A stretch of DNA of 64,000 nucleotides from Blautia parvula (GTDB lineage Bacteria > Bacillota > Clostridia > Lachnospirales > Lachnospiraceae). The notes under the pieces are model-generated. The model saw nothing but the letters and a program-made list of their open reading frames with translations. It made no database searches and was not told where the DNA came from. Positions within the stretch are counted from its first letter, which is position 1; each line of letters begins with the position of its first letter. This document shows positions 1 to 64,000 of the stretch, piece after piece. The translations under genes were made by a program, and so were the position numbers. The stretch spans positions 6,112,501 to 6,176,500 of the forward strand of contig NZ_CP084061.1 of assembly GCF_020215665.1 (NCBI RefSeq), read 5' to 3'.

Positions 1-2033
1 GGGCCACAAAAATGCTGAAATACATAGGCAACATTGTAGTCAATGACCCGACAGCCGGAAAATACCGCTATGAGCCGCCGCGTTTTCCAAAGGTAACGGG
101 AACGAGGAAAGACGGTCTGAAACAGATCCTGGATGCTCGGGGACCCGAAGCGGTAAAGCAGTGGGTGCTGGATCAGAAAAAGCTGCTTATTACAGATACC
201 ACTATGCGGGACGCACACCAGTCCCTTCTTGCCACCAGAGTGAGAACACGCGATATGGTAAAAGGCGCGGAGGGGACTGCAGAGATACTGGCAGATGCTT
301 TTTCATTGGAAATGTGGGGCGGTGCCACCTTTGATGTGGCCTACCGTTTTCTGAAGGAATCTCCGTGGGAACGCCTTGACCTGCTCAGGGAAAAAATACC
401 CAATATTCCCTTCCAGATGCTGCTGCGCGGTGCAAATGCGGTGGGATATACCAACTATCCCGACAACCTGATCCGGGAATTTGTAAAAGAGGCAGCAAGA
501 AGCGGAATAGATGTATTCCGAATCTTTGACTCCCTGAACTGGATCCCGGGAATGGAAATCGCTATGGATGAAGTGCTGAACCAGAATAAGATCGCAGAGG
601 CAACACTGTGTTATACAGGGGATGTCTCTGACCCGAAAGAGGATAAATACACATTGGGATACTATACGGAGATGGCAAAAGAACTGGAGCGGCGGGGTGC
701 CCATATTCTCTGTATCAAGGATATGTCAGGACTTCTGAAGCCTTATGCTGCACATAAGCTGGTGAAAGCACTGAAAGAGGAGACGGGTCTCCCCATCCAT
801 CTCCACACCCATGACACCAGCGGAAACCAGATCGCGGCGCTGCTCATGGCTGCGGAGGCCGGGGCGGACATTGTGGATACGGCTGTTTCCAGCATGTCAT
901 CCCTCACCAGCCAGCCTTCCATGAATTCCCTGGTGGCAGCTCTTTGGGGTCAGGAAAGAGACACCGGCCTGTCTCTGGAACGTCTGCAGGAGCTGACCGA
1001 TTACTGGAGTGACGTGAGGGAGAGATACCGCTCCTTTGAAGGAGGAATCAAATATCCCGCAACAGATATTTACCGCTATGAAATACCCGGCGGCCAATAC
1101 ACCAATCTGAAACCACAGGTGGAGAGCCTTGGCCTGGGACACAGGTTTGAGGAAGTAAAAGAGATGTACCGCACGGTCAATGAGATGCTGGGAGGTCTTG
1201 TAAAAGTAACGCCGTCCTCAAAAATGGTAGGTGATATGGCAATTTTTATGGTCCAGAATGATCTGACACCGGAAAATATTGTGGAGCGCGGAGAAAACCT
1301 GACTTTCCCGGATTCTGCAGTGAGCTATTTCAAGGGAATGATGGGGCAGCCACGCTGGGGATTCCCAAAAGAACTGCAGAGAGTGGTTCTGAAGGGAGAG
1401 ACACCCATCACATGCCGTCCGGGTGAACTGCTTTTGCCCATGGATTTCGATGCGGCAAGAGAGAGACTGAAACAATTTGTTCCGAAACCGGACTGGAGAA
1501 TGGTCATAAGCTGGTGCTTTTATCCTAAGGTTGTAGAGGACTTTTTAAAGAGCCGCAGAGAATACGGTTATATCACCCGCCTGGGCAGCCATGTGTATTT
1601 TCACGGACTTGCCGAGGGGGAGACAAACCGTGTGGAGATAGAAGACGGAAAAACACTTGTCATAAAATATCTGGGCAAGAGCGAATTGAACCCGGACGGG
1701 ACCAGAAATGTATTCTTTGAACTGAACGGCATTCGCAGGGAAGTTTCCGTGCAGGATAAGAGCGCCAAGGTGACTGTGGAATCCATACCAATGGCTGACC
1801 CCAATAATCTGAGCCATGTGGGTGCTTCCATACCCGGACTTGTGAGTAAGATACTTGTAAAACCGGGAGAAAAAGTCAAAAGAAACCAGGTTCTGGCAGT
1901 AGTTGAGGCAATGAAAATGGAGACAAATGTAATCGCACTCATGGATGGAGAGATGGATCAAATCCTTGTAAAAGAGGGGAAAGAGATCAAGGCAGGAGAA
2001 CTGCTTATGACAGTTAAGACAGTAAAAGAATGA
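1..2033 (+). CDS. pyc: Pyruvate carboxylase, C-terminal part (5' end outside window)
   Basis: Cytoplasmic biotin enzyme that carboxylates pyruvate to oxaloacetate. The frame is open to the window edge, and the residues just before the first Met (position 12) read A-T-K, matching the usual pyruvate carboxylase linker RATK(L/M)L.YIGN. The ATG at 12 has no ribosome binding site, so it is internal, and the biotin carboxylase half lies upstream of the window. Visible domains: carboxyltransferase TIM barrel from about residue 58 (TDTTMRDAHQSL, GATFDV, metal-binding HLHTHDTSG), the PYC_OADA helical domain, then a biotinyl domain with the EAMKM motif (biotinylated Lys codon 1914-1916). Read alone it could be taken for oxaloacetate decarboxylase alpha or pyruvate carboxylase subunit B. 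The upstream match favours the full-length single-chain enzyme. Confidence 0.88.
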   Translation, partial: ATKMLKYIGNIVVNDPTAGKYRYEPPRFPKVTGTRKDGLKQILDARGPEAVKQWVLDQKKLLITDTTMRDAHQSLLATRVRTRDMVKGAEGTAEILADAFSLEMWGGATFDVAYRFLKESPWERLDLLREKIPNIPFQMLLRGANAVGYTNYPDNLIREFVKEAARSGIDVFRIFDSLNWIPGMEIAMDEVLNQNKIAEATLCYTGDVSDPKEDKYTLGYYTEMAKELERRGAHILCIKDMSGLLKPYAAHKLVKALKEETGLPIHLHTHDTSGNQIAALLMAAEAGADIVDTAVSSMSSLTSQPSMNSLVAALWGQERDTGLSLERLQELTDYWSDVRERYRSFEGGIKYPATDIYRYEIPGGQYTNLKPQVESLGLGHRFEEVKEMYRTVNEMLGGLVKVTPSSKMVGDMAIFMVQNDLTPENIVERGENLTFPDSAVSYFKGMMGQPRWGFPKELQRVVLKGETPITCRPGELLLPMDFDAARERLKQFVPKPDWRMVISWCFYPKVVEDFLKSRREYGYITRLGSHVYFHGLAEGETNRVEIEDGKTLVIKYLGKSELNPDGTRNVFFELNGIRREVSVQDKSAKVTVESIPMADPNNLSHVGASIPGLVSKILVKPGEKVKRNQVLAVVEAMKMETNVIALMDGEMDQILVKEGKEIKAGELLMTVKTVKE

Positions 2034-2038
2034 TTCAT

Positions 2039-2090
2039 AAAGGGATAAGCGCTGCTCTGGGGTACAGAGGAGCTCTTATCCCTTTGTTGT
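2039..2090 (+). terminator. Terminator after pyruvate carboxylase
   Basis: An 11-bp perfect stem, 2039-2049 pairing with 2075-2085, begins 6 nt after the stop codon and runs into a weak T-rich tail (TTTGTTGT). It ends the pyruvate carboxylase transcript. Confidence 0.75.
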
Positions 2091-2138
2091 GCGGGCTGTA
2101 GAAGTAATAATATCCAGAATCAAACTGGAGTAAAAAGG

Positions 2139-2167
2139 TTGAGTATATACCTTCTCTGTGTTACAAT
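2139..2167 (+). promoter_or_regulatory. Promoter of nrdAB
   Basis: Sigma-A type promoter: -35 TTGAGT (2139-2144), 17-nt spacer, -10 TACAAT (2162-2167). It leaves a leader of about 110 nt before nrdA that contains repeat copy A. I saw no convincing NrdR box pair. Confidence 0.65.
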
Positions 2168-2181
2168 ATCAATAATTCGTC

Positions 2182-2221
2182 ACTGTTCGGTCAGGTCTGT
2201 GCATTTGCCGCGCTGATTCAT
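2182..2221. repeat. Dispersed intergenic repeat, copy A
   Basis: This stretch in the nrdA leader resembles 10023-10061 in the GNAT/coiled-coil gap. Both share ACTGT, GTCAGG, CTG..CATTT and GCGCT in the same order and spacing, about four in five positions by eye. It looks like a degenerate dispersed intergenic repeat of about 40 bp. Confidence 0.45.
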
Positions 2222-2284
2222 ACCCTGACAGGATGAGAATAAAACACAGTGGACAGAATAGGGAAGAGGAGGCAGAAGAAAAAT

Positions 2285-4819
2285 ATGATCATCATAAAAA
2301 GAAATGGACAGGCAGAACCCTATGATATACAGAAAATAAAGAATGCGGTCCTGCTGGCATTTAAAAGTGTGGGGCAGGTATATAAAGAGGAAGAGATAGA
2401 AAAAGTCACGGAGCTGGTGGAGTATAAGATTAAAAAATACTGTCCCCTTCAGTCCAGCCGGCTGCAGGTGGAACAGATCCAGGACATCGTGGAGCGCTCT
2501 CTCACAGAGCTCAATTATTATGAGGTGCTGAAAAGCTTCATATTATATAGAAACGAGAGGGCCAAAAAGCGGGAAGCCAGAAGAAAGATCATGGAATATT
2601 TTGAACAGGCGGAGGAACTGGATACGGTTCTGAGGGAGATCCAGAGAGAATATACGGACCATGTTTATCATCTGGAGCATCTGCTTGCCAAATTTCTGAC
2701 TTTTTACCGGGAAGGCATCCAGGTGGAGGAACGTTTGGATCTGCTGAAAAGAGCAGCAGTAGAGCTGACCACCCAGGAGGCACCTCTCTGGGAATTTGCT
2801 GCTGCACGGATTCTGCATCTGCAGTTTACCCGCCGTTTGGAGAGAGAACTGGAAAACTACCGGATACACAATTTTTACGAAAAGATCCATTGTCTCACCA
2901 AGATGGGCCTGTATGGCAGCTACATCCTGGAAAATTATTCAAAGGAAGAGATTCTCAGGTACGAAGCTTACATGCAGGAGGACAGAAACCACTTGTTCAA
3001 CTATTCCGGTCTGGAGCTTCTGATAAACCGCTATGTGATAAGGAGCCGTCAGAATGTACCGCTGGAAACGGTGCAGGAGATGTTTCTCGGCATTGCCATG
3101 CATCTGGCCATGCCGGAAGAGAAGAACAGGGATATGTGGGTTTTACGGTTCTATGATATGCTCAGCACACTTAAGGTGACTATGGCAACGCCAACGCTTT
3201 CCAATGCGAGAAGGCCCTATCACCAGCTTTCTTCCTGCTTTATTGATACAGTGCCGGATAGTCTGGACGGGATTTACCGCAGCATTGACAATTTTGCAAA
3301 GGTCAGCAAATTCGGCGGCGGTATGGGACTGTATTTTGGAAAAGTGCGGGCAGCAGGCAGCGACATCCGCGGTTTTGAAGGGGCAGCAGGGGGTGTGATC
3401 CGGTGGATCAAGCTGGCAAATGATACCGCAGTCGCGGTGGACCAGCTTGGGGTACGGCAGGGAGCGGTGGCAGTGTATCTGGACGCGTGGCACAGAGACC
3501 TTCCGGAGTTTCTGAATCTGCGTACAAACAACGGGGATGACAGGATGAAAGCCCATGATGTATTTCCGGCGGTCTGCTATCCGGATTTGTTCTGGAAGAC
3601 AGCAAAGGAAAACATAGAGGGAGACTGGTATCTCATGTGCCCTCACGAGATCCTTACGGTGAAAGGGTATGCCCTGGAGGACGCTTTCGGTCAGGAATGG
3701 GAAAGGAAATACATGGAGTGTGTGGCTGACAGCAGGATAAAAAAACGGGTGATTCCCATTAAGGAACTGATCCGTCTGATCATCCGAAGCGCGGCGGAGA
3801 CAGGGACCCCGTTTACCTTCAACAGGGATACGGTCAATAAGGCAAATCCAAACAGCCACAAAGGTATGATTTACTGCAGTAACCTCTGCACAGAGATCGC
3901 CCAGAATATGAGCCCCATTGAACAGGTGGAGCAGCGGACGGAGGTCGTAGACGGGGAGACGGTGGTTGTAACGGTCACACGGCCGGGAGAATTTGTAGTG
4001 TGTAATCTGGCAAGCCTTTCCCTGGGAAGAATTGATGTAGATAACAGACAGGAGATAGAGGAGATCACAGCAAGTGCCATGAGGGCACTGGACAATGTTA
4101 TTGACCTGAATTTCTTCCCGGTTCCCTACGCGAGGATCAATAATATGAAATACCGTCCGGTTGGCCTGGGCGTCAGCGGATATCACCATATGCTGGCTAA
4201 GAAGGGGATCCTCTGGGAATGTGAGGATCATTTGAAAATGGTCGACCGGATATTTGAGGATATCAATTTTGCGGCAGTGAAAGCAAGCTGTGAAAATGCC
4301 CGGGAAAAGGGCAGCTATGCTTATTTTCAGGGCAGTGAGTGGGAAAGCGGTGCATATTTTGAAAAGCGGGCCTATGTCTCAGAGCGCTGGCGTTATCTGG
4401 AAGATCAGGTAAAAAACGGAGGGATGCGCAACGGCTATCTTCTGGCGGTTGCCCCCACAAGCAGTACCAGCATGATCGCTGGAACGACAGCCGGTGTGGA
4501 CCCTGTGATGAACCGGTATTTCTTGGAGGAGAAAAAGAACGGCCTTGTGCCCCGCGTGGCGCCGGAGCTGAATCCTGACACGTACTGGTATTACAAGAAT
4601 GCTCATCACATCGGACAGGAATGGTCTGTCCGCGCCTGCGGGGTCCGGCAGCGCCATATAGACCAGGCACAGAGTATGAACCTGTATATCACCAATGACT
4701 ATACCTTCCGCCAGGTGCTGAACCTGTATCTGCTTGCCTGGGAGAAGGGGGTCAAGACCATATATTATATCCGGTCCAGGAGTTTGGAAGTAGAAGAATG
4801 CGAGGTGTGTGCAAGCTGA
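2285..4819 (+). CDS. nrdA: Ribonucleoside-diphosphate reductase, large subunit
   Basis: Reduces ribonucleotides to deoxyribonucleotides using a radical passed from NrdB. I chose the ATG at 2285 (844 aa), which has AGGAGG at 2267-2272 and starts directly with the ATP-cone (MIIIKRNGQAEPYDI). An upstream in-frame GTG at 2249 has no ribosome binding site. Order: N-terminal ATP-cone (about 1-95, allosteric dATP/ATP site), long helical region, then the barrel with SSCFID (first redox Cys), SNLCTEI (thiyl-radical Cys, residue 535), VVCNLASLSLG (second redox Cys) and PTSSTSMIAGTTAGVDPV. The tail ends CEVC (residues 839 and 842), the thioredoxin-reducible pair. It overlaps nrdB by one base. This is the class I, oxygen-using type, which is notable in an apparent anaerobe. 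Confidence 0.93.
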   Translation: MIIIKRNGQAEPYDIQKIKNAVLLAFKSVGQVYKEEEIEKVTELVEYKIKKYCPLQSSRLQVEQIQDIVERSLTELNYYEVLKSFILYRNERAKKREARRKIMEYFEQAEELDTVLREIQREYTDHVYHLEHLLAKFLTFYREGIQVEERLDLLKRAAVELTTQEAPLWEFAAARILHLQFTRRLERELENYRIHNFYEKIHCLTKMGLYGSYILENYSKEEILRYEAYMQEDRNHLFNYSGLELLINRYVIRSRQNVPLETVQEMFLGIAMHLAMPEEKNRDMWVLRFYDMLSTLKVTMATPTLSNARRPYHQLSSCFIDTVPDSLDGIYRSIDNFAKVSKFGGGMGLYFGKVRAAGSDIRGFEGAAGGVIRWIKLANDTAVAVDQLGVRQGAVAVYLDAWHRDLPEFLNLRTNNGDDRMKAHDVFPAVCYPDLFWKTAKENIEGDWYLMCPHEILTVKGYALEDAFGQEWERKYMECVADSRIKKRVIPIKELIRLIIRSAAETGTPFTFNRDTVNKANPNSHKGMIYCSNLCTEIAQNMSPIEQVEQRTEVVDGETVVVTVTRPGEFVVCNLASLSLGRIDVDNRQEIEEITASAMRALDNVIDLNFFPVPYARINNMKYRPVGLGVSGYHHMLAKKGILWECEDHLKMVDRIFEDINFAAVKASCENAREKGSYAYFQGSEWESGAYFEKRAYVSERWRYLEDQVKNGGMRNGYLLAVAPTSSTSMIAGTTAGVDPVMNRYFLEEKKNGLVPRVAPELNPDTYWYYKNAHHIGQEWSVRACGVRQRHIDQAQSMNLYITNDYTFRQVLNLYLLAWEKGVKTIYYIRSRSLEVEECEVCAS

Positions 4820-5859
4820 TGGAAATGAAGAAAAAACCCCTGTTCAATCCGCAGGGTGACTGGGAAATACAGAACCGCAGAATGGTAGGCGGCAATACAA
4901 CGAATTTAAATGATTTCAATAACATGAAATATACCTGGGTCAGTGACTGGTACCGGCAGGCCATGAACAATTTCTGGATTCCGGAAGAAATCAATTTGAA
5001 TGTGGATGTGAGAGACTATCCGGGACTGTCACAAAAAGAGAGGCGGGCCTATGACAAGATCCTCTCCTTCCTTGTCTTTCTGGACAGCATCCAGACAGCC
5101 AATCTGCCGGCTGTCAGTGAATATGTCACAGCCAATGAGGTGAATCTGTGTCTGTCCATCCAGGCTTTTCAGGAGGCTGTGCACAGCCAGAGCTACAGCT
5201 ATATGCTGGATACGATCTGTGAACCTCAAAAACGCACGGAGGTTCTGTATCAGTGGAGGGATGATGCACATCTTCTGAAAAGAAATACTTTTATCGGCAG
5301 CCTGTACAACGATTTCCAGCAGAAAAAAGATATGTTTACTTTTATGAAGACCATTGTTGCCAATTACATCCTGGAAGGTATTTATTTCTACAGCGGCTTT
5401 ATGTTTTTCTATAATCTGGGAAGAAACCACAAAATGCCGGGCACTGCGCAGGTGATCCGTTATATCAACCGTGACGAAAACACACATCTGTGGCTGTTCC
5501 GGAATATTCTTATGGAACTGAAAAAAGAGGAGCCGGAAATGTTCACGGCAGATAAAGTGGAAATATACCGGAAGATGATAAGAGAGGGCTGTGAAGAGGA
5601 AATGGCCTGGGGAGCGTATGTGATCGGAGAGGATATTGCCGGACTGAGCGGCGAGATGGTCAGGGATTATATAAAATATCTGGGAAACCTCCGTTGTTTC
5701 AGTCTGGGCTTTGAAGGGATTTATGATGGCCATGACACGGAGCCGGAGAGCATGCGCTGGGTGGGACAGTACAGCAATGCGAATCTGATCAAGACAGACT
5801 TCTTTGAAGCCAGAAGCACAGCTTATGCAAAGAGCAGTGCACTGGTGGATGATCTGTAG
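4819..5859 (+). CDS. nrdB: Ribonucleoside-diphosphate reductase, small subunit
   Basis: Radical-generating dimetal subunit that partners NrdA. The start chosen is the ATG at 4819 in the overlapping stop/start TGATG (346 aa); an in-frame ATG at 4798 is also possible. Metal ligands and the radical tyrosine are visible: DSIQTANL, then EAVHSQSY with E119, H122 and Tyr126 in the E..H...Y pattern of tyrosyl-radical R2 proteins, then ILEGIYF and RDENTHLWLF near the C-terminal half. The Tyr is therefore retained, unlike in tyrosine-lacking class Ic or modified Ie proteins. It is co-transcribed and translationally coupled with nrdA, and followed by a terminator. Whether the metal is Fe or Mn cannot be read from sequence. 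Confidence 0.93.
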   Translation: MEMKKKPLFNPQGDWEIQNRRMVGGNTTNLNDFNNMKYTWVSDWYRQAMNNFWIPEEINLNVDVRDYPGLSQKERRAYDKILSFLVFLDSIQTANLPAVSEYVTANEVNLCLSIQAFQEAVHSQSYSYMLDTICEPQKRTEVLYQWRDDAHLLKRNTFIGSLYNDFQQKKDMFTFMKTIVANYILEGIYFYSGFMFFYNLGRNHKMPGTAQVIRYINRDENTHLWLFRNILMELKKEEPEMFTADKVEIYRKMIREGCEEEMAWGAYVIGEDIAGLSGEMVRDYIKYLGNLRCFSLGFEGIYDGHDTEPESMRWVGQYSNANLIKTDFFEARSTAYAKSSALVDDL

Positions 5860-5869
5860 AAATATATCT

Positions 5870-5902
5870 GCCGCTGCCGGAAATTTTGGCGGCGGCTTTT
5901 TC
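5870..5902 (+). terminator. Terminator of nrdAB
   Basis: A 9-bp GC-rich stem (5870-5878 with 5888-5896, one G-U pair) is followed by TTTTT. It sits 10 nt after the nrdB stop. Confidence 0.88.
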
Positions 5903-6001
5903 GGTAATTGTTCATGTTCCGCTGTCCCGCGAGGTGTTTTCAGGGCAAAGGCATGAAAGTCCCGAGGTACCAGAGCGATTGGTTTATCTGCTGTGGGAGT
6001 A

Positions 6002-6030
6002 TTGTTTTTGACCTGTATGTTATGTATAAT
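6002..6030 (+). promoter_or_regulatory. Candidate promoter of the ROK kinase
   Basis: -35-like TTGTTT (6002-6007), 17-nt spacer, consensus -10 TATAAT (6025-6030). It leaves a leader of about 90 nt. The remaining gap (5903-6124) shows no convincing gene; a 71-codon open frame there has no ribosome binding site or recognisable content. Confidence 0.45.
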
Positions 6031-6124
6031 CAGATGTATAGCAGGTGGTGCTGCGCAGACTGTGCTCTGCAGAAATACGGGCTGCGGCCGGAGGCAGCCG
6101 GGGAATTGCCGGAAAGGACATAGA

Positions 6125-7102
6125 ATGAAAAAATATATAATTGGTATGGATCTGGGAGGAACGAATATCAAGACCTCTCTGTTCACAAAAGATTTTTCTG
6201 TGGTGGCCGAACAGAGGACACCGACCATGGTCAGTCTGGGCTCTGAGGGCGTTTTGCAGCGAATGGCAGATAATATCAGGGAGCTGCTCTTAAAAGCAGG
6301 GGCAGCGGCAGAGGAAGTGGAGGTCATGGGAATGGGGGTTCCCGGGCTTTTGGATATAGAAAAGGGAATCTCCCTGTTTTCACCTAATTTTCCCCAATGG
6401 GAAAATGTTCCCATTGCCGGATGGTTTAAAGAACGGTTGGGTATACCGGTATTTATTGACAATGATGTCCGCGTAAATCTGTACGGGGAATGTTATTTCG
6501 GTGCGGGGAAGGGGAAAAAGAATGTGGTACTTCTGACACTGGGGACAGGTTTAGGGGCAGGAGTCATGATAGACGGACATATTTTGTACGGTGCAACCGG
6601 CAGCATGGGTGAAATTGGCCATATGAATATGTATCGGGAGGGCAGACCCTGCCGCTGTAAAAGCTCGGGCTGTCTGGGGCGTTATGTGTCGGCTTTGGGG
6701 CTTCTGCGGACAGTAAAGGAAAAGATTGAGGCAAAAGAGAAGACAGTGCTTACAGACTGGGTGAAGGACCCGGAAGAGATCACGGCAGAAATGGTGTCCA
6801 GAGCCTTTGATGAAGGGGATCAGCTTGCAAGGGAGGCCATGGAGGAGACTGGTGAGATTCTGGGATTCGGCCTTGTAAATGTGATAAATTTATATAATCC
6901 CGAGTGTGTGATTATCGGAGGCGGTATGTCAGCGGCAGGAGAACGCCTGCTGTCAAAGGCGAGAGAAGTTGTGGATACCCATGCACTGGAGATTTCCAGA
7001 AAAGCGTGTACGATCGTTACAGCATCGCTTGGCGACGCATCAGGAATGCTGGGGGCAGCGAAAGCCGCTTCGATAAAAACAGAGAACAGAATGGTGGTTT
7101 AA
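6125..7102 (+). CDS. ROK family sugar kinase (glucokinase-like)
   Basis: Phosphorylates a hexose, most likely glucose, in the cytoplasm with ATP. The start at ATG 6125 (325 aa) gives the standard ROK N-terminus with phosphate-binding GMDLGGTNIK. Further family marks are the catalytic Asp in FIDNDVRVN, the GTGLGAGVMIDG adenosine-side loop, the EIGHMN segment, and the ROK zinc motif CRCKSSGCLG with three Cys. A longer frame upstream has no start signal. It stands alone between two terminators. Glucokinase is the usual call, but ROK kinases also use N-acetylmannosamine, fructose or allose, so the substrate is not proven. Confidence 0.85.
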   Translation: MKKYIIGMDLGGTNIKTSLFTKDFSVVAEQRTPTMVSLGSEGVLQRMADNIRELLLKAGAAAEEVEVMGMGVPGLLDIEKGISLFSPNFPQWENVPIAGWFKERLGIPVFIDNDVRVNLYGECYFGAGKGKKNVVLLTLGTGLGAGVMIDGHILYGATGSMGEIGHMNMYREGRPCRCKSSGCLGRYVSALGLLRTVKEKIEAKEKTVLTDWVKDPEEITAEMVSRAFDEGDQLAREAMEETGEILGFGLVNVINLYNPECVIIGGGMSAAGERLLSKAREVVDTHALEISRKACTIVTASLGDASGMLGAAKAASIKTENRMVV

Positions 7103-7104
7103 TA

Positions 7105-7153
7105 AAATCTCCGGTTTCGGCAGAGAAAATCTTTCTGCGGGAACCGGAGATTT
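7105..7153. terminator. Shared terminator of ROK kinase and MATE gene
   Basis: A 12-bp perfect stem (7105-7116 with 7142-7153) lies between the convergent kinase and MATE genes. The stem has A/T runs on both outer sides, so it can act on both strands. Confidence 0.75.
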
Positions 7154-7172
7154 GTTTGCGGCTTTTACAGAA

Positions 7173-8528
7173 TCAGTCCACCAGTTTTTTCAGTTTCCAT
7201 TTTCCGCTCTGTACGCGGATAAAGGAGAAGATGGTGCCGATTCCCCAGCCAATGGGAATAGACCACCAGATTGCGCTGGAACCGATGAAATGGGCCAGCA
7301 GGTATGCAATGGCAACTCTGGAAAACAGGTTGGACATGGAGCTTAACATAAAGGCGCCCATATCTCCGGCACCTCGTAAAAGGCCGTTGCCTACAAACAT
7401 AAGTCCCATTAATACATAAAATACAGAGACGGTCTTCATATATCTCAGTCCGTATCCCATAGCGCTGCCCTCAGAACCGCTGTTCAGGAACAGACTGAGA
7501 AGCTGCGGTCCGAAGAGATAAATAATACCAGTGATGATAAGGGAAAATATCAGGACCATGAGCAGACAGGCTTTATAACCCTGAACAACCCGTTTGTCTT
7601 TTCCTGCTCCGATATTTTGTGCTGTATAACTTGACATGGCATTTGAAAAGTTCATGTTGGGCATCATGGCAAGCGTATCAATTTTTGTGGCTGCCGTATA
7701 GCCTGCTACAAATACCTTTCCGTAAGAGTTGACCAGTCCCTGCATGAACATCATGCTCAGGGACACAATGGACTGCTGCAGCATGGAGGGGACACCTACA
7801 CGGGCAATTCTGCGGGCTGCGTTTGCCTCAAAGAAAGCAAACTTTTTATCCGCGGCAGCAGGTTCACTTTCCATATTCTTCATCCGTTTGATCAGAACAA
7901 AGAAGGAGACTACAGCACACAGGCCCTGCGCGATTAGGGTCGCCCAGGCAACACCAGCCACGCCCATATGGAAGCGGATCACGAACAGCAGATCAAGCCC
8001 AATGTTTGTAAGGGCTGACACCATTAGAAATTTAAGGGGAGTATTGCTGTCCCCAAGGGCATTGTAGATACCGTTCAAAGTATTGTAAAGAAAGAGGAAG
8101 ACAGCTCCGCCAAAATAAATCCGCAGATAGGTGAGAGAATCCGCCATGATATCAGCGTCCGTCCCCAGAAGCTTCAGAAGCGGACCGGCTGCCAGCTCAC
8201 CGGCTGCCATAATAGCCAGTCCGATCACACCCAATGCGATCAGAGCAGTGGAAATGGTTGTCTTCATTTCCCGGATCTGACCTGCCCCAAAGAGCTGGGA
8301 GATGACAACCGTACATCCCATGGAAAGTCCCGCGGCGATGGCTACAGCCAGAAAGACAACAGGGAAGGAGGAGCCTACAGCGGCCAGTGCATCCTCACCT
8401 ACAAATTTTCCCACTACCATGGAATCTACCATATTATAAAGCTGCTGGAAAAAGTTTCCGATAACCATGGGCAGGGCAAAGAAAAAAAGCAGCTTGAGAG
8501 GCTTTCCCTCCGTCAGATTTTTTACCAT
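7173..8528 (-). CDS. MATE family multidrug/organic cation efflux transporter
   Basis: 451-aa polytopic membrane protein, about 12 predicted helices, exchanging Na+ or H+ for drugs or metabolites. The N-terminus carries the MATE hallmark LPMVIGNFFQQLYNMVDSMV, and the second half repeats the fold (GVPSMLQQSIVSLSMMFMQG). The start codon abuts the stop of the upstream marR gene with no gap, and its ribosome binding site (AGGAGG on the minus strand) lies inside the end of marR, so the two are translationally coupled. MarR is the probable repressor. The substrate cannot be told from sequence. Confidence 0.92.
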   Translation of the reverse strand: MVKNLTEGKPLKLLFFFALPMVIGNFFQQLYNMVDSMVVGKFVGEDALAAVGSSFPVVFLAVAIAAGLSMGCTVVISQLFGAGQIREMKTTISTALIALGVIGLAIMAAGELAAGPLLKLLGTDADIMADSLTYLRIYFGGAVFLFLYNTLNGIYNALGDSNTPLKFLMVSALTNIGLDLLFVIRFHMGVAGVAWATLIAQGLCAVVSFFVLIKRMKNMESEPAAADKKFAFFEANAARRIARVGVPSMLQQSIVSLSMMFMQGLVNSYGKVFVAGYTAATKIDTLAMMPNMNFSNAMSSYTAQNIGAGKDKRVVQGYKACLLMVLIFSLIITGIIYLFGPQLLSLFLNSGSEGSAMGYGLRYMKTVSVFYVLMGLMFVGNGLLRGAGDMGAFMLSSMSNLFSRVAIAYLLAHFIGSSAIWWSIPIGWGIGTIFSFIRVQSGKWKLKKLVD

Positions 8529-8954
8529 TTATCTTCCTCCTTTTTTTCTGTATGCAACTGCATTGGCTGCAATTCGTTTGATGTGGTCCTGATGTATTTG
8601 CTGTTCCTCCTGGGAAAAGCCGGTATAACAGATTTCGTCCCAGGATCTGTAAATATCCCGGATATGTTCATAGATTTCCTCTCCCTTCTCCGTCAGGGAT
8701 ACAAATTTCTGGCGCCTGTCATTTTCATTGACTCTGCGGCATATAAACCCCTTTTCTTCCAGGGATGCCAGGTTTTTGGCGATTCTGCCCTTATCCAGAT
8801 TCAGATATTCGGCCATTTCCTCCTGGCTGCAGCTCTTGTCCTTGAGGATACGGATCAGTCTGCCTTCCAGAGGAATCAGCCCGTATTTTTCCATTTCGGC
8901 TCTTACATATGACAATTCACAGCGCCTGATAATGCTGACAAAATGGTTATTCAT
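8529..8954 (-). CDS. MarR family transcriptional regulator
   Basis: 141-aa winged-helix repressor. A typical MarR helix-turn-helix and wing are visible (SCSQEEMAEYLNLDKGRIAKNLASLEEKGFICRR, then NDRRQKFVSLTEKG). It is first in a two-gene operon with the MATE pump. The promoter is a perfect consensus, and palindromic half-sites lie across its start site, which fits autorepression relieved by a ligand, as for other MarR-pump pairs. The ligand is unknown. Confidence 0.92.
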   Translation of the reverse strand: MNNHFVSIIRRCELSYVRAEMEKYGLIPLEGRLIRILKDKSCSQEEMAEYLNLDKGRIAKNLASLEEKGFICRRVNENDRRQKFVSLTEKGEEIYEHIRDIYRSWDEICYTGFSQEEQQIHQDHIKRIAANAVAYRKKGGR

Positions 8955-8971
8955 AAAACGGCCTCCTTAAA

Positions 8972-9008
8972 ATAGTTGTAAATTACAACTGTTGTGAGAA
9001 ACAACTAT
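8972..9008 (-). promoter_or_regulatory. Probable MarR operator
   Basis: Contains a perfect 17-bp palindrome, AGTTGTAA-A-TTACAACT (8974-8990), directly followed by a second inverted pair GTTGT/ACAAC (8991-9005). The outer pair ATAGTTGT/ACAACTAT (8972-8979, 9001-9008) spans both. The sites cover the start region of the marR promoter, as expected for an autorepressor. Confidence 0.7.
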
Positions 9009-9010
9009 TT

Positions 9011-9039
9011 ATTATATGCAGGTGAGTCGAAAATGTCAA
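9011..9039 (-). promoter_or_regulatory. Promoter of marR-MATE
   Basis: Read on the minus strand: -35 TTGACA (9034-9039), exactly 17 nt, -10 TATAAT (9011-9016). It is a perfect consensus and would be very strong without repression. Confidence 0.85.
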
Positions 9040-9056
9040 CATGAAATTTATGAATG

Positions 9057-9065
9057 TGTTATACT
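9057..9065 (+). promoter_or_regulatory. Candidate extended -10 promoter of the GNAT gene
   Basis: TG-T-TATACT on the plus strand with no good -35, about 160 nt upstream of the GNAT start. It is divergent from the marR promoter. The rest of the gap to 9224 shows a small TTCAC/GTGAA hairpin and no gene. Confidence 0.35.
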
Positions 9066-9224
9066 GGTAGCTGTAAAAACTGTTGTTCACGCCAGTGAAT
9101 CAGATGACCCGGCGGGAGTGTGTGTTCTGCCGTTCACGGTATTTATATATGGGTAGATAACTTTATGCGGCGGAGACGGATTTGACTGGAATAGGCAGAG
9201 ATACTGCGTGGGAAAGAGAGATGT

Positions 9225-10016
9225 ATGGAAAAAGCAGTGGAGATTTTGGATAAAAGTAAAATTGCGGATCTATTTGCAGGCTGGGAGGAGACTTTGATCT
9301 GGTCCTGTCTTCAGGACTGTATGGGAAGAGCTTATGCAGATACAGAGGAGGATCCGCAGTCTGCACAGATTGTAGTCGGGGATTTTTGTTTCTTTGCGGG
9401 AAATCCCTCTGCGCGGCTTGTGCGGAATAAACCGGATGACAGGGAATCTGAGTTTGTCATTATGGTACCGCCTTCTGCAGATTGGGAGGATATGATAGAG
9501 GATGTTTACCGGGGATGTTCCAAGAAAGTGATACGCTATGCGATCAGGAAAGAACCGGACGTATTTGATAAAAAGAAACTTGAGGAAATAGTAAAGAACT
9601 GTCCGGAAGGATTTTCGCTGCACAGAATAGACGGCGAAATCTACAGGCGTGCTATGGGTGAATCCTGGTCTGCGGACCTGTGTTCACAGTTTAGGGATTA
9701 TGAGGATTACAGGAGGCGGGGGCTTGGGGTCGCCGCCATGGACCGGCATATTCTTGCGGCAGGTGCATCCTCCTATACCGTATATAAGCAGGGGATTGAG
9801 ATAGAGGTGGATACCCGTCAGGATTACAGAAGGAAGGGACTGGCACTGTGCTGTGCCGCACAGTTGATTCTTGACTGTCTGGAGAGAGGCATGTATCCAA
9901 GCTGGGATGCCCAGAATCCTGCTTCGGCAGCGCTGGCGGAAAAACTGGGGTATCATTTTGATAAAGAGTATACAGCCTATGAGGTGTACGGGTTTACCGG
10001 GAACGATGAAACGTGA
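9225..10016 (+). CDS. GNAT family N-acetyltransferase
   Basis: 263-aa protein whose C-terminal half (about 130-260) has the GNAT fold. The acetyl-CoA binding motif A is seen as EVDTRQDYRRKGLALCCAA (R..G.A form), followed by the AQNPASAALAEKLGY segment of motif B. The N-terminal half resembles the extension of the GNAT_acetyltran (PF12746) group and is otherwise unassigned. The start at 9225 has a purine-rich site GGAAAGAGAG, with an overlapping ATG at 9221 out of frame. It stands alone, and the acceptor substrate is unknown. Confidence 0.8.
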   Translation: MEKAVEILDKSKIADLFAGWEETLIWSCLQDCMGRAYADTEEDPQSAQIVVGDFCFFAGNPSARLVRNKPDDRESEFVIMVPPSADWEDMIEDVYRGCSKKVIRYAIRKEPDVFDKKKLEEIVKNCPEGFSLHRIDGEIYRRAMGESWSADLCSQFRDYEDYRRRGLGVAAMDRHILAAGASSYTVYKQGIEIEVDTRQDYRRKGLALCCAAQLILDCLERGMYPSWDAQNPASAALAEKLGYHFDKEYTAYEVYGFTGNDET

Positions 10017-10022
10017 TTTGTA

Positions 10023-10061
10023 ACTGTCAGTCAGGCCTGCACATTTACTGCGCTCACTGCG
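10023..10061. repeat. Dispersed intergenic repeat, copy B
   Basis: Partner of the copy at 2182-2221 (see that entry). It begins 7 nt after the GNAT stop codon. Confidence 0.45.
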
Positions 10062-10414
10062 TATTCGGTAATTTATAGTGAAAATATATAATGATGAATG
10101 GACATAAAATAGAGAAAATCGGAAGAGAGATGTAAAAATGTCCCCCAAAAATAAATTTTCAGCAGATAGATACAAATTTAAGAAAATGAAAAAGGGCAAA
10201 TTTTCGCACTGTCTACAAAAAATGCAAATATGCAAAATGTCAATAGAAATTTGCACTCTTATATGATAAGCTATACAGCATAACAAGTAAAGCAGTCAGG
10301 TCTTACGGATACTTCGCAGTCTGTGGATGAAAGCCGGCTGTCCACAGCGGCAGACAGTAAGTAAGATCTGGATGCCGGTAAGACAGCGAATGCGCGTTGG
10401 AAAGGGGATATGAT
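10062..10414. other. AT-rich gap upstream of the coiled-coil gene
   Basis: No gene seen. The gap holds an inverted pair GCAAATTT/AAATTTGC (10196-10203, 10247-10254) around repeated TGCAAA units. It also has a hairpin CTGTGGA/TCCACAG (10321-10327, 10341-10347). A TATGAT -10 candidate at 10262 lacks a good -35. A GTCAGGTCT fragment near 10294 recalls the dispersed repeat. Confidence 0.5.
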
Positions 10415-11005
10415 ATGGGATTTACATCTGAAGATATCAATACACTGGAAAGGTTGTTTGACAATAAGCTGCAGCCATTATATGTGCAGGTAAATGAAAG
10501 ATTTGAACAGGTAAATAAACGTCTGGACGAGAGTACAGAGAGAACGGAAGCGCGGTTTGAACAGATCGATAAGAGATTTGAACAGATCGATAAGAGATTT
10601 GAACAGATTGATAAGAGGTTTGAACAGATTGATAAGCGGTTCGAGCAGATAGATGAAAAGTTCAGACAGATTGATAAAAGATTTGAACAGGTAGAAGAAT
10701 CCATAAGAGGAATAAAAGTACAGCTCAATAAGGTTGAAACACGGCTTGATAATCTTGAAAAAGATCTTGCCATTGTAAAGAGTGATCTGGAGCAGACCAA
10801 GTGTATCATAGAAAATGAAATTCAGCGCAACATTAAAATCGTTGCAGAGAATCATGTGGATCTGAGCCGCAAATTTACAGAGGCACTGAGTGTTTCACAG
10901 ACGAATGAGCTGTACCATCTGAAAGTGAATCAACTGGAGACCAGACTGGTACTGCTGGAAAATAAGTTTGACAGTCTGGCACAGCAGCAGAAAAAAGTGG
11001 TATAG
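10415..11005 (+). CDS. Coiled-coil protein with heptad repeats, function unknown
   Basis: 196-aa soluble, highly charged protein with no signal peptide or membrane segment. Start chosen at ATG 10415 with AAGGGG 8-14 nt upstream; an in-frame TTG at 10397 is less likely. Residues about 47-95 are seven near-identical heptads (RFEQIDK), predicted to form one long coiled coil, and the heptad pattern with hydrophobic a/d positions continues into VETRLDNLEKDL. The C-terminal third is also helical (VNQLETRLVLLENKFDSL). Proteins of this kind are often annotated as DUF or plasmid/phage structural proteins without known function. I do not recognise a specific role, and the neighbours give no clue. Confidence 0.75.
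   Translation: MGFTSEDINTLERLFDNKLQPLYVQVNERFEQVNKRLDESTERTEARFEQIDKRFEQIDKRFEQIDKRFEQIDKRFEQIDEKFRQIDKRFEQVEESIRGIKVQLNKVETRLDNLEKDLAIVKSDLEQTKCIIENEIQRNIKIVAENHVDLSRKFTEALSVSQTNELYHLKVNQLETRLVLLENKFDSLAQQQKKVV
10553..10699 (+). repeat. Seven 21-bp in-frame tandem repeats
   Basis: Units start at 10553, 10574, 10595, 10616, 10637, 10658 and 10679. Each encodes one heptad (RFEQIDK and variants). Units 1-4 are almost identical in DNA and 5-7 have diverged, consistent with recent in-frame expansion by slippage. Confidence 0.9.
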
Positions 11006-11037
11006 AGGCAACTGTTCAGATGACCGGACAGATGCGT

Positions 11038-11877
11038 TTAAAGTGCAAAGGGAAACTTCAGAGTCTCTTTCATGGTGAGATAATTATTTATTTTAGGTGA
11101 GTCAAAATCCAGCAGGGGCACAGCGCGGAGCCTGTTGGCTTCAATCTCCTTTTTTACAAGACTCAGGGGAAGAAAACTATACCCCAGTCCTGCCAGAACA
11201 AAGTCCAGAAGCTTTGTACTGTTGTCTATCTCAAAGGGAAACTGGTAATTGTCAGGAAAGAGTTGGCGGATAAAGAGTCCTACCTCCTGCAGGGCAAAAT
11301 TGCAGAATAGGTAGTTCAGTTTTGGTAGCTCTTTCCTGGTGATACCCTTCTGGTATGTTGTGTCACTGCAGCGGCAGACAAGAACCAGCTCATCTTTTTT
11401 GAAACACTGGCAGTTAAATCCCTGCTTTTTCAGCGGGATATAAGTAAAGGCAAAATCCAGCAGATCATCCTGAAGTGCATGGAGAAGTTCCATGGAATGT
11501 GATATGGTGACCTTTGCATTTACTTTCCTGTGTTCCTGCATATAGTCAAGCAGAGGCGTCCGCAGATGGCATTCATAAATGGTGTTGGTGGTACCGATAT
11601 GCAGACTCTCCTCGGAAAAGTCCTGGGTGTTCAGCGCAGCCACAGCCGATTTCTCCAGTGCGATTATACGGTTGGCGTAATCTGTAAATTTGATACCGGC
11701 CTCTGTCAGTTTCAGGCTCCTTGAGCTGCGGATAAATAATGGCTGTCCCAGTTCTTTTTCCAACTCGGCAATTCTGTTTGTGACAGTTGACTGGGCTACG
11801 AAAAGCGCTTCGGAAGCTTTTGTGAAATTACGTATTTTACTGAGCACTAAAAAAGTTTCAAGGGACGTTGTATTCAT
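11038..11877 (-). CDS. LysR family transcriptional regulator
   Basis: Start chosen at 11877 (MNTTSLETFLVL, 280 aa) because TAGGAG lies just upstream on the minus strand; the frame extends five codons further. N-terminal winged helix-turn-helix with the classic LysR pattern (SKIRNFTKASEALFVAQSTVTNRIAELEKELGQPLF), then an effector-binding domain. It is transcribed divergently from diaminopimelate decarboxylase across a 121-bp gap, so it is the likely regulator of lysA, perhaps as in E. coli LysR-lysA, with lysine or diaminopimelate as possible effectors. That target is inference. Confidence 0.9.
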   Translation of the reverse strand: MNTTSLETFLVLSKIRNFTKASEALFVAQSTVTNRIAELEKELGQPLFIRSSRSLKLTEAGIKFTDYANRIIALEKSAVAALNTQDFSEESLHIGTTNTIYECHLRTPLLDYMQEHRKVNAKVTISHSMELLHALQDDLLDFAFTYIPLKKQGFNCQCFKKDELVLVCRCSDTTYQKGITRKELPKLNYLFCNFALQEVGLFIRQLFPDNYQFPFEIDNSTKLLDFVLAGLGYSFLPLSLVKKEIEANRLRAVPLLDFDSPKINNYLTMKETLKFPFAL

Positions 11878-11924
11878 AAGAACTCCTATCAAAAAAACGA
11901 ATCATATCTATGCAATTAATTTAT

Positions 11925-11953
11925 TTTACAAATTATAAAGAATAGGATATAAT
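11925..11953 (+). promoter_or_regulatory. Promoter of lysA
   Basis: -35 TTTACA (11925-11930), 17 nt, -10 TATAAT (11948-11953). It lies in the shared region with the divergent LysR gene. A CATA..TATG inverted pair near 11902-11911 is a possible LysR-type site. Confidence 0.7.
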
Positions 11954-11998
11954 TTGTCAAGAATTAAGCATGGAAAAGTGTAAAAAGGAGAAGCGATT

Positions 11999-13249
11999 AT
12001 GGAGCACAACCTGAGAGAAGCAGGCTTCTTTGGAACTATGGAGCCAGAACAGATGACTGCCAAATACGGCAGTCCGGTTTATGTATATAATGAAGGTATT
12101 TTGCGTTCCCGGTGCAGGGAATTGAAACAAATGGTGACATATCCGCATTTTGTAATTGATTATTCTATAAAGGCAAATTTTAACCCGGCCCTTCTGCAGA
12201 TTGTCAAGGAAGAAGGCCTTGAGGTGGATGTCATGTCACCGGGAGAAATATATCTGGCAAAAATGGCAGGTTATGAGCCGAACCAGATTTTTTATATCTG
12301 TAATAATGTGTCTGAGGAGGAGATGTGCTATGCCATAGAGGCAGGGGTGACTACCAGTGTGGATTCCCTGTCTCAGCTGGAGCAGTATGGCAGGCTGAAT
12401 CCGGGTGGAAAGGTTGCCATTCGTCTGAATCCGGGACACGGTGCAGGACACCACCAGAAAGTTGTGACAGCAGGCAAGGAGACGAAATTCGGAATTGATG
12501 CGGAAATGCTGCATGAAGTGAAGGAGATACTTGCCCGCCATAACCTCGCTCTGATTGGTCTGAATCAGCATATTGGTTCTCTGTTTCTGGATAAAGAGCA
12601 GTATTTGAAGAGTGTAGATTCTATTCTGAACTGCGCAAAGGAGTTCCCTGATTTGGAATTTGTGGATTTTGGCGGGGGATTCGGTATCTCTTATCATAAA
12701 GAGGATAAGAAAAAGAGGCTGGATTTAAAGGATTTGGGAAAAGAGCTGGATGAGATCATGTACCGTTTTGCAGAAGAATATGGAAGAGAGATCATATTCA
12801 GAGCGGAACCCGGCCGTTATGTGACGGCAGAATCCTCTGTTCTTTTGGGGACTGTAACTGCAGTAAAAAACAATCATGAGAATAAATATATCGGTACAGA
12901 TATTGGGTTTAATGTTCTTATGCGTCCTGTATTATATGATTCATATCATGAGATTGAGGTATATGGAAAAAGCGTGGAAATGTCTGGGAAGAAGGAGAGG
13001 GTTACTGTTGTAGGAAATATCTGTGAGAGTGGAGACATTCTGGCAAAGGATAGAATGCTTCCCTCTATGAGGGAAAAAGATGTTATCGGTGTATTGGATG
13101 CAGGCGCCTACGGTCATGTTATGAGTTCTAATTATAATGGAAGGCTTAGACCGGCAGAGGTTCTGGTAAAAGAGGACCGGGAGGTCTGTCTTATCAGAAA
13201 ACGGGATACGTTTGAAGATTTGGCGGGAAATTATGTTTTGCTGCCATAA
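11999..13249 (+). CDS. lysA: Diaminopimelate decarboxylase
   Basis: Last step of lysine synthesis: meso-diaminopimelate to L-lysine, PLP-dependent. 416 aa, the usual length. The PLP Schiff-base lysine is K58 in DYSIKANFNP of the alanine-racemase-like barrel. The glycine loop VDFGGGFGI, the EPGRYV stretch, the CESGDIL motif (catalytic Cys) and GAYG near the C-terminus are all present. Ribosome binding site AAGGAG lies 9 nt before the ATG. The gene has its own promoter and terminator. Carboxynorspermidine decarboxylases are close relatives, but the divergent LysR gene supports the lysine role. Confidence 0.9.
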   Translation: MEHNLREAGFFGTMEPEQMTAKYGSPVYVYNEGILRSRCRELKQMVTYPHFVIDYSIKANFNPALLQIVKEEGLEVDVMSPGEIYLAKMAGYEPNQIFYICNNVSEEEMCYAIEAGVTTSVDSLSQLEQYGRLNPGGKVAIRLNPGHGAGHHQKVVTAGKETKFGIDAEMLHEVKEILARHNLALIGLNQHIGSLFLDKEQYLKSVDSILNCAKEFPDLEFVDFGGGFGISYHKEDKKKRLDLKDLGKELDEIMYRFAEEYGREIIFRAEPGRYVTAESSVLLGTVTAVKNNHENKYIGTDIGFNVLMRPVLYDSYHEIEVYGKSVEMSGKKERVTVVGNICESGDILAKDRMLPSMREKDVIGVLDAGAYGHVMSSNYNGRLRPAEVLVKEDREVCLIRKRDTFEDLAGNYVLLP

Positions 13250-13261
13250 ACGGTTTATAGA

Positions 13262-13310
13262 AAAAGGAGGATTTCTCTCTGAAGGGCAGAGTGGAATCCT
13301 CCTTTTCTTA
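13262..13310 (+). terminator. lysA terminator and intron landing site
   Basis: A 12-bp perfect stem (13262-13273 with 13295-13306) ends in CCTTTTCTTAT. The group II intron begins at 13312, one base after this tail, the position group IIC introns use. Confidence 0.88.
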
Positions 13311-13479
13311 TGTGCGCCTGGCGGCGCACGTTTCCAACGAGTGAAAGTCTCGAATCCGCCCGGTAGCCTGCAAAGAAAAAGTCAATAGTTATTTTTAAAA
13401 TAAGTTATATTAAAAAATTGGTATCACAATAAAGCCGCCAATTATTGCCGGCTGAAAAGGGAAAGATGAAAAACTACTA

Positions 13480-14685
13480 TTAAGAAGTCAATGATGAGAG
13501 GTATTCATTGACTCGTCCGTAATAAATACGGAGAAATTTGTTTGCACCAGCGGTCATATAAACGTAATAATCTTTGCCTTGAGCACGTTTTTTCATCATA
13601 AATCCGTATACCGGATCATCTGGAGGTGCCAGTTTCATAAGTGAGTCCATAATTAGAAATAAGGTTTTTCTGAGTTGTGGAGCTCCTCGCTTTGATGTTC
13701 GAACACTTTGTTGCTCATAGTCACCAGATTGATTGGCACCTGGATCAACCCCGGCATAGGCAGTTAGAGCACCTTTATGAGAAAAACGGGATACATCACC
13801 GATTTCAGCTATCAGTTGCGGGCCGAGTGTAGTTCCTACCCCAGCCATATCAAGTACTATTGGGTATTCTGGAAGTTTAGCGGCAGTCTGGTTCATAAGG
13901 AGACGAAGTGATTCCACATTTTTTGAGGCTATATTTAGCTGATCAACTGCTTGCTGAATCAAAAGTTTCGTTACATTATCTTTTGACAGTGTTGCGATAA
14001 GATCGTGACTAAATTCATATATATCGTTAGGCTTTTGGGACTGAAAATTATATTTTTTCTTTTTACACCAAGATTGATACCGCTCAGAGAACGAAGAAAT
14101 AGAATGTCTACGTACACAGTCAACGTGCCAGAAGATAGTGACAAAATCCACCCATTTTTGGCTTCCATCATTTCTTGCAGGGCTGTCAAAGAAGGTATTT
14201 ATACCTGGAAATGTTTCATCAAGAAGAGCAATAAGATTATTCTTCATGGCTGTTTTCTGTTTCATGTAGAAATCAAACTGGCGGTTCATGTTTTTCAGTT
14301 GTCGGCGTAATTCATCCGTGTTGTTGTATGGTTTAAGTTCACACCAGTTATCAAGAGTGTAGCGTGCGATTTTTATTGCATCAGCTTTGTCTGTTTTTAC
14401 TTTACGTAATGTATTATTACCAAAGTCTTTTATTAGTTTAGGATTAATGGCACTTACGAATAAACCAGCGTCTGATAACCACTGCGCCATGGGCTCATAG
14501 TATCGGCCAGTATGTTCCATAACAATTCGAGTATCGCCATTTAAGCTTTTCAACTGGCTAATTAGATATGTTATGTCAGAAGATGTGTGTTTTACATCAA
14601 ATGGTTTAGCAACAATCTCTCCGAATGGGCGGAGGATAGCGATTGTACTTTTGTTTTTTGATACGTCAATACCTACTGCATTCAT
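13480..14685 (-). CDS. IS110 family RNA-guided transposase (recombinase)
   Basis: Start chosen at 14685 (401 aa) because AAGGAG precedes it; the frame continues 17 codons upstream without a good site. The N-terminal RuvC-like DEDD domain shows D7 (GIDVSK), E57 (MEHTGRY), D99 and D102 (KTDKADA). A helical middle follows. The C-terminal Transposase_20 domain has MAGVGTTLGPQLIAEIGD, YAGVDPGANQSG with the expected nucleophilic serine near residue 320, and SKRGAPQLRK. All catalytic residues are present, so it appears intact. Related enzymes (IS621) use a bridge RNA made from the element's own non-coding end. Confidence 0.92.
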   Translation of the reverse strand: MNAVGIDVSKNKSTIAILRPFGEIVAKPFDVKHTSSDITYLISQLKSLNGDTRIVMEHTGRYYEPMAQWLSDAGLFVSAINPKLIKDFGNNTLRKVKTDKADAIKIARYTLDNWCELKPYNNTDELRRQLKNMNRQFDFYMKQKTAMKNNLIALLDETFPGINTFFDSPARNDGSQKWVDFVTIFWHVDCVRRHSISSFSERYQSWCKKKKYNFQSQKPNDIYEFSHDLIATLSKDNVTKLLIQQAVDQLNIASKNVESLRLLMNQTAAKLPEYPIVLDMAGVGTTLGPQLIAEIGDVSRFSHKGALTAYAGVDPGANQSGDYEQQSVRTSKRGAPQLRKTLFLIMDSLMKLAPPDDPVYGFMMKKRAQGKDYYVYMTAGANKFLRIYYGRVNEYLSSLTS

Positions 14686-14886
14686 TGTATTCTCCTTGTT
14701 TTGTATTTTGCCAATGGTAAGGTCGGCTTTACTCATTGCTTATTCTAACTACTGGCTGACACGAACGTAATAGCTCTACCTGCGTAAAACGAATGCTGCG
14801 AATGAGGGCAGGCTGACATTCTACCGGACGGACGCGAAGTCCAAGTGGGAAGCAGTCATACCATTGTTCCCTTCATTCTAACAGCT
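14686..14886 (-). ncRNA. Candidate bridge RNA region of the IS110 element
   Basis: About 200 nt of non-coding DNA lies directly upstream of the transposase, where IS110-group elements encode their bridge RNA. It can fold, for example the GGAC/GTCC hairpin with a 5-nt loop at 14830-14842, and has GC-richer blocks than the transposase gene. The RNA itself is inferred from family knowledge. I cannot mark its ends or its target-binding loops. Confidence 0.45.
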
Positions 14887-15340
14887 TGAGCAATAAGAAG
14901 GATATGGACATGGTTGGTTGTCATGTACCTTATCCATAATTCTATTGTAGTAGTGGGAAGGATATAGCCGAAAGCAAGGGTGTCCGCCGTGAGACGGAAT
15001 CGGAAGGAAGCTGGATATGGGGAACATACTAACCCATGGGCAAATCTCCGGTCTGACGAACAGAAATCACATAAAAGGTTATGCATGAGGGTAAGGCTGC
15101 ATAACAAGTCGAAGCCCAATAACTACACGGAATCATGCATGATAAATGTGGCAGATAGATGGAGAGAAGGAAACGTGTGGTACCCAGGGAGGTCTGTGTG
15201 GAATGCTCTGAAAGGAGTAACCATAACTGTAAGGTTATGCTGAACGCACAGAAGTCAGCAGAGGTCATAGTAGTCGAAAGATGAAGGACCGAATCAATAG
15301 GAGCCTTGAGTATGACCGAGAAAGGGAGGAATGACTTACA

Positions 15341-16732
15341 ATGACAGAAAACATGAACAATGGCTGTTCGCAAAGAGATAGTGCGGAACATGAAGGGTAT
15401 GCGAAAGCGTCTAGGTCGTTCAATCGGATATGGAAAGAAAGAGACAGTGCACAGCCGAAACTCTTAGAGGCGATACTGTACAAGGGCAACATGAACAGAG
15501 CGTACAAAAGAGTAAAGGCAAACAAGGGAGCGGCGGGAATTGACGGAATGACCGTTGAAGAAGCACTCCCATATTTAAGGGAACATCAAAAGGAGTTGAC
15601 AGACCGAATATTAAGAGGGAAATATACTCCGTCTCCAGTAAGGAGAGTTGAAATCCCAAAAGCAGATGGTGGTGTGCGAAAGCTAGGCATACCGACAGTG
15701 ATAGACCGAACCATACAACAGGCAATAGCACAACAGCTAATGCCAATCTATGAACCACTCTTTAGCGAAACGAGTTACGGATATCGCCCGAACAGAAGCG
15801 CAAAAGACGCAATCCTTAAGGTAAAAGAGTATGCAGAACAAGGCTATACCTATGCGGTATCGCTGGATTTATCGAGATATTTTGATACGTTAAATCATGA
15901 ACTGTTATTAAACCTTTTACGCAAGAATGTAAAAGATGAAAGAGTAATCCAACTCATAAAACGATATCTGAAAAGTGGTGTAATGGAAAATGGAGTGGTA
16001 ATGGAAACGGAAGAAGGTTCTCCGCAAGGTGGAAATCTTTCGCCGTTACTGGCAAATATCTATCTGAATGAGTTTGACCAAGAGTTCTTTAAGAGAGGTG
16101 TGCCTTGTGTCAGATATGCTGATGACATAGTGTTGTTAGCAAAGAGCAAGCGAGCATCAGAAAGACTGTTGGAAAGCAGTACGAAATATCTCGAAGAGAA
16201 ACTGAAACTAACAGTGAACAGAAAGAAAAGCCGTACTGTCAGTGTGTTTGCAATCCGAAAATTTAAGTTCCTTGGCTTTACGTTGGGAAGGAATGGTAGT
16301 GGCATATATGTCCGAGTTCATCCAAAGTCATGGAAGAAATTTAAGTCAAAACTGAAAACCTTATCTTCCCGTAAGAAGTGTCAGAGCATAAAACCGAGTC
16401 TTGAAGAGATAAAGGTGTATGCTAGGGGCTGGCTGAATTACTACGGAATCGCAAGCATGAAGAACAACATAGAAGATATCAACGGATGGCTCTATCACAG
16501 AATACGCATGTGTATATGGAAACAGTGGAAGCTGCCTAAAACGAAAAAGAGAAATCTAATCAGAATGGGAATTCCAGAATACTATGCACATATAGCGGCT
16601 AACAGTCGAAAAGGACATTGGTTCTCTTCAAATCTTACGACAGTAAAGAGAGCTATGTTAAAAGAAAGACTGATAAACAGTGGCTTTTATGATTTAGCCA
16701 CAGCCTATCAGTCTGTGCATGTCAACTATTGA
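15341..16732 (+). CDS. ltrA: Group II intron reverse transcriptase/maturase
   Basis: 463-aa intron-encoded protein that helps the intron fold, splice and insert. Reverse transcriptase blocks are seen in order: RRVEIPKADGGVRKLGIPTV, SYGYRPNRSAKDAI, SLDLSRYFDTLNH, EGSPQGGNLSPLLANIYLNE, then the catalytic YADDIVLL. They are followed by the maturase X domain (GWLNYYGIASM, RIRMCIWKQWK). There is no HNH endonuclease domain, as is normal for group IIC. It resembles the Eubacterium rectale maturase used in structural work. The stop codon (16730-16732) abuts domain V. The gene itself is unbroken although the intron is split upstream. Confidence 0.94.
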   Translation: MTENMNNGCSQRDSAEHEGYAKASRSFNRIWKERDSAQPKLLEAILYKGNMNRAYKRVKANKGAAGIDGMTVEEALPYLREHQKELTDRILRGKYTPSPVRRVEIPKADGGVRKLGIPTVIDRTIQQAIAQQLMPIYEPLFSETSYGYRPNRSAKDAILKVKEYAEQGYTYAVSLDLSRYFDTLNHELLLNLLRKNVKDERVIQLIKRYLKSGVMENGVVMETEEGSPQGGNLSPLLANIYLNEFDQEFFKRGVPCVRYADDIVLLAKSKRASERLLESSTKYLEEKLKLTVNRKKSRTVSVFAIRKFKFLGFTLGRNGSGIYVRVHPKSWKKFKSKLKTLSSRKKCQSIKPSLEEIKVYARGWLNYYGIASMKNNIEDINGWLYHRIRMCIWKQWKLPKTKKRNLIRMGIPEYYAHIAANSRKGHWFSSNLTTVKRAMLKERLINSGFYDLATAYQSVHVNY

Positions 16733-16733
16733 A

Positions 16734-16765
16734 ACCGCCGTGTACCGAACGGTACGCACGGTGGT
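16734..16765 (+). ncRNA. Group II intron domain V
   Basis: Catalytic hairpin: ACCGCCGTG...CGCACGGTGGT arms around TACC-GAAC-GGTA, following directly on the maturase stop. It differs at only a few positions from the Oceanobacillus IIC intron domain V as I remember it. Confidence 0.85.
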
Positions 16766-16807
16766 GTGAGAGGACGGGAGCTAGTCACTCCCTCCTACTC
16801 TATTGAT

Positions 16808-18439
16808 TTAATTGTCTTCTTCTGTCATGGTATAGACCTGACGTTTTCTTGCCATTTCATCGCTTGCCAGATATTCATCATAAGTTGTGATCTTATCGAT
16901 CAGTACGCCATTCGGAAGGATTTCCATAATACGGTTTGCTGTGGTCTGTACGATTTGGTGATCGTGGGAAGCAAACAGAATAACGCCGGGGAACTTGATC
17001 ATTCCATTATTCAGTGCTGTTATGGATTCCATATCCAGGTGGTTGGTAGGCTCATCGAAGATCAGCACATTGGCACCGGAGATCATCATTTTGGACAAAA
17101 GGCATCTTACCTTTTCACCTCCGGAAAGAATGCGGACTTTCTTCACGCCGTCCTCACCGGGAAACAGCATACGTCCAAGGAAACCGCGTACATAAGTGGC
17201 ATCTTTGATTTCAGAATACTGTGTCAGCCAGTCAGCAATTGTCAAATCATTATCAAATTCTGCTGTATTATCCTTCGGGAAATAGGTCTGGGATGTGGTA
17301 ACGCCCCATTTATAGGTTCCTTCATCCGGTTCCATTTCACCCATAAGGATTCTGAAGAGTACGGTTTTCGCCTGCTCGTTTCCGCCGACAAAGGCAACCT
17401 TGTCGTCATGACCAAGTGTAAAAGATATGTTGTCCAAAACTTTTACGCCGTCAATCGTTTTTGACAGACCATCTACCATTAACACTTCATTTCCGATTTC
17501 ACGGTTGGGACGGAAATCAATATAGGGGTATTTTCGACTGGAAGGACGCATCTCATCCAGCTGGATTTTTTCCAGAGCACGTTTTCTGGAAGTGGCCTGT
17601 TTTGATTTGGAGGCATTGGCGGAGAACCTTGAAATGAACTCCTGTAATTCTTTGATCTTTTCTTCTTTTTTTCGGTTAGCTTCTTTCATCTGTTTGATGA
17701 GAAGCTGGCTGGACTCATACCAGAAATCATAGTTACCGGCATAGAGCTGGATCTTACCGTAATCGATATCTGCGGTATGTGTACATACCTTATTTAAAAA
17801 GTAACGGTCATGGGACACTACAATGACGGTATTCTCAAAGTTGATCAGGAACTCCTCCAGCCATTCGATGGCATCCAGGTCCAGGTGGTTGGTAGGCTCA
17901 TCCAGAAGAAGAATATCAGGATTGCCGAACAGAGCCTGTGCAAGAAGAATTTTTACTTTCTGGCTTCCGGTCAGATCTCCCATGATGGAATAGTGGAGGT
18001 CTGTCTCAATGCCAAGGCCGTTTAAGAGCTGTGCCGCGTCAGATTCCGCTTCCCAGCCATTCATCTCGGCAAACTCACCTTCCAGCTCGCTGGCACGGAT
18101 TCCGTCTTCATCGGAAAAATCCTCTTTGGTGTAGATCGCCTCTTTTTCTTTCATGATGTCATACAGACGTTTGTTGCCCATGATAACTGTGTCAAGTACC
18201 GGATAAGCATCATATTTGAAGTGGTCCTGCTGAAGGAAGGAGAGACGCTGTCCCGGTGTTATGGTGATATCACCGCTGGTTGTCTCCAGCTGACCGGAAA
18301 GGATCTTTAAAAATGTAGACTTGCCGGCACCATTGGCACCGATCAAACCATAGCAGTTTCCTTCCGTAAATTTGATATTGACGTCTTCAAACAGTGCTTT
18401 TTTACCGATTCGTAAAGTAACATTATTTGCTGCAATCAT
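16808..18439 (-). CDS. ABC-F family ATPase (YkpA/YbiT type)
   Basis: 543-aa cytosolic protein with two ATP-binding domains joined by a charged helical linker and no membrane segments, the ABC-F layout of ribosome-acting translation factors. NBD1 has a full Walker A (GANGAGKST) and Walker B (LLLDEPTNHLD) but a drifted signature (DLTGSQKVKI). NBD2 has signature ILSGGEKVR and Walker B (LIFDEPTNHLD), but its Walker A reads GGNEQAKTV, lacking the normal GxxGxGK glycines. The linker holds RFSANASKSKQATSRKR. It is likely a housekeeping YkpA-like member, not a resistance factor, but that cannot be settled here. Confidence 0.9.
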   Translation of the reverse strand: MIAANNVTLRIGKKALFEDVNIKFTEGNCYGLIGANGAGKSTFLKILSGQLETTSGDITITPGQRLSFLQQDHFKYDAYPVLDTVIMGNKRLYDIMKEKEAIYTKEDFSDEDGIRASELEGEFAEMNGWEAESDAAQLLNGLGIETDLHYSIMGDLTGSQKVKILLAQALFGNPDILLLDEPTNHLDLDAIEWLEEFLINFENTVIVVSHDRYFLNKVCTHTADIDYGKIQLYAGNYDFWYESSQLLIKQMKEANRKKEEKIKELQEFISRFSANASKSKQATSRKRALEKIQLDEMRPSSRKYPYIDFRPNREIGNEVLMVDGLSKTIDGVKVLDNISFTLGHDDKVAFVGGNEQAKTVLFRILMGEMEPDEGTYKWGVTTSQTYFPKDNTAEFDNDLTIADWLTQYSEIKDATYVRGFLGRMLFPGEDGVKKVRILSGGEKVRCLLSKMMISGANVLIFDEPTNHLDMESITALNNGMIKFPGVILFASHDHQIVQTTANRIMEILPNGVLIDKITTYDEYLASDEMARKRQVYTMTEEDN

Positions 18440-18493
18440 GTTAATCCCTCACTTTATAAAAATTTCACAATTTTCTTTGCGTAATCTCTTCCT

Positions 18494-18521
18494 ATTTTAC
18501 AGTAAAATGTGGAATTTGCAA
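18494..18521 (-). promoter_or_regulatory. Promoter of the ABC-F gene
   Basis: Minus strand: -35 TTGCAA (18516-18521), 16 nt, -10 TAAAAT (18494-18499). It is back-to-back with the rrf2 promoter. Confidence 0.55.
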
Positions 18522-18539
18522 GCATTTCTTTTAAAATAC

Positions 18540-18568
18540 TTGATAAATTAAGTATACAAAGGTATAAT
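18540..18568 (+). promoter_or_regulatory. Promoter of the rrf2 regulator
   Basis: -35 TTGATA (18540-18545), 17 nt, consensus -10 TATAAT (18563-18568). A leader of about 170 nt follows with several short inverted pairs (GGCAG/CTGCC, CAGACC/TGTCTG) and no reading frame. Confidence 0.75.
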
Positions 18569-18743
18569 GAACAGCGTTAAGAAAAAAGTGGGCAATCCCG
18601 GCCCGGTGCCGGTTTGGCAATATAAGTAAGAGAACAGTAAACGACAGGCAGATATGACTGCCGCAGACCTTGGTGTCTGACGGCTATGCCTCTTTGCATG
18701 GCGAGTTAATACCACAGAGAGCACAGGAAAGGAGCACAGGAAA

Positions 18744-19148
18744 ATGCTGATTACAAGAGAATGCGACTACGCGGTGCGGATCGTCCGGGCACTTGCCGGA
18801 GGAGAAAAACTCTGCGTGAACCAGGTATGTGAAAAGGAGGAACTGACTCCTGCATTTGTATATAAAATTCTCAAAAAACTGGAAAAGGGAGATTTGGTGA
18901 AGAGCTACCGCGGAAGCAACGGGGGGTATGCTCTGAAAAAAGATATCGGTCAGATCACCCTGCTGGATATCTACCTTGCGGTTGAGCCTGAATTTTACAT
19001 GATCGAGTGTATGAATCCCGATAAACCCTGTGTGAGAAACCAGGACGAGGAGGGCTGCAAGGTACACAAAGAGCTGTGCAGAATTCAGAAAAACCTGCTG
19101 AAAGAGCTCGGTTCAAGGTCAATCCGAGAAATTATGGAAGAAGAGTAG
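18744..19148 (+). CDS. Rrf2 family transcriptional regulator
   Basis: 134-aa winged-helix protein (MLITRECDYAVRIVRAL, then VKSYRGSNGGYALKKD wing). After the dimerisation helix come Cys residues in IECMNPDKPCVRNQDEEGCKVHKELC, a cluster placed where IscR/NsrR relatives bind an Fe-S cluster, so it may sense iron-sulfur status, oxygen or NO. It lies immediately upstream of the Fe-S-rich pyruvate:ferredoxin oxidoreductase, which has its own promoter and is the obvious candidate target. The sensing role is inference. Confidence 0.88.
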   Translation: MLITRECDYAVRIVRALAGGEKLCVNQVCEKEELTPAFVYKILKKLEKGDLVKSYRGSNGGYALKKDIGQITLLDIYLAVEPEFYMIECMNPDKPCVRNQDEEGCKVHKELCRIQKNLLKELGSRSIREIMEEE

Positions 19149-19197
19149 TCAGGATTTGTTTTTTTGGAAAAACATTCGACTTATTTTCGTTAAAAAA

Positions 19198-19226
19198 TGG
19201 ACATGCTTCGCGAATCGTGATATAAT
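19198..19226 (+). promoter_or_regulatory. Promoter of nifJ
   Basis: -35 TGGACA (19198-19203), 17 nt, extended -10 TG-A-TATAAT (19218-19226). The spacer holds a perfect TTCGCGAA palindrome (19207-19214), and an ACTTCG/CGAAGT inverted pair follows at 19235-19251. Either could be a regulator site. The leader ends in AAGGAGG before the ATG at 19293. Confidence 0.8.
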
Positions 19227-19292
19227 TTTGATAGACTTCGGGGAGCGAAGTGGAACATTGTTTATAACAATTTTCAAGGAGGAAAAAAACAA

Positions 19293-22200
19293 ATGGCTAG
19301 AAAGATGAAAACCATGGATGGTAATCATGCAGCGGCTCATGCGTCTTACGCATTTTCCGATGTTGCAGCGATTTACCCGATTACCCCGTCATCTGTAATG
19401 GCAGAAGCTACAGACGAATGGGCAACACAGGGAAGAAAGAACATTTTCGGACAAGAAGTACAGGTTACTGAGATGCAGTCTGAGGCTGGTGCAGCAGGTG
19501 CTGTACATGGATCCCTGGCAGCAGGTGCCCTGACTACTACATATACCGCATCACAGGGTCTTCTGTTAATGATCCCTAATCTTTATAAAATCGCTGGTGA
19601 GCAGTTACCGGGTGTATTCAACGTATCTGCTCGTGCACTGGCAAGCCACGCACTGTCAATTTTCGGTGACCATTCCGATGTATACGCATGTCGTCAGACA
19701 GGATGTGCTATGCTCTGTGAATCTTCCGTACAGGAAGTTATGGACTTAACACCGGTTGCTCATATGGCATCTATCAAAGGTAAAGTTCCGTTTATCAACT
19801 TCTTTGACGGTTTCCGTACTTCTCATGAGATTCAGAAGATCGAGACATGGGATTACGAAGACTTAAAAGAGATGGTAGACATGGACGCTGTTGATGAATT
19901 CCGCGCACGCGCACTGAATCCTAACCATCCGTGCCAGAGAGGTTCTGCTCAGAACCCTGACATTTTCTTCCAGGCAAGAGAAGCATGTAATCCGTACTAC
20001 GATGCTTTACCGGCAATCGTTCAGGAATACATGGACAAAGTAAACGCTAAGATCGGTACAGACTACAAACTGTTCAACTACTACGGAGCAGCAGATGCTG
20101 AGCACGTAATCGTTGCTATGGGTTCTGTAAACGATACAATTGAAGAGACAATCGATTACTTACTGGCAGCCGGCAAAAAAGTCGGTGTTGTAAAAGTTCG
20201 CCTGTACAGACCGTTCTGTGCTGACGCATTGATCGAAGCTATTCCGGAAACTGTAAAACAGATCACTGTTTTAGACAGAACAAAAGAACCGGGATCTCTG
20301 GGTGAGCCTTTATACTTAGACGTTGTTGCTGCATTAAAAGGAAGCAAATTCGATGCAGTTCCGATTATGACAGGACGTTACGGTTTAGGTTCCAAAGACA
20401 CTACACCGGCTCAGATCGTTGCTGTATATGAGAACACAGAGAAGAAAAAATTCACAGTCGGTATCGTGGATGACGTTACAAATCTGTCTCTGGAAGTTGG
20501 TACTCCTATCGTTACAACACCGGAAGGAACCATCAACTGTAAATTCTGGGGTCTGGGCGCTGACGGTACAGTAGGTGCTAACAAGAACTCCATTAAAATC
20601 ATCGGTGACAACACAGATATGTACGCACAGGCTTACTTTGACTATGATTCAAAGAAATCCGGCGGTGTTACAATGTCTCACCTGCGTTTTGGTAAAAAGC
20701 CGATTAAATCTACATACCTGATTAAGAAAGCAAACTTCGTTGCATGCCATAATCCGTCCTATGTAAGAAAATACAACATGGTTCAGGAATTGGTAGACGG
20801 CGGTACATTCCTGCTGAACTGTCCTTGGGACATGGAAGGTCTGGAAAAACATTTACCGGGACAGGTAAAAGCTTTCATTGCTAACCACAACATCAAATTC
20901 TATGTGATCGACGGTGTTAAGATCGGTATTGAGACCGGCATGGGCCCGACTCGTATCAATACAATCCTGCAGTCCGCATTCTTTAAACTGGCAGACATCA
21001 TTCCGGAAGCTCAGGCTATCGACTTAATGAAAGCTGCTGCAAAAGCTACATACGGACGTAAAGGAGATGACGTAGTTGCTAAGAACTGGGCAGCTATCGA
21101 TGAAGGTGCAAAACAGATCGTTGAAGTTCAGGTTCCGGAAAGCTGGAAATCTGCAGCAGACGAAGGTCTTGACCTGACTCATGCTGAGAACGGAAGAAAA
21201 GAAGTTGTAGACTTCGTTAATAACGTTCAGGCTAAAGTTACAGCTCAGGAAGGTAACTCCCTGCCGGTATCTGCATTTACAGAATATGTTGACGGTACTA
21301 CTCCATCCGGAACATCTGCTTACGAGAAACGTGGTATTGCAGTAAATATCCCGGTATGGCAGCCGGAAAACTGTATCCAGTGTAACCGTTGTGCATACGT
21401 TTGCCCGCATGCATCTATCCGTCCGGTTGCTATGACAGAAGCTGAGGCAGCAAATGCTCCGGCAGCTCTTGACATGACTGGTATGAAAGAATATAAATTT
21501 GCTATCGCAGTATCCGCTCTTGACTGTACCGGATGCGGTTCCTGTGCAAATGTCTGCCCAGGCAAGAAAGGTGCAAAAGCCCTTGTTATGGAGAACATGG
21601 AAGCAAATGTGGAATCTCAGAAATTCTTTGATTACGCAGTATCTCTTCCGGTCAAAGAAGATGTTGTTGCAAAATTCAAAGAGACAACTGTAAAAGGTTC
21701 TCAGTTCAAACAGCCTCTGCTTGAGTTCTCAGGCGCTTGTGCAGGTTGTGGTGAGACACCATACGCAAAACTGATTACTCAGCTGTTTGGTGACAGAATG
21801 TACATTGCAAACGCAACAGGATGTTCCTCTATCTGGGGTAACTCCTCACCGTCTACACCGTACACTGTAAACGCAAAAGGACAGGGTCCTGCATGGGATA
21901 ACTCCTTATTCGAGGACAACGCAGAGTTTGGTTACGGTATGTTACTGGCTCAGAACGCGATCCGCGGCGGCTTAAAAGAAAAAGTAGAATCTGTAATGGC
22001 AAGTGCAGAAGCTTCTGAAGAAGTAAAAGCAGCATGCAAAGAATGGTTAGATACCTACAACTGCGGTGCTACCAACGGTGCAGCTACTGACAAACTGGTT
22101 GCAGCTCTGGAAGGAATCGACTGCGATACCTGCAAAGATATCGTTAAGAAAAAAGACTTCCTGGCTAAGAAATCCCAGTGGGTATTCGGTGGTGACGGAT

Positions 22201-22823
22201 GGGCTTACGATATCGGATTCGGCGGTGTTGACCACGTATTAGCAAGTGGAAAAGACATCAACATTATGGTATTCGATACAGAGGTTTATTCCAACACTGG
22301 CGGACAGTCTTCTAAAGCTACTCCGACAGGTGCTATTGCACAGTTCGCTGCAGGTGGTAAAGAAGTGAAGAAGAAAGACCTTGCTTCCATTGCTATGAGC
22401 TATGGTTATGTATATGTTGCTCAGATTTCCATGGGCGCAGACTTCAACCAGACTGTAAAAGCAATTGCTGAGGCTGAGGCATATCCGGGACCATCCCTGA
22501 TCATCGCTTACGCTCCGTGTATCAACCATGGTATCAAGAAAGGCATGAGCAAAGCACAGACAGAGGAAGAACTGGCTGTTAAATCCGGATACTGGCACAA
22601 CTTCCGCTTCAATCCGGAAGCAGAAAGCAAATTCACTCTGGATTCCAAAGAGCCGACAGAAGATTACCAGGCATTCCTGGATGGAGAGGTTCGTTACAAT
22701 TCTCTGAAACGTTCCAATCCTGAAAAGGCTGCTAAACTCTTTGCTCTGAATGAGAAACAGGCTAAGGAAAGATATGAATATCTGAAGAAACTGGTTACTC
22801 TGTATGGAGATGCAGAGAACTAA
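19293..22823 (+). CDS. nifJ: Pyruvate:ferredoxin (flavodoxin) oxidoreductase
   Basis: Oxidises pyruvate plus CoA to acetyl-CoA, CO2 and reduced ferredoxin, the main pyruvate outlet of clostridial fermentation. 1176 aa, the single-chain homodimeric form. In order: N-terminal domain with YPITPSSVMAEATDEW, gamma and linker domains, two 4Fe-4S motifs (CIQCNRCAYVCP from about residue 694 and CTGCGSCANVCP from 745), then the C-terminal thiamine diphosphate domain with GACAGCGETPYAKL, GDGWAYDIGFGG near 967 and NTGGQSSKATPTGA. Codon use is strongly biased to GCT/GTT/GGT/TAC/AAC compared with most neighbours, typical of very highly expressed genes. It has its own strong promoter and terminator. Confidence 0.96.
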   Translation: MARKMKTMDGNHAAAHASYAFSDVAAIYPITPSSVMAEATDEWATQGRKNIFGQEVQVTEMQSEAGAAGAVHGSLAAGALTTTYTASQGLLLMIPNLYKIAGEQLPGVFNVSARALASHALSIFGDHSDVYACRQTGCAMLCESSVQEVMDLTPVAHMASIKGKVPFINFFDGFRTSHEIQKIETWDYEDLKEMVDMDAVDEFRARALNPNHPCQRGSAQNPDIFFQAREACNPYYDALPAIVQEYMDKVNAKIGTDYKLFNYYGAADAEHVIVAMGSVNDTIEETIDYLLAAGKKVGVVKVRLYRPFCADALIEAIPETVKQITVLDRTKEPGSLGEPLYLDVVAALKGSKFDAVPIMTGRYGLGSKDTTPAQIVAVYENTEKKKFTVGIVDDVTNLSLEVGTPIVTTPEGTINCKFWGLGADGTVGANKNSIKIIGDNTDMYAQAYFDYDSKKSGGVTMSHLRFGKKPIKSTYLIKKANFVACHNPSYVRKYNMVQELVDGGTFLLNCPWDMEGLEKHLPGQVKAFIANHNIKFYVIDGVKIGIETGMGPTRINTILQSAFFKLADIIPEAQAIDLMKAAAKATYGRKGDDVVAKNWAAIDEGAKQIVEVQVPESWKSAADEGLDLTHAENGRKEVVDFVNNVQAKVTAQEGNSLPVSAFTEYVDGTTPSGTSAYEKRGIAVNIPVWQPENCIQCNRCAYVCPHASIRPVAMTEAEAANAPAALDMTGMKEYKFAIAVSALDCTGCGSCANVCPGKKGAKALVMENMEANVESQKFFDYAVSLPVKEDVVAKFKETTVKGSQFKQPLLEFSGACAGCGETPYAKLITQLFGDRMYIANATGCSSIWGNSSPSTPYTVNAKGQGPAWDNSLFEDNAEFGYGMLLAQNAIRGGLKEKVESVMASAEASEEVKAACKEWLDTYNCGATNGAATDKLVAALEGIDCDTCKDIVKKKDFLAKKSQWVFGGDGWAYDIGFGGVDHVLASGKDINIMVFDTEVYSNTGGQSSKATPTGAIAQFAAGGKEVKKKDLASIAMSYGYVYVAQISMGADFNQTVKAIAEAEAYPGPSLIIAYAPCINHGIKKGMSKAQTEEELAVKSGYWHNFRFNPEAESKFTLDSKEPTEDYQAFLDGEVRYNSLKRSNPEKAAKLFALNEKQAKERYEYLKKLVTLYGDAEN

Positions 22824-22848
22824 TTGATAGTTTCTTGGAAAATAAATG

Positions 22849-22880
22849 GCGGGCATCACGGTGGTGGTGCCTGCTTTTTT
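22849..22880 (+). terminator. nifJ terminator
   Basis: An 11-bp stem with two G-U pairs (22849-22859 with 22864-22874) and a 4-nt loop is followed by TTTTTT. Confidence 0.88.
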
Positions 22881-23087
22881 GGTGTTTATTTAGGGCGGAC
22901 GGAAGGAAGTGGGTGGTGGGGGATGGGGGTGTGTAATTCCTTCCTGACATCAATCACAGACATCACCTTTGGATTGTTAGAAAAGATAAAAGCATACAAA
23001 CGAAAAGTTGGATTCATTAGTTTATATTTTTGAGTGTTTTTGTTTTCATTTATCTTTTTTTCCTTTACGTTTCGCATGAGAAAACCA
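22881..23087. other. Gap between nifJ and the structured element
   Basis: About 200 nt with no gene: a G-rich stretch (22900-22932), then AT-rich sequence. Nothing further supported. Confidence 0.5.
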
Positions 23088-23275
23088 GGGATGAGGCGGG
23101 GAGAGGGAAGGGATTTGTGCTGGCGAGGTTAAGCGGAGGGTTCTGTGAGATCCACAGCTTACTAAGACTTAGGCGAGAGCCCATTGGCGAGCGTCTTAGT
23201 CGCAGTTAGCTGTTAGCTCACAGGTTCTGCAGCCTCGAGCAGGCAAAAATCCCTTCCCTCTCCCCGCCTCATCCC
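23088..23275. ncRNA. Long structured element with perfect 29-bp inverted repeat
   Basis: 23088-23116 and 23247-23275 are exact reverse complements (29 of 29). The 130-nt interior contains nested pairs in register: CGAGG/CCTCG, CTGTGAG/CTCACAG (23143-23149, 23217-23223), ACAGCT/AGCTGT (23154-23159, 23208-23213) and ACTAAGAC/GTCTTAGT (23161-23168, 23193-23200). Together they form one long interrupted hairpin of 188 nt. There is no coding frame and no T-tract. It could be a structured RNA, a mobile MITE-like repeat or a processing site. I do not recognise it as a named family. Confidence 0.7.
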
Positions 23276-23301
23276 GTCCCTTTCCCAACCGAAACAATCC
23301 C

Positions 23302-23330
23302 TTGTCATTCTTTTGGATTCATATTATACT
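23302..23330 (+). promoter_or_regulatory. Promoter of the PH-domain/phosphodiesterase operon
   Basis: -35 TTGTCA (23302-23307), 17 nt, -10 TATACT (23325-23330), followed by AAGGAGG before the ATG at 23361. Confidence 0.75.
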
Positions 23331-23360
23331 GAAACGTATAAATAATAAGGAGGTCACACA

Positions 23361-23753
23361 ATGGGTGATAATCTGATATGGGAAGACCGGAAGCATTTTA
23401 TGTGGTTTCCATGGTCATTTACGAAATATTATATAGAGAATGAGAGACTGATGATAGAAGCCGGACTTTTGAAAACTACCCTGGATGAAACTCTTTTGTA
23501 TAGGATCGTGGATGTGACGATGGTACAGACTCTGACAGGTAAAATCTTTGGGACCGGGGATTTGATCGTGAAGACCAAGGTGGACAGCAATCCTGAGATT
23601 GTGCTGAAGAATATTTCTGAGCCTAAGAAGGTGCGTTCCCTGCTCTCTGAACTGGTGGAGGACAGCAGACAGAGGAAAAATGTGGTGGGCAGAGAATTTT
23701 ATGGGGAACACTCCTATGCGGATGAGAATGTGGATGAGGAAGACGAATATTAA
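23361..23753 (+). CDS. Bacterial PH-domain (bPH2/DUF304-like) protein
   Basis: 130-aa protein. The core (about 15-100) fits the bacterial pleckstrin-homology fold: KYYIENERLMIEAGLLKTTLDETLLYRIVDVTM, then GTGDLIVKTKVDSNPEIVLKNISEPKKV. The tail is acidic (DENVDEEDEY). No membrane helices are evident, unlike YdbT-type relatives. It is 21 nt upstream of, and probably co-transcribed with, the glycerophosphodiester phosphodiesterase gene. The role is unknown. Confidence 0.75.
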   Translation: MGDNLIWEDRKHFMWFPWSFTKYYIENERLMIEAGLLKTTLDETLLYRIVDVTMVQTLTGKIFGTGDLIVKTKVDSNPEIVLKNISEPKKVRSLLSELVEDSRQRKNVVGREFYGEHSYADENVDEEDEY

Positions 23754-23774
23754 TTTAAAATCAAGGGGAAGGCT

Positions 23775-24491
23775 ATGAAGAAAATGAAAATCTGGGCGCA
23801 CAGAGGGGCATCAGGGTATGCACCAGAAAATACCATGGAGGCGTTTTCCGAAGCGGTGCGGCGTAAAGCAGATGGTATTGAGCTGGATGTGCAGCTTACC
23901 AAAGACGGAGAGATCGTGGTGATTCACGATGAGAAGCTGGAAAGGGTCAGCAACGGTACAGGATGGGTGAAGGACTATACACTGAAAGAACTGCGGAAGC
24001 TGAACTTTAATAAGACTTTTCCGGAACAGGGAAGTGCCAGGATTCCTACACTGAAAGAAGTGTATGAACTTATGAAAAAAGAAGATATGCTTGTGAATGT
24101 GGAGCTGAAAACCAGTATTGTATTTTATGAGGGGCTGGTGGATAAGGTGCTGGACCTTGCGGCACGTATGGGGATGGAGGAAAAGGTTTTATATTCTTCC
24201 TTTAATCACTATACGCTGCTGGAGATAAAAAAGAAAAATCCCGGAACGCGCACAGGAATGCTTTTTGAGGATGGAATCGTGGATGCACCTGCTTATGGGA
24301 AACGTCTGGGTGTGGATGCGCTTCATCCTATATATGCGCATTTGCAGCATCCCGGTTTTCTGGAACAGTGCAGGGAGGAGAAGCTGCCTCTGCATGTGTG
24401 GACCGTGAATACAAAAGAACGCTTCCGGCAGATGGAGAAAGCCGGCGTGGATGTTGTGATCACCAATTTTCCGGATATACCATACTGGTAA
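23775..24491 (+). CDS. ugpQ: Glycerophosphodiester phosphodiesterase
   Basis: 238-aa cytoplasmic enzyme (no signal peptide) cleaving glycerophosphodiesters to glycerol 3-phosphate and an alcohol. The GDPD hallmark is complete: AHRGASGYAPENTMEAF (catalytic His, then Glu of PENT), ELDVQLTKDGEIVVIHDEKLERVSNGTG (metal-binding Glu/Asp and second catalytic His), NVELKT and the C-terminal VWTVNTKE. It is second gene of the PH-domain operon, with AGGGGAAGG before its ATG. Confidence 0.92.
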   Translation: MKKMKIWAHRGASGYAPENTMEAFSEAVRRKADGIELDVQLTKDGEIVVIHDEKLERVSNGTGWVKDYTLKELRKLNFNKTFPEQGSARIPTLKEVYELMKKEDMLVNVELKTSIVFYEGLVDKVLDLAARMGMEEKVLYSSFNHYTLLEIKKKNPGTRTGMLFEDGIVDAPAYGKRLGVDALHPIYAHLQHPGFLEQCREEKLPLHVWTVNTKERFRQMEKAGVDVVITNFPDIPYW

Positions 24492-24592
24492 TTGTGTGGC
24501 GAAAAGCGTTATGGAAGGCGAAATGAACAGTCACAATTTTGTTAAAAAATACCTATTTTCAGAAATCTTCTCTTTTTTCCTCAAAAGGAGTA

Positions 24593-24601
24593 TGGTATAA
24601 T
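24593..24601 (+). promoter_or_regulatory. Extended -10 promoter
   Basis: TG-G-TATAAT with only a T-rich -35 region (24573-24578), 49 nt before the phosphoribosyltransferase-like gene. Confidence 0.55.
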
Positions 24602-24649
24602 AAGCATATAAAAAAAGTAATTGGGGATTCATAAGAGGAGGTATGATTT

Positions 24650-25297
24650 ATGGAAATGGAAGAAAGAATGTTTAAGGTATATGCATCCGGTGATGAGAAA
24701 ATTCAGTTAAAGGTGATTCCGGGACATTTTGCAACCCCGCAGTCCCACATCAGTCATTATCTGGAGATGACGACAATGAAAACACGATGTGCGGAGGCTT
24801 CCAGGATTGCAAAATATCTTTCCACCAAATATGAGACTTCCACACCTGTGGACTCGATCATCTGTCTGGACGGGCTGGAGGTGGTGGGTGCATTTCTGGC
24901 GGAGGAGCTGGCAAAGGCCGGTGTTCTGTCCATGAATGCGCACAAAACTATTTATATTGTAACCCCGGAATTTAACGGTAACGGACAGCTAATGTTCCGC
25001 GACAATATTCAGCATATGGTACGGAACAGGAATGTTGTGATTCTGATGGGATCTATTACAACCGGTGAGACACTGCGGAAATGTATGGAGAGTATTCTCT
25101 ATTACGGCGGTACCATTCAGGGTGTGTCTGCAATCTTCAGCGCAGTGAATAAAGTAGCAGGGCTGGATATCAATGCTGTGTTCTATAAAAAAGATGTTCC
25201 GAATTATCAGACGCACAAAGCCAGTGAATGCCCCATGTGTAAAACAGGCCAGAAACTGGATGCCATTGTAAACGGGTACGGTTATTCTAAATTGTAA
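24650..25297 (+). CDS. Phosphoribosyltransferase-like protein (orotate PRTase type, altered PRPP motif)
   Basis: 215 aa. It has the order and spacing of orotate phosphoribosyltransferase-like proteins: SIICLDGLEVVGAFLAEELAK, then VVILMGSITTGETLRKC at the PRPP-loop position. In true type I enzymes this loop carries two acidic residues before TTG (as in VDDVITTG). Here they read G-S, so PRPP binding may be changed or lost. The C-terminus carries a CPMC pair. The ribosome binding site is GAGGAGG at 24635-24641. Homologues in Lachnospiraceae are often annotated as orotate phosphoribosyltransferase, but the neighbourhood has no pyrimidine genes. Confidence 0.65.
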   Translation: MEMEERMFKVYASGDEKIQLKVIPGHFATPQSHISHYLEMTTMKTRCAEASRIAKYLSTKYETSTPVDSIICLDGLEVVGAFLAEELAKAGVLSMNAHKTIYIVTPEFNGNGQLMFRDNIQHMVRNRNVVILMGSITTGETLRKCMESILYYGGTIQGVSAIFSAVNKVAGLDINAVFYKKDVPNYQTHKASECPMCKTGQKLDAIVNGYGYSKL

Positions 25298-25309
25298 AGG
25301 GGGAAAAAT

Positions 25310-26191
25310 TTGAAAGGAAAATTCAGAAAGCTATGTCTGGCTGTGCTGGTACCGCTTCTGCTTTTGGCAGGATGCGGGCAGGGCAAAGAGCAGGCAAAGG
25401 AGCAGTCCCCGGAAGAACTTCTGAAAGAAGTGATTTCCAATCAGAAACAGTTCAAATCAGGGAAACTTCACATGACCATGAACTTTAAGGCTGCAGTGCC
25501 TCTTGAGGAGGCGCAGGAGCTGCTTGGTGACGTGCAGGAGTCTGCTATTCAGATGGATATGGATGCTGATATGGAGTTCCAGGAAGAGCGTATGCGCATG
25601 GACGGAGAATTGAATATGCAGATCATGTCCATGCAGATTCCGGTCCCCATTGAGAGTTATACGGTGAAGAGTGAAGAAAAATACATCACGTATACAAAAA
25701 ACGGGGAGGAATGGCAGAAGACGGAGATGGATGCTTCCAGCGGTAATATGGGTGCTCTTGTGTTCACCGGCCAGGAACTCTATCAGGGAATCCAGGAGGA
25801 GTCTCTGTCCATGACCGAGGATACGCTGGAGCTGGACACTGAAAATTCCACTGAGTGCTATGTGATCCACGCATCCATAGGCGGTGAGGTGCTGAATAGT
25901 CTGTTTGATATGGCCAGTCAGGTCCCGGGTCAGGAAGATGTGTTGGGAGATTTCCAGGTGAATGATGAAAAAGTAAATCTGGATTTATATGTTGACAAGA
26001 AAGATAAAGAAATCATCCGGACCAGAATTGATATGAAACAGCTTATGGAAAAGATGATGTCAGATCTAACTGCCGAGGCAGGTACAGGCCAGACAATGAA
26101 CATTGATAAATTTGAGCTGGCTGTTACCGTAAAATCACGTGGCGAAGCGGTGGAGGTGGAAATACCTCAGGAAGCGCTGGATGCGGCGTGA
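25310..26191 (+). CDS. Secreted lipoprotein, DUF6612-like
   Basis: 293 aa from a TTG start at 25310, which has AAGGGGG 7 nt upstream. Short basic N-terminus, hydrophobic stretch and lipobox LLAGC (lipidated Cys near residue 23) target it to the outer face of the membrane. The mature part is rich in Met, Glu and beta-type segments (GKLHMTMNFKA, IQMDMDADMEF, GELNMQIMSMQIPVP), resembling LppX/DUF6612-type lipid or ligand-binding lipoproteins. The function is not known. It follows the PRTase-like gene by 12 nt, so they are probably co-transcribed, and a terminator comes after it. Confidence 0.72.
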   Translation: MKGKFRKLCLAVLVPLLLLAGCGQGKEQAKEQSPEELLKEVISNQKQFKSGKLHMTMNFKAAVPLEEAQELLGDVQESAIQMDMDADMEFQEERMRMDGELNMQIMSMQIPVPIESYTVKSEEKYITYTKNGEEWQKTEMDASSGNMGALVFTGQELYQGIQEESLSMTEDTLELDTENSTECYVIHASIGGEVLNSLFDMASQVPGQEDVLGDFQVNDEKVNLDLYVDKKDKEIIRTRIDMKQLMEKMMSDLTAEAGTGQTMNIDKFELAVTVKSRGEAVEVEIPQEALDAA

Positions 26192-26205
26192 CTGGGAATC
26201 AGGAC

Positions 26206-26251
26206 AGAAGCTGTTGTCAGAATGCAGAGGCATTGACAGCAGCTTCTTTTT
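26206..26251 (+). terminator. Terminator after the lipoprotein gene
   Basis: A 14-bp stem with one G-U (26206-26219 with 26234-26247) and TTTTT tail. Confidence 0.9.
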
Positions 26252-26394
26252 GCTGCTTTTATCACACTCAGTTGGAATAGCTGCAATCTTTGTTCTTTTT
26301 CCGTTTTATAATTTCAATAAATGTGGTAATATAAACAATAGAACGTACACTGCCGTAAATAGGCAGTAAATATAACCCATCAAGGAGGTTGACC

Positions 26395-29313
26395 ATGAAA
26401 AAAGAAAATGTGCCGGCATACGAACTGGTTTCCTGCCAGGACATTCCGGATATTCACTCCAAAGGTTCACTATGGAGACATAAAAAAAGCGGTGCCAGAG
26501 TTATGGTGCTGGAAAATGATGATGAAAACAAAGTGTTCAATATAGCTTTCCGCACGCCGCCTGCTGACAGTACCGGTGTGGCCCATATTCTGGAGCACAG
26601 TGTCCTGTGCGGTTCCCAGAAATTCCCCTTAAAAGACCCTTTTGTTGAACTGGTGAAAGGCTCTTTGAACACTTTTTTAAATGCTATGACTTATCCGGAC
26701 AAGACCATGTATCCGGTGGCAAGCTGCAATGATGCGGATTTTAAGAATCTGATGCATGTATATCTGGACGCTGTCTTTTTCCCGAATATCTATGAGAGAG
26801 AAGAAATCTTCCGACAGGAAGGCTGGCATTATGAGCTGGAGGATGTGGACGGACCTCTTAAATTAAACGGCGTTGTTTATAATGAGATGAAGGGGGCATT
26901 CTCCTCACCGGAGGAAGTGCTGGACCGGGAGATTTTCAATTCCCTGTTTCCCGATACACCTTACGGTGTGGAGTCAGGCGGAGACCCGTCTGTGATCCCG
27001 GAACTGAAGTATTCCGAGTTTCTTTCTTTCCACAGCCGCTATTACCATCCGGCCAACAGCTATATTTATCTGTATGGAAATATGGATATGGAGGAGCGGA
27101 TGAACTGGATGGACAGGGAGTATCTGTCTAAATACGATGAGATTCCCGTCAATTCAGCGATCCCGAGACAAAAGCCCTTTGATCAGGCAAAGGAAATCAT
27201 CATGGAGTATCCCATCTCTGAAAATGAGCCTGTGGAGGAAAATTCTTATCTTTCCTACAATGTGGTAGTGGGGGACAGTCTGGATGTGGAACAGTGCACT
27301 GCATTTGAAATCCTGGATTATACCCTGCTCTCAGCACCGGGAGCACCGCTGAAGCAGGCGCTTCTGGATGCAGGTATGGGAAAAGATATCCTTGGCTCTT
27401 ACGATGACGGGATTTACCAGCCGTTTTTCTCCATTGTGGCGAAGAATGCGAAACCGGAAAATAAGGAGGCTTTTGTAAATCTCATTCAGGATACACTCAG
27501 AAAGATCGCAAAAGAAGGAATTGACAAAAAAGCCATTGCCGCGGGAATCAATTTCCTGGAATTTCGTTTCCGTGAGGCGGATTTTTCTTCCTTCCCCAAG
27601 GGGCTTATGTACGGCATTGATGTGTTTGACAGCTGGCTGTATGATGATGATATGCCTTTTGACCATCTGAAGAAACTGGATATCTTTGAGAGTCTGAAGC
27701 AGAAGGCAAAAGAGGGATATTTTGAAACACTGATAGAAGAGTATCTGCTGGACAATCCCCACGCGTCTGTTGTGGTAGTCAACCCGAAACGTGGACTTGC
27801 CGCCCAAAGGGATAAAGAGCTGGAAGAAAAGCTTGCCGCTTATAAGGCATCTCTGCCTGCGGAAGCAGTGGAAAAGATTGCGGCAGACACAAAACATTTG
27901 AAAGAATACCAGGATGAACCGGAGACGGAGGAGGCTCTCAAGAGTATCCCCATGCTGGAGCGCTCAGATATAGGAACCGAGACGGTTAAGATACACAATC
28001 AACCGGGATATGTGGATGACACACTGGTTCTGCACCATGATCTGTACACCAATGGAATCGGTTATCTGACACTGCTCTTTGATGTGAAAAAAGTACCGGA
28101 GGAGCTGATCCCCTATATGGGAATCCTGAAGTCCGTACTGGGATATGTGGACACGGAAAACTACAGCTATGCAGACCTGTTTAATGAGATCAATGCCAAC
28201 AGCGGCGGGATTTTATTTGGCCTGCAGGTATTCGGAGATTCCAAGAATAATCAGAATACCAGACAGATGCTGGGAATCAAGGCAAAAACATTGTACAGCG
28301 GACTGCCCTTTGTCTTCTCCATGATCAAAGAGATTATCTGCACATCGAAAATGGATGACACCAAGCGTCTCTATGAGATCATTGCAAAAATGAAATCCAG
28401 GCTTCAGATGAGCATGACCAGCGCCGGACACAGCACGGCAGTAATGCGCGCTACGTCCTATTTCTCAGGAAACGCGTATTTCCAGGAGAAGATTGCGGGA
28501 ATCGACTTTTACCAGTTCATTGACAAAATTGAAAGCCATTTTGAGGAGGAAAAGGGAAAAGTAATAGAAAACCTGAAGCTTCTTATGAAGATGATCTTCC
28601 GTCCTGAAAATCTGACAGTCAGCTATACGGCGGACCGGGAGGGTTATAAAGGTCTTGAGACAGAGGTACGCGGTCTGAAAGAAATGCTGCACACCGAGAA
28701 GGTGGAACTGGCAGAAGAAAAGCCGGATTATCAGGTGAAGAATGAAGGCTTTAAAACATCAGGCCAGGTGCAGTACGTGGCAGCAGCAGGCAATTTCCGG
28801 GAGGGCGGCTTTGAATACACAGGCTGTCTGCGTATTTTAAAGGTGATTCTCAGTTATGAGTATCTCTGGATGAATGTGCGCGTGAAAGGCGGCGCCTATG
28901 GCTGCATGAGCAATTTCAGAAGGAGCGGTGACAGTTTCCTGGTTTCCTACAGGGACCCGAACTTATCCAAAACACTGGAAGTGTTCCGCAATACCCCGGA
29001 CTTTATCCGCGGTTTTGAAGCAGATGAGAGAGAGATGACAAAATATATCATCGGTACGGTCAGCGAACTGGATACGCCCATGACCCCATCCTCAAAAGGT
29101 GTACTGTCCCTGGAAGCATGGTTCAGCGGCATCACGGAGGAGGATCTAAAAAAAGAGCGGATGCAGATCCTGAACGCCCAGCCGGAGGATATCCGTGCAC
29201 TGGGGGACGTGGTAGCGTGTGTGCTGGATCAGAACCGTATCTGTGTTATCGGAAGTGAAGAGAAAATCGAGCAGGAAAAAGAACTGTTTCTGGAAGTGAA
29301 ACACCTGCTGTAA
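26395..29313 (+). CDS. M16C metalloprotease (presequence-protease/insulinase family)
   Basis: 972 aa from ATG 26395, preceded by AAGGAGG; two in-frame codons upstream (TTG 26389) are less likely. This is the large two-half clamshell zinc peptidase type that degrades free peptides in the cytoplasm. The inverted zinc motif HILEH is at 64-68, with the distal Glu at 164 (VVYNEMKGAF). KDPFVELVKGSLNTFLNAMTYPD is the typical M16C stretch. The second half (about 540-970) is the inactive homologous domain plus the M16C_associated linker. No signal peptide. It sits 13 nt upstream of era and probably begins the era-recO transcript. Confidence 0.9.
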   Translation: MKKENVPAYELVSCQDIPDIHSKGSLWRHKKSGARVMVLENDDENKVFNIAFRTPPADSTGVAHILEHSVLCGSQKFPLKDPFVELVKGSLNTFLNAMTYPDKTMYPVASCNDADFKNLMHVYLDAVFFPNIYEREEIFRQEGWHYELEDVDGPLKLNGVVYNEMKGAFSSPEEVLDREIFNSLFPDTPYGVESGGDPSVIPELKYSEFLSFHSRYYHPANSYIYLYGNMDMEERMNWMDREYLSKYDEIPVNSAIPRQKPFDQAKEIIMEYPISENEPVEENSYLSYNVVVGDSLDVEQCTAFEILDYTLLSAPGAPLKQALLDAGMGKDILGSYDDGIYQPFFSIVAKNAKPENKEAFVNLIQDTLRKIAKEGIDKKAIAAGINFLEFRFREADFSSFPKGLMYGIDVFDSWLYDDDMPFDHLKKLDIFESLKQKAKEGYFETLIEEYLLDNPHASVVVVNPKRGLAAQRDKELEEKLAAYKASLPAEAVEKIAADTKHLKEYQDEPETEEALKSIPMLERSDIGTETVKIHNQPGYVDDTLVLHHDLYTNGIGYLTLLFDVKKVPEELIPYMGILKSVLGYVDTENYSYADLFNEINANSGGILFGLQVFGDSKNNQNTRQMLGIKAKTLYSGLPFVFSMIKEIICTSKMDDTKRLYEIIAKMKSRLQMSMTSAGHSTAVMRATSYFSGNAYFQEKIAGIDFYQFIDKIESHFEEEKGKVIENLKLLMKMIFRPENLTVSYTADREGYKGLETEVRGLKEMLHTEKVELAEEKPDYQVKNEGFKTSGQVQYVAAAGNFREGGFEYTGCLRILKVILSYEYLWMNVRVKGGAYGCMSNFRRSGDSFLVSYRDPNLSKTLEVFRNTPDFIRGFEADEREMTKYIIGTVSELDTPMTPSSKGVLSLEAWFSGITEEDLKKERMQILNAQPEDIRALGDVVACVLDQNRICVIGSEEKIEQEKELFLEVKHLL

Positions 29314-29326
29314 CGAAGGAGAATAT

Positions 29327-30232
29327 ATGAAAACAGACTACAAATCAGGATTTGCGGCGATCATCGGACGGCCAAACGTGGGTAAATCCACACTGATGAA
29401 CCATCTGATCGGACAGAAGATTGCCATCACATCCAGGAAACCTCAGACAACCAGAAATAAGATCCAGACTGTTTACACCTGTGAGGAGGGCCAGATCGTC
29501 TTTTTGGATACACCAGGAATCCACAAGGCAAAAAACAAGCTGGGTGAATATATGGTAAATGTGGCGGAGCGCACCTTCAAGGACGCGGATGTGATTCTCT
29601 GGCTGGTAGAGCCCACCACTTTTATCGGAGCCGGGGAGCGCCACATTGCAGAGCAGCTGAAAAACTGTAAACTGCCGGTGATCCTGGTTATCAACAAGGT
29701 GGACACCGTAAAGAAAGAGGAAGTGCTGAGTTTTATCGACGCATACCGGAAGATCATGGATTTTGCGGAGATCATACCCGCTTCTGCACTGAGAGGGCAG
29801 AACCTGGAAACCGTGATCCAGAGTATTTTTAAATATCTGCCTTACGGGCCGCAGTTCTATGATGAAGACACTGTTACAGACCAGCCTCAGCGGCAGATCG
29901 TGGCTGAGATGATCCGGGAGAAAGCGCTGCGGACGCTGGAGGAGGAGATTCCTCACGGGATCGCTGTTACCATTGATACTATGAAGGAACGTCCGGGCGG
30001 GAATCTGGTGGATATAGAAGCAACCATCATCTGTGAGCGGGAATCCCACAAGGGAATCATCATTGGCAAGCAGGGTGTTATGCTGAAGAAGATCGGCAGT
30101 GCGGCACGCTTTGAGATTGAACGGATGCTGGAGCAGAAGGTGAACCTGAAGCTCTGGGTAAAAGTGAAAAAAGACTGGAGAGACAGTGACTATCTGATCA
30201 AGAATTTCGGATACGATAAAAAAGAGATATGA
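29327..30232 (+). CDS. era: GTPase Era
   Basis: Ribosome-assembly GTPase binding the 3' end of 16S rRNA. 301 aa. G1 GRPNVGKST, switch region [12 protein letters not shown]3 DTPGIH, G4 NKVD and G5 SALRGQN are all intact. The C-terminal KH domain shows [17 protein letters not shown]. The stop codon overlaps the recO start (ATGA). Confidence 0.96.
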
Positions 30233-30984
30233 CAGATACAGTGCAGGTGACCGGCATGGTGTTATCCTCCATGCCGGTGGGGGATTTTGATAAAAGGCTG
30301 GTGCTTCTCACAAGAGAACGCGGAAAAATAACGGTATTTGCAAAGGGAGCGAGGCGGCAGAACAGCTCCCTTCTTGCCGTGGCAAATCCCTTTGTATTCG
30401 GCACCTTCTCTGTCTATGAGGGGAGGACCAGTTATCAGATGAAATCAGCCTCTGTGCTGCATTACTTCACGGAGCTGGCTTCCAGGCAGCCGGGGGTCTA
30501 TTATGGATTTTACTTTCTGGAATTTGCGGATTACTATGCCAGAGAATATACCGATGAGAAGGAAATGCTGAATCTGCTCTATGTTACGTTAAAGGCTCTG
30601 GTCAGCGGGAAGATTGACAATAAACTCATACGCTGCATTTTTGAACTGAAGGCAATGGTGATCAACGGAGAATATCCCAACCTGTTTGAGTGCATGAAAT
30701 GCGGAAAGAAAGAGGAGATTTACTGGTTTTCGACAGAAAGATCAGGTGTCTTCTGCGATAACTGCATAGACCAGAAGGACAGATATAAGAGTATCCGCCT
30801 GGATGCATCCTCTCTGTATGCCCTGCAGTTTATTGCGGCATCTGAGATTTCCAGACTCTATACCTTCACGGTGAGGCCGGAGGTACTGAAAACCATGCAG
30901 AAGGTCATGCGGGAATACACAGGAAAATACATAGACAAAAAGATGAAAAGCCTGCAGGTACTGGAAGTGATGGAGGGAATATAG
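30229..30984 (+). CDS. recO: DNA repair protein RecO
   Basis: RecF-pathway mediator that loads RecA onto SSB-coated DNA and anneals strands. 251 aa. N-terminal OB fold ([37 protein letters not shown]), helical C-terminal domain and a zinc finger with CMKCGK...CDNC (four Cys). It is translationally coupled to era by a 4-base overlap, a conserved pairing. Confidence 0.95.
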
Positions 30985-31025
30985 CAAGAAATCCCTATTT
31001 TAACACATTTTCAGGCAGATAGAGG

Positions 31026-31054
31026 TTGAAAAGAAGGAATATTACGGTTATAAT
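31026..31054 (+). promoter_or_regulatory. Promoter of glyQS
   Basis: -35 TTGAAA (31026-31031), 17 nt, -10 TATAAT (31049-31054). The leader is about 130 nt. I looked for a glycine T-box and did not see the TGGNACCGCG core. Confidence 0.75.
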
Positions 31055-31193
31055 GTTACTATTCGCAGCGCCATAATACAGTTTATAAGACTATGGCAGG
31101 CGGACAGCCTTGAATCGAAAAGAAATAGGTAACTGCTGACCATGCCTGAGAGCAGAGGCAGCAGAAATAGATGAAAGTCGAGGAGATAACACG

Positions 31194-32588
31194 ATGGAAA
31201 AGACCATGGAAAAAATCGTAGCACTTGCCAAATCCAGAGGATTCGTATATCCGGGTTCTGAAATTTACGGCGGACTTGCCAACACCTGGGATTACGGCAA
31301 CCTTGGCGTGGAGCTGAAGAATAATGTGAAAAAGGCCTGGTGGAAAAAGTTTATTATGGAAAGCCCCTACAATGTAGGTGTGGACTGCGCGATCTTGATG
31401 AACCCGCAGACATGGGTGGCCTCCGGTCATCTGGGCGGTTTTTCCGATCCGCTGATGGACTGTAAAGAGTGTCATGAGCGTTTCCGCGCGGATAAGATCA
31501 TTGAGGATTTCTGTGCCGAAAAAGGGATCGCCATTGAGGGCAGCGTGGATGCCTGGAGCCAGGAGAAGATGATGGAGTTCATTGAGGAACACCAGATTCC
31601 ATGTCCTACCTGCGGCAAGCACAATTTTACAGATATCCGTCAGTTCAACCTGATGTTTAAGACCTTCCAGGGCGTTACAGAGGACGCAAAGAATACAGTA
31701 TATTTAAGACCTGAGACTGCACAGGGTATTTTCGTAAACTTTAAGAATGTACAGAGAACCTCCAGAAAGAAACTGCCGTTTGGTATCGGTCAGGTGGGAA
31801 AATCCTTCCGTAACGAGATCACACCGGGAAACTTTACCTTCCGTACCCGTGAATTTGAGCAGATGGAGCTGGAATTTTTCTGTAAGCCTGATACAGACCT
31901 GGAGTGGTTTGCTTACTGGAAACAGTTCTGCCTTGACTGGCTGCACAGCCTGGGCCTGAAGGATGAGGAAGTGCGCTACCGCGACCATGACAAGGAGGAA
32001 CTGAGCTTCTACAGCAAGGCTACCACAGACTTGGAATTCCTGTTCCCCTTCGGATGGGGCGAGCTGTGGGGTATTGCGGACAGAACAGACTATGACCTGA
32101 CACAGCATCAGAATGTATCCGGCCAGGATATGACATATTTTGATGATGAGACAAATGAAAAATATATTCCTTATGTGATTGAGCCGTCATTGGGAGCGGA
32201 CCGTATGGTTCTGGCATTCTTGTGCAGTGCATACGATGAGGAAGTTCTGGATGCAGAGAGAAATGATGTGCGTACCGTGCTGCACTTCCATCCGGCCCTG
32301 GCACCTGTGAAGATCGGTGTTCTGCCTCTGTCCAAAAAGCTGAACGAGGGCGCAACCAAAATCTATCAGGAGCTGTCCAAACTGTATAACTGTGAATACG
32401 ATGACAGGGGTAATATCGGCAAACGTTACCGCCGTCAGGATGAGATCGGTACACCGTTCTGCGTGACATATGACTTTGAATCTGAGACAGACGGAGCGGT
32501 TACTGTGCGTGACCGTGACACCATGGAGCAGGAGAGAGTAAAGATCGAAGACCTGAAAGCTTATTTTGAGGAAAAAATGGCCTTTTAA
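31194..32588 (+). CDS. glyQS: Glycyl-tRNA synthetase (dimeric type)
   Basis: Charges tRNA-Gly. 464 aa, the single-chain alpha2 class II form of Firmicutes, archaea and eukaryotes, not the alpha2beta2 form. Start of domain: [29 protein letters not shown] (motif 1 region). Motif 2 is seen as [25 protein letters not shown] and motif 3 as [12 protein letters not shown]. The C-terminal anticodon-binding domain starts near [14 protein letters not shown] at 31194 has GAGGAG upstream. The era-recO-glyQS order is a common Lachnospiraceae arrangement. Confidence 0.96.
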
Positions 32589-32610
32589 CGATTGCTGAAA
32601 GAATAGATAT

Positions 32611-32653
32611 GCTGCTGTATCCGGCCGGTGACGGGCGGTACAGCAGCTTCTGT
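32611..32653 (+). terminator. Probable glyQS terminator
   Basis: A 9-bp stem GCTGCTGTA/TACAGCAGC (32611-32619 with 32639-32647) is followed by TTCTGTT, a weak T-tract. Confidence 0.5.
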
Positions 32654-32681
32654 TATATACGGGGAAAGAGGTGCAGAAAAA

Positions 32682-33659
32682 ATGGCCAGTATCAGAGACG
32701 TGGCAAAACAGGCCGGTGTGGGCGTGGGAACTGTTTCCCGAGCCTTGAATGGAACCGGTTACGTATCGCCGGATACGAAAAAGAAAATTGAAAAGGCAGC
32801 CGAGAAGCTGGGATATACGCCCAATGAGCTTGCGAGAAATCTGTACAGGAACCGGACCGGCATTGTAGGAGTCATGGTCCCTGACCTGGACCATCCTTTT
32901 TTCTCCTGCCTGGCAAAACATATAGAGATGGAGCTTTACCGCCAGGGGTATAAGACCATGATCTGCAATACTATAGGCATCAGCGACAGAGAGAAGGATT
33001 ACCTGGATATGCTGGACAGGAATATTGTGGACGGCATCATCACAGCAGCCCATTCCCTGGACGAGGAGGAATACCTGAAGCGGAAGAAACCCATTGTCTC
33101 CGTAGACCGGGAATTTGGCCCCGGTATCCCTCTTATCGGCAGTGATCATGCCATGGGAGGGCGCATGGCGGCAGAACTGCTTTTAAAGAACGGATGCAGG
33201 AAAGTGCTGCAGATATCCGGTGTTGCCCCGGGCGTTGCCGCCCAGGAGCGCCACAGTGTCTTTAAAGAAGTCATGCAGAAACAGGGCGTGGAGATACTTA
33301 ACATGGTTATGGACTGGAATGTGTTTGACTGGAACGCCCATTATACGGGAATGGAAAAGTTTCTGGAGGAACACCCTGACATTGACGGTGTGTTCGGCGG
33401 GGATATGGCTGCCATTGCCTGTATGAACGCAGTGCTGCAGAAGGGGATCCGGGTGCCGGAGGATATAAAAATCATAGGATTTGACGGCATGGATGTGACA
33501 CGCATGGTATATCCAAGACTGACAGCTGTTCGGCAGAATGTACAATTATTAGCGGAGCTCTGTGTGAATACCCTTCTCGATCTGGTGGAGGAGAGGAAAG
33601 GCGTGCCTCACAGACAGGTTTTGGATGTGGAAATGCAGTTCGGCGGGACGACACTGTGA
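32682..33659 (+). CDS. LacI family regulator of the fructan/sucrose locus
   Basis: Start chosen at ATG 32682 (325 aa), which begins the standard LacI helix-turn-helix MASIRDVAKQAGVGVGTVSRALNG and hinge (LGYTPNELARNLYRNRTG). A periplasmic-binding-like effector domain follows. It is directly upstream of the GH32/ABC transporter genes, and two palindromes of LacI type lie across their promoter, so it very likely represses them, with a sugar as inducer. It may be the sucrose or fructooligosaccharide regulator; the effector itself is not visible in sequence. Confidence 0.9.
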   Translation: MASIRDVAKQAGVGVGTVSRALNGTGYVSPDTKKKIEKAAEKLGYTPNELARNLYRNRTGIVGVMVPDLDHPFFSCLAKHIEMELYRQGYKTMICNTIGISDREKDYLDMLDRNIVDGIITAAHSLDEEEYLKRKKPIVSVDREFGPGIPLIGSDHAMGGRMAAELLLKNGCRKVLQISGVAPGVAAQERHSVFKEVMQKQGVEILNMVMDWNVFDWNAHYTGMEKFLEEHPDIDGVFGGDMAAIACMNAVLQKGIRVPEDIKIIGFDGMDVTRMVYPRLTAVRQNVQLLAELCVNTLLDLVEERKGVPHRQVLDVEMQFGGTTL

Positions 33660-33743
33660 CAAAGTTCTGAATTGGTGTTGCGGATAACTCATAAAAACGA
33701 CTTTTGGGTTTTGGATAAATTTCATATAAAAAATGGGAAGAGA

Positions 33744-33788
33744 CCTTCGTTTGTGCATGTTGCACAATAAAAACGGGGGCCTTTTTTT
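33744..33788 (+). terminator. Terminator after the LacI gene
   Basis: A 9-bp stem (33744-33752 with 33771-33779, two T-G pairs) is topped by a second hairpin GTGCA/TGCAC (33753-33765) and followed by CCTTTTTTTG. It separates the regulator from the catabolic operon. Confidence 0.75.
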
Positions 33789-33817
33789 GTGTCTTATGGA
33801 TTCGTACAGAAAAGCAC

Positions 33818-33846
33818 TTGACAAAACCGTCAAACCGTCCTATACT
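33818..33846 (+). promoter_or_regulatory. Promoter of the GH32/ABC operon
   Basis: -35 TTGACA (33818-33823), 17 nt, -10 TATACT (33841-33846), near-consensus. Confidence 0.85.
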
Positions 33847-33853
33847 CATATAC

Positions 33854-33869
33854 ATGGAACGGGTTCCAT
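33854..33869. promoter_or_regulatory. LacI-type operator O1
   Basis: ATGGAAC-GG-GTTCCAT, a perfect 16-bp palindrome beginning 8 nt after the -10 box, so it covers the transcription start. Confidence 0.75.
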
Positions 33870-33930
33870 AAAATGTTCCAATAATACCTATATAAATAGG
33901 AGAAAAATGCTATACATTAAGGGAAAGAAT

Positions 33931-33948
33931 TATAGAACCGGTTTTATA
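33931..33948. promoter_or_regulatory. LacI-type operator O2
   Basis: TATAGAACCGGTTTTATA, palindromic except for one base pair, with the AACCGGTT core typical of LacI-family sites. It lies 77 bp (centre to centre about 7 helical turns) downstream of O1, allowing looping between bound repressors. Confidence 0.7.
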
Positions 33949-33972
33949 AAGTGCCATACAGGAGGCGAAAAT

Positions 33973-35637
33973 ATGATACAAACAGGTGAGTATACATGTC
34001 TGGAGATCATGACCAGAACAGTGGAAGGAAAAAAAGGATATGTGGTTCTGAGAGACAAAGAGGGCAGAGAGAACAGATATGAGGCAGGGAAGAAGTATTA
34101 TCAGTGGCTGAAAATCCCCGTGGAAAGACAGAGCAGTTACGAACTGACAAGCCGGGATGCGGAAATATCACTGGCGTATTTAAGCGGCTGTGAAAATATC
34201 CTGGAAAAGGGGATCTGCTTCATAGAACCTGCAGACGGGGGAATTAGTCTGAGCAGCCGGGAAGCGGCAGCCTATTATGACACACCCTATCGGGAACAAT
34301 ATCACTTTGCGCCGTGGAAGAACTGGATGAATGACCCCAATGGCCTTTGCTGGTATCAGGGATATTATCATATGTATTATCAGTACAACCCCCATGGTCA
34401 GGAATGGTCCAACATGTACTGGGGGCACGCAGCCAGCCCGGACCTGGTCCACTGGACACATCTTCCCGTTGTTCTGGAGCCACAGAAGGAGGTGTTGGAA
34501 CAGGCAGATATACGAAAAGGGGGAGCATTTTCCGGAAGTGCGGTGGTGCTGGACGATGAAACGGTTTTCTATCTGACCAGACATCTGGGACCCATGGAGG
34601 ACGGAGAGGAGACCGTGCAGCAGCAGTGGATGACCAGAAGCCGGGATATGCTGGAATTTGAACCGGAGAAGCTGGTGATCGGGGAGCATCCCGTGGGAGC
34701 ATCCTTTGATTTCAGGGACCCTAAGGTATTAAAAGTCGGTGATGTGTGGTACATGGTCCTGGCAAGTGCTGTGGATGGGCAGGCAGCCATACTGCTGTAC
34801 CGGTCTGAAGATATGGAGCACTGGGATTACGTGAAACCCCTGGTTACGGAGCCGGAAGAAGGTGTGCGCTGCTTTGAATGCCCTGACTTTTTCCCTCTGG
34901 ATGGAAGTTTTACTGCGTGGGGAGCACTTATGTGCCACAGGGATGTGTACGGCAGATATCAGATGTCCCGTTATTACATAGGAGAATTCAGGGATGAGAA
35001 TTTTACCGTGAAGAGCACAGGATGGTTTGATTTCGGGAGCAACTGCTATGCCATGCAGAGCTTTGAGCACGAGGGAAGAAGAATCGCCATTGGTTGGATC
35101 TCAGATTTTTACGGCGAACATGTGGAAGTGGAGAACGGCGCCTATGGGAGCATGACCATTCCAAGAGTGCTGCATGTAAAGAATGACAGGCTTTATATGA
35201 CTCCGGCGGAGGAGATCTATACGCTGAAGAGTGAGCGGCTCTATACGGGAGAAAAGGAAAATATCCATCTGGAACACATAGCGGGAAACAGTTTTTATGC
35301 GGAGATCACCTTTTCGGAGAATACGGATTTTAACCTGCTGCTGGGCAGGGATGGGAAGAAAGAGATACGTTTTATAAAAGAAAAAGACTTTGCGGGAATC
35401 CGCACATCCGGTGTGAAAAGTGAGGGAATTTCGTTTCCCGCAGACGTGGATATGGTAAGGGATATGGAGATATTTGTGGACAGAAGAGCAGTGGAAATCT
35501 TTATAAACGGCGGGGAGGCAGCAGGCATCAAGCTGTTTTACAACTCCGGCACAGAAGGGTGTTTTGTACTGGAAGCGGAGAGACCTGAGGCAGTAACACG
35601 GGCAGAAGTTACAAAGATGCAGTCAGTCTGGCAGTAA
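33973..35637 (+). CDS. GH32 beta-fructofuranosidase (sucrose/fructooligosaccharide hydrolase)
   Basis: Releases terminal fructose from sucrose or fructans. Start chosen at ATG 33973 (554 aa) with GGAGG upstream; the frame extends 80 codons over the promoter and is not coding there. The five-bladed catalytic domain starts near residue 104 with WMNDPNG (nucleophile Asp). It has FRDPK (transition-state Asp) and FECPD (acid/base Glu), followed by a C-terminal beta-sandwich. The first 100 residues are a family-atypical N-terminal extension. There is no signal peptide, so it acts on sugars imported by the ABC transporter next to it. Sucrose 6-phosphate is less likely because no PTS gene is present. 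Confidence 0.9.
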   Translation: MIQTGEYTCLEIMTRTVEGKKGYVVLRDKEGRENRYEAGKKYYQWLKIPVERQSSYELTSRDAEISLAYLSGCENILEKGICFIEPADGGISLSSREAAAYYDTPYREQYHFAPWKNWMNDPNGLCWYQGYYHMYYQYNPHGQEWSNMYWGHAASPDLVHWTHLPVVLEPQKEVLEQADIRKGGAFSGSAVVLDDETVFYLTRHLGPMEDGEETVQQQWMTRSRDMLEFEPEKLVIGEHPVGASFDFRDPKVLKVGDVWYMVLASAVDGQAAILLYRSEDMEHWDYVKPLVTEPEEGVRCFECPDFFPLDGSFTAWGALMCHRDVYGRYQMSRYYIGEFRDENFTVKSTGWFDFGSNCYAMQSFEHEGRRIAIGWISDFYGEHVEVENGAYGSMTIPRVLHVKNDRLYMTPAEEIYTLKSERLYTGEKENIHLEHIAGNSFYAEITFSENTDFNLLLGRDGKKEIRFIKEKDFAGIRTSGVKSEGISFPADVDMVRDMEIFVDRRAVEIFINGGEAAGIKLFYNSGTEGCFVLEAERPEAVTRAEVTKMQSVWQ

Positions 35638-35662
35638 CAGCAGTGAGAAGGGAGAGAGGGAA

Positions 35663-36958
35663 ATGAAAAAACGGGCAGTTGCCATACTTCTTGCAGCGAC
35701 AGTGGTATCTACTATGATATCCGGCTGTGGAAATGCAAAGGAACGGGTGAATAAAGACGGAGAGTCTGTGATCACCATCTGGAGTCCCAGTGACGAACCG
35801 GCCATTGAAGAGTGGTGGGAAGAAAAAATCAATGCTTTTAATGCGGAGCACAAGGGAGAAATCCATCTGAAAAGGGAAGCTATTGTTCGTGCGGATTCCT
35901 ATGCTTATGAGGACAAGGTAAACGCGGCGATTACCTCCAAGGACCTGCCGGATATCCTGTATGTGGACGGACCGACGGTTTCCGTATACGCGGCCAATGA
36001 TATTATTATCCCCTTGGATGATATGTTTGCAAAAGAGGACTGGGATGACTTTCTGGATTCCACTAAAAATCAGGGTACTTACGATGGGAAAATCTACGCC
36101 ATCGGCGCAACAGAAAGTTCCGTAGCCCTCTATTACAACCGGGATATGCTTGACGAGGCAGGGATTAAGGCACCGGATAAGCTGGAGGATGCCTGGACCT
36201 GGTCCGAGTTTGCGGATGTAGCCGGGAAGCTTACAAAAGACGGTGTGATGGGCACCAACATCATTATGGATAAAGGGGAAGGTCTTCCTTATGTGCTGGA
36301 GCAGTTCTGGATCTCCAACGGCACGGATTTTGTCAGTGAGGACGGCAGCAAAGCGGATGGCTATATCAACAGCCAGGCCGGTGTGGAGGCAGCCACGTTT
36401 CTGAATGAACTGATTCAGAACGGATATGCCAATCTGGACCCCATCCAGAAGGAATTCCACAACGGAAGGGCAGCCACAATGCTGGGAGGCTCCTGGGAAG
36501 TCGCTACACTGGAAAAGGATTATCCGGATCTGAATTGGGGAGTTACTTATTTCCCCGTTGCGGACAAGGGTGGAACACCTACTTCTCCCACAGGTGACTG
36601 GGCAGCAGCCGTGACCAGGGATACACAGGACAGAGAGGCAGTGCAGGAGGTTATGAATTACCTGTTCTCAGAGGACAATGTGACCACCTACGCCAAGGCA
36701 ATCTCGAAACCGCCCACAAGACAGTCAAGCTACGAAGTGCTCACAGAGTATAACGAATACCCACGCTCTCTTTTTAAAGAGCAGCTTATGGAGACAGGAC
36801 ATCCAAGGCCGAGAACGCCTTCCTACAGTGTGCTCTCCGCAGGATTTTCAGAGGCCATGGTGAACATTTTCACAGGTGTGGACCCGAAAGAAGCGCTTGA
36901 TAAGGTGGCGGAAGATACGGATAAGGATTACAACAAGTATTATGCGGATGAAGATTGA
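35663..36958 (+). CDS. Sugar ABC transporter substrate-binding lipoprotein
   Basis: 431 aa. Signal peptide with lipobox MISGC (Cys about residue 22) anchors it outside the membrane. Family 1 extracellular solute-binding protein fold (VITIWSPSDEPAIEEWW, LPDILYVDGPTVSVYA, TMLGGSWEVATLEKDYPDLNWG). It follows the GH32 gene by 25 nt and precedes two permeases, so the ligand is probably sucrose or a short fructan. No ATPase gene is in the operon, so a shared MsmK-type ATPase is expected elsewhere. Confidence 0.88.
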   Translation: MKKRAVAILLAATVVSTMISGCGNAKERVNKDGESVITIWSPSDEPAIEEWWEEKINAFNAEHKGEIHLKREAIVRADSYAYEDKVNAAITSKDLPDILYVDGPTVSVYAANDIIIPLDDMFAKEDWDDFLDSTKNQGTYDGKIYAIGATESSVALYYNRDMLDEAGIKAPDKLEDAWTWSEFADVAGKLTKDGVMGTNIIMDKGEGLPYVLEQFWISNGTDFVSEDGSKADGYINSQAGVEAATFLNELIQNGYANLDPIQKEFHNGRAATMLGGSWEVATLEKDYPDLNWGVTYFPVADKGGTPTSPTGDWAAAVTRDTQDREAVQEVMNYLFSEDNVTTYAKAISKPPTRQSSYEVLTEYNEYPRSLFKEQLMETGHPRPRTPSYSVLSAGFSEAMVNIFTGVDPKEALDKVAEDTDKDYNKYYADED

Positions 36959-36977
36959 TCCGGGGAGGAGGAGAAAG

Positions 36978-37862
36978 ATGGAAAAAGCCATTAACAAACG
37001 CAGTGAAAAGAAAGCAGCATACCTGTTTGTCATTCCGGCAGTGATCCTGCTGGCGGCATTTCTGATATATCCTGCACTGCAGACAGTCAGATATGCCTTT
37101 ACCGATTACAATATTATGAGGCCCGACCATATTAAGTTCTGTGGATTTAACAACTTTACAGAGCTGTTTGGGGACGGGGATTTCTGGAAGGCGGTTACCA
37201 ATACTCTTTATTTTACCGCGCTGGTCGTACCCTTTCAGACGGTTCTGGCACTGGCGCTGGCCATGCTCATATCGTCCAAAAGAAAAGGTGTCTCCATTTT
37301 CCGAGCAGCATATTTCAGCCCTCAGGTCACCTCCATGGTTGTTGTGGCGATTCTCTGGACCGTGCTCTACAACTCTAACCCGGACAGCGGACTTTTAAAT
37401 GCACTGTTGGTAAAACTGGGAATGGAGCCCTGCGGATTCCTGAATGATCCAAAGACATCCATGAACTCCATTATCTTCATGTCAGCATGGCAGGGAGCCG
37501 GTTACCAGATGATGATCTTTTTAGCCGGGCTTCAGGGTATTCCGAAAGAACAGTATGAGGCAGCCTCCATTGACGGTGCAGGCAGATTAAAAAGCTTCCT
37601 CTATGTCACCCTGCCGGATCTGAAAAATGTGATCAAATATGTGATCATGATCACAGTCATCCAGGCAATGAAACTGTTCACACAGCCATATGTCATGACA
37701 AAAGGCGGCCCCCAGAATTCTACCAGGACCATGGTATATTACGTGTATGAACAGGGCTTCCAGAAGCGTAACTTCGGATATGCCTGTGCAGTGGCTGCAG
37801 TTTTCTTCGTCATTGTGGTCATATTGTCACTGGGCATGAAGAAACTGATCAAAGCGGATTAG
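36978..37862 (+). CDS. Sugar ABC transporter permease (MsmF/UgpA type)
   Basis: 294-aa inner membrane subunit with about six helices. ATG 36978 follows GGAGGAGG; the frame extends upstream into the binding-protein gene. The ATPase-contact EAA loop reads EQYEAASIDGAGRLKSFLYVTLPDLK. It is part of the GH32 operon and pairs with the next permease. Confidence 0.92.
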   Translation: MEKAINKRSEKKAAYLFVIPAVILLAAFLIYPALQTVRYAFTDYNIMRPDHIKFCGFNNFTELFGDGDFWKAVTNTLYFTALVVPFQTVLALALAMLISSKRKGVSIFRAAYFSPQVTSMVVVAILWTVLYNSNPDSGLLNALLVKLGMEPCGFLNDPKTSMNSIIFMSAWQGAGYQMMIFLAGLQGIPKEQYEAASIDGAGRLKSFLYVTLPDLKNVIKYVIMITVIQAMKLFTQPYVMTKGGPQNSTRTMVYYVYEQGFQKRNFGYACAVAAVFFVIVVILSLGMKKLIKAD

Positions 37863-37878
37863 AAAGGAGCGGAAAACT

Positions 37879-38721
37879 ATGACACAGAAACAGAGAACCC
37901 GTCTGGGAAACGCAGTATTTTACATAGGGAATACACTGGTTGCGCTGATCTTCGTATCCCCTCTCATCTGGATGATATCCTCATCCCTGAAGCCGGAAGC
38001 AGGTATTTTTAAGGGACTGAATTCTCTGCGTACGTTTATACCCACGGGAGCGTCCCTGAGCAATTATCTGGAGGTGTTCCAGAGGATTGACATGTGGAAA
38101 TTTATCTGCAACAGTTTGTTTTATGTCTTTGTCATTGTGGTGCTGGATCTGTTTATCAACTCCATCTGCGGTTACGCGCTGGCAAAGTTTGAGTTTAAAG
38201 GGAAAAATCTTCTTCTGACGCTGGTGATCAGCCTTATGGTATTTCCTCCGGAGGCCATTATGCTTCCTATGTACAGGGAGATGGCTGACTTGGGATGGAT
38301 CAACCAGTGGGCAGCGCTTGTGGTTCCCTTTGTGGCAAAATGTTTCAGCATCTATATGTTCCGCCAGTTTTTCCTGGATGTGCCGAATGACCTTTTAGAG
38401 GCAGCAGCCATTGACGGATGCGGCCCGGTGAAAACCTTTTTCCGGATCGTCATGCCTATTTCAGGAACCGTGTATGCCACTGTGCTGATCCTTGATTTTG
38501 TAGCGCACTGGAACGACTTTATGTGGCCTCTGCTCGTGGTGACAGGTGAGGAAAAGAGAACTATCCAATTGGCGATTCAGACATTCTTTGGCTCCAAACC
38601 GATCAACTACGGACCGATCATGGCTTCGCTGACGATCTCGGCGATCCCCATGCTGATCATGTTCATTGTACTTCAGAAATACTATGTGGAGGGAATCGCT
38701 TCCACGGGTATTAAAGGATAA
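37879..38721 (+). CDS. Sugar ABC transporter permease (MsmG/UgpE type)
   Basis: 280-aa partner permease, about six helices. EAA loop: NDLLEAAAIDGCGPVKTFFRIVMPI. It ends in the usual YYVEGIASTGIKG. 16 nt after the previous permease, last gene of the fructan operon; no clear terminator follows before the next promoter. Confidence 0.92.
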   Translation: MTQKQRTRLGNAVFYIGNTLVALIFVSPLIWMISSSLKPEAGIFKGLNSLRTFIPTGASLSNYLEVFQRIDMWKFICNSLFYVFVIVVLDLFINSICGYALAKFEFKGKNLLLTLVISLMVFPPEAIMLPMYREMADLGWINQWAALVVPFVAKCFSIYMFRQFFLDVPNDLLEAAAIDGCGPVKTFFRIVMPISGTVYATVLILDFVAHWNDFMWPLLVVTGEEKRTIQLAIQTFFGSKPINYGPIMASLTISAIPMLIMFIVLQKYYVEGIASTGIKG

Positions 38722-38729
38722 GAAAATAT

Positions 38730-38758
38730 TTGCTGTTTCTCCGCCTGTCATATATAAT
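38730..38758 (+). promoter_or_regulatory. Promoter of the Xre gene
   Basis: -35 TTGCTG (38730-38735), 17 nt, consensus -10 TATAAT (38753-38758). Confidence 0.7.
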
Positions 38759-38795
38759 ATGGGAAGAAATATATCAGGCATGGGAGGAGGCAGAT

Positions 38796-39410
38796 ATGGA
38801 ATTTAACGAAAAGCTGCAGCAGCTCAGGAAACAGAATAATATGACACAGGAACAGCTTGCGGAGAAACTTTATGTGTCCAGAGCGGCTGTTTCCAAGTGG
38901 GAGAGCGGAAAGGGGTACCCGAATATTGAATCCCTGAAAGCCATATCAAAATTATTTTCTGTATCCATAGATGACTTGCTGTCCGGCAATGAGTTATTGA
39001 CCCTGGCGGAAACGGAAAACAGGACAAATATCAACACCATATACGGTTTGATGTTTGGAATATTGGATCTTGCTGTATTGATTTTTTTCATTCTTCCGCT
39101 TTTCGGTGAGCGTGAAGCGGATTATATCCATATGGTGACACTGCTTTCCAATACGACGATTCCCAGCGTTATCAAAACAGTTTATTATATTGTGCTCATA
39201 TCTATGGCGGCCTTTGGTGCTTTTGAGATATGGATACAGCGTTTTAAGGATGAGAGGAAAATGCAAATCTGCAGTACCTGTTCTATCTGGCTGCACGCGC
39301 TGACCATTTTGGTTTTTGCCGTGTCCCAGGAGCCTTATGTGACTGTACTCTTATTTATGCTGTTCATGGTTAAAGTGGTTTTGCTGATAAAGAAAAGCAG
39401 TATGAAATAG
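38796..39410 (+). CDS. Membrane-tethered Xre family regulator
   Basis: 204 aa from ATG 38796 (GGAGGAGG upstream). Residues 1-66 are a Cro/C1-type helix-turn-helix (LRKQNNMTQEQLAEKLYVSRAAVSKWESGKGYPNIESLKAISKLF). The remainder is about four membrane helices (IYGLMFGILDLAVLIFFILP, VYYIVLISMAAFGAFEIW, SIWLHALTILVFAV, VTVLLFMLFMVKVVLLI). DNA binding from the membrane suggests it senses a membrane or envelope signal. Common in Firmicutes, but its targets are unknown here. Confidence 0.85.
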   Translation: MEFNEKLQQLRKQNNMTQEQLAEKLYVSRAAVSKWESGKGYPNIESLKAISKLFSVSIDDLLSGNELLTLAETENRTNINTIYGLMFGILDLAVLIFFILPLFGEREADYIHMVTLLSNTTIPSVIKTVYYIVLISMAAFGAFEIWIQRFKDERKMQICSTCSIWLHALTILVFAVSQEPYVTVLLFMLFMVKVVLLIKKSSMK

Positions 39411-39424
39411 CCTGTAATACAGGG

Positions 39425-39462
39425 AAAAAGCCCGTGATACGAAAAGTATCATGGGCTTTTTT
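39425..39462 (+). terminator. Terminator after the Xre gene
   Basis: A 16-bp stem with one G-U (39425-39440 with 39446-39461), 5-nt loop and T6 tail. Confidence 0.92.
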
Positions 39463-39561
39463 GCGTTGTGACGACAGGTTTCTTGCTCTTTTGGGCATGA
39501 GAGGACAATAATACAGGTGCAGTCTGCAGAAAACTAGATTATAGAGAAAAGAGGAAAAACG

Positions 39562-40245
39562 ATGAGTACAAAAAATAAAAAGAAATTTATTTTAACAGTA
39601 GTTTTATTTATGTTGTTCGCAGCCTTCACTGTTCTTACTGCAAAAGTAGATGTAAAACCCATTGGGCCGAAAGAATCGGAAGTGGGCCTGGCATCGCTCA
39701 ATCAGTTCGTATTTCAATTGTCCGGAGTAAATCTTTTTTGGTATCATTTGACGGACTGGCTGGGTGTCATTGCCGTACTGACTGCTGTCGGATTTGCTGT
39801 TTTGGGAATGTATCAGCTTGTCAAAAGAAGGAGTTTATTTCAAGTTGACTATCGCATTTTGCTGCTTGGTGTTTATTATATTCTGGTTTCGGCGGTCTAT
39901 ATTTTATTTGAAAATTTTGTGATCAATTGGAGACCGGTTATTCTTCATAAAAGTCTGGAGGCATCCTATCCCTCATCCCATACAATGATCGTGATCTGCA
40001 TTATGGGTACAGCCATGATGCTGTTTCACCACCTGCTTGCAGGAAAAAAGATATGGTTACGGATCGCGGACGGCATTTCCCTCCTTTTAATGGGGGTGAC
40101 TGTGGCCGGAAGGCTGATATCCGGGGTTCACTGGTTTACAGACATTCTGGGCGGTTTGATACTTTCAGGTGCAATGCTTATGCTGTACAGTTCCATGGCG
40201 TCCTTTGCAGATGAGAAAAGAAAACGGCGCACACAAAAGGGGTAA
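39562..40245 (+). CDS. PAP2 family membrane phosphatase
   Basis: 227-aa membrane protein of about six helices, probably a lipid or undecaprenyl pyrophosphate phosphatase. The three phosphatase motifs are seen: a short NWRPVI for C1, SYPSSHTM for C2 (catalytic His) and GRLISGVHWFTDILGG for C3 (Arg, His, Asp). The ribosome binding site is AGAGGA. It stands alone between a terminator and the CapA promoter. Confidence 0.88.
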   Translation: MSTKNKKKFILTVVLFMLFAAFTVLTAKVDVKPIGPKESEVGLASLNQFVFQLSGVNLFWYHLTDWLGVIAVLTAVGFAVLGMYQLVKRRSLFQVDYRILLLGVYYILVSAVYILFENFVINWRPVILHKSLEASYPSSHTMIVICIMGTAMMLFHHLLAGKKIWLRIADGISLLLMGVTVAGRLISGVHWFTDILGGLILSGAMLMLYSSMASFADEKRKRRTQKG

Positions 40246-40289
40246 ACTTAAAAATAATGGAATAATTTGGTGTAGTATGTTGTAAAATA

Positions 40290-40318
40290 TAGACAATTCC
40301 TGTCAAACACAGTATAAT
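40290..40318 (+). promoter_or_regulatory. Promoter of the CapA-like gene
   Basis: -35 TAGACA (40290-40295), 17 nt, -10 TATAAT (40313-40318). Confidence 0.6.
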
Positions 40319-40432
40319 AAGATTATATTTTATTCCATGCAAAGAAATAACCTGCCGGATACGGCACGGCATTTACATAAAAGCGCCGCACCGGTTCCGA
40401 CAGAGAACAAGGGGAATCGAGGGGAGATACAC

Positions 40433-41716
40433 ATGGATGAACTGGAAGAGGCACGCAGAAAAGAGAGAGAAAAAGACAGGAAACGGGAAGCGCTCAGGCT
40501 GAAACGTGAAGAGGAACTGAAGAAAAAGTTTATACGCACAGGGATAATCGCCGCGGCTGTGCTCCTGTGTGTGATCTTGGGAGTGGTATCTGCAGTCCGG
40601 TATTCAAAGGAAAAAGCCGCCGCAGCCGCTGCGGAGAAAAAGAAGCAGCAGGAAGCAGCACTTGAAAAAGAACAGCAAGAAAATATCATAGATTTTCTGG
40701 CAGTGGGAGACAATATCGCCCATCTGGGCATGAGGGAATCCGGCATGAGAGAGTCAGGAGACTGGAACTATGATGCCATTTACCAGCCTGTGAAGGAAGA
40801 GGTGGAGGCGGCAGATCTGGCGCTGGTCACACAGGAGACGGTATTTGTGGAAAACCGTGAGGATATATCCGGTTATCCGGCTTTCGGAACACCGCCGGAA
40901 TTCGGTGACGCACTGGTGAATACAGGATTTGACGTGGTGGCCCATGCCACCAATCACATTCTGGACAAGGGGACGGATTCTGTTGCCTATACGATGAGAT
41001 GGTGGAAGGAAAAGCATCCGGACACCCAAATATTGGGCATCCATGAGAGTCAGGAGGACGCGGATACCGTCACGGTGGTGCAGTGTAAAGCCTTAAAACT
41101 GGCTATGCTTGACTACACCTACGGGCTGAACGATATCCCTCTTGCTGAGGATAAATCCTATATGATCGATGTCTTTGATGAAGGACAGGCCAGAGCGGAT
41201 ATCAAAAAGGCAAAGGAATTGGCAGATGTGGTCATTGTGGTCATGCATGTGGGGGAGGAATATGTGCAGGACGTGGATGAGCAGACAAGGCAGTGGGTGA
41301 ATTTGTTTCTGGAGGAGGGAGTGGACATTGTCATCGGTTCCCATCCCCATGTGATCCGTACCATGGAGACATTGACCGGTGAGGATGGACATAAAATGCT
41401 CGTCTATTATTCCCTGGGGAATTTTACCTCCACACAGAACGACCTGCCAAGCCTTCTGGGAGCCATGGCAAAGATCAGGATCAAAAAGGATGTAAAAACA
41501 GGAGCCATACAGATTCCGGAACATGAATTTATTCCGCTGCTCATGCACTATAATCATGACAGCCGTACCTATGGTATTTACAAGCTGGATGACTATACAC
41601 AGGAGCTGGCCGACCAGCATACAGCCAATGAGAGAAATCCGGGTGAGTTTTCCATTTCGTATTATAAGGACCTCTTTGCGCAGATCAAGGCAAAGGGGAA
41701 TGATGACGGAATTTGA
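40433..41716 (+). CDS. CapA-family (poly-gamma-glutamate synthesis type) membrane protein
   Basis: 427 aa from ATG 40433 with GGGGAG upstream; the longer frame (from 40337) lacks a start signal. A very charged N-terminus (about 1-35, RRKEREKDRKREALRLKREE) precedes one membrane helix (IIAAAVLLCVILGVVSAV). An Ala/Lys/Gln-rich linker leads to an outside PGA_cap metallophosphatase-like domain (FLAVGDNIAHLGM, VVAHATNHILDKG, VVIVVMHVGEEY, VIGSHPHVIR). These last motifs carry the expected metal-binding Asp, Asn, and His. No capB/C genes are nearby, so a role in gamma-glutamate polymers is uncertain. Confidence 0.85.
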   Translation: MDELEEARRKEREKDRKREALRLKREEELKKKFIRTGIIAAAVLLCVILGVVSAVRYSKEKAAAAAAEKKKQQEAALEKEQQENIIDFLAVGDNIAHLGMRESGMRESGDWNYDAIYQPVKEEVEAADLALVTQETVFVENREDISGYPAFGTPPEFGDALVNTGFDVVAHATNHILDKGTDSVAYTMRWWKEKHPDTQILGIHESQEDADTVTVVQCKALKLAMLDYTYGLNDIPLAEDKSYMIDVFDEGQARADIKKAKELADVVIVVMHVGEEYVQDVDEQTRQWVNLFLEEGVDIVIGSHPHVIRTMETLTGEDGHKMLVYYSLGNFTSTQNDLPSLLGAMAKIRIKKDVKTGAIQIPEHEFIPLLMHYNHDSRTYGIYKLDDYTQELADQHTANERNPGEFSISYYKDLFAQIKAKGNDDGI

Positions 41717-41768
41717 TGTATTGTGCAAAAAGTACAAAAAAACAAGAACATAATGTAAATTAATATGC

Positions 41769-41807
41769 AAAAAATCCAGAATGGCCTTGCTACTTCCGGA
41801 TTTTTTT
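41769..41807 (+). terminator. Terminator after the CapA-like gene
   Basis: A 13-bp stem with one mismatch (41769-41781 with 41794-41806) ending in T7. The next promoter overlaps it. Confidence 0.75.
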
Positions 41808-41815
41808 GCTATAAT
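41787..41815 (+). promoter_or_regulatory. Promoter of pfp, embedded in the preceding terminator
   Basis: -35 TTGCTA (41787-41792) lies in the terminator loop. The 17-nt spacer is the 3' arm and T-tract of the hairpin, and the -10 TATAAT (41810-41815) follows directly. Confidence 0.75.
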
Positions 41816-41855
41816 AGTCGTCAGTGGTAATGAAATACAAGGAGGACGAGGCAAA

Positions 41856-43103
41856 ATGGCAAAAAAAAGAAATATCATTGTAGGACAGTCAGGTGGACCC
41901 ACATCCGTTATCAACTCCAGTCTTGCAGGCGTATATAAAAACGCGATCGAGAGAGGCTTCGACAAGGTATACGGCATGCTTCACGGAATTCAGGGACTTT
42001 TGGACGAACAGTACGTAGACCTTTCCACACAGATTCATTCCGAGCTGGATATCGAGCTGCTGAAGAGAACACCGTCCGCATTCTTAGGTTCCTGCCGGTT
42101 TAAAATGCCGGAGATTCACGAAGATAAGACAATCTATGAAAAAATATTTGGGATTCTGAATAAGCTGGATATTTATGCGTTTATTTATATCGGCGGAAAT
42201 GACTCCATGGATACAATCAAGAAATTATCCGATTACGCAATTTTGACAGGACAGACCCAGAAGTTTCTGGGAGTGCCCAAGACTATTGACAATGATTTGG
42301 CTCTGACGGACCATACACCCGGTTTCGGAAGTGCTGCCAAATATATCGGAGCATCCACAAAAGAGGTGATCCGCGATGCACAAGGTCTGACATATAAGAA
42401 AAACATGATTACCATTATGGAGATCATGGGACGTAATGCCGGATGGCTGACCGGTGCCACAGCTCTTGCAAAGACAGAGGACTGTGACGGTCCGGATCTG
42501 ATCTATCTTCCGGAGGTTGCCTTTGATATTGAGCGGTTCTTACATAAAGTCAAAGAATTACTGAAGAAGAAATCTTCTATCGTCATCGCAGTCTCAGAGG
42601 GCATCAAACTGGCTGACGGCCGTTATGTATGTGAGCTTGGCAGCGTGGGAGATTATGTGGATGCATTCGGCCACAAGCAGCTTCAGGGAACCGCTACCTA
42701 CCTGGCTAATTTCCTGGCAGCGGAGTGCGGCTGTAAGACAAGGGCCGTTGAACTCTCCACACTCCAGAGAAGTGCTTCCCATATGGCATCCCGTGTGGAT
42801 ATTGATGAGGCATTTATGGTAGGCGGTGCTGCCGTGAAAGCCGCAGATGAGGGTGACACGGGCAAGATGGTAGTGATCGACCGCGTGTCCGACGACCCGT
42901 ACATGAGCGCCACTGGTATCTACGATGTACACAGGATCGCCAACGAAGAGAAACTGGTTCCGAGGGCATGGATGAACAAGGACGCCACTTATGTGACAAA
43001 AGATTTTGTGGATTATGTAAAACCGTTGATCCAGGGAGATTACCAGCCGATCATGGTAAACGGTCTGCCAAGACATCTTGTGCTGAAAATGAAACGGAAA
43101 TAG
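41856..43103 (+). CDS. pfp: Diphosphate-dependent 6-phosphofructokinase
   Basis: Converts fructose 6-phosphate to fructose 1,6-bisphosphate, using PPi in place of ATP. 415 aa from ATG 41856 (AAGGAGG upstream). GQSGGPTSVINSS opens the nucleotide/PPi fold. GGNDSMDT and PKTIDNDL are the diagnostic sites: ATP enzymes have GGDGS and P-G-TIDND, while the Lys of PKTIDND marks PPi-dependent enzymes. MEIMGRNAGWLT is the substrate Arg/Met region. The GGND in place of GGDD is a small departure. It stands alone with its own promoter and terminator, and matches the PPDK gene 12 kb away in PPi use. Confidence 0.88.
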   Translation: MAKKRNIIVGQSGGPTSVINSSLAGVYKNAIERGFDKVYGMLHGIQGLLDEQYVDLSTQIHSELDIELLKRTPSAFLGSCRFKMPEIHEDKTIYEKIFGILNKLDIYAFIYIGGNDSMDTIKKLSDYAILTGQTQKFLGVPKTIDNDLALTDHTPGFGSAAKYIGASTKEVIRDAQGLTYKKNMITIMEIMGRNAGWLTGATALAKTEDCDGPDLIYLPEVAFDIERFLHKVKELLKKKSSIVIAVSEGIKLADGRYVCELGSVGDYVDAFGHKQLQGTATYLANFLAAECGCKTRAVELSTLQRSASHMASRVDIDEAFMVGGAAVKAADEGDTGKMVVIDRVSDDPYMSATGIYDVHRIANEEKLVPRAWMNKDATYVTKDFVDYVKPLIQGDYQPIMVNGLPRHLVLKMKRK

Positions 43104-43149
43104 AACGGTTATTGATTTTGGGGAAAAGAGAAGGTATATGCATATAGAA

Positions 43150-43196
43150 ACCGGATGCGCCGGTGCTTGGGGAAGCATTGGCGCATCCGGTGTTTT
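43150..43196. terminator. Shared terminator of pfp and the sensor kinase gene
   Basis: A 19-bp stem (43150-43168 with 43173-43191, G-U pairs near the tip) and GGGG loop lies between two convergent genes. T/A-rich edges exist on both sides. Confidence 0.85.
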
Positions 43197-45030
43197 ATTC
43201 TGTTTTATTCTGTTCTGTACAGGGAAGAGCAGGCTTCTTTCCATAAGGAAGGGCAATATCGATCAGTGTTCCCTGTCCGGGAAAGCTGTCAATAGTAAGT
43301 CCGTATTCCTTTCCGTAATAGCTCTGAATCCGCTGCTGTACATTTCTGATGCCTATGGAGTGATTGGAGGAAGTGTCAGCAGGGAAGTCTATCTCTTTGT
43401 CAAGAGAATCCACTAACTCTTCCAATTCATTTTTTTCCATTCCCTGTCCATTGTCGGCGATGAGAAAGTGCAGGGTATTTCCTTCCAGGTTAGCGCTTAT
43501 GCTGATGTAACAGTTTTCTTCCCTTTCGGAAAAACCGTGTCCAATAGCATTTTCAACAAAGGGCTGCAGAATAAACGCGGGAATTTCAAGTCCCAGAAAT
43601 TCGTCGGGAATATCATAATCAAATGAAAATTTTCCGGGAAAACGTATATTTTGTATGGTCATATAGCGCCGGATCTGTAAGAGTTCCTCTTTTAAAAGAA
43701 CGATGGGAACCTTTTTCAGATTGTAGCGCAGCAGTTCGGACATACACATGGCAATGGTTTTGATCTCCGGGACATTGTGAATATCAGCCAGGGATTTGAT
43801 CACATTCAGGGTATTGTACAGAAAATGATGATTGATCTGTGCCTGCAGAACTTGGATGTGCATCTGCTGTTCATTCAGACGGCTTTGGTAGTTCTGCTGC
43901 AGACTCTGGGTCAGGCGGCTGTTCAGGCGGTTAAAGCTATGTACTACCTTCTGCAGTTCCTGGTTGGATATTCGACCCTCCACGGTTATGTCGCTGTAAT
44001 TGGAGGTATCCCTGGAATCGATTTTTTCGCAGAGCTGCCGGATGGAGCGGGTCAGACCTCTGGACAGTAGCGCGGCAAGTATCAGTCCCAGGAAGATTGC
44101 CAGGAGAAAAATACCGGCATAGTGGTACAGGTTGTTTCTGTATGCCTGAGTGATCAGAGAATTGTTCATAAAATGCACAATATGCCATCCGGTGGTTTTG
44201 TTATAACATCCGTTTATCATGTAGGAATCAGACCCTACATTTAATTTTTCAGTCCGTACAGAGCTCTCTTTTGTTATTTTCTGGTTGAAGTTCTGTATGG
44301 CCTTTTTCAGTTCAGGGGAAGCATCCTTTTCTACAAAATCCTTATCAGAGGAGTAGGCAAGGCCGCCGTCCGCATTGTAAATAAGCATAACATTATTCTG
44401 GGTCTGGGCAGAGTTTGCAATGTTTTCAACTGCGGAAAAATTGATACCCACATAGCAGGTCCCGATTTCCTTGAAAGTATAGCTGTCGTACAGGACTTTT
44501 ACCATGGGAAGGATACTTTTTTTTACGGTAGAGGACTGCTGTACAGGGGCAAAATACGTGTAGTAATCAGAATTCCGCGCAGTCCCTGCCCATTCGTCCA
44601 TGTGGTCCAGAATGGCGTACTGATCCTTCACATTTGGAATATTGTAATCAAAGGTATAGCCGTAACGGTTCTTGAACATACAGGTAGTGACATTGGAATT
44701 CAGCCGGTTGGCCTGTATGAGCTGGGAGGAGAACAGATAGCTGTCCTGGGAATAGCTGAGCAGATCGTCCTCGTAATTGGTGATCATAGCTTTCCGGATA
44801 TCTTTATTCAATATGTGCAGATCAGCAACCTTAGTGGCATCCTGAAGGAGGGTATCCAGGGTCAGGTCAGCCTGGGTGGTGATGGTGTCCATGGAGCGGC
44901 TGAAATCCTCCTGTACCTCATTGGAGGTTCTGTTCGCTGTGGCAATGCCCAGAATAATGGTAGGCAGAATAACAAGCAGAAGCGAAGAAAAGAATATCTG
45001 GGTTCTGTAAGAAAAATTTTGTAGTTTCAT
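43195..45030 (-). CDS. YesM-type sensor histidine kinase
   Basis: 611 aa. N-terminal helix (about 12-33), long extracellular sensor of dCACHE type (about 34-300), second helix (AGIFLLAIFLGLILAALLS), HAMP, then a His_kinase domain with QAQINHHFLYNTLNVI (phospho-His; the usual Pro before it is His here). The HATPase domain follows (ENAIGHGFSE, DNGQGM, GIGIRN-like SIGIRNVQQR). It is transcribed away from the UroD/ABC operon, whose fifth gene is a YesN-type response regulator, so the two form a split two-component pair. The sensor probably reads the ligand of that transporter, or the loaded binding protein. Confidence 0.92.
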   Translation of the reverse strand: MKLQNFSYRTQIFFSSLLLVILPTIILGIATANRTSNEVQEDFSRSMDTITTQADLTLDTLLQDATKVADLHILNKDIRKAMITNYEDDLLSYSQDSYLFSSQLIQANRLNSNVTTCMFKNRYGYTFDYNIPNVKDQYAILDHMDEWAGTARNSDYYTYFAPVQQSSTVKKSILPMVKVLYDSYTFKEIGTCYVGINFSAVENIANSAQTQNNVMLIYNADGGLAYSSDKDFVEKDASPELKKAIQNFNQKITKESSVRTEKLNVGSDSYMINGCYNKTTGWHIVHFMNNSLITQAYRNNLYHYAGIFLLAIFLGLILAALLSRGLTRSIRQLCEKIDSRDTSNYSDITVEGRISNQELQKVVHSFNRLNSRLTQSLQQNYQSRLNEQQMHIQVLQAQINHHFLYNTLNVIKSLADIHNVPEIKTIAMCMSELLRYNLKKVPIVLLKEELLQIRRYMTIQNIRFPGKFSFDYDIPDEFLGLEIPAFILQPFVENAIGHGFSEREENCYISISANLEGNTLHFLIADNGQGMEKNELEELVDSLDKEIDFPADTSSNHSIGIRNVQQRIQSYYGKEYGLTIDSFPGQGTLIDIALPYGKKPALPCTEQNKTE

Positions 45031-45141
45031 AAGGTCTCTCCTGTGATTGAATCTGTTGAAATTATAGAATGAAAAGCGGAGAAATACAAGAAGATAAGAA
45101 GAAATAGATAAAAATAGTGAGGGAAACTAAAAATAATTATA

Positions 45142-45170
45142 TATTTTACCTAAGAATACTCCTATTTTAC
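45142..45170 (+). promoter_or_regulatory. Direct repeats, candidate response-regulator site
   Basis: TATTTTAC occurs at 45142-45149 and again at 45163-45170, exactly 21 bp (two helical turns) apart, as expected for AraC-type DNA-binding domains. The sites lie just upstream of the operon promoter region. Confidence 0.5.
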
Positions 45171-45185
45171 GGACACCCACTTGAG

Positions 45186-45204
45186 TATAATAAGTTCATA
45201 TAAT
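45186..45204 (+). promoter_or_regulatory. Candidate -10 boxes of the UroD/ABC operon
   Basis: Two TATAAT hexamers (45186-45191 and 45199-45204), neither with a good -35 at 17 nt, which suggests activator dependence. An AGGGGGAAA-type ribosome binding site follows at about 45209-45217. Confidence 0.45.
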
Positions 45205-45224
45205 ACAAAAGGGGGAAATGAAAA

Positions 45225-46181
45225 ATGAACAAGGCACAGCGTGTAAAAGCAGTTATGAACCGGGAAGAGACAGATTATATACCGGCTGGTTTCTGGTTCC
45301 ATTACAAACCGGATTTTACCGTGGAGGAAATGATCGGGGAACACTTAAAACTCTATCGGGAAACGGATATGGATGTGATAAAGATCATGCAGGATTATGC
45401 TTACCCGGTAACCGGTGAGATACACTGCGCCGATGACTGGTTTCACATCGGTATCAAGGGAACGGACAGTAAAGAACTGAAAAAAATGACAGAGGTTATC
45501 CGGGGCATCAGAGAGCAGGCAGGCGATGATGTGCTGCTTTTTCAGACAATGTTCGGGCCTTTCAAAGCGGCATCCATAGCCTTTGGGGATGATGTACTCA
45601 TGAAGTACAGCAAGGAGGCACCGGAGGCAGTCAGAGCGGGCATTCAAAAACTGGCAGACGGGCTTGAAGCGTGGGCAGAAGCATATCTGGATGCGGGAGC
45701 TGACGGTATTTATTACTCCGCACAGTATGGTGAGGAAGGGAGATTTACGAAAGAAGAGTGGGAACAACTGGTACGGCCCTTTGATTTACAGATTTTACAA
45801 GCAGCGGATAGAAAAAAGGATAAGAATAATATTCTGCATATCTGCGGGGAGCCGGAATATGCGTTCAAAACACATGTGGACTGGTTTTATGACTATCCGG
45901 CAGACCTGGTAAACTGGTCCGTAAAAGACAATGGATACAGCCTTAAAAAGGGCAGAGAGAACTTCTCATGTGCTATTCTCGGCGGCCTGAACAACAAGGG
46001 AAATATTCTCAAAGGACCGAAAGAAGAGATACGAAAAGAAGTACAGGCAGTGCTTGAAGACTTCGGAACAAAGGGCATTATGATAGGTGCGGACTGTACC
46101 ATACAGGGGGAAGGCATCCGTCTTGACTATATCAGGGAAGCCGTGGAAGCAGCACATACATACAGAAAAGGAGATGAGTGA
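45225..46181 (+). CDS. UroD-like (uroporphyrinogen decarboxylase/methylcobamide methyltransferase family) protein
   Basis: 318 aa, TIM barrel of the UroD/MtaA superfamily (MNKAQRVKAVMNREETDYIPAGFWFH). True heme UroD is unlikely: no porphyrin genes are nearby and the gene leads a transporter operon. HICG and a downstream GADC give the H-x-C...C pattern used for zinc by methyltransferase relatives (MtaA, CmuA), so a corrinoid- or folate-linked methyl transfer is possible. No corrinoid protein gene is visible. It lies 2-4 nt from the binding-protein start, so they are coupled. The substrate is unknown. Confidence 0.72.
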   Translation: MNKAQRVKAVMNREETDYIPAGFWFHYKPDFTVEEMIGEHLKLYRETDMDVIKIMQDYAYPVTGEIHCADDWFHIGIKGTDSKELKKMTEVIRGIREQAGDDVLLFQTMFGPFKAASIAFGDDVLMKYSKEAPEAVRAGIQKLADGLEAWAEAYLDAGADGIYYSAQYGEEGRFTKEEWEQLVRPFDLQILQAADRKKDKNNILHICGEPEYAFKTHVDWFYDYPADLVNWSVKDNGYSLKKGRENFSCAILGGLNNKGNILKGPKEEIRKEVQAVLEDFGTKGIMIGADCTIQGEGIRLDYIREAVEAAHTYRKGDE

Positions 46182-46183
46182 TT

Positions 46184-47500
46184 ATGAAGAAGAAATTAGC
46201 GGTTTTATTGTGTACAGCAATGGCTGTTTCCAGCCTGGCAGGCTGCAGCAGCGGCGCGAAAGATCCAGGTAAGGACCAGGAGAAAACCAAAAAGGAAGAC
46301 ACTCAGGACAAGACTGAAGGAAAAGAGGATGGCAAAGATGTGCTGACACTTGAATTTTTCCAGCAGAAGTCAGAGGAAGCAGCCCAGGTAGGGTACCAGA
46401 ATATCATAGACAAATTCAATGAACAGAACCCGGATATCAAGATTGAGATGAACACAGTACCCGATGCACCTACAGTATTAACCTCCCGTGTTGCATCCGG
46501 TGATATCCCTGTGATTTTCACAGACTTCCCTACACAGCTTCAGTTCCATCAGAAGGTGGCTAACGGATATGTACAGGATTTATCAGAACAGGGATTTTTG
46601 AAAAATGTGGAGCAGTCAGCCCTGGATATGACGAAGCAGGAGGATGGAAAATACTATGCGCTTCCCTTCAGCCGAAACTATATGGGGGTTTGGTACAATA
46701 TGACGATCTTTAAGGAAAACAACTTGGAAATTCCGAAAACATGGGAAGAGTTCGTCAGTGTATGCAACACATTAAAGGAAAAGGGAGTAACACCACTGGG
46801 ACTTCACGGAAAAGACCCGGGACGTGTAGGCCATACCTTCCAGTGCTGCACCGTTGCCTTTGATCCGGAGGGTGTGGAGACCATTGAGAAGACAGTTGCC
46901 GGGGAAGGTAAGATTGAAGGTGACGAGGGCTTTCAGAAGGTTGCGGAAAAGATGCTTACCCTGCTGGATTACAGCAATGAGGATGCCCTTGCCCTTTCGG
47001 ATATGCAGTGCTATGAGAACTTTGCCAATGGACAGTATGCTATGTGCATCACAGGCTCTTATGCCCGCGGTACCATTATGATCGCCAATCCTGATTTGAA
47101 GCTGGGCGTCTTCCCTCTTCCAAATGACACGAGAGAGACTACAAATACTTTATCCGGTATTGACGCAGCAGTCTGTATTTCAGCCAAGGCATCCGAGGAG
47201 GAAAAGGCAGGTGCCTACAGATTTCTGGAGTTTTTGGCACAGCCGGAAAATGCACAGCTTTTCTGCGACGCTGAGGGTGCGCCTTCCTGTATCACAGGTG
47301 TGGTCCATAAGGATGAGGGAGTACAGCCAATGCTGGAACTGATTTCCGACGGACAGGTACATGACTGGATGGCATCCACCATTGACAATAATGTGGTGAC
47401 AGACCTTTACAATGTGACCCAGGGCTTCTGGAGTGAGAAAAATGTGGACAATTATCTGAAGCAAATGGATGAATCCATTGCGATCACATCTGCGGAATAA
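46184..47500 (+). CDS. ABC transporter substrate-binding lipoprotein
   Basis: 438 aa from ATG 46184 (AGGAG 10 nt before); GTG at 46178, overlapping the UroD stop, is an alternative start. Signal peptide with lipobox SLAGC (Cys about 22), then a Lys/Asp/Glu-rich linker of about 30 residues and a family 1 solute-binding fold (NPDIKIEMNTVPDAPTVL, GDIPVIFTDFPTQLQFHQKV, FANGQYAMCITGSYARG). It resembles carbohydrate binders, but the ligand is not evident. A hairpin follows it, before the permeases. Confidence 0.87.
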   Translation: MKKKLAVLLCTAMAVSSLAGCSSGAKDPGKDQEKTKKEDTQDKTEGKEDGKDVLTLEFFQQKSEEAAQVGYQNIIDKFNEQNPDIKIEMNTVPDAPTVLTSRVASGDIPVIFTDFPTQLQFHQKVANGYVQDLSEQGFLKNVEQSALDMTKQEDGKYYALPFSRNYMGVWYNMTIFKENNLEIPKTWEEFVSVCNTLKEKGVTPLGLHGKDPGRVGHTFQCCTVAFDPEGVETIEKTVAGEGKIEGDEGFQKVAEKMLTLLDYSNEDALALSDMQCYENFANGQYAMCITGSYARGTIMIANPDLKLGVFPLPNDTRETTNTLSGIDAAVCISAKASEEEKAGAYRFLEFLAQPENAQLFCDAEGAPSCITGVVHKDEGVQPMLELISDGQVHDWMASTIDNNVVTDLYNVTQGFWSEKNVDNYLKQMDESIAITSAE

Positions 47501-47521
47501 GTAAGGCGGAATATGCAGAGG

Positions 47522-47555
47522 AAACGGCAGTGCCGGCATCGGCCTGCCGTTTTAT
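47522..47555 (+). terminator. Intercistronic hairpin between binding protein and permeases
   Basis: AAACGGCAG/CTGCCGTTT (47522-47530 with 47544-47552) with an inner GCC/GGC and a TTTTATT tail. Such partial terminators after binding-protein genes raise their level above the permeases. Confidence 0.7.
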
Positions 47556-47591
47556 TACTAAAATCATGAAAAACAGAAGGGGGTTGACAAA

Positions 47592-48479
47592 ATGGATACA
47601 AAATGGAAGAAAAAGGGCTCCGGAAAATGGATATATTTTGGGTTTACACTGATTCCGGTGGCTCTTTACAGTTTCTTCTATGTATACTCCGTGATAAATG
47701 GCGTCCGCTACAGTTTTACAGACTGGGATGGGATGTCCACTACGTTTCATATTGTAGGGTTTAAGAATTATATATCCCTGTTTAAAAATCCAAATTTCTG
47801 GGGTTCCTTAAAAACTACGGTCTGCTACAGTATTCTTTTGGTGGCGGGAGTGGTAACGCTTTCTCTGGCGCTTTCTTTATCACTTAATTCACTGAAAAAA
47901 TTTAGAACATTTACAAAATCTGTATTTTTTGTCCCTGCCATGATCGGGGGAATCACGATCGCCCTTATCTGGGACCAGCTTTTTTACAGAGTGGTTCCGC
48001 TGGTAGGGCAGGCACTTGGAATCGGATGGCTTTCACAGAGCCTTCTCATGACGGGAAAAACAGCTCTCCCCGCAGTGGTTTTTGTACATATCTGGCAGGC
48101 TGTGGCACTTCCGACGGTGATCTTTGTGGCGGGTCTGCAGCAGATTCCTGACGAGCAGTATGAGTCTGCAAAAATGGATGGGGCCACACCCTTTCAGCGG
48201 TTCCGGTTCGTGACATTTCCGTATCTGGTGCCCACACTGACTGTCAATCTGGTTTTGATGATCAAACAGGGATTTACCTCCTTTGACTTCCCATTTGCGT
48301 TGACAGGAGGAGGTCCGGTGCGGTCTACAGAGGTAATTGGCATCCTTATTTACAATGATGCCTTTAAGAACATGCGGTTTTCCATGGCAAACGCAGAGGC
48401 CTGTGTGCTCTTTTTGGTTGTGGCTGTCTTTTCCCTGACACAGTTAAAGCTTACCAGTAAAGGAGGCGTCCACGAATGA
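47592..48479 (+). CDS. ABC transporter permease (UgpA/MalF type)
   Basis: 295 aa with about six helices. EAA loop: DEQYESAKMDGATPFQRFRFVTFPYL. AAGGGGG lies upstream. It overlaps the next permease by four bases (ATGA). No ATPase gene is present, so a shared one must serve it. Confidence 0.92.
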   Translation: MDTKWKKKGSGKWIYFGFTLIPVALYSFFYVYSVINGVRYSFTDWDGMSTTFHIVGFKNYISLFKNPNFWGSLKTTVCYSILLVAGVVTLSLALSLSLNSLKKFRTFTKSVFFVPAMIGGITIALIWDQLFYRVVPLVGQALGIGWLSQSLLMTGKTALPAVVFVHIWQAVALPTVIFVAGLQQIPDEQYESAKMDGATPFQRFRFVTFPYLVPTLTVNLVLMIKQGFTSFDFPFALTGGGPVRSTEVIGILIYNDAFKNMRFSMANAEACVLFLVVAVFSLTQLKLTSKGGVHE

Positions 48480-49315
48480 AATTAGAAAAAGAAGGTATGG
48501 GATGGATTATCCTGCGAAATCTATTGATCCTTATGGGGCTGTTCCTCATTTTGTTTCCTCTGTATCTGGTTGTCATCAACTCTTTTAAGACACTGGAGGA
48601 GGCAGGAAAAGATTTCTTTGCCCTGCCGTCAGGACTGAATCTGCACAATTTTAAGGAGCTGTTCCAAAACAATAATTACTGGGTATTCGCGAAGAATTCG
48701 CTGATCATTTCTGCGGTATCCGTGGGGCTTATCCTGGTTTTGGTACCCTCTGTATCCTATGCTATTGCCAGGAATTTTAACGGGAAATACTACAAAGGCG
48801 TGTACTATTATCTGCTTATGGGACTCTTCATTCCTTCTCAGGTCATCATGCTTCCGGTCACAAAACTCATGACAAATCTGAACATGCTGAACCGTCAGGG
48901 GCTGATCTTACTCTACGCCGCCTACAGTCTGACACAGGGAGTATTCCTGTTTGTGAACTACATCAGAGGGCTGCCTTTTGAGATTGAGGAGTCTGCTTAT
49001 ATGGATGGATGTAACGTTTTCCAGACTTATATCAGGATTGTAATTCCCCTGGTGAAACCTATGCTTGCCACACTTTTGATCATGGATCTTCTGTGGATTT
49101 GGAATGACTTTATGCTTCCGCTGCTTATTTTAAACCGTTCCAAGGATATCTGGACTCTTCCCTTATTCCAGTATAATTTTAAGACGGAATATTCTTTTAA
49201 TTATACCATGGCATTTACGGCATACCTTATGTCTATGCTCCCTATGCTGATCGTCTACTGTATGGGACAAAAACACATTATAAAAGGTTTGACAGCCGGT
49301 TCTGTAAAAGGGTAA
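48476..49315 (+). CDS. ABC transporter permease (UgpE/MalG type)
   Basis: 279 aa, partner of the preceding permease. EAA loop: FEIEESAYMDGCNVFQTYIRIVIPLV. C-terminal QKHIIKGLTAGSVKG is typical. The 62-nt gap to the response regulator carries a T-rich run and a possible CGGCAGCAGCCG hairpin but no clear terminator. Confidence 0.92.
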   Translation: MKLEKEGMGWIILRNLLILMGLFLILFPLYLVVINSFKTLEEAGKDFFALPSGLNLHNFKELFQNNNYWVFAKNSLIISAVSVGLILVLVPSVSYAIARNFNGKYYKGVYYYLLMGLFIPSQVIMLPVTKLMTNLNMLNRQGLILLYAAYSLTQGVFLFVNYIRGLPFEIEESAYMDGCNVFQTYIRIVIPLVKPMLATLLIMDLLWIWNDFMLPLLILNRSKDIWTLPLFQYNFKTEYSFNYTMAFTAYLMSMLPMLIVYCMGQKHIIKGLTAGSVKG

Positions 49316-49377
49316 ACTTTTTTTAACGGCAGCAGCCGGAGGAATGTTTTTAGCCGCCGGAAAGAGGGGATACGCAG

Positions 49378-50877
49378 ATGATGAAAATACTGATTGCAGA
49401 GGACGAGATTTATGCCAGAAAATCCATGAAAAAACAGATAATGGAGTTGGATTTCGGACGGGAATTTCAGATCCTGGAGGCTCAGAACGGGGAACAGGGG
49501 CTGGCGCTTTTCAGGCAGGAAGAGCCTGATCTGGTATTTACAGATATCCGTATGCCCAGGATGGACGGCCTGGAACTGCTCAGGGAGATAAAGAGAGAGG
49601 ACCCGGAGGCGAAGGTGATCATGGTCAGCGCTTATGCTGATTTTGAGTACGCCAAATCAGCCATAAAGTTCGGAGCCGAGGGGTATCTTCTGAAGCCAAT
49701 AGAGGATGCGGAGCTGGAAGAATTTCTGATGAAATTCAGACAGCAGAGCACAAGAAAAAAAGAACAGGCCATGTTCTTGGGAAAGGATATGGTGACCAGA
49801 TTTATAGCCCAGAGTGTACAGGAAGAGGAAACCGGAAAAGATTTGCTGGCAGAGCGGATGTTCGGTAAAGTCTTCTGGAGATATCAGGTTCTGGTACTCT
49901 GGTTTTCAGGGAGAAGGTATCCTGAGCGGGAGGAATTTATGCTCTGGCTCCACAATATATACGGGCAGGAGGTCTGGACTGCCTTTCGTCTGATAGAGCT
50001 CGAGAAGGGCATATGGATGATCGTTATGGGGGCAGACGGACAGAGCCGCTTTAGGCAGAAGCGTATTATACAGAAACTTCTGGAAGAGAAGTATGACTGT
50101 TACCTGGGAATCAGCGCAGAAAATCAGGCGCCGGGGGAATTGAAAAATGCCCTTGCACAGGCGACTGCAGCGTTGGAAAACAGGATTTACAGTGATGAAC
50201 ATCTGTTGGAGTACAGTGTGATTACTGATATAAAGGCAGTAAAATATGAAATGACAGAGGAACAGAAGAATTTCCTGCAGATTTCTCTGGAGAGAAAGAG
50301 CAGGGACAGGATACAATCCGCGTTAGATGAGATTTTCCGTGATATGGAGGAAAGAGGGAGGATTCATGTGGACAGTCTGGAAATCTTCCTGGCTCAGGCT
50401 GCCGTGCTGATTCATCAGGCGGCAGGCAGACCCATACCAAGGCTGCGTCTCATGGATTTTTCCAGTATGGGAGATATGAAGCAGAGACTCCTGGAGACCG
50501 CGGAGGAATACTGTGCCTGTAATGGGGAGGGCCAGTCTTCCAAGGGGGAAGATATCATCCTTGGAATGAAAGCGTATGCGCAGAAGAATTATTATATGGA
50601 TATCTCGGTCAAAATGCTGGCGGAAAAGGTGTTTTTTATGAATGCAGCTTATTTGAGCCATCTCTTCGCAGAGAAGACAGGCATCAGCTATTCTGCATAT
50701 ATCCGCCGGATTAGAGTGGAAAAAGCAAGAGAATTTCTGGAGAAGGATACTTACTCTATCACAGATATCGGATCTATGGTCGGGTATAATGATACTTCCC
50801 GGTTTATACAGATATTTAAGCAGGAGACAGGGATGACACCAAAGAAATACAGGGGTCAGAACCCGGACAGAAATTGA
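49378..50877 (+). CDS. YesN-type response regulator (REC plus AraC DNA-binding)
   Basis: 499 aa. Receiver domain 1-120: ILIAEDEIYARK acidic pocket, phospho-acceptor Asp in VFTDIRMPRMDGLELL, SAYADFEYAKSAI, and Lys in YLLKPIED. A middle region of about 250 residues is unassigned. The C-terminal AraC domain (about 395-495) has two helix-turn-helices, ending SITDIGSMVGYNDTSRFIQIFKQETGMTPKKYR. It is the cognate partner of the kinase on the other strand, likely activating this same operon through the 21-bp-spaced repeats. Confidence 0.92.
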   Translation: MMKILIAEDEIYARKSMKKQIMELDFGREFQILEAQNGEQGLALFRQEEPDLVFTDIRMPRMDGLELLREIKREDPEAKVIMVSAYADFEYAKSAIKFGAEGYLLKPIEDAELEEFLMKFRQQSTRKKEQAMFLGKDMVTRFIAQSVQEEETGKDLLAERMFGKVFWRYQVLVLWFSGRRYPEREEFMLWLHNIYGQEVWTAFRLIELEKGIWMIVMGADGQSRFRQKRIIQKLLEEKYDCYLGISAENQAPGELKNALAQATAALENRIYSDEHLLEYSVITDIKAVKYEMTEEQKNFLQISLERKSRDRIQSALDEIFRDMEERGRIHVDSLEIFLAQAAVLIHQAAGRPIPRLRLMDFSSMGDMKQRLLETAEEYCACNGEGQSSKGEDIILGMKAYAQKNYYMDISVKMLAEKVFFMNAAYLSHLFAEKTGISYSAYIRRIRVEKAREFLEKDTYSITDIGSMVGYNDTSRFIQIFKQETGMTPKKYRGQNPDRN

Positions 50878-50890
50878 TGGAGGACAGAAA

Positions 50891-52186
50891 ATGGAGGAGA
50901 GCAGAAGGGCGTTTTACCAGAGTCTGCTGCACCGGGAGATAGCGCCGGCACTGGGATGTACCGAACCTGCAGCGGTTGCGCTGACTGCGGCCTGTGCCGC
51001 AGCATGCCTGGGAGAGATACCGGAGGAAATCTCGGTAAAGACAAGCCAGTATATACTCAAGAATGCCATGAATGTGGGAATTCCGGGTATAGGTATGACG
51101 GGACTTGATATTGCTGTGGCATTGGGCGCATTGTCGGCCTGTCCCGAAAAAGAACTTATGATCTTAAGCGGTATCGGCCCGGAGGAAAAAAGGCAGGCAA
51201 AAGCCCTGGCAGAACAGGGAAAAGTCAGGATAGAACTGGCTTCTACAGAGGAGAAAGTTTACATAGAAGTAACCGTTCGGGCGGGCAGCCATATGGCAAA
51301 GGCTATTACAGCAGAGACACATAAGAACATAGTTTATGTGGAAAAAGACGGCAGGGTCTGTTATCAGAAAGAGAGAAAATTAGGAAAGGCAGAAGAAACA
51401 GCAGAGGAGCCATATACGGTTACTCTGGAAGAAATTCTGGATTTTTCTGAACATGCAGTTTTTAAAGAGCTGGAATTTTTAAGAGAAGTCATGCAGATCA
51501 ACCGGGAGATAGCCCTGGAAGGCATCAGCCATAAGTATGGACTTCAGGTGGGAAAAAATCTCATGGACGGCACAGAAAACGGACTTGTGGGACAGGACGC
51601 TGCCAATTATGCAGCAGCTATGACAGCGGCTGCCGCGGATGCCAGAATGGCCGGTTGTGAAAAACCTGTGATGAGCGCAGCCGGCAGCGGCAACCAGGGG
51701 CTTACGGCTACGATTCCAATTGCTGCGATTGGCGAGAAGCTGGGAATAGAGGAGGAGAAAATCCTGCGCGCGCTGGCCCTGAGTATCCTGCTCACAGTAC
51801 ATACCAAGCATTATCTGGGAAGGCTCTCCGTGCTGTGCGGATGTTCCATTTCCTCAGCCATGGGTGTGGCCTGCGGCATTGTCTTTATGCTGGGCGGGAC
51901 TTATGCACAGATGACCTGGGCAATCAACAGTATGGTGGCAGATATTTCCGGTGTTGTCTGTGACGGGGCAAAGCCAGGCTGTGCACTTAAAATAGCTACG
52001 GCAGTCCAGTCCGCTGTGCGGGCAGCCAACATGGCACTGAATGGGAGCGGAGCGGACAGCCATGACGGAATCGTCCATGTCAATGCAGAAAAGACGTTGG
52101 AAAATCTGGGGATTCTGGGCAATTCAGGCATGAAGGATGCGAACCGGATCATACTTGATCTGATGCTGGAAAAGCAGAAGACATAA
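50891..52186 (+). CDS. L-cysteine desulfidase/serine-dehydratase-like Fe-S enzyme (UPF0597)
   Basis: 431 aa, serine dehydratase alpha-chain type family (CyuA/YhaM, CdsA). Probably breaks cysteine to pyruvate, sulfide and ammonia. Candidate 4Fe-4S ligands: LGCTEPAAVAL near the N-terminus, CGCSISSAMGVACG, and CDGAKPGCALK, the same pattern as archaeal cysteine desulfidase. GSGNQGLTATIPIAA is the family's conserved loop. It is 13 nt after the response regulator and 10 nt before the M20 dipeptidase, suggesting the operon also handles an amino acid or peptide. Confidence 0.85.
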   Translation: MEESRRAFYQSLLHREIAPALGCTEPAAVALTAACAAACLGEIPEEISVKTSQYILKNAMNVGIPGIGMTGLDIAVALGALSACPEKELMILSGIGPEEKRQAKALAEQGKVRIELASTEEKVYIEVTVRAGSHMAKAITAETHKNIVYVEKDGRVCYQKERKLGKAEETAEEPYTVTLEEILDFSEHAVFKELEFLREVMQINREIALEGISHKYGLQVGKNLMDGTENGLVGQDAANYAAAMTAAAADARMAGCEKPVMSAAGSGNQGLTATIPIAAIGEKLGIEEEKILRALALSILLTVHTKHYLGRLSVLCGCSISSAMGVACGIVFMLGGTYAQMTWAINSMVADISGVVCDGAKPGCALKIATAVQSAVRAANMALNGSGADSHDGIVHVNAEKTLENLGILGNSGMKDANRIILDLMLEKQKT

Positions 52187-52196
52187 GGAGGATACT

Positions 52197-53558
52197 GTGA
52201 GAAATATGGCAACAGACAGGGAGCTGGAAGTGTGGCTTTCAGAAAAAGAAAATGCCATGGTGGAGGATATTGCCGCCCTGGTGGAAATACCCAGCATCTC
52301 CGGGGAGTCAGAGGGCAGCGCACCTTACGGAAGGGCCTGTCGGGAGGTACTTTTAAAGATATTGGAAATAGGAAGCAGATGGGGCTTTTCCTGCCGCTCT
52401 TTTGAAGATAAATGTGGGGTGATCCAATATGGAACAGGTACAAAAACGATCGGGATCTGGGGCCATCTGGACGTGGTCCCGGAGGGGACGGGATGGCTGT
52501 ATCCGCCCTTTTCCTGCAGCAGGGAAGGGGATATTCTCATAGGCAGAGGTGTGCAGGATAATAAGGGACCGGTGGTGGCTTGTATGTACGCAATGGGGTA
52601 TCTGAAGGAAAAGGGAATGGTTCCCAGAGTGACATTTCTGCAGATATTGGGATGCAGGGAGGAGGTAGATATGGAGGATGTTGTTTCATATTTAAATGAG
52701 AATCCAGCTCCGGACATGTCCTTTGTGACAGACTGTGCCTTTCCTGTGTGTTATGGGGAAAAGGGAATCTGCAGGGTGGAATTTGCCTCAGAAAAACTGG
52801 AAGGAAACATGATTCTCTCAGGCGGAAACGCCGTAAACAGCATCCCGGCATATGCAAAGGCTGAGCTTCGGCTTTTAGGAGGAAGAAAAAAAGAAATTTG
52901 GGCTGAGGGGATTTCCGGTCACGCAGCATTTCCTCAGGGGGCCCAAAATGCCCTGGGGATTCTGGCAGAGAAGATATACAGTGAGGATAAGAACTTATCT
53001 GTACTCTCAGAAAAGGAAAGAGCAGTTCTGGAATTTCTGGATAAAGCCTGTGCGAACGGTTTTGGAAGAGAACTTAACATAGACTGTGCAGATGAATTTT
53101 CCGGTGCGCTTACCGCATCCGGTACGGTTGTAAGAATGGAGGAAGAAAGGGCAGTCCTTGATATGGACATTCGCTATCCCATCACTGCAAAAGCAGAGAA
53201 GATTCTTGAACAATTGGGAAGAACTGCAGGAGAATACGGGTTTTCCATCCGCAGTTTTAAGGATGATCCGCCTTCTTATGTGGACAAGAATACGCCGTTT
53301 GTCACCTGTCTGACTAATGCCTACGAGGAAATCGTAAAGGATGGAAAAAAGCCGTACGTCATGGGCGGGGGGACATATGCCAGAAAGATTCCGAATGCAG
53401 TGGGATTTGGCCCGGGGCTTCAGTCTGACTGGGAAAAAGCAGGACTGCCAAAAGGCCATGGAAGCTGTCACAGTGCGGATGAGGCCCAGTCACTCAGCAG
53501 TCTGAAAACGGCAGTGCGGATTTATGTGAAAGCTTTACAAAACCTAAATGAACTGTAA
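52197..53558 (+). CDS. M20 family metallopeptidase (dipeptidase, PepV/Sapep-like)
   Basis: 453 aa from the GTG at 52197, which has AAGGAGG 5 nt upstream; ATG 52206 is too far (14 nt). Two-zinc hydrolase: IWGHLDVVPEGTGW (His, Asp), GRGVQDNKGPVVACM (bridging Asp), then GCREEVDMEDV (catalytic Glu pair). A lid domain follows, and GGGTYARKIPNAVGFGPG, then HSADEAQSL (last His). No signal peptide. Last gene of the operon; no clear terminator before the next gene. Confidence 0.88.
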   Translation: MRNMATDRELEVWLSEKENAMVEDIAALVEIPSISGESEGSAPYGRACREVLLKILEIGSRWGFSCRSFEDKCGVIQYGTGTKTIGIWGHLDVVPEGTGWLYPPFSCSREGDILIGRGVQDNKGPVVACMYAMGYLKEKGMVPRVTFLQILGCREEVDMEDVVSYLNENPAPDMSFVTDCAFPVCYGEKGICRVEFASEKLEGNMILSGGNAVNSIPAYAKAELRLLGGRKKEIWAEGISGHAAFPQGAQNALGILAEKIYSEDKNLSVLSEKERAVLEFLDKACANGFGRELNIDCADEFSGALTASGTVVRMEEERAVLDMDIRYPITAKAEKILEQLGRTAGEYGFSIRSFKDDPPSYVDKNTPFVTCLTNAYEEIVKDGKKPYVMGGGTYARKIPNAVGFGPGLQSDWEKAGLPKGHGSCHSADEAQSLSSLKTAVRIYVKALQNLNEL

Positions 53559-53638
53559 AGGAAAGAACACGCAGACAGAATAGTTACAAGAAAACAAAAA
53601 TATCCGGTGAGGATAAAAGCAGAGAAAGGGGAAGAAAA

Positions 53639-54556
53639 ATGAAAAAAATAGAGATTGGAAAAGGAAAAATAAGCGCGTCGGAAATAGGGCTGGGCTGTAT
53701 GAGGATCACCGGCCTGCCTTCTGTAAAGGAAGTCAGAGGCCTTATTGATACCGCTGTGGACTGCGGAATCAATTTTTTTGATCATGCAGACATATATGCA
53801 GGGGGAGAGGCCGAACGAATTTTTGGTCAGGCTGTAGACGCGGGGCTGAGAGAGAAGATTTTCATTCAGACCAAATGTGCTATCCGCCCGGGTATCTGTT
53901 ATGATTTTTCCAAAAAACATATTTTGGAATCCGTTGACAAAAGCCTTGCCCGCCTTAACACGGATTATATTGATATCCTGCTGCTGCACCGCCCCGATAC
54001 GCTCATGGAGCCGGAAGAGGTGGCAGAGGCATTTGACATTTTGGAAAGAGCGGGAAAAGTGCGCTATTTTGGGGTCAGCAACCAGAATGCCATGCAGATT
54101 GAGCTTCTGAATCATTACTGCGGCAAAAAGATTTTAATAGATCAGCTCCAGTTCAGCATTGCCCATTGTGACATTATTGATTCCGGGATCAATGTTAATG
54201 TGCACAATGATGCCGGTGCCAACAGGGACGGCAGTGTGCTGGAATACTGCCGTCTGAAGGATATCACCATTCAGGCGTGGTCACCCTTTCAGTACGGAAT
54301 GTTTGAGGGTGTCTTTTTAAACAGTGATAAATATCCGGAACTGAACCGTCTGATCGGCGAACTTGCCGAGAAGTATCAGGTGACCGGCAATGCCATTGCA
54401 GTTGCCTGGATCCTTCGTCATCCCGCCGGGATACAGACCATTGTGGGCAGTACCAGCAGGGAGCGTATACAGGGAATCTGCCGGGCATCCGATGTGCGTC
54501 TCACCAGAGAAGAGTGGTATGCTTTGTATATGGCTGCCGGAAAACAGCTTCCGTAA
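53639..54556 (+). CDS. Aldo/keto reductase (YdhF/AKR11-like)
   Basis: NAD(P)H-linked carbonyl reductase, 305 aa. The catalytic tetrad is placed as usual: Asp and Tyr in NFFDHADIYAGG, Lys in FIQTKCAIR and His in ILLLHRPDTL. C-terminal IVGSTSRERI is the cofactor-phosphate site. Compared with E. coli YdhF, the order and length match. It follows the dipeptidase by 80 nt with AAAGGGG before the ATG. Its link to the operon is uncertain. Confidence 0.88.
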   Translation: MKKIEIGKGKISASEIGLGCMRITGLPSVKEVRGLIDTAVDCGINFFDHADIYAGGEAERIFGQAVDAGLREKIFIQTKCAIRPGICYDFSKKHILESVDKSLARLNTDYIDILLLHRPDTLMEPEEVAEAFDILERAGKVRYFGVSNQNAMQIELLNHYCGKKILIDQLQFSIAHCDIIDSGINVNVHNDAGANRDGSVLEYCRLKDITIQAWSPFQYGMFEGVFLNSDKYPELNRLIGELAEKYQVTGNAIAVAWILRHPAGIQTIVGSTSRERIQGICRASDVRLTREEWYALYMAAGKQLP

Positions 54557-54565
54557 GCACAGACA

Positions 54566-54614
54566 GTCCGAAATGACGAATTTCGGACCGCTTTTCCCAT
54601 AAAAACATGGGAAA
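54566..54614 (+). terminator. Tandem hairpins after the aldo/keto reductase gene
   Basis: GTCCGAAA/TTTCGGAC (54566-54573 with 54581-54588) followed by CGCTTTT, then TTTCCCAT/ATGGGAAA (54593-54600 with 54607-54614). Confidence 0.75.
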
Positions 54615-54646
54615 CCCCCAATTTTCATGATTTTTACCATTCTTAC

Positions 54647-54675
54647 TTGACTAATATTCCCAAAATGATTAAAAT
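54647..54675 (+). promoter_or_regulatory. Promoter of ppdK
   Basis: -35 TTGACT (54647-54652), 17 nt, -10 TAAAAT (54670-54675). A GCGGGC-TTT-GCCCGC hairpin (54685-54699) forms at the very 5' end of the transcript and may stabilise it. Confidence 0.75.
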
Positions 54676-54772
54676 AGGTTGTGTGCGGGCTTTGCCCGCC
54701 GGCGTGATACGGCAGAGGGGGATACGCTTCTCTGTACAAGTCATACAACTACTTTTAGGAGGAATGTTCAAA

Positions 54773-57397
54773 ATGGCAAAATGGGTTTACTTATTTAGTG
54801 AAGGAAACGCCAACATGAGAAACCTGCTCGGTGGTAAAGGTGCCAACCTGGCAGAAATGACCAACTTAGGTATGCCGATTCCGCAGGGCTTCACTGTAAC
54901 AACTGAAGCTTGTACAAACTATTACGACAATGGCAAAAAAATCTCTGAAGAAATCCAGGGTCAGATTTTTGAGGCTCTGACAGAACTGGAAAAAATTCAG
55001 GGAAAGAAATTTGGAGATAATGAAGATCCGTTACTGGTATCTGTACGTTCTGGTGCGAGAGCATCTATGCCTGGTATGATGGATACCATCCTGAACCTGG
55101 GTCTGAACGACATCGCAGTGGAAGGTTTTGCTAAAAAAACCGGAAACCCGAGATTCGCATATGATTCCTACAGACGTTTTATCCAGATGTACTCTGACGT
55201 AGTTATGGAAGTGCCGAAATCTTTCTTTGAAAAAATCATTGATGAAGTAAAAGAAGCAAAAGGCGTTCAGTACGATACAGAGTTAACTGTAGATGATTTA
55301 AAAGAGCTGGTGCAGAGATTCAAAGCTATCTACTCTGAGGAGATGAATGGTGAAGAATTCCCGCAGGATCCGAAGGAGCAGTTACTGGGAGCAGTAAAAG
55401 CTGTATTCCGTTCCTGGGACAACCCGCGTGCTATTGTATACCGCCGTATGAACGACATCCCGGGAGACTGGGGAACAGCCGTTAACGTGCAGGCAATGGT
55501 ATTCGGTAACATGGGCGAGACATCCGGTACAGGTGTTGCGTTTACACGTAACCCATCCACAGGTGAAAAAGGTATCTATGGTGAGTACCTGATCAACGCT
55601 CAGGGTGAAGACGTTGTTGCCGGTGTTCGTACACCGCAGCCAATCAGCAAACTGGCAGAAGACCTGCCGAAATGCTACAAACAGTTCATGGAACTGGCTA
55701 TGAAACTGGAAAACCATTACCGCGATATGCAGGATATGGAATTCACAATTCAGGAAGGAAAACTGTACTTCCTGCAGACACGTAACGGTAAGAGAACTGC
55801 TCCGGCAGCTATCCAGATCGCCTGCGACCTGGTAGACGAAGGCATGATCACACCGGAAGAGGCAGTTTGCCGTATTGAAGCAAAATCCCTGGATCAGTTA
55901 CTGCATCCTACCTTTAATGCAGATGCATTAAAAGCAGGCGAAGTGATCGGTTCCGCTCTGCCGGCATCTCCTGGTGCTGCAGCAGGTAAAGTTTACTTCA
56001 CAGCTGACGAAGCAAAAGCTGCTCACGAAGCCGGCGAAAGAGTTATCCTGGTTCGTCTGGAGACATCTCCGGAAGATATCGAGGGTATGCACGCTGCTCA
56101 GGGTATCCTGACTGTACGTGGTGGTATGACTTCTCACGCAGCCGTAGTTGCACGTGGTATGGGAACATGCTGTGTATCCGGTTGTGGAGAGATCAAGATC
56201 AACGAAGAAGAGAAATGGTTTACATTAGGCGGATATACATTCAAAGAAGGAGATTACATCTCCCTGGATGGAACATCCGGTAAAATCTATAAAGGTGATA
56301 TCCAGACAGAGGAAGCTTCTGTAGGCGGAAACTTCGGCCGCATCATGAGATGGGCTGACCAGTTCCGTAAACTGCAGGTTCGTACCAATGCAGATACACC
56401 GGTTGATACAGAAAATGCTGTAAAACTGGGTGCAGAAGGTATCGGACTTTGCCGTACAGAGCATATGTTCTTTGAGCCGGATCGTATTCCGAAGATTCGT
56501 AAGATGATCCTGTCTGACAATGTAGAAGCAAGAGAAGCAGCCCTGAATGAGCTGATTCCTTTCCAGAAAGCAGACTTCAAGGCTATGTACAAAGCTCTGA
56601 GAGGACGCCCGATGACTGTTCGTTACTTAGATCCGCCGCTTCATGAGTTCGTTCCGACAGATCCGGAAGACATCAAAGCACTGGCTGACGATATGGGTCT
56701 GACAGCAGAAGAAGTACAGGCTAAGTGTGATGAACTGCACGAGTTCAACCCAATGATGGGTCATCGTGGATGCCGTCTGGCTGTTACCTATCCGGAAATT
56801 GCCAAGATGCAGACAAGAGCCGTGATCGAAGCTGCTATCGAAGTAAAAGAAGAGATGGGATATGATATCGTTCCGGAGATCATGATTCCGTTAGTAGGCG
56901 AGAAGAAAGAGCTGAAATTCGTGAAAGATGTTGTTGTTGCAACAGCAGAGGAAGTTATGAAAGAGAAAGGCGAATACATCAACTACCATGTAGGAACCAT
57001 GATCGAGATTCCTCGTGCAGCTCTGACAGCAGATGAGATCGCTGAGGAAGCAGAATTCTTCTCCTTCGGTACCAACGACTTAACTCAGATGACATTCGGT
57101 TTCTCCCGTGATGACGCTGGTAAGTTCTTAGGTTCCTACTACAGCAACAAGATTTACGAATCTGACCCATTTGCAAAACTGGATCAGACAGGTGTAGGCC
57201 AGTTAGTACAGATGGCTGCAGAAAAAGGACGTAAGACAAACCCGACTCTGAAAATGGGTATCTGCGGCGAGCACGGCGGAGATCCGTCTTCCGTAGAGTT
57301 CTGCCACAAAGTGGGTCTGAACTACGTTTCCTGCTCACCGTTCCGTGTGCCGATCGCAAGACTTGCAGCAGCACAGGCAGCGCTGAATAATAAATAA
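54773..57397 (+). CDS. ppdK: Pyruvate, phosphate dikinase
   Basis: Interconverts ATP, Pi and pyruvate with AMP, PPi and phosphoenolpyruvate. Start chosen at ATG 54773 (874 aa) with AGGAGG 10 nt before. This makes the phospho-carrier His (GGMTSHAAVVARG) residue 455, the same number as in the Clostridium symbiosum enzyme, which supports it. N-terminal ATP-grasp domain (GGKGANLAEM, SVRSGARASMPGMMDTILNLG), swivelling His domain, C-terminal PEP/pyruvate barrel (GLCRTEHMF, MGHRGCRLA, FSFGTNDLTQM, GICGEHGGDPSS with catalytic Cys). Codon use is as biased as in nifJ, so it is highly expressed. Confidence 0.96.
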   Translation: MAKWVYLFSEGNANMRNLLGGKGANLAEMTNLGMPIPQGFTVTTEACTNYYDNGKKISEEIQGQIFEALTELEKIQGKKFGDNEDPLLVSVRSGARASMPGMMDTILNLGLNDIAVEGFAKKTGNPRFAYDSYRRFIQMYSDVVMEVPKSFFEKIIDEVKEAKGVQYDTELTVDDLKELVQRFKAIYSEEMNGEEFPQDPKEQLLGAVKAVFRSWDNPRAIVYRRMNDIPGDWGTAVNVQAMVFGNMGETSGTGVAFTRNPSTGEKGIYGEYLINAQGEDVVAGVRTPQPISKLAEDLPKCYKQFMELAMKLENHYRDMQDMEFTIQEGKLYFLQTRNGKRTAPAAIQIACDLVDEGMITPEEAVCRIEAKSLDQLLHPTFNADALKAGEVIGSALPASPGAAAGKVYFTADEAKAAHEAGERVILVRLETSPEDIEGMHAAQGILTVRGGMTSHAAVVARGMGTCCVSGCGEIKINEEEKWFTLGGYTFKEGDYISLDGTSGKIYKGDIQTEEASVGGNFGRIMRWADQFRKLQVRTNADTPVDTENAVKLGAEGIGLCRTEHMFFEPDRIPKIRKMILSDNVEAREAALNELIPFQKADFKAMYKALRGRPMTVRYLDPPLHEFVPTDPEDIKALADDMGLTAEEVQAKCDELHEFNPMMGHRGCRLAVTYPEIAKMQTRAVIEAAIEVKEEMGYDIVPEIMIPLVGEKKELKFVKDVVVATAEEVMKEKGEYINYHVGTMIEIPRAALTADEIAEEAEFFSFGTNDLTQMTFGFSRDDAGKFLGSYYSNKIYESDPFAKLDQTGVGQLVQMAAEKGRKTNPTLKMGICGEHGGDPSSVEFCHKVGLNYVSCSPFRVPIARLAAAQAALNNK

Positions 57398-57421
57398 TCT
57401 ATTTTGCCAATAGAATAAATG

Positions 57422-57485
57422 TACGCGAAAGCGTATTGTGTCCAAGCAGAGGCTCCCCCGTATGAAAATGCGGGGGAGTTATTTC
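57422..57485 (+). terminator. ppdK terminator with preceding GNRA hairpin
   Basis: CTCCCCCG/CGGGGGAG (57453-57460 with 57471-57478) followed by TTATTT. Upstream is a small TACGC-GAAA-GCGTA hairpin (57422-57435). Confidence 0.8.
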
Positions 57486-57528
57486 ATGTCAGTAAGAGAA
57501 CAGGAATCACGAAAGGCAGGACTATAAA

Positions 57529-58755
57529 ATGCTGCAGCCATACTTTTTAGAGCATATGGTAAATCTGATCCATACTCCGTTTCATTTATTTAGTACAGAT
57601 AAAGAAATTATACAGAAATTCGGTGCCAGGGACATAGAAACTTTGATTTTCGAGAAAAATCCGGAATTTGTGGAGAAAGTATTTTCCCAAAAAAGTGAAC
57701 AGCATCCGGTTATTTTCACGGAGAGCAGCCTGGTCTATGCAATATTTGCCCAAGGGCTGTCAAAGGGAGCGGTAATCATAGCCGGTCCGGTAACGATCGG
57801 TCCTCTGAGCCAGGAAATTCTCATTCAAATCCGCAGATACTATAACCTGGGAAGGAAGAGCGGTTACATACCTCCTGTCTGTCCTCTGGACAAGTTCGTT
57901 TCCGGAGTTTTGCTTCTGCACTGGCATCTCACCGGTGAAGAGCTGTCGGCGGCCCGGCTGTGGAAAAGAAACCAGCAAAATTATACAGCCACCATGAATT
58001 TACAGAACCGCATCTCCCAGGATATTTTTGAACGGCAGGAAAGCGCGGGTCTGCATAACCCTTATGAGCAGGAACTGCGGGAACTGGACAGCATTGAAAA
58101 GGGCGATATCCAGGCTCTGACAAAGAGTATATCAGAGACTTATGAGGGAGAGATCGGAGTCCTTGCAAAAGATCCGCTCCGTTCCCATAAAAATGTGGCG
58201 GTTGGCAATATCACGCTGGCATCAAGAGCCGCCATCCGGGGAGGAATCAGCGTGGAGAAATCCTTTTCCCTGGCAGACAGCCTCATTCAGCAGGTGGAGG
58301 AGATTGATAATGTTCCTGAGGTGGAGGCATTTAAGCGCGAGGCGCAGTTTGTCTATGCCAGGCTTGTGGATGAAGAGAACATACAGGGAGGAGAGAAGCA
58401 GAAGACAAAGACAAATCCTCTGATCGGACAGGTAAAGGATTACATATTCAGTCATCTGCATGATCCCATTCAGGTAGCTGACATTGCGGAACATATGGAT
58501 ATCAATGCAGACTATCTGTCCCATCTTTTCAGCTCTCAGGAAAAGATCACCATCACCAATTACATCCGCAGAGAGAAAGTGCGGAGGGGAGAAAATCTTT
58601 TAAAGTATTCGGATTACCGGATTCAGGAAATTGCCTTTTATCTTGGATTCTGCTCCCAAAGCCATTTCGCCAGGGCATTTCAGCAGGTGGTGGGTATGAA
58701 TCCCAATGAGTACAGAAGGAAATTCGGAAATAGGAAAAAATGGAAAATGAAATAA
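57529..58755 (+). CDS. AraC family regulator, likely activator of the galactanase gene
   Basis: 408 aa. The C-terminal AraC/XylS domain (about 305-400) has two helix-turn-helices (QVADIAEHMDINADYLSHLFS and YRIQEIAFYLGFCSQSHFARAFQQVVGMNPNEYR). The N-terminal 290 residues form a sensor region I do not recognise; no membrane helix or receiver is seen. It sits 143 bp upstream of the GH30-GH43 gene. A perfect direct repeat of 12 bp lies next to that gene's -35 region, so it probably activates it in response to a galactan-derived sugar (inference). Confidence 0.88.
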   Translation: MLQPYFLEHMVNLIHTPFHLFSTDKEIIQKFGARDIETLIFEKNPEFVEKVFSQKSEQHPVIFTESSLVYAIFAQGLSKGAVIIAGPVTIGPLSQEILIQIRRYYNLGRKSGYIPPVCPLDKFVSGVLLLHWHLTGEELSAARLWKRNQQNYTATMNLQNRISQDIFERQESAGLHNPYEQELRELDSIEKGDIQALTKSISETYEGEIGVLAKDPLRSHKNVAVGNITLASRAAIRGGISVEKSFSLADSLIQQVEEIDNVPEVEAFKREAQFVYARLVDEENIQGGEKQKTKTNPLIGQVKDYIFSHLHDPIQVADIAEHMDINADYLSHLFSSQEKITITNYIRREKVRRGENLLKYSDYRIQEIAFYLGFCSQSHFARAFQQVVGMNPNEYRRKFGNRKKWKMK

Positions 58756-58784
58756 GATATGTGACTTTTGGCTAAGATATGTGA
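58753..58784 (+). promoter_or_regulatory. AraC-type direct repeats at the galactanase promoter
   Basis: TAAGATATGTGA occurs at 58753-58764 and 58773-58784, 12 of 12 identical with 20-bp spacing. The second copy abuts the predicted -35 position (58785-58790), the class II activator arrangement. The first overlaps the end of the araC gene. Confidence 0.65.
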
Positions 58785-58813
58785 TATATTTTAGCCGTTT
58801 TTTTATTTATAAT
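58770..58813 (+). promoter_or_regulatory. araC terminator overlapping the galactanase promoter
   Basis: GGCTAA...TTAGCC (58770-58775 with 58791-58796, plus inner ATAT pairs) followed by T7 is a terminator-like hairpin. The -10 TATAAT (58808-58813) comes directly after, with only a poor -35 (TATATT, 58785-58790). Confidence 0.6.
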
Positions 58814-58898
58814 TAGAAATGGTAGGCAGCATGACCGGCAGGACATGCAGCCCGGGAAATATCTGGGTGTACCAAAAAGGAAAAAAGGAGGAAAGAGA

Positions 58899-61800
58899 AT
58901 GAGAAGTTTTAAAAGAGGGATTGCTGCAGCCACTACCGCAGCACTTTGCCTGACATCCATACCGTTAGGCGGACTTCAACTGGTCTCTGCAGCGGACGCG
59001 GACAGAGTGATCAAGCTTCAGCCGGGCCTGGCATCTACCTTTCATGACACCAATGAGGATGGACTTGGTGAATTTGAGGGATGGGGTACATCACTTTGCT
59101 GGTGGGCAAACCGCCTTGGCTACAGTGATAAGATGACAGAGGAAGCGGCAAGGGTTTTCTTCAGTGATGAGGGCCTGGATATGAACATTGGCCGTTACAA
59201 TGTGGGCGGTGGTGATCTGGTAGGAGAGCCGACAAAAGTGCCGGTAAACGAAAAAGCAGAATTTTACGACCTGGAGACAGAAGGACGCAAACCAGAGTAC
59301 AAAGGCAAAAAAATGTCTGTCGGAACAAATACAGCAATGAAAAGCCTGAAATACACAGTATCTGATGCGGACTTCGGTATTACTAAAGGCAGTGAGGTTG
59401 GTAGCTTTCAGTCGATTGGCTGGATAAACAAACTGGATGACGAGCCAGGCGATGGTGACAATCTGCGTTATACTGTTAAAGCCGAGGAAACAGGAAATTA
59501 TACGGTTAAACTGCTCCTTACTCTTACCGGAAGCAATAAGCGTGATGTAGCAATACGTGTTAACGATGAAAAGGATTATCTTGTCGATGCAGACACCATT
59601 AATAGCCATATCATTGCTTCAGGCAATAATAATATGCTGTTTCTTGTAACAATCTCCGATGTTGCGCTGAATGCAGGAGACAATACGATTAATATCGCCG
59701 GTAAAAGTGACTGGACACTTGATTTTGTAAAAATGGCAGTCATCAAATCCGGTGAGGAAGGCAAACTGCCGGAAGGGGAAGAATTCCTTCACAGTGAGCA
59801 TATCACCCGTTCTGATTCCGCAATTCCGGGATATGCAACGGATGTAACAAAGATAAATGAAAGTGAACATGAGCTTGCATGGTATGAAGAGAATTACGAC
59901 AGAGCCGACGCAAGCTGCGGCTATGCCTGGAATTATAACTGGAAAGCAGATGAAAATCAGATCAATATTTTGAAAGCAGCTGCTGAGGCCAGCGGTGAAG
60001 ACTTCATAGCCGAGGCATTTTCCAATTCCCCGCCGTATTTTATGACAAACAGCGGATGCAGTTCAGGGGCAGTAGATTCCAATAAGGATAATCTAAGGAC
60101 TGACTCTTATCGTGCATTTGCAGTCTATATGGCTGATGTGATCGAGCACTGGAACAAGGAGGGTGTTATCACCTTTCAGAGCACAACACCTATGAATGAG
60201 CCGTATACAAGTTACTGGGGAGCTTACAGCAATAAGCAGGAAGGCTGCCATTTTGACCAGGGAGAATCCCAGTCAAAGATTATTGAGATGCTGAATGAAG
60301 AGCTGAAGAAGCGGGAAATCAATATCATAATCTGTGGCACAGATGAGACAAGTATTGATACGGCCATTACCTCCTACAATGCTCTTTCTGATGAAGCAAA
60401 AGGAATCATCCAGAGAATCGACACACATACATACGGCGGTTCCAGACGTGCTGAGCTGAAAGAACTGGCAGAGAAGGAAAACAAGAATCTGTGGATGTCA
60501 GAGGTTGACGGTGCCTATACTGCAGGAACAGATGCAGGAGAGATGAGCGCAGCCCTTGGTCTGGCAAAACAAATGATGACAGATGTAAACGGACTGAAAG
60601 CAAATGCATGGATTTTATGGAATGCCATTGATATGCATGTGGATAAAGAGATAAAAACAAGCAGCGATGCGGATTATGCCAGTCTGGAAGAGCTCTATAA
60701 CCGTGTTAACATGAACAGCGGATACTGGGGAATCGCCATCGGCGATCATGACAATCAGGAAATACTGCTTACAAAGAAATATTATGCATATGGCCAGTTA
60801 TCCAGATATATTCGTCCCGGATATACAATTATCGGTTCCAGCGATGACACACTGGCAGCATATGATCCGGAAAGCGGAAAAGTTGTCGTTGTGGCAGTGA
60901 ACACAGCAGGAGAGGACAAAACATGGAAATTTGATCTGTCCAGCTTCAGTACCATGGGCGACAATGTGACTGCTATACGTACAAGCGGAACATTAAAAGA
61001 CGGTGAAAACTGGGCTGATGTGTCTTCAGAAGATACCATTGCGGCAGACACTGCAAAGAAGAGTATTACTGCAGTACTGAAGGCAAATTCCATCACAACT
61101 TATATTGTGGACGGTGTGACTTATGACAGCAGTACAGAAGAAATCGTCAGGATTGATGATGTAAATGTATATACTGTGGAAGGCGTTGCAGCAGAACTGC
61201 CGGATACGGTAGAAGTGGTTACAAACAAAAACAATACGCTGGAGAAAAAAGTTACATGGGATCTGGAAGGCGTTGACCTGACAAAAGATACAAAAGTTAC
61301 AGGTACCGTGGAAGGCACCACAATGACAGCAACCGCTAACGTACAGGTTGTGGCTCCAAACATGATTTATTTCATTGACTGTAACAGCCCGGAATCTCCA
61401 AAATACGCAGCTATGGACCAGTATGCAGATCTTTTAAATGAAACAGCAGATCAGGCGTATACAGAAGGTTCATGGGGATACCTAGATGAATATGGTAAGT
61501 ATAACGGAACGGTGACGGATGAATATGATACAGGTTGGTATGCGAATAAAGATCAGGTAATTAAGTATACCATTCCGCTGGAAGCGGGTAATTACAAAGT
61601 TAATTTTGGCTTTAAGGAGTGGTGGAATCAGCAGCGAGAAATGGTTATTACTGCAGAACAGGACGGAAAAACTGTAGAGATTGGAAAAACCAACACTTGG
61701 AATGGAAACAACCCGTGGAACACATACTCACAAGATATTACAATTGAAAATGCCGGGGATGTAACATTCTGTTTGGCAAAGCAGAAAAATAACGATCCTG

Positions 61801-64000
61801 TACTTTCCTTCATCCAGATTCAAAAGGTTCTGGATTTAAGTGAACTGCAGGATGCCATAACAGCAGCGGGTGAAGTGGACAGAGCCCAGTACCCGGCAGC
61901 AAAGCTGGCAGTTCTGGATGCAGCAGTAGCAGCAGGCAGAGAGCTGATGCTGAAATCTGCAACAACACAGGACCAGATCCAAGAAGGCGCAGCGGCGATT
62001 CAGGATGCCATTACAGGATTAGGAGAAGGCTATACGGAAGAACAGATAGCAGCTAATGATTATGTTCTCTATCTTGTAAACTGCGGAACTTCTGATGCCT
62101 CTGTCGTTCCGGATGGTTACAGACGTGGTTTATATCAGTCAAATGTTGACCAGGAATACAGTGCAGATGCGGAAACAGGCTTAAGCTGGGGATATGAGCC
62201 GAATGATGAAAATTCAAAGATCGTTAAAGGCGGCAGCGGTGCAGCGGATATCACAAGCAGTTATATCTATATGGCCGACACAGGCGTAACGTTTATCAAA
62301 GATGTCAGTGGATTCAAATATAAATTTGAAGTTCCTCAGAGATCCAATAATGATTATGTTGTAACAGCCGGTTTCAAAAATCCGTGGGATACCAGAAATG
62401 TGGATATTAAGCTGGAAGGAGAAACTGTTGAGAGCGATCTGAAACTCACAAAAGGCCAGTTAGTTGAGAAATCCTATAAAGTTGAGGTTCATGACGGAGA
62501 ACTGAATGTGATGGTTCACAGCCCAAAACGTACGAACCAGTACGGAGACCCGGTTCTCAGTTATCTTATGGTAGAGGCAGTTGCAGCTTATACGGTGGAG
62601 GGCCTTGAGGCTAAGATCAATTCCTATGAGGCATCAATGGATGGACACAGCTATTCTGACGCGACAAAAAAAGACTTTGATCTTGCTGTGACAGAGGCAA
62701 GAAAATTGATCGAAGAGCAGTCAACAGACCAGAAAGCCATTAAAAATGCGCTGAATGCACTGGAAGAAGCATATAATGCGCTGAAAGAAGTATTCACCTA
62801 CAGCTCTATCACAGGAACGAACGGAGCACAGCTTTTTGACAACAACGGTAATAAGATACAGGCACACGGCGGACAGATTCAGCAGTTCACCATCGATGGA
62901 GAAACAAAATATTACTGGTACGGCGAAGATAAGACAAATGGATACCGTCCGGTAGTAGGTGTTCATCTGTATACCTCTACAGATTTGTATAACTGGACAG
63001 ATGAAGGTGCCGTTCTCAAGAGTATTCCGGTATCCGAAGAGGATTACGGTAAAGACCAGGAAGAGGGCTATGAGGCCGATCTTTCTATCTTTGAGACAGA
63101 CGAATATTTCAGCAGCCTGTACGGAGATTATAAAGACCAGGCACCGGATGATACAGAGAATTACAGCAGCAAACTGGAAGAGGTTTACTGGAATCTGGCT
63201 GAGGACAGAACCGTTATTGAGCGTCCGAAAGTTCTGTACAATGACGCAACAGGAAAATATGTCATGTGGTTCCATGCAGACGGACGTACACCGACCAACA
63301 CAGCAGACTACGGCAAAGCAAGAGCTGGTGTTGCCATCAGCGACAGCCCGACAGGTCCATTTAAGCTTTTAGGCACATACAAACTGCACGACAGCGCGGA
63401 TGCAAACCACAGTTGGGATAATGTGGGCGGAGCCGTGCGTGATATGAATCTGTTCAAGGACGATGACGGACAGGCGTATGTGATCTATTCTTCTGATGGA
63501 AACCTGACAACTTATATCGCAAAATTAAACGCAGATTACACAGGACTGATCGCAGATCCTGCGGATGCAGTGGAAGGAACAGGCAAAGAAGGAGAAGAAC
63601 TGACAGCGTCGGATTATACAAGAAACTTTATCGATGCTTCCAGGGAAGCTCCGGCTATGTTTAAGTACAAAGACAAATATTATATCATCAACTCCGGCTG
63701 TACGGGATGGAGTCCGAATAAAGCACAGTATGCAGTAGCGGATCATCCTCTTGGACCGTGGACCGTTATGGGAGATCCCTGCGTTGGCGATACAAAAGGT
63801 ACTACCTTTGATACGCAGAGCACCTGTGTATTCCCTGTGGATGCAGCAAACGGCAAATTTATTTACATGGGCGACCGCTGGTTCAATCCGGATTCCGGCG
63901 GGGATTTAAGTGATTCCAGATATGTATGGCTGCCGGTAGAATTCCTTCCGGGCAATCAGATTCAGCTGAAAAATTATGCAAACTGGACACTGGAAGAACT
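58899..64000 (+). CDS. Secreted GH30-GH43 multidomain galactanase (3' end outside window)
   Basis: At least 1700 residues; the frame is open to the window edge. ATG 58899 has AAGGAGG 7 nt before. Signal peptide about 1-32. GH30 catalytic domain: GWGTSLCWWANRLG near 55, acid/base E434 (TPMNEP), nucleophile E535 (WMSEVDG), interrupted at about 116-287 by a beta-sandwich CBM35-like insert. Then a Big_4 Ig-like domain (746-821), a carbohydrate-binding-like domain (822-977), a FIVAR helix bundle (977-1045), a second binding-like domain (1047-1230) and a second FIVAR (1232-1300). A GH43 domain starts about 1305 with IQAHGG (Q1321). The first motif is that of GH30_5 endo-beta-1,6-galactanases, and QAHGG is seen in GH43_24 exo-beta-1,3-galactanases. 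A type II arabinogalactan substrate is inferred. A cell-wall anchor may lie beyond the edge. Confidence 0.88.
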   Translation, partial: MRSFKRGIAAATTAALCLTSIPLGGLQLVSAADADRVIKLQPGLASTFHDTNEDGLGEFEGWGTSLCWWANRLGYSDKMTEEAARVFFSDEGLDMNIGRYNVGGGDLVGEPTKVPVNEKAEFYDLETEGRKPEYKGKKMSVGTNTAMKSLKYTVSDADFGITKGSEVGSFQSIGWINKLDDEPGDGDNLRYTVKAEETGNYTVKLLLTLTGSNKRDVAIRVNDEKDYLVDADTINSHIIASGNNNMLFLVTISDVALNAGDNTINIAGKSDWTLDFVKMAVIKSGEEGKLPEGEEFLHSEHITRSDSAIPGYATDVTKINESEHELAWYEENYDRADASCGYAWNYNWKADENQINILKAAAEASGEDFIAEAFSNSPPYFMTNSGCSSGAVDSNKDNLRTDSYRAFAVYMADVIEHWNKEGVITFQSTTPMNEPYTSYWGAYSNKQEGCHFDQGESQSKIIEMLNEELKKREINIIICGTDETSIDTAITSYNALSDEAKGIIQRIDTHTYGGSRRAELKELAEKENKNLWMSEVDGAYTAGTDAGEMSAALGLAKQMMTDVNGLKANAWILWNAIDMHVDKEIKTSSDADYASLEELYNRVNMNSGYWGIAIGDHDNQEILLTKKYYAYGQLSRYIRPGYTIIGSSDDTLAAYDPESGKVVVVAVNTAGEDKTWKFDLSSFSTMGDNVTAIRTSGTLKDGENWADVSSEDTIAADTAKKSITAVLKANSITTYIVDGVTYDSSTEEIVRIDDVNVYTVEGVAAELPDTVEVVTNKNNTLEKKVTWDLEGVDLTKDTKVTGTVEGTTMTATANVQVVAPNMIYFIDCNSPESPKYAAMDQYADLLNETADQAYTEGSWGYLDEYGKYNGTVTDEYDTGWYANKDQVIKYTIPLEAGNYKVNFGFKEWWNQQREMVITAEQDGKTVEIGKTNTWNGNNPWNTYSQDITIENAGDVTFCLAKQKNNDPVLSFIQIQKVLDLSELQDAITAAGEVDRAQYPAAKLAVLDAAVAAGRELMLKSATTQDQIQEGAAAIQDAITGLGEGYTEEQIAANDYVLYLVNCGTSDASVVPDGYRRGLYQSNVDQEYSADAETGLSWGYEPNDENSKIVKGGSGAADITSSYIYMADTGVTFIKDVSGFKYKFEVPQRSNNDYVVTAGFKNPWDTRNVDIKLEGETVESDLKLTKGQLVEKSYKVEVHDGELNVMVHSPKRTNQYGDPVLSYLMVEAVAAYTVEGLEAKINSYEASMDGHSYSDATKKDFDLAVTEARKLIEEQSTDQKAIKNALNALEEAYNALKEVFTYSSITGTNGAQLFDNNGNKIQAHGGQIQQFTIDGETKYYWYGEDKTNGYRPVVGVHLYTSTDLYNWTDEGAVLKSIPVSEEDYGKDQEEGYEADLSIFETDEYFSSLYGDYKDQAPDDTENYSSKLEEVYWNLAEDRTVIERPKVLYNDATGKYVMWFHADGRTPTNTADYGKARAGVAISDSPTGPFKLLGTYKLHDSADANHSWDNVGGAVRDMNLFKDDDGQAYVIYSSDGNLTTYIAKLNADYTGLIADPADAVEGTGKEGEELTASDYTRNFIDASREAPAMFKYKDKYYIINSGCTGWSPNKAQYAVADHPLGPWTVMGDPCVGDTKGTTFDTQSTCVFPVDAANGKFIYMGDRWFNPDSGGDLSDSRYVWLPVEFLPGNQIQLKNYANWTLEE

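Follow-up and report, generated by a model that had tools for sequence, protein, structure and literature searches.

A GH30_5-like and a GH43_24-like domain in one secreted chain of Blautia parvula, a candidate surface enzyme for type II arabinogalactan

The 3' end of the Blautia parvula DNA analyzed in this study (hereafter the window; 64,000 nucleotides, bases 6112501–6176500 on a single 6.247-Mb contig) raises the question of whether a single polypeptide serves both galactan linkages of arabinogalactan, and whether such a chain is peculiar to this genome or shared with its relatives. The initial annotation, made from the window alone, proposed that a GH30 and a GH43 domain are joined in one secreted protein, and this observation was confirmed. 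In the literature covered, arabinogalactan breakdown by gut bacteria was treated mostly in Bacteroides and Bifidobacterium; the gene described here represents a conserved candidate surface enzyme for this substrate in the Lachnospiraceae, which form a large group among the bacteria of gut and rumen.

The gene and the architecture of its product

The frame starts at 58899 on the forward strand, is open through the window end (64000) and reaches its stop, as located in the whole genome, at window coordinate 66452 (L002:8953), i.e., the gene extends 2452 bases beyond the window and encodes a complete product of 2517 aa. The longest open reading frame would begin at 58845, giving 2535 aa and renumbering the two GH30 glutamates as E452 and E553. 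Since the motif AAGGAGG lies 7 bases before the ATG at 58899, this start, also chosen in the initial annotation, was preferred, which makes 2517 aa the most likely length.

The modules are arranged in the order signal peptide, GH30 with an insert, Big_4, malectin-like, FIVAR-like, malectin-like, FIVAR-like, GH43, Big_4, malectin-like, FIVAR repeats and a tail composed of SAKTGDE, a hydrophobic stretch and RKRKRS (Table 1), several of the module edges being set by eye. The signal peptide postulated earlier was recognized by its basic start, hydrophobic stretch and VSA end, and the Ig-like, binding and FIVAR modules said to separate the catalytic domains were recovered as Big_4, malectin and FIVAR matches, the FIVAR family being represented by six stretches across the whole protein (hmmscan). 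The type of the first malectin-like module was present in 39 of 41 proteins featuring both catalytic domains in one frame (hereafter fused proteins), and that of the second also stands before the homologous, separate GH43 domain in genome G004. The initial annotation had overlooked two parts, namely, a CBM35-like insert within the GH30 domain and the 3' end of the gene, which was obtained from the whole genome and adds the second Big_4, the third malectin-like module, further FIVARs and the KTG/transmembrane/basic tail.

Table 1. Features of the fused gene and its upstream neighbor. Module residues are counted from 58845; E434 and E535 are counted from the ATG at 58899.
Feature	Position in window	Residues	Strand	Basis
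AraC-type regulator gene, directly upstream	57529..58755		+	HTH_18 2.1e-18; TIGR04094 131 bits, below cut-off 200
Ribosome-binding site AAGGAGG	58885..58891		+	sequence; 7 nt ahead of ATG 58899
Gene part within window	58899..64000		+	open frame; runs on to 66452
Signal peptide	58899..58991	19-49	+	by eye
GH30 catalytic domain (GH30_5-like), split by insert	58992..61124	50-760	+	24td 1.4e-39; profile 1.3e-63
Stretch with CBM35-like module, loop 2 of GH30 barrel	59217..59798	125-318	+	CBM_35 and CBM-like matches
GH30 acid/base Glu	60198..60200	E434	+	NEP motif; aligns with E217 of Sa16Gal30A; 41/41 fused
GH30 nucleophile Glu	60501..60503	E535	+	SEVDG motif; aligns with E320 of Sa16Gal30A; 41/41 fused
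Big_4 Ig-like domain	61152..61316	770-824	+	Pfam match
Malectin-like module 1	61356..61820	838-992	+	Malectin 7.5e-06; edges by eye
FIVAR-like segment 1	61821..62036		+	by eye
Malectin-like module 2	62046..62585	1068-1247	+	resembles module 1 (6e-06); edges by eye
FIVAR-like segment 2	62586..62792		+	by eye
GH43 catalytic domain (GH43_24-like)	62790..63989	1316-1715	+	6eug 1e-58, 3vsf 2.1e-46; profile 5.6e-81 for 6eug
GH43 Glu recognizing C-4 hydroxyl (IERPK)	63219..63221		+	alignment, role from excerpts of PMC7939473; 40/41 fused, 1 cut off
GH43 catalytic acid Glu (REAP)	63645..63647		+	alignment, role from excerpts of PMC7939473; 40/41 fused, 1 cut off
GH43_24 catalytic base Gln (TQST)	63816..63818		+	alignment, role from excerpts of PMC7939473; 40/41 fused, 1 cut off
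Third malectin-like module	beyond window	1798-1966	+	after GH43 and second Big_4

The catalytic domains and the module nested in the GH30 barrel

Comparison of the GH30 domain with solved structures by phmmer placed 24td (Sa16Gal30A, GH30_5) first and the second match at 2.7e-14. With a profile of 56 rows, hand-thinned from 90 GH30 frames, 24td was followed by 7n6h (GH30_10; 6.7e-22; the same enzyme as 7n6o) and 3clw (GH30_4; 2.6e-15), so that GH30_5 was clearly ahead of the other GH30 subfamilies having solved members. Against this assignment, an hmmscan of the whole protein at E ≤ 0.01 listed no GH30 family, and for the homologous protein of genome G008, neither GH30 nor GH43 was listed. In the genome search with PF14587, the gene scored 66.3 bits (cut-off 27), and the same family was listed by hmmscan for shorter relatives in G031 and G004.

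As stated in the initial annotation, E434 and E535 are embedded in the appropriate motifs. Furthermore, the equivalents of Asn216, Glu217, Gln229, Tyr294, Glu320, Trp350 and Asp354 of Sa16Gal30A were kept in all 41 fused proteins and in 49 other GH30 frames, Asp354 being kept in 47 of the latter. The Gln of the GH30_5 site has been reported to discriminate galactose from xylose (PMC13431644). The window protein thus shares with Sa16Gal30A, an endo-beta-1,6-galactanase of Streptomyces avermitilis, the GH30 motifs, the Glu pair and the equivalents of Asn216, Gln229, Tyr294, Trp350 and Asp354, whereas the latter enzyme is described with a single catalytic domain, without a module in loop 2 and with a distal sugar site (PMC13431644). 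This distal site, reported for several GH30_5 enzymes (PMC13431644), includes Trp341, which is replaced by Gly in 40 of the 41 fused proteins; Trp222 is replaced by Tyr in all 41. The residues of subsite -2, Pro355 and Trp359, were left unaligned by phmmer and by the profile, and the residue following the Asp is Met in the window protein.

For the GH30 domain, proposed earlier to be of the endo-1,6-galactanase type, the resemblance to GH30_5 and the intact catalytic residues support the assignment, but its 'endo' part has to be qualified. Cleavage may be endo or exo, because GH30_5 also includes Bl1,6Gal of Bifidobacterium longum, an exo-beta-1,6-galactobiohydrolase (PMC10850190, PMC7889515), and because the cleft of Sa16Gal30A has been reported to resemble a pocket that accommodates two galactoses (PMC13431644). 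It is therefore conceivable, albeit not the favored reading, that the GH30 domain acts like Bl1,6Gal, in which case both sites would be exo-acting, with galactobiose and galactose as products. The loop 2 insert might make the cleft still narrower; however, Sa16Gal30A, the closest solved relative, is itself named an endo enzyme.

The loops of the GH30_5 cleft have been reported to lack major insertions (PMC13431644). The GH30 domain of the window protein departs from this description by a stretch of 194 residues with a CBM35-like module in loop 2, located between the GGGD and HITRSD motifs, and short GH30 relatives lack such a stretch. The distance between the flanking motifs was at least 300 in 31 of 39 fused proteins, in 7 of 9 long unfused proteins (≥1000 aa) and in none of 35 short GH30 proteins (counts from 90 GH30 rows, six without the first and one without the second motif being left out). 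BLAST detected the insert in 32 of the 41 fused proteins. Among the 23 inserts aligned for family scans (38 were located), Pfam at E ≤ 0.1 matched CBM_35 in 20 and the PL4 'CBM-like' domain also in 20. For the insert of the window protein, the values were 2.6e-05 and 24.9 bits (cut-off 28) for CBM_35 and 2.5e-06 and 27.9 bits (cut-off 27) for the CBM-like domain, and the insert profile gave a single match below 0.1 among solved structures (8zvk, 4.4e-05). Since the second loop of Sa16Gal30A lines the cleft (PMC13431644), the CBM35-like module should, by analogy, sit beside the GH30 active site. If this is true, such a binding module within a catalytic loop would be of practical use in the enzymology of plant cell-wall glycoproteins.

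The idea that insert and fusion form one evolutionary package was rejected: despite strong-looking raw counts, independent tree pairs were non-significant (six pairs, median p 0.625). Fused proteins of the Pseudobutyrivibrio type (L050, L053, L055–L057, L059 and L060) possess approximately 980 extra N-terminal residues and no GH30 insert; in L055, the one scanned, this part contains LamG and aBig_2.

Alignment with solved relatives showed that the GH43 domain begins at IQAHGG, in agreement with the initial annotation. In the sequence search against solved structures, 6eug and 3vsf were followed by 6euf, 7bys, 7byv, 7byx, 5flw and 3nqh at 5.6e-20. The GH43 profile (36 rows) ranked 6eug, 3vsf, 6euf, 7bys, 7byv, 7byx and 5flw highest (276 to 135 bits), then 3nqh ('Glycosyl hydrolase'; 113 bits, 1.5e-31), with GH43 enzymes of the xylanase/xylosidase type at 59 bits or less (5.9e-15 or weaker). 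Of these structures, 6eug (with 6eui) represents BT3683, 3vsf Ct1,3Gal43A and 7bys/7byv/7byx Pc1,3Gal43A, 6euf is presumably BT0265, and 5flw carries the enzyme name in its own entry label. The domain is thus closer to exo-beta-1,3-galactanases than to other GH43 enzymes, and with its catalytic residues intact, the assignment to a GH43_24-like exo-1,3-galactanase type is supported.

Ct1,3Gal43A (3vsf), BT3683 (6eug/6eui) and Pc1,3Gal43A (7bys), all GH43_24 exo-beta-1,3-galactanases, share an active-site set of Glu, Glu and Gln, in which one Glu serves as acid, Gln replaces the usual Asp as base, and the other Glu recognizes the C-4 hydroxyl (PMC7939473). This set is present in the window protein. 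Unlike the latter, the three enzymes have no GH30 domain in the description excerpted from PMC7939473, where Pc1,3Gal43A is given a CBM35 behind its GH43. Seven positions were checked in the 41 fused proteins: one is conserved in all 41 rows, and the other six are conserved in 40 rows, with a gap in the last. This row is taken to be L075, whose GH43 is cut by the locus end. In six other GH43 frames, the first checked position has one gap.

Accessory or degenerate domains are frequent in giant surface proteins, and one of the two catalytic domains might accordingly be a relic or serve mainly for binding. This appears highly improbable, considering that the catalytic residues of both domains were kept in the 41 fused proteins despite divergence to a mean identity of approximately 64% (38 fused proteins).

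Fused and separate forms among relatives

In the own genome and 60 relatives, the GH30 part was matched in nine of 61 genomes. Two members of the same genus, G008 and G009, encode the whole protein (2547 and 2560 aa) with 78% identity over the full length. In a third, G004, the two domains reside in neighboring genes (L017:7086-14841), the GH43 gene preceding the GH30 gene. Both genes also encode FIVARs and a dockerin, and parts of the fused protein align with each of them. The side-by-side position of these dockerin-bearing genes hints at a cohesin-based complex.

Wider surveys were performed on 397 genomes of the family (at 1e-15) and 291 genomes of the class (at 1e-40); as only part of the first-look candidates per genome was scored (e.g., 4 of 7), the resulting counts are lower bounds. 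Within the family, at least 47 genomes matched the GH30 and at least 46 the GH43 profile, and both domains were located by coordinates in one frame in at least six (G000, G421, G218, G185, G201 and G402). In addition, the GH30 frame of G301 showed a GH43 match that was weak and split in two, and G144 and G221 had the two matches in nearby frames. In the class, at least 17 and at least 29 genomes matched, with both domains in one frame, among the candidates scored, in the window's own genome only. In this genome, scoring of 4 of 7 GH30 and 4 of 6 GH43 first-look candidates gave, at E ≤ 1e-15, one GH30_5-like and one GH43_24-like place, both in the frame studied.

The best 80 of 572 relatives gave 78 loci, of which 38 were fused, 35 had GH30 only and five carried GH43 within the locus but in a frame of its own (one of these a weak match of 106 bits); this sample is biased to the query, includes loci cut by contig ends and may overlap with the family survey. 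The statement in the initial annotation that these enzymes usually occur as separate proteins therefore applies to most genomes sampled, but the fused form is common in the nearest relatives of this gene. GH30 precedes GH43 in all 38 fused frames and in three further ones. A chance or assembly join was dismissed in view of the same architecture in G008, G009 and the 38 loci. Adjacent genes might also be misread as a fusion, as in L024, L027, L038 and L068, where the second gene is in frame with the first; each second gene has an apparent signal peptide of its own, and these cases were taken as separate genes.

For 38 fused proteins, a set that excludes L047, L075 and L085 as truncated at contig ends, the identity matrices of the two domains correlated with r 0.79, a value reached in 0 of 2000 permutations, the mean pairwise identity given above applying to each domain. 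The GH30 tree required ten changes of the fused label (nine with five rows left out), four of them forced by starred branches, and the GH43 tree four, two of them forced; a single origin of the fusion was thus not supported by either tree. Separate forms stand among fused ones on the trees, indicating that fusion and splitting have both occurred or that the gene has moved.

As judged from sequence, the domain identity, the intact catalytic residues and the conserved pairing are established. The fusion is not unique to the window and constitutes a conserved variant of known enzymes rather than a new kind. The same family pair is known from B. longum as Bl1,3Gal (BLLJ_1840, GH43_24) and Bl1,6Gal (BLLJ_1841, GH30_5), which have adjacent locus tags but are two proteins instead of one chain (PMC10850190); Bl1,3Gal is surface-anchored (PMC8939339). 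A parallel in chain layout is BlArafE of B. longum (GH43_22 and GH43_34), which likewise combines two arabinogalactan catalytic domains in one surface-anchored chain, both of them, however, being arabinofuranosidases (PMC8939339). No description of GH30_5 and GH43_24 in a single chain was found in the excerpts of open-licence PMC literature searched.

Proposed function, surface attachment and gene neighborhood

Taken together, the protein very probably is a secreted, surface-held depolymerase of type II arabinogalactan with two active sites, of which substrate, products, accessory-module binding and sortase anchoring are inferred. The GH43_24 site would take backbone galactose off the non-reducing end, past side chains, and the GH30_5 site would shorten beta-1,6 chains, best once arabinose is removed. 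Substrate binding is probably the task of the malectin-like modules and of the CBM35-like module predicted next to the GH30 cleft, and the FIVAR repeats together with the KTG/transmembrane/RKRKRS tail may keep the enzyme on the cell surface, where galactose and beta-1,6-galacto-oligosaccharides would be freed close to the cell. Beta-1,6- and beta-1,3-galactanase activities are reported to act in synergy on arabinogalactan (PMC12751061, PMC8424115), and GH30 beta-1,6-galactanases to act on dearabinosylated chains only (PMC8424115, PMC7889515). The absence of Trp341, the unmatched Pro355 and Trp359, the loop 2 insert, the lack of a listed arabinofuranosidase family and the non-LPXTG tail count against the depolymerase reading.

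The substrate might also be another galactan-bearing glycan, such as a microbial beta-1,3/1,6-galactan or the side chains of pectin, instead of plant arabinogalactan protein. The hmmscan of the whole protein listed neither an arabinofuranosidase nor a glucuronidase family, and a neighboring DUF5695 protein has no known role, both of which would fit such a substrate. This alternative nevertheless seems unlikely, as the breakdown of type II arabinogalactan calls for exactly this combination of beta-1,6 and beta-1,3 activities, and the same two enzymes are encoded in an arabinogalactan-protein cluster of B. longum (PMC10850190).

For arabinogalactan as substrate, a more specific and clearly tentative proposal is that of a lineage-specific machine, in which the GH30_5 enzyme, with a putatively galactan-binding CBM35-like module placed through its cleft loop, would grip the beta-1,3 backbone during the adjacent side-chain cut and then pass it, freed of side chains, to the GH43_24 site, so that the cuts would be spatially coupled, with a C-terminal anchor varying by species (KTG tail, dockerin or choline-binding repeats). 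In any case, the protein lends itself to examining whether two cooperating sites benefit from being on a single chain, a question that is open according to the excerpts of PMC8939339.

With regard to attachment, the notion of a wall-bound enzyme is backed by the membrane/wall-type tail and by sortase matches in the genome, seven of eight being over the family cut-off and one under; the LPXTG motif looked for at the 3' end is, however, represented by SAKTG, within SAKTGDE. Pfam scans of the tails of 10 of the 41 fused relatives revealed a dockerin in L021 and choline-binding repeats in L028 and L035, the latter being found also in L051. In the other seven scanned tails, no Pfam anchor domain was detected; these tails contained Big_2 or fn3 (L023, L030, L031 and L043), Big_4 (L057) or nothing (L040 and L050). 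L050 and L057 end in a KTG/transmembrane/RKRKL tail.

In G008 and G009, the AraC-type regulator gene likewise stands immediately before the fused gene. Homologues with at least 284 aligned residues were found in 13 of the 78 loci (best 80 of 572 relatives), comprising eight fused, four with neighboring genes and one other; in 12 of the 13, the homologue lies directly upstream on the same strand, and in L048, it is located approximately 4.4 kb upstream.

Elsewhere in the window (33733–38721), translations by reading indicated a GH32-like sucrose/fructan enzyme and ABC sugar transporter genes, with a LacI-type regulator just before them. Downstream of the fused gene and outside the window, 36 repeats (core GAGGGTGTGGATTGAAAT) form a CRISPR array (L002:9240-11640) that separates the gene from a LacI/DUF5695 pair. 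Cas1 was matched once in the genome, approximately 2.75 Mb from this array; the 3,870-base locus of that match contains, on the opposite strand, 14 copies of the 14-base core of these repeats. The DUF5695 gene, situated behind the LacI-type regulator (by eye), encodes a second giant surface protein (L002:13590-19001, ending in L019) with DUF5695, LamG, Big_4, FIVAR and a TGD-type tail, and its start was also present in G008.
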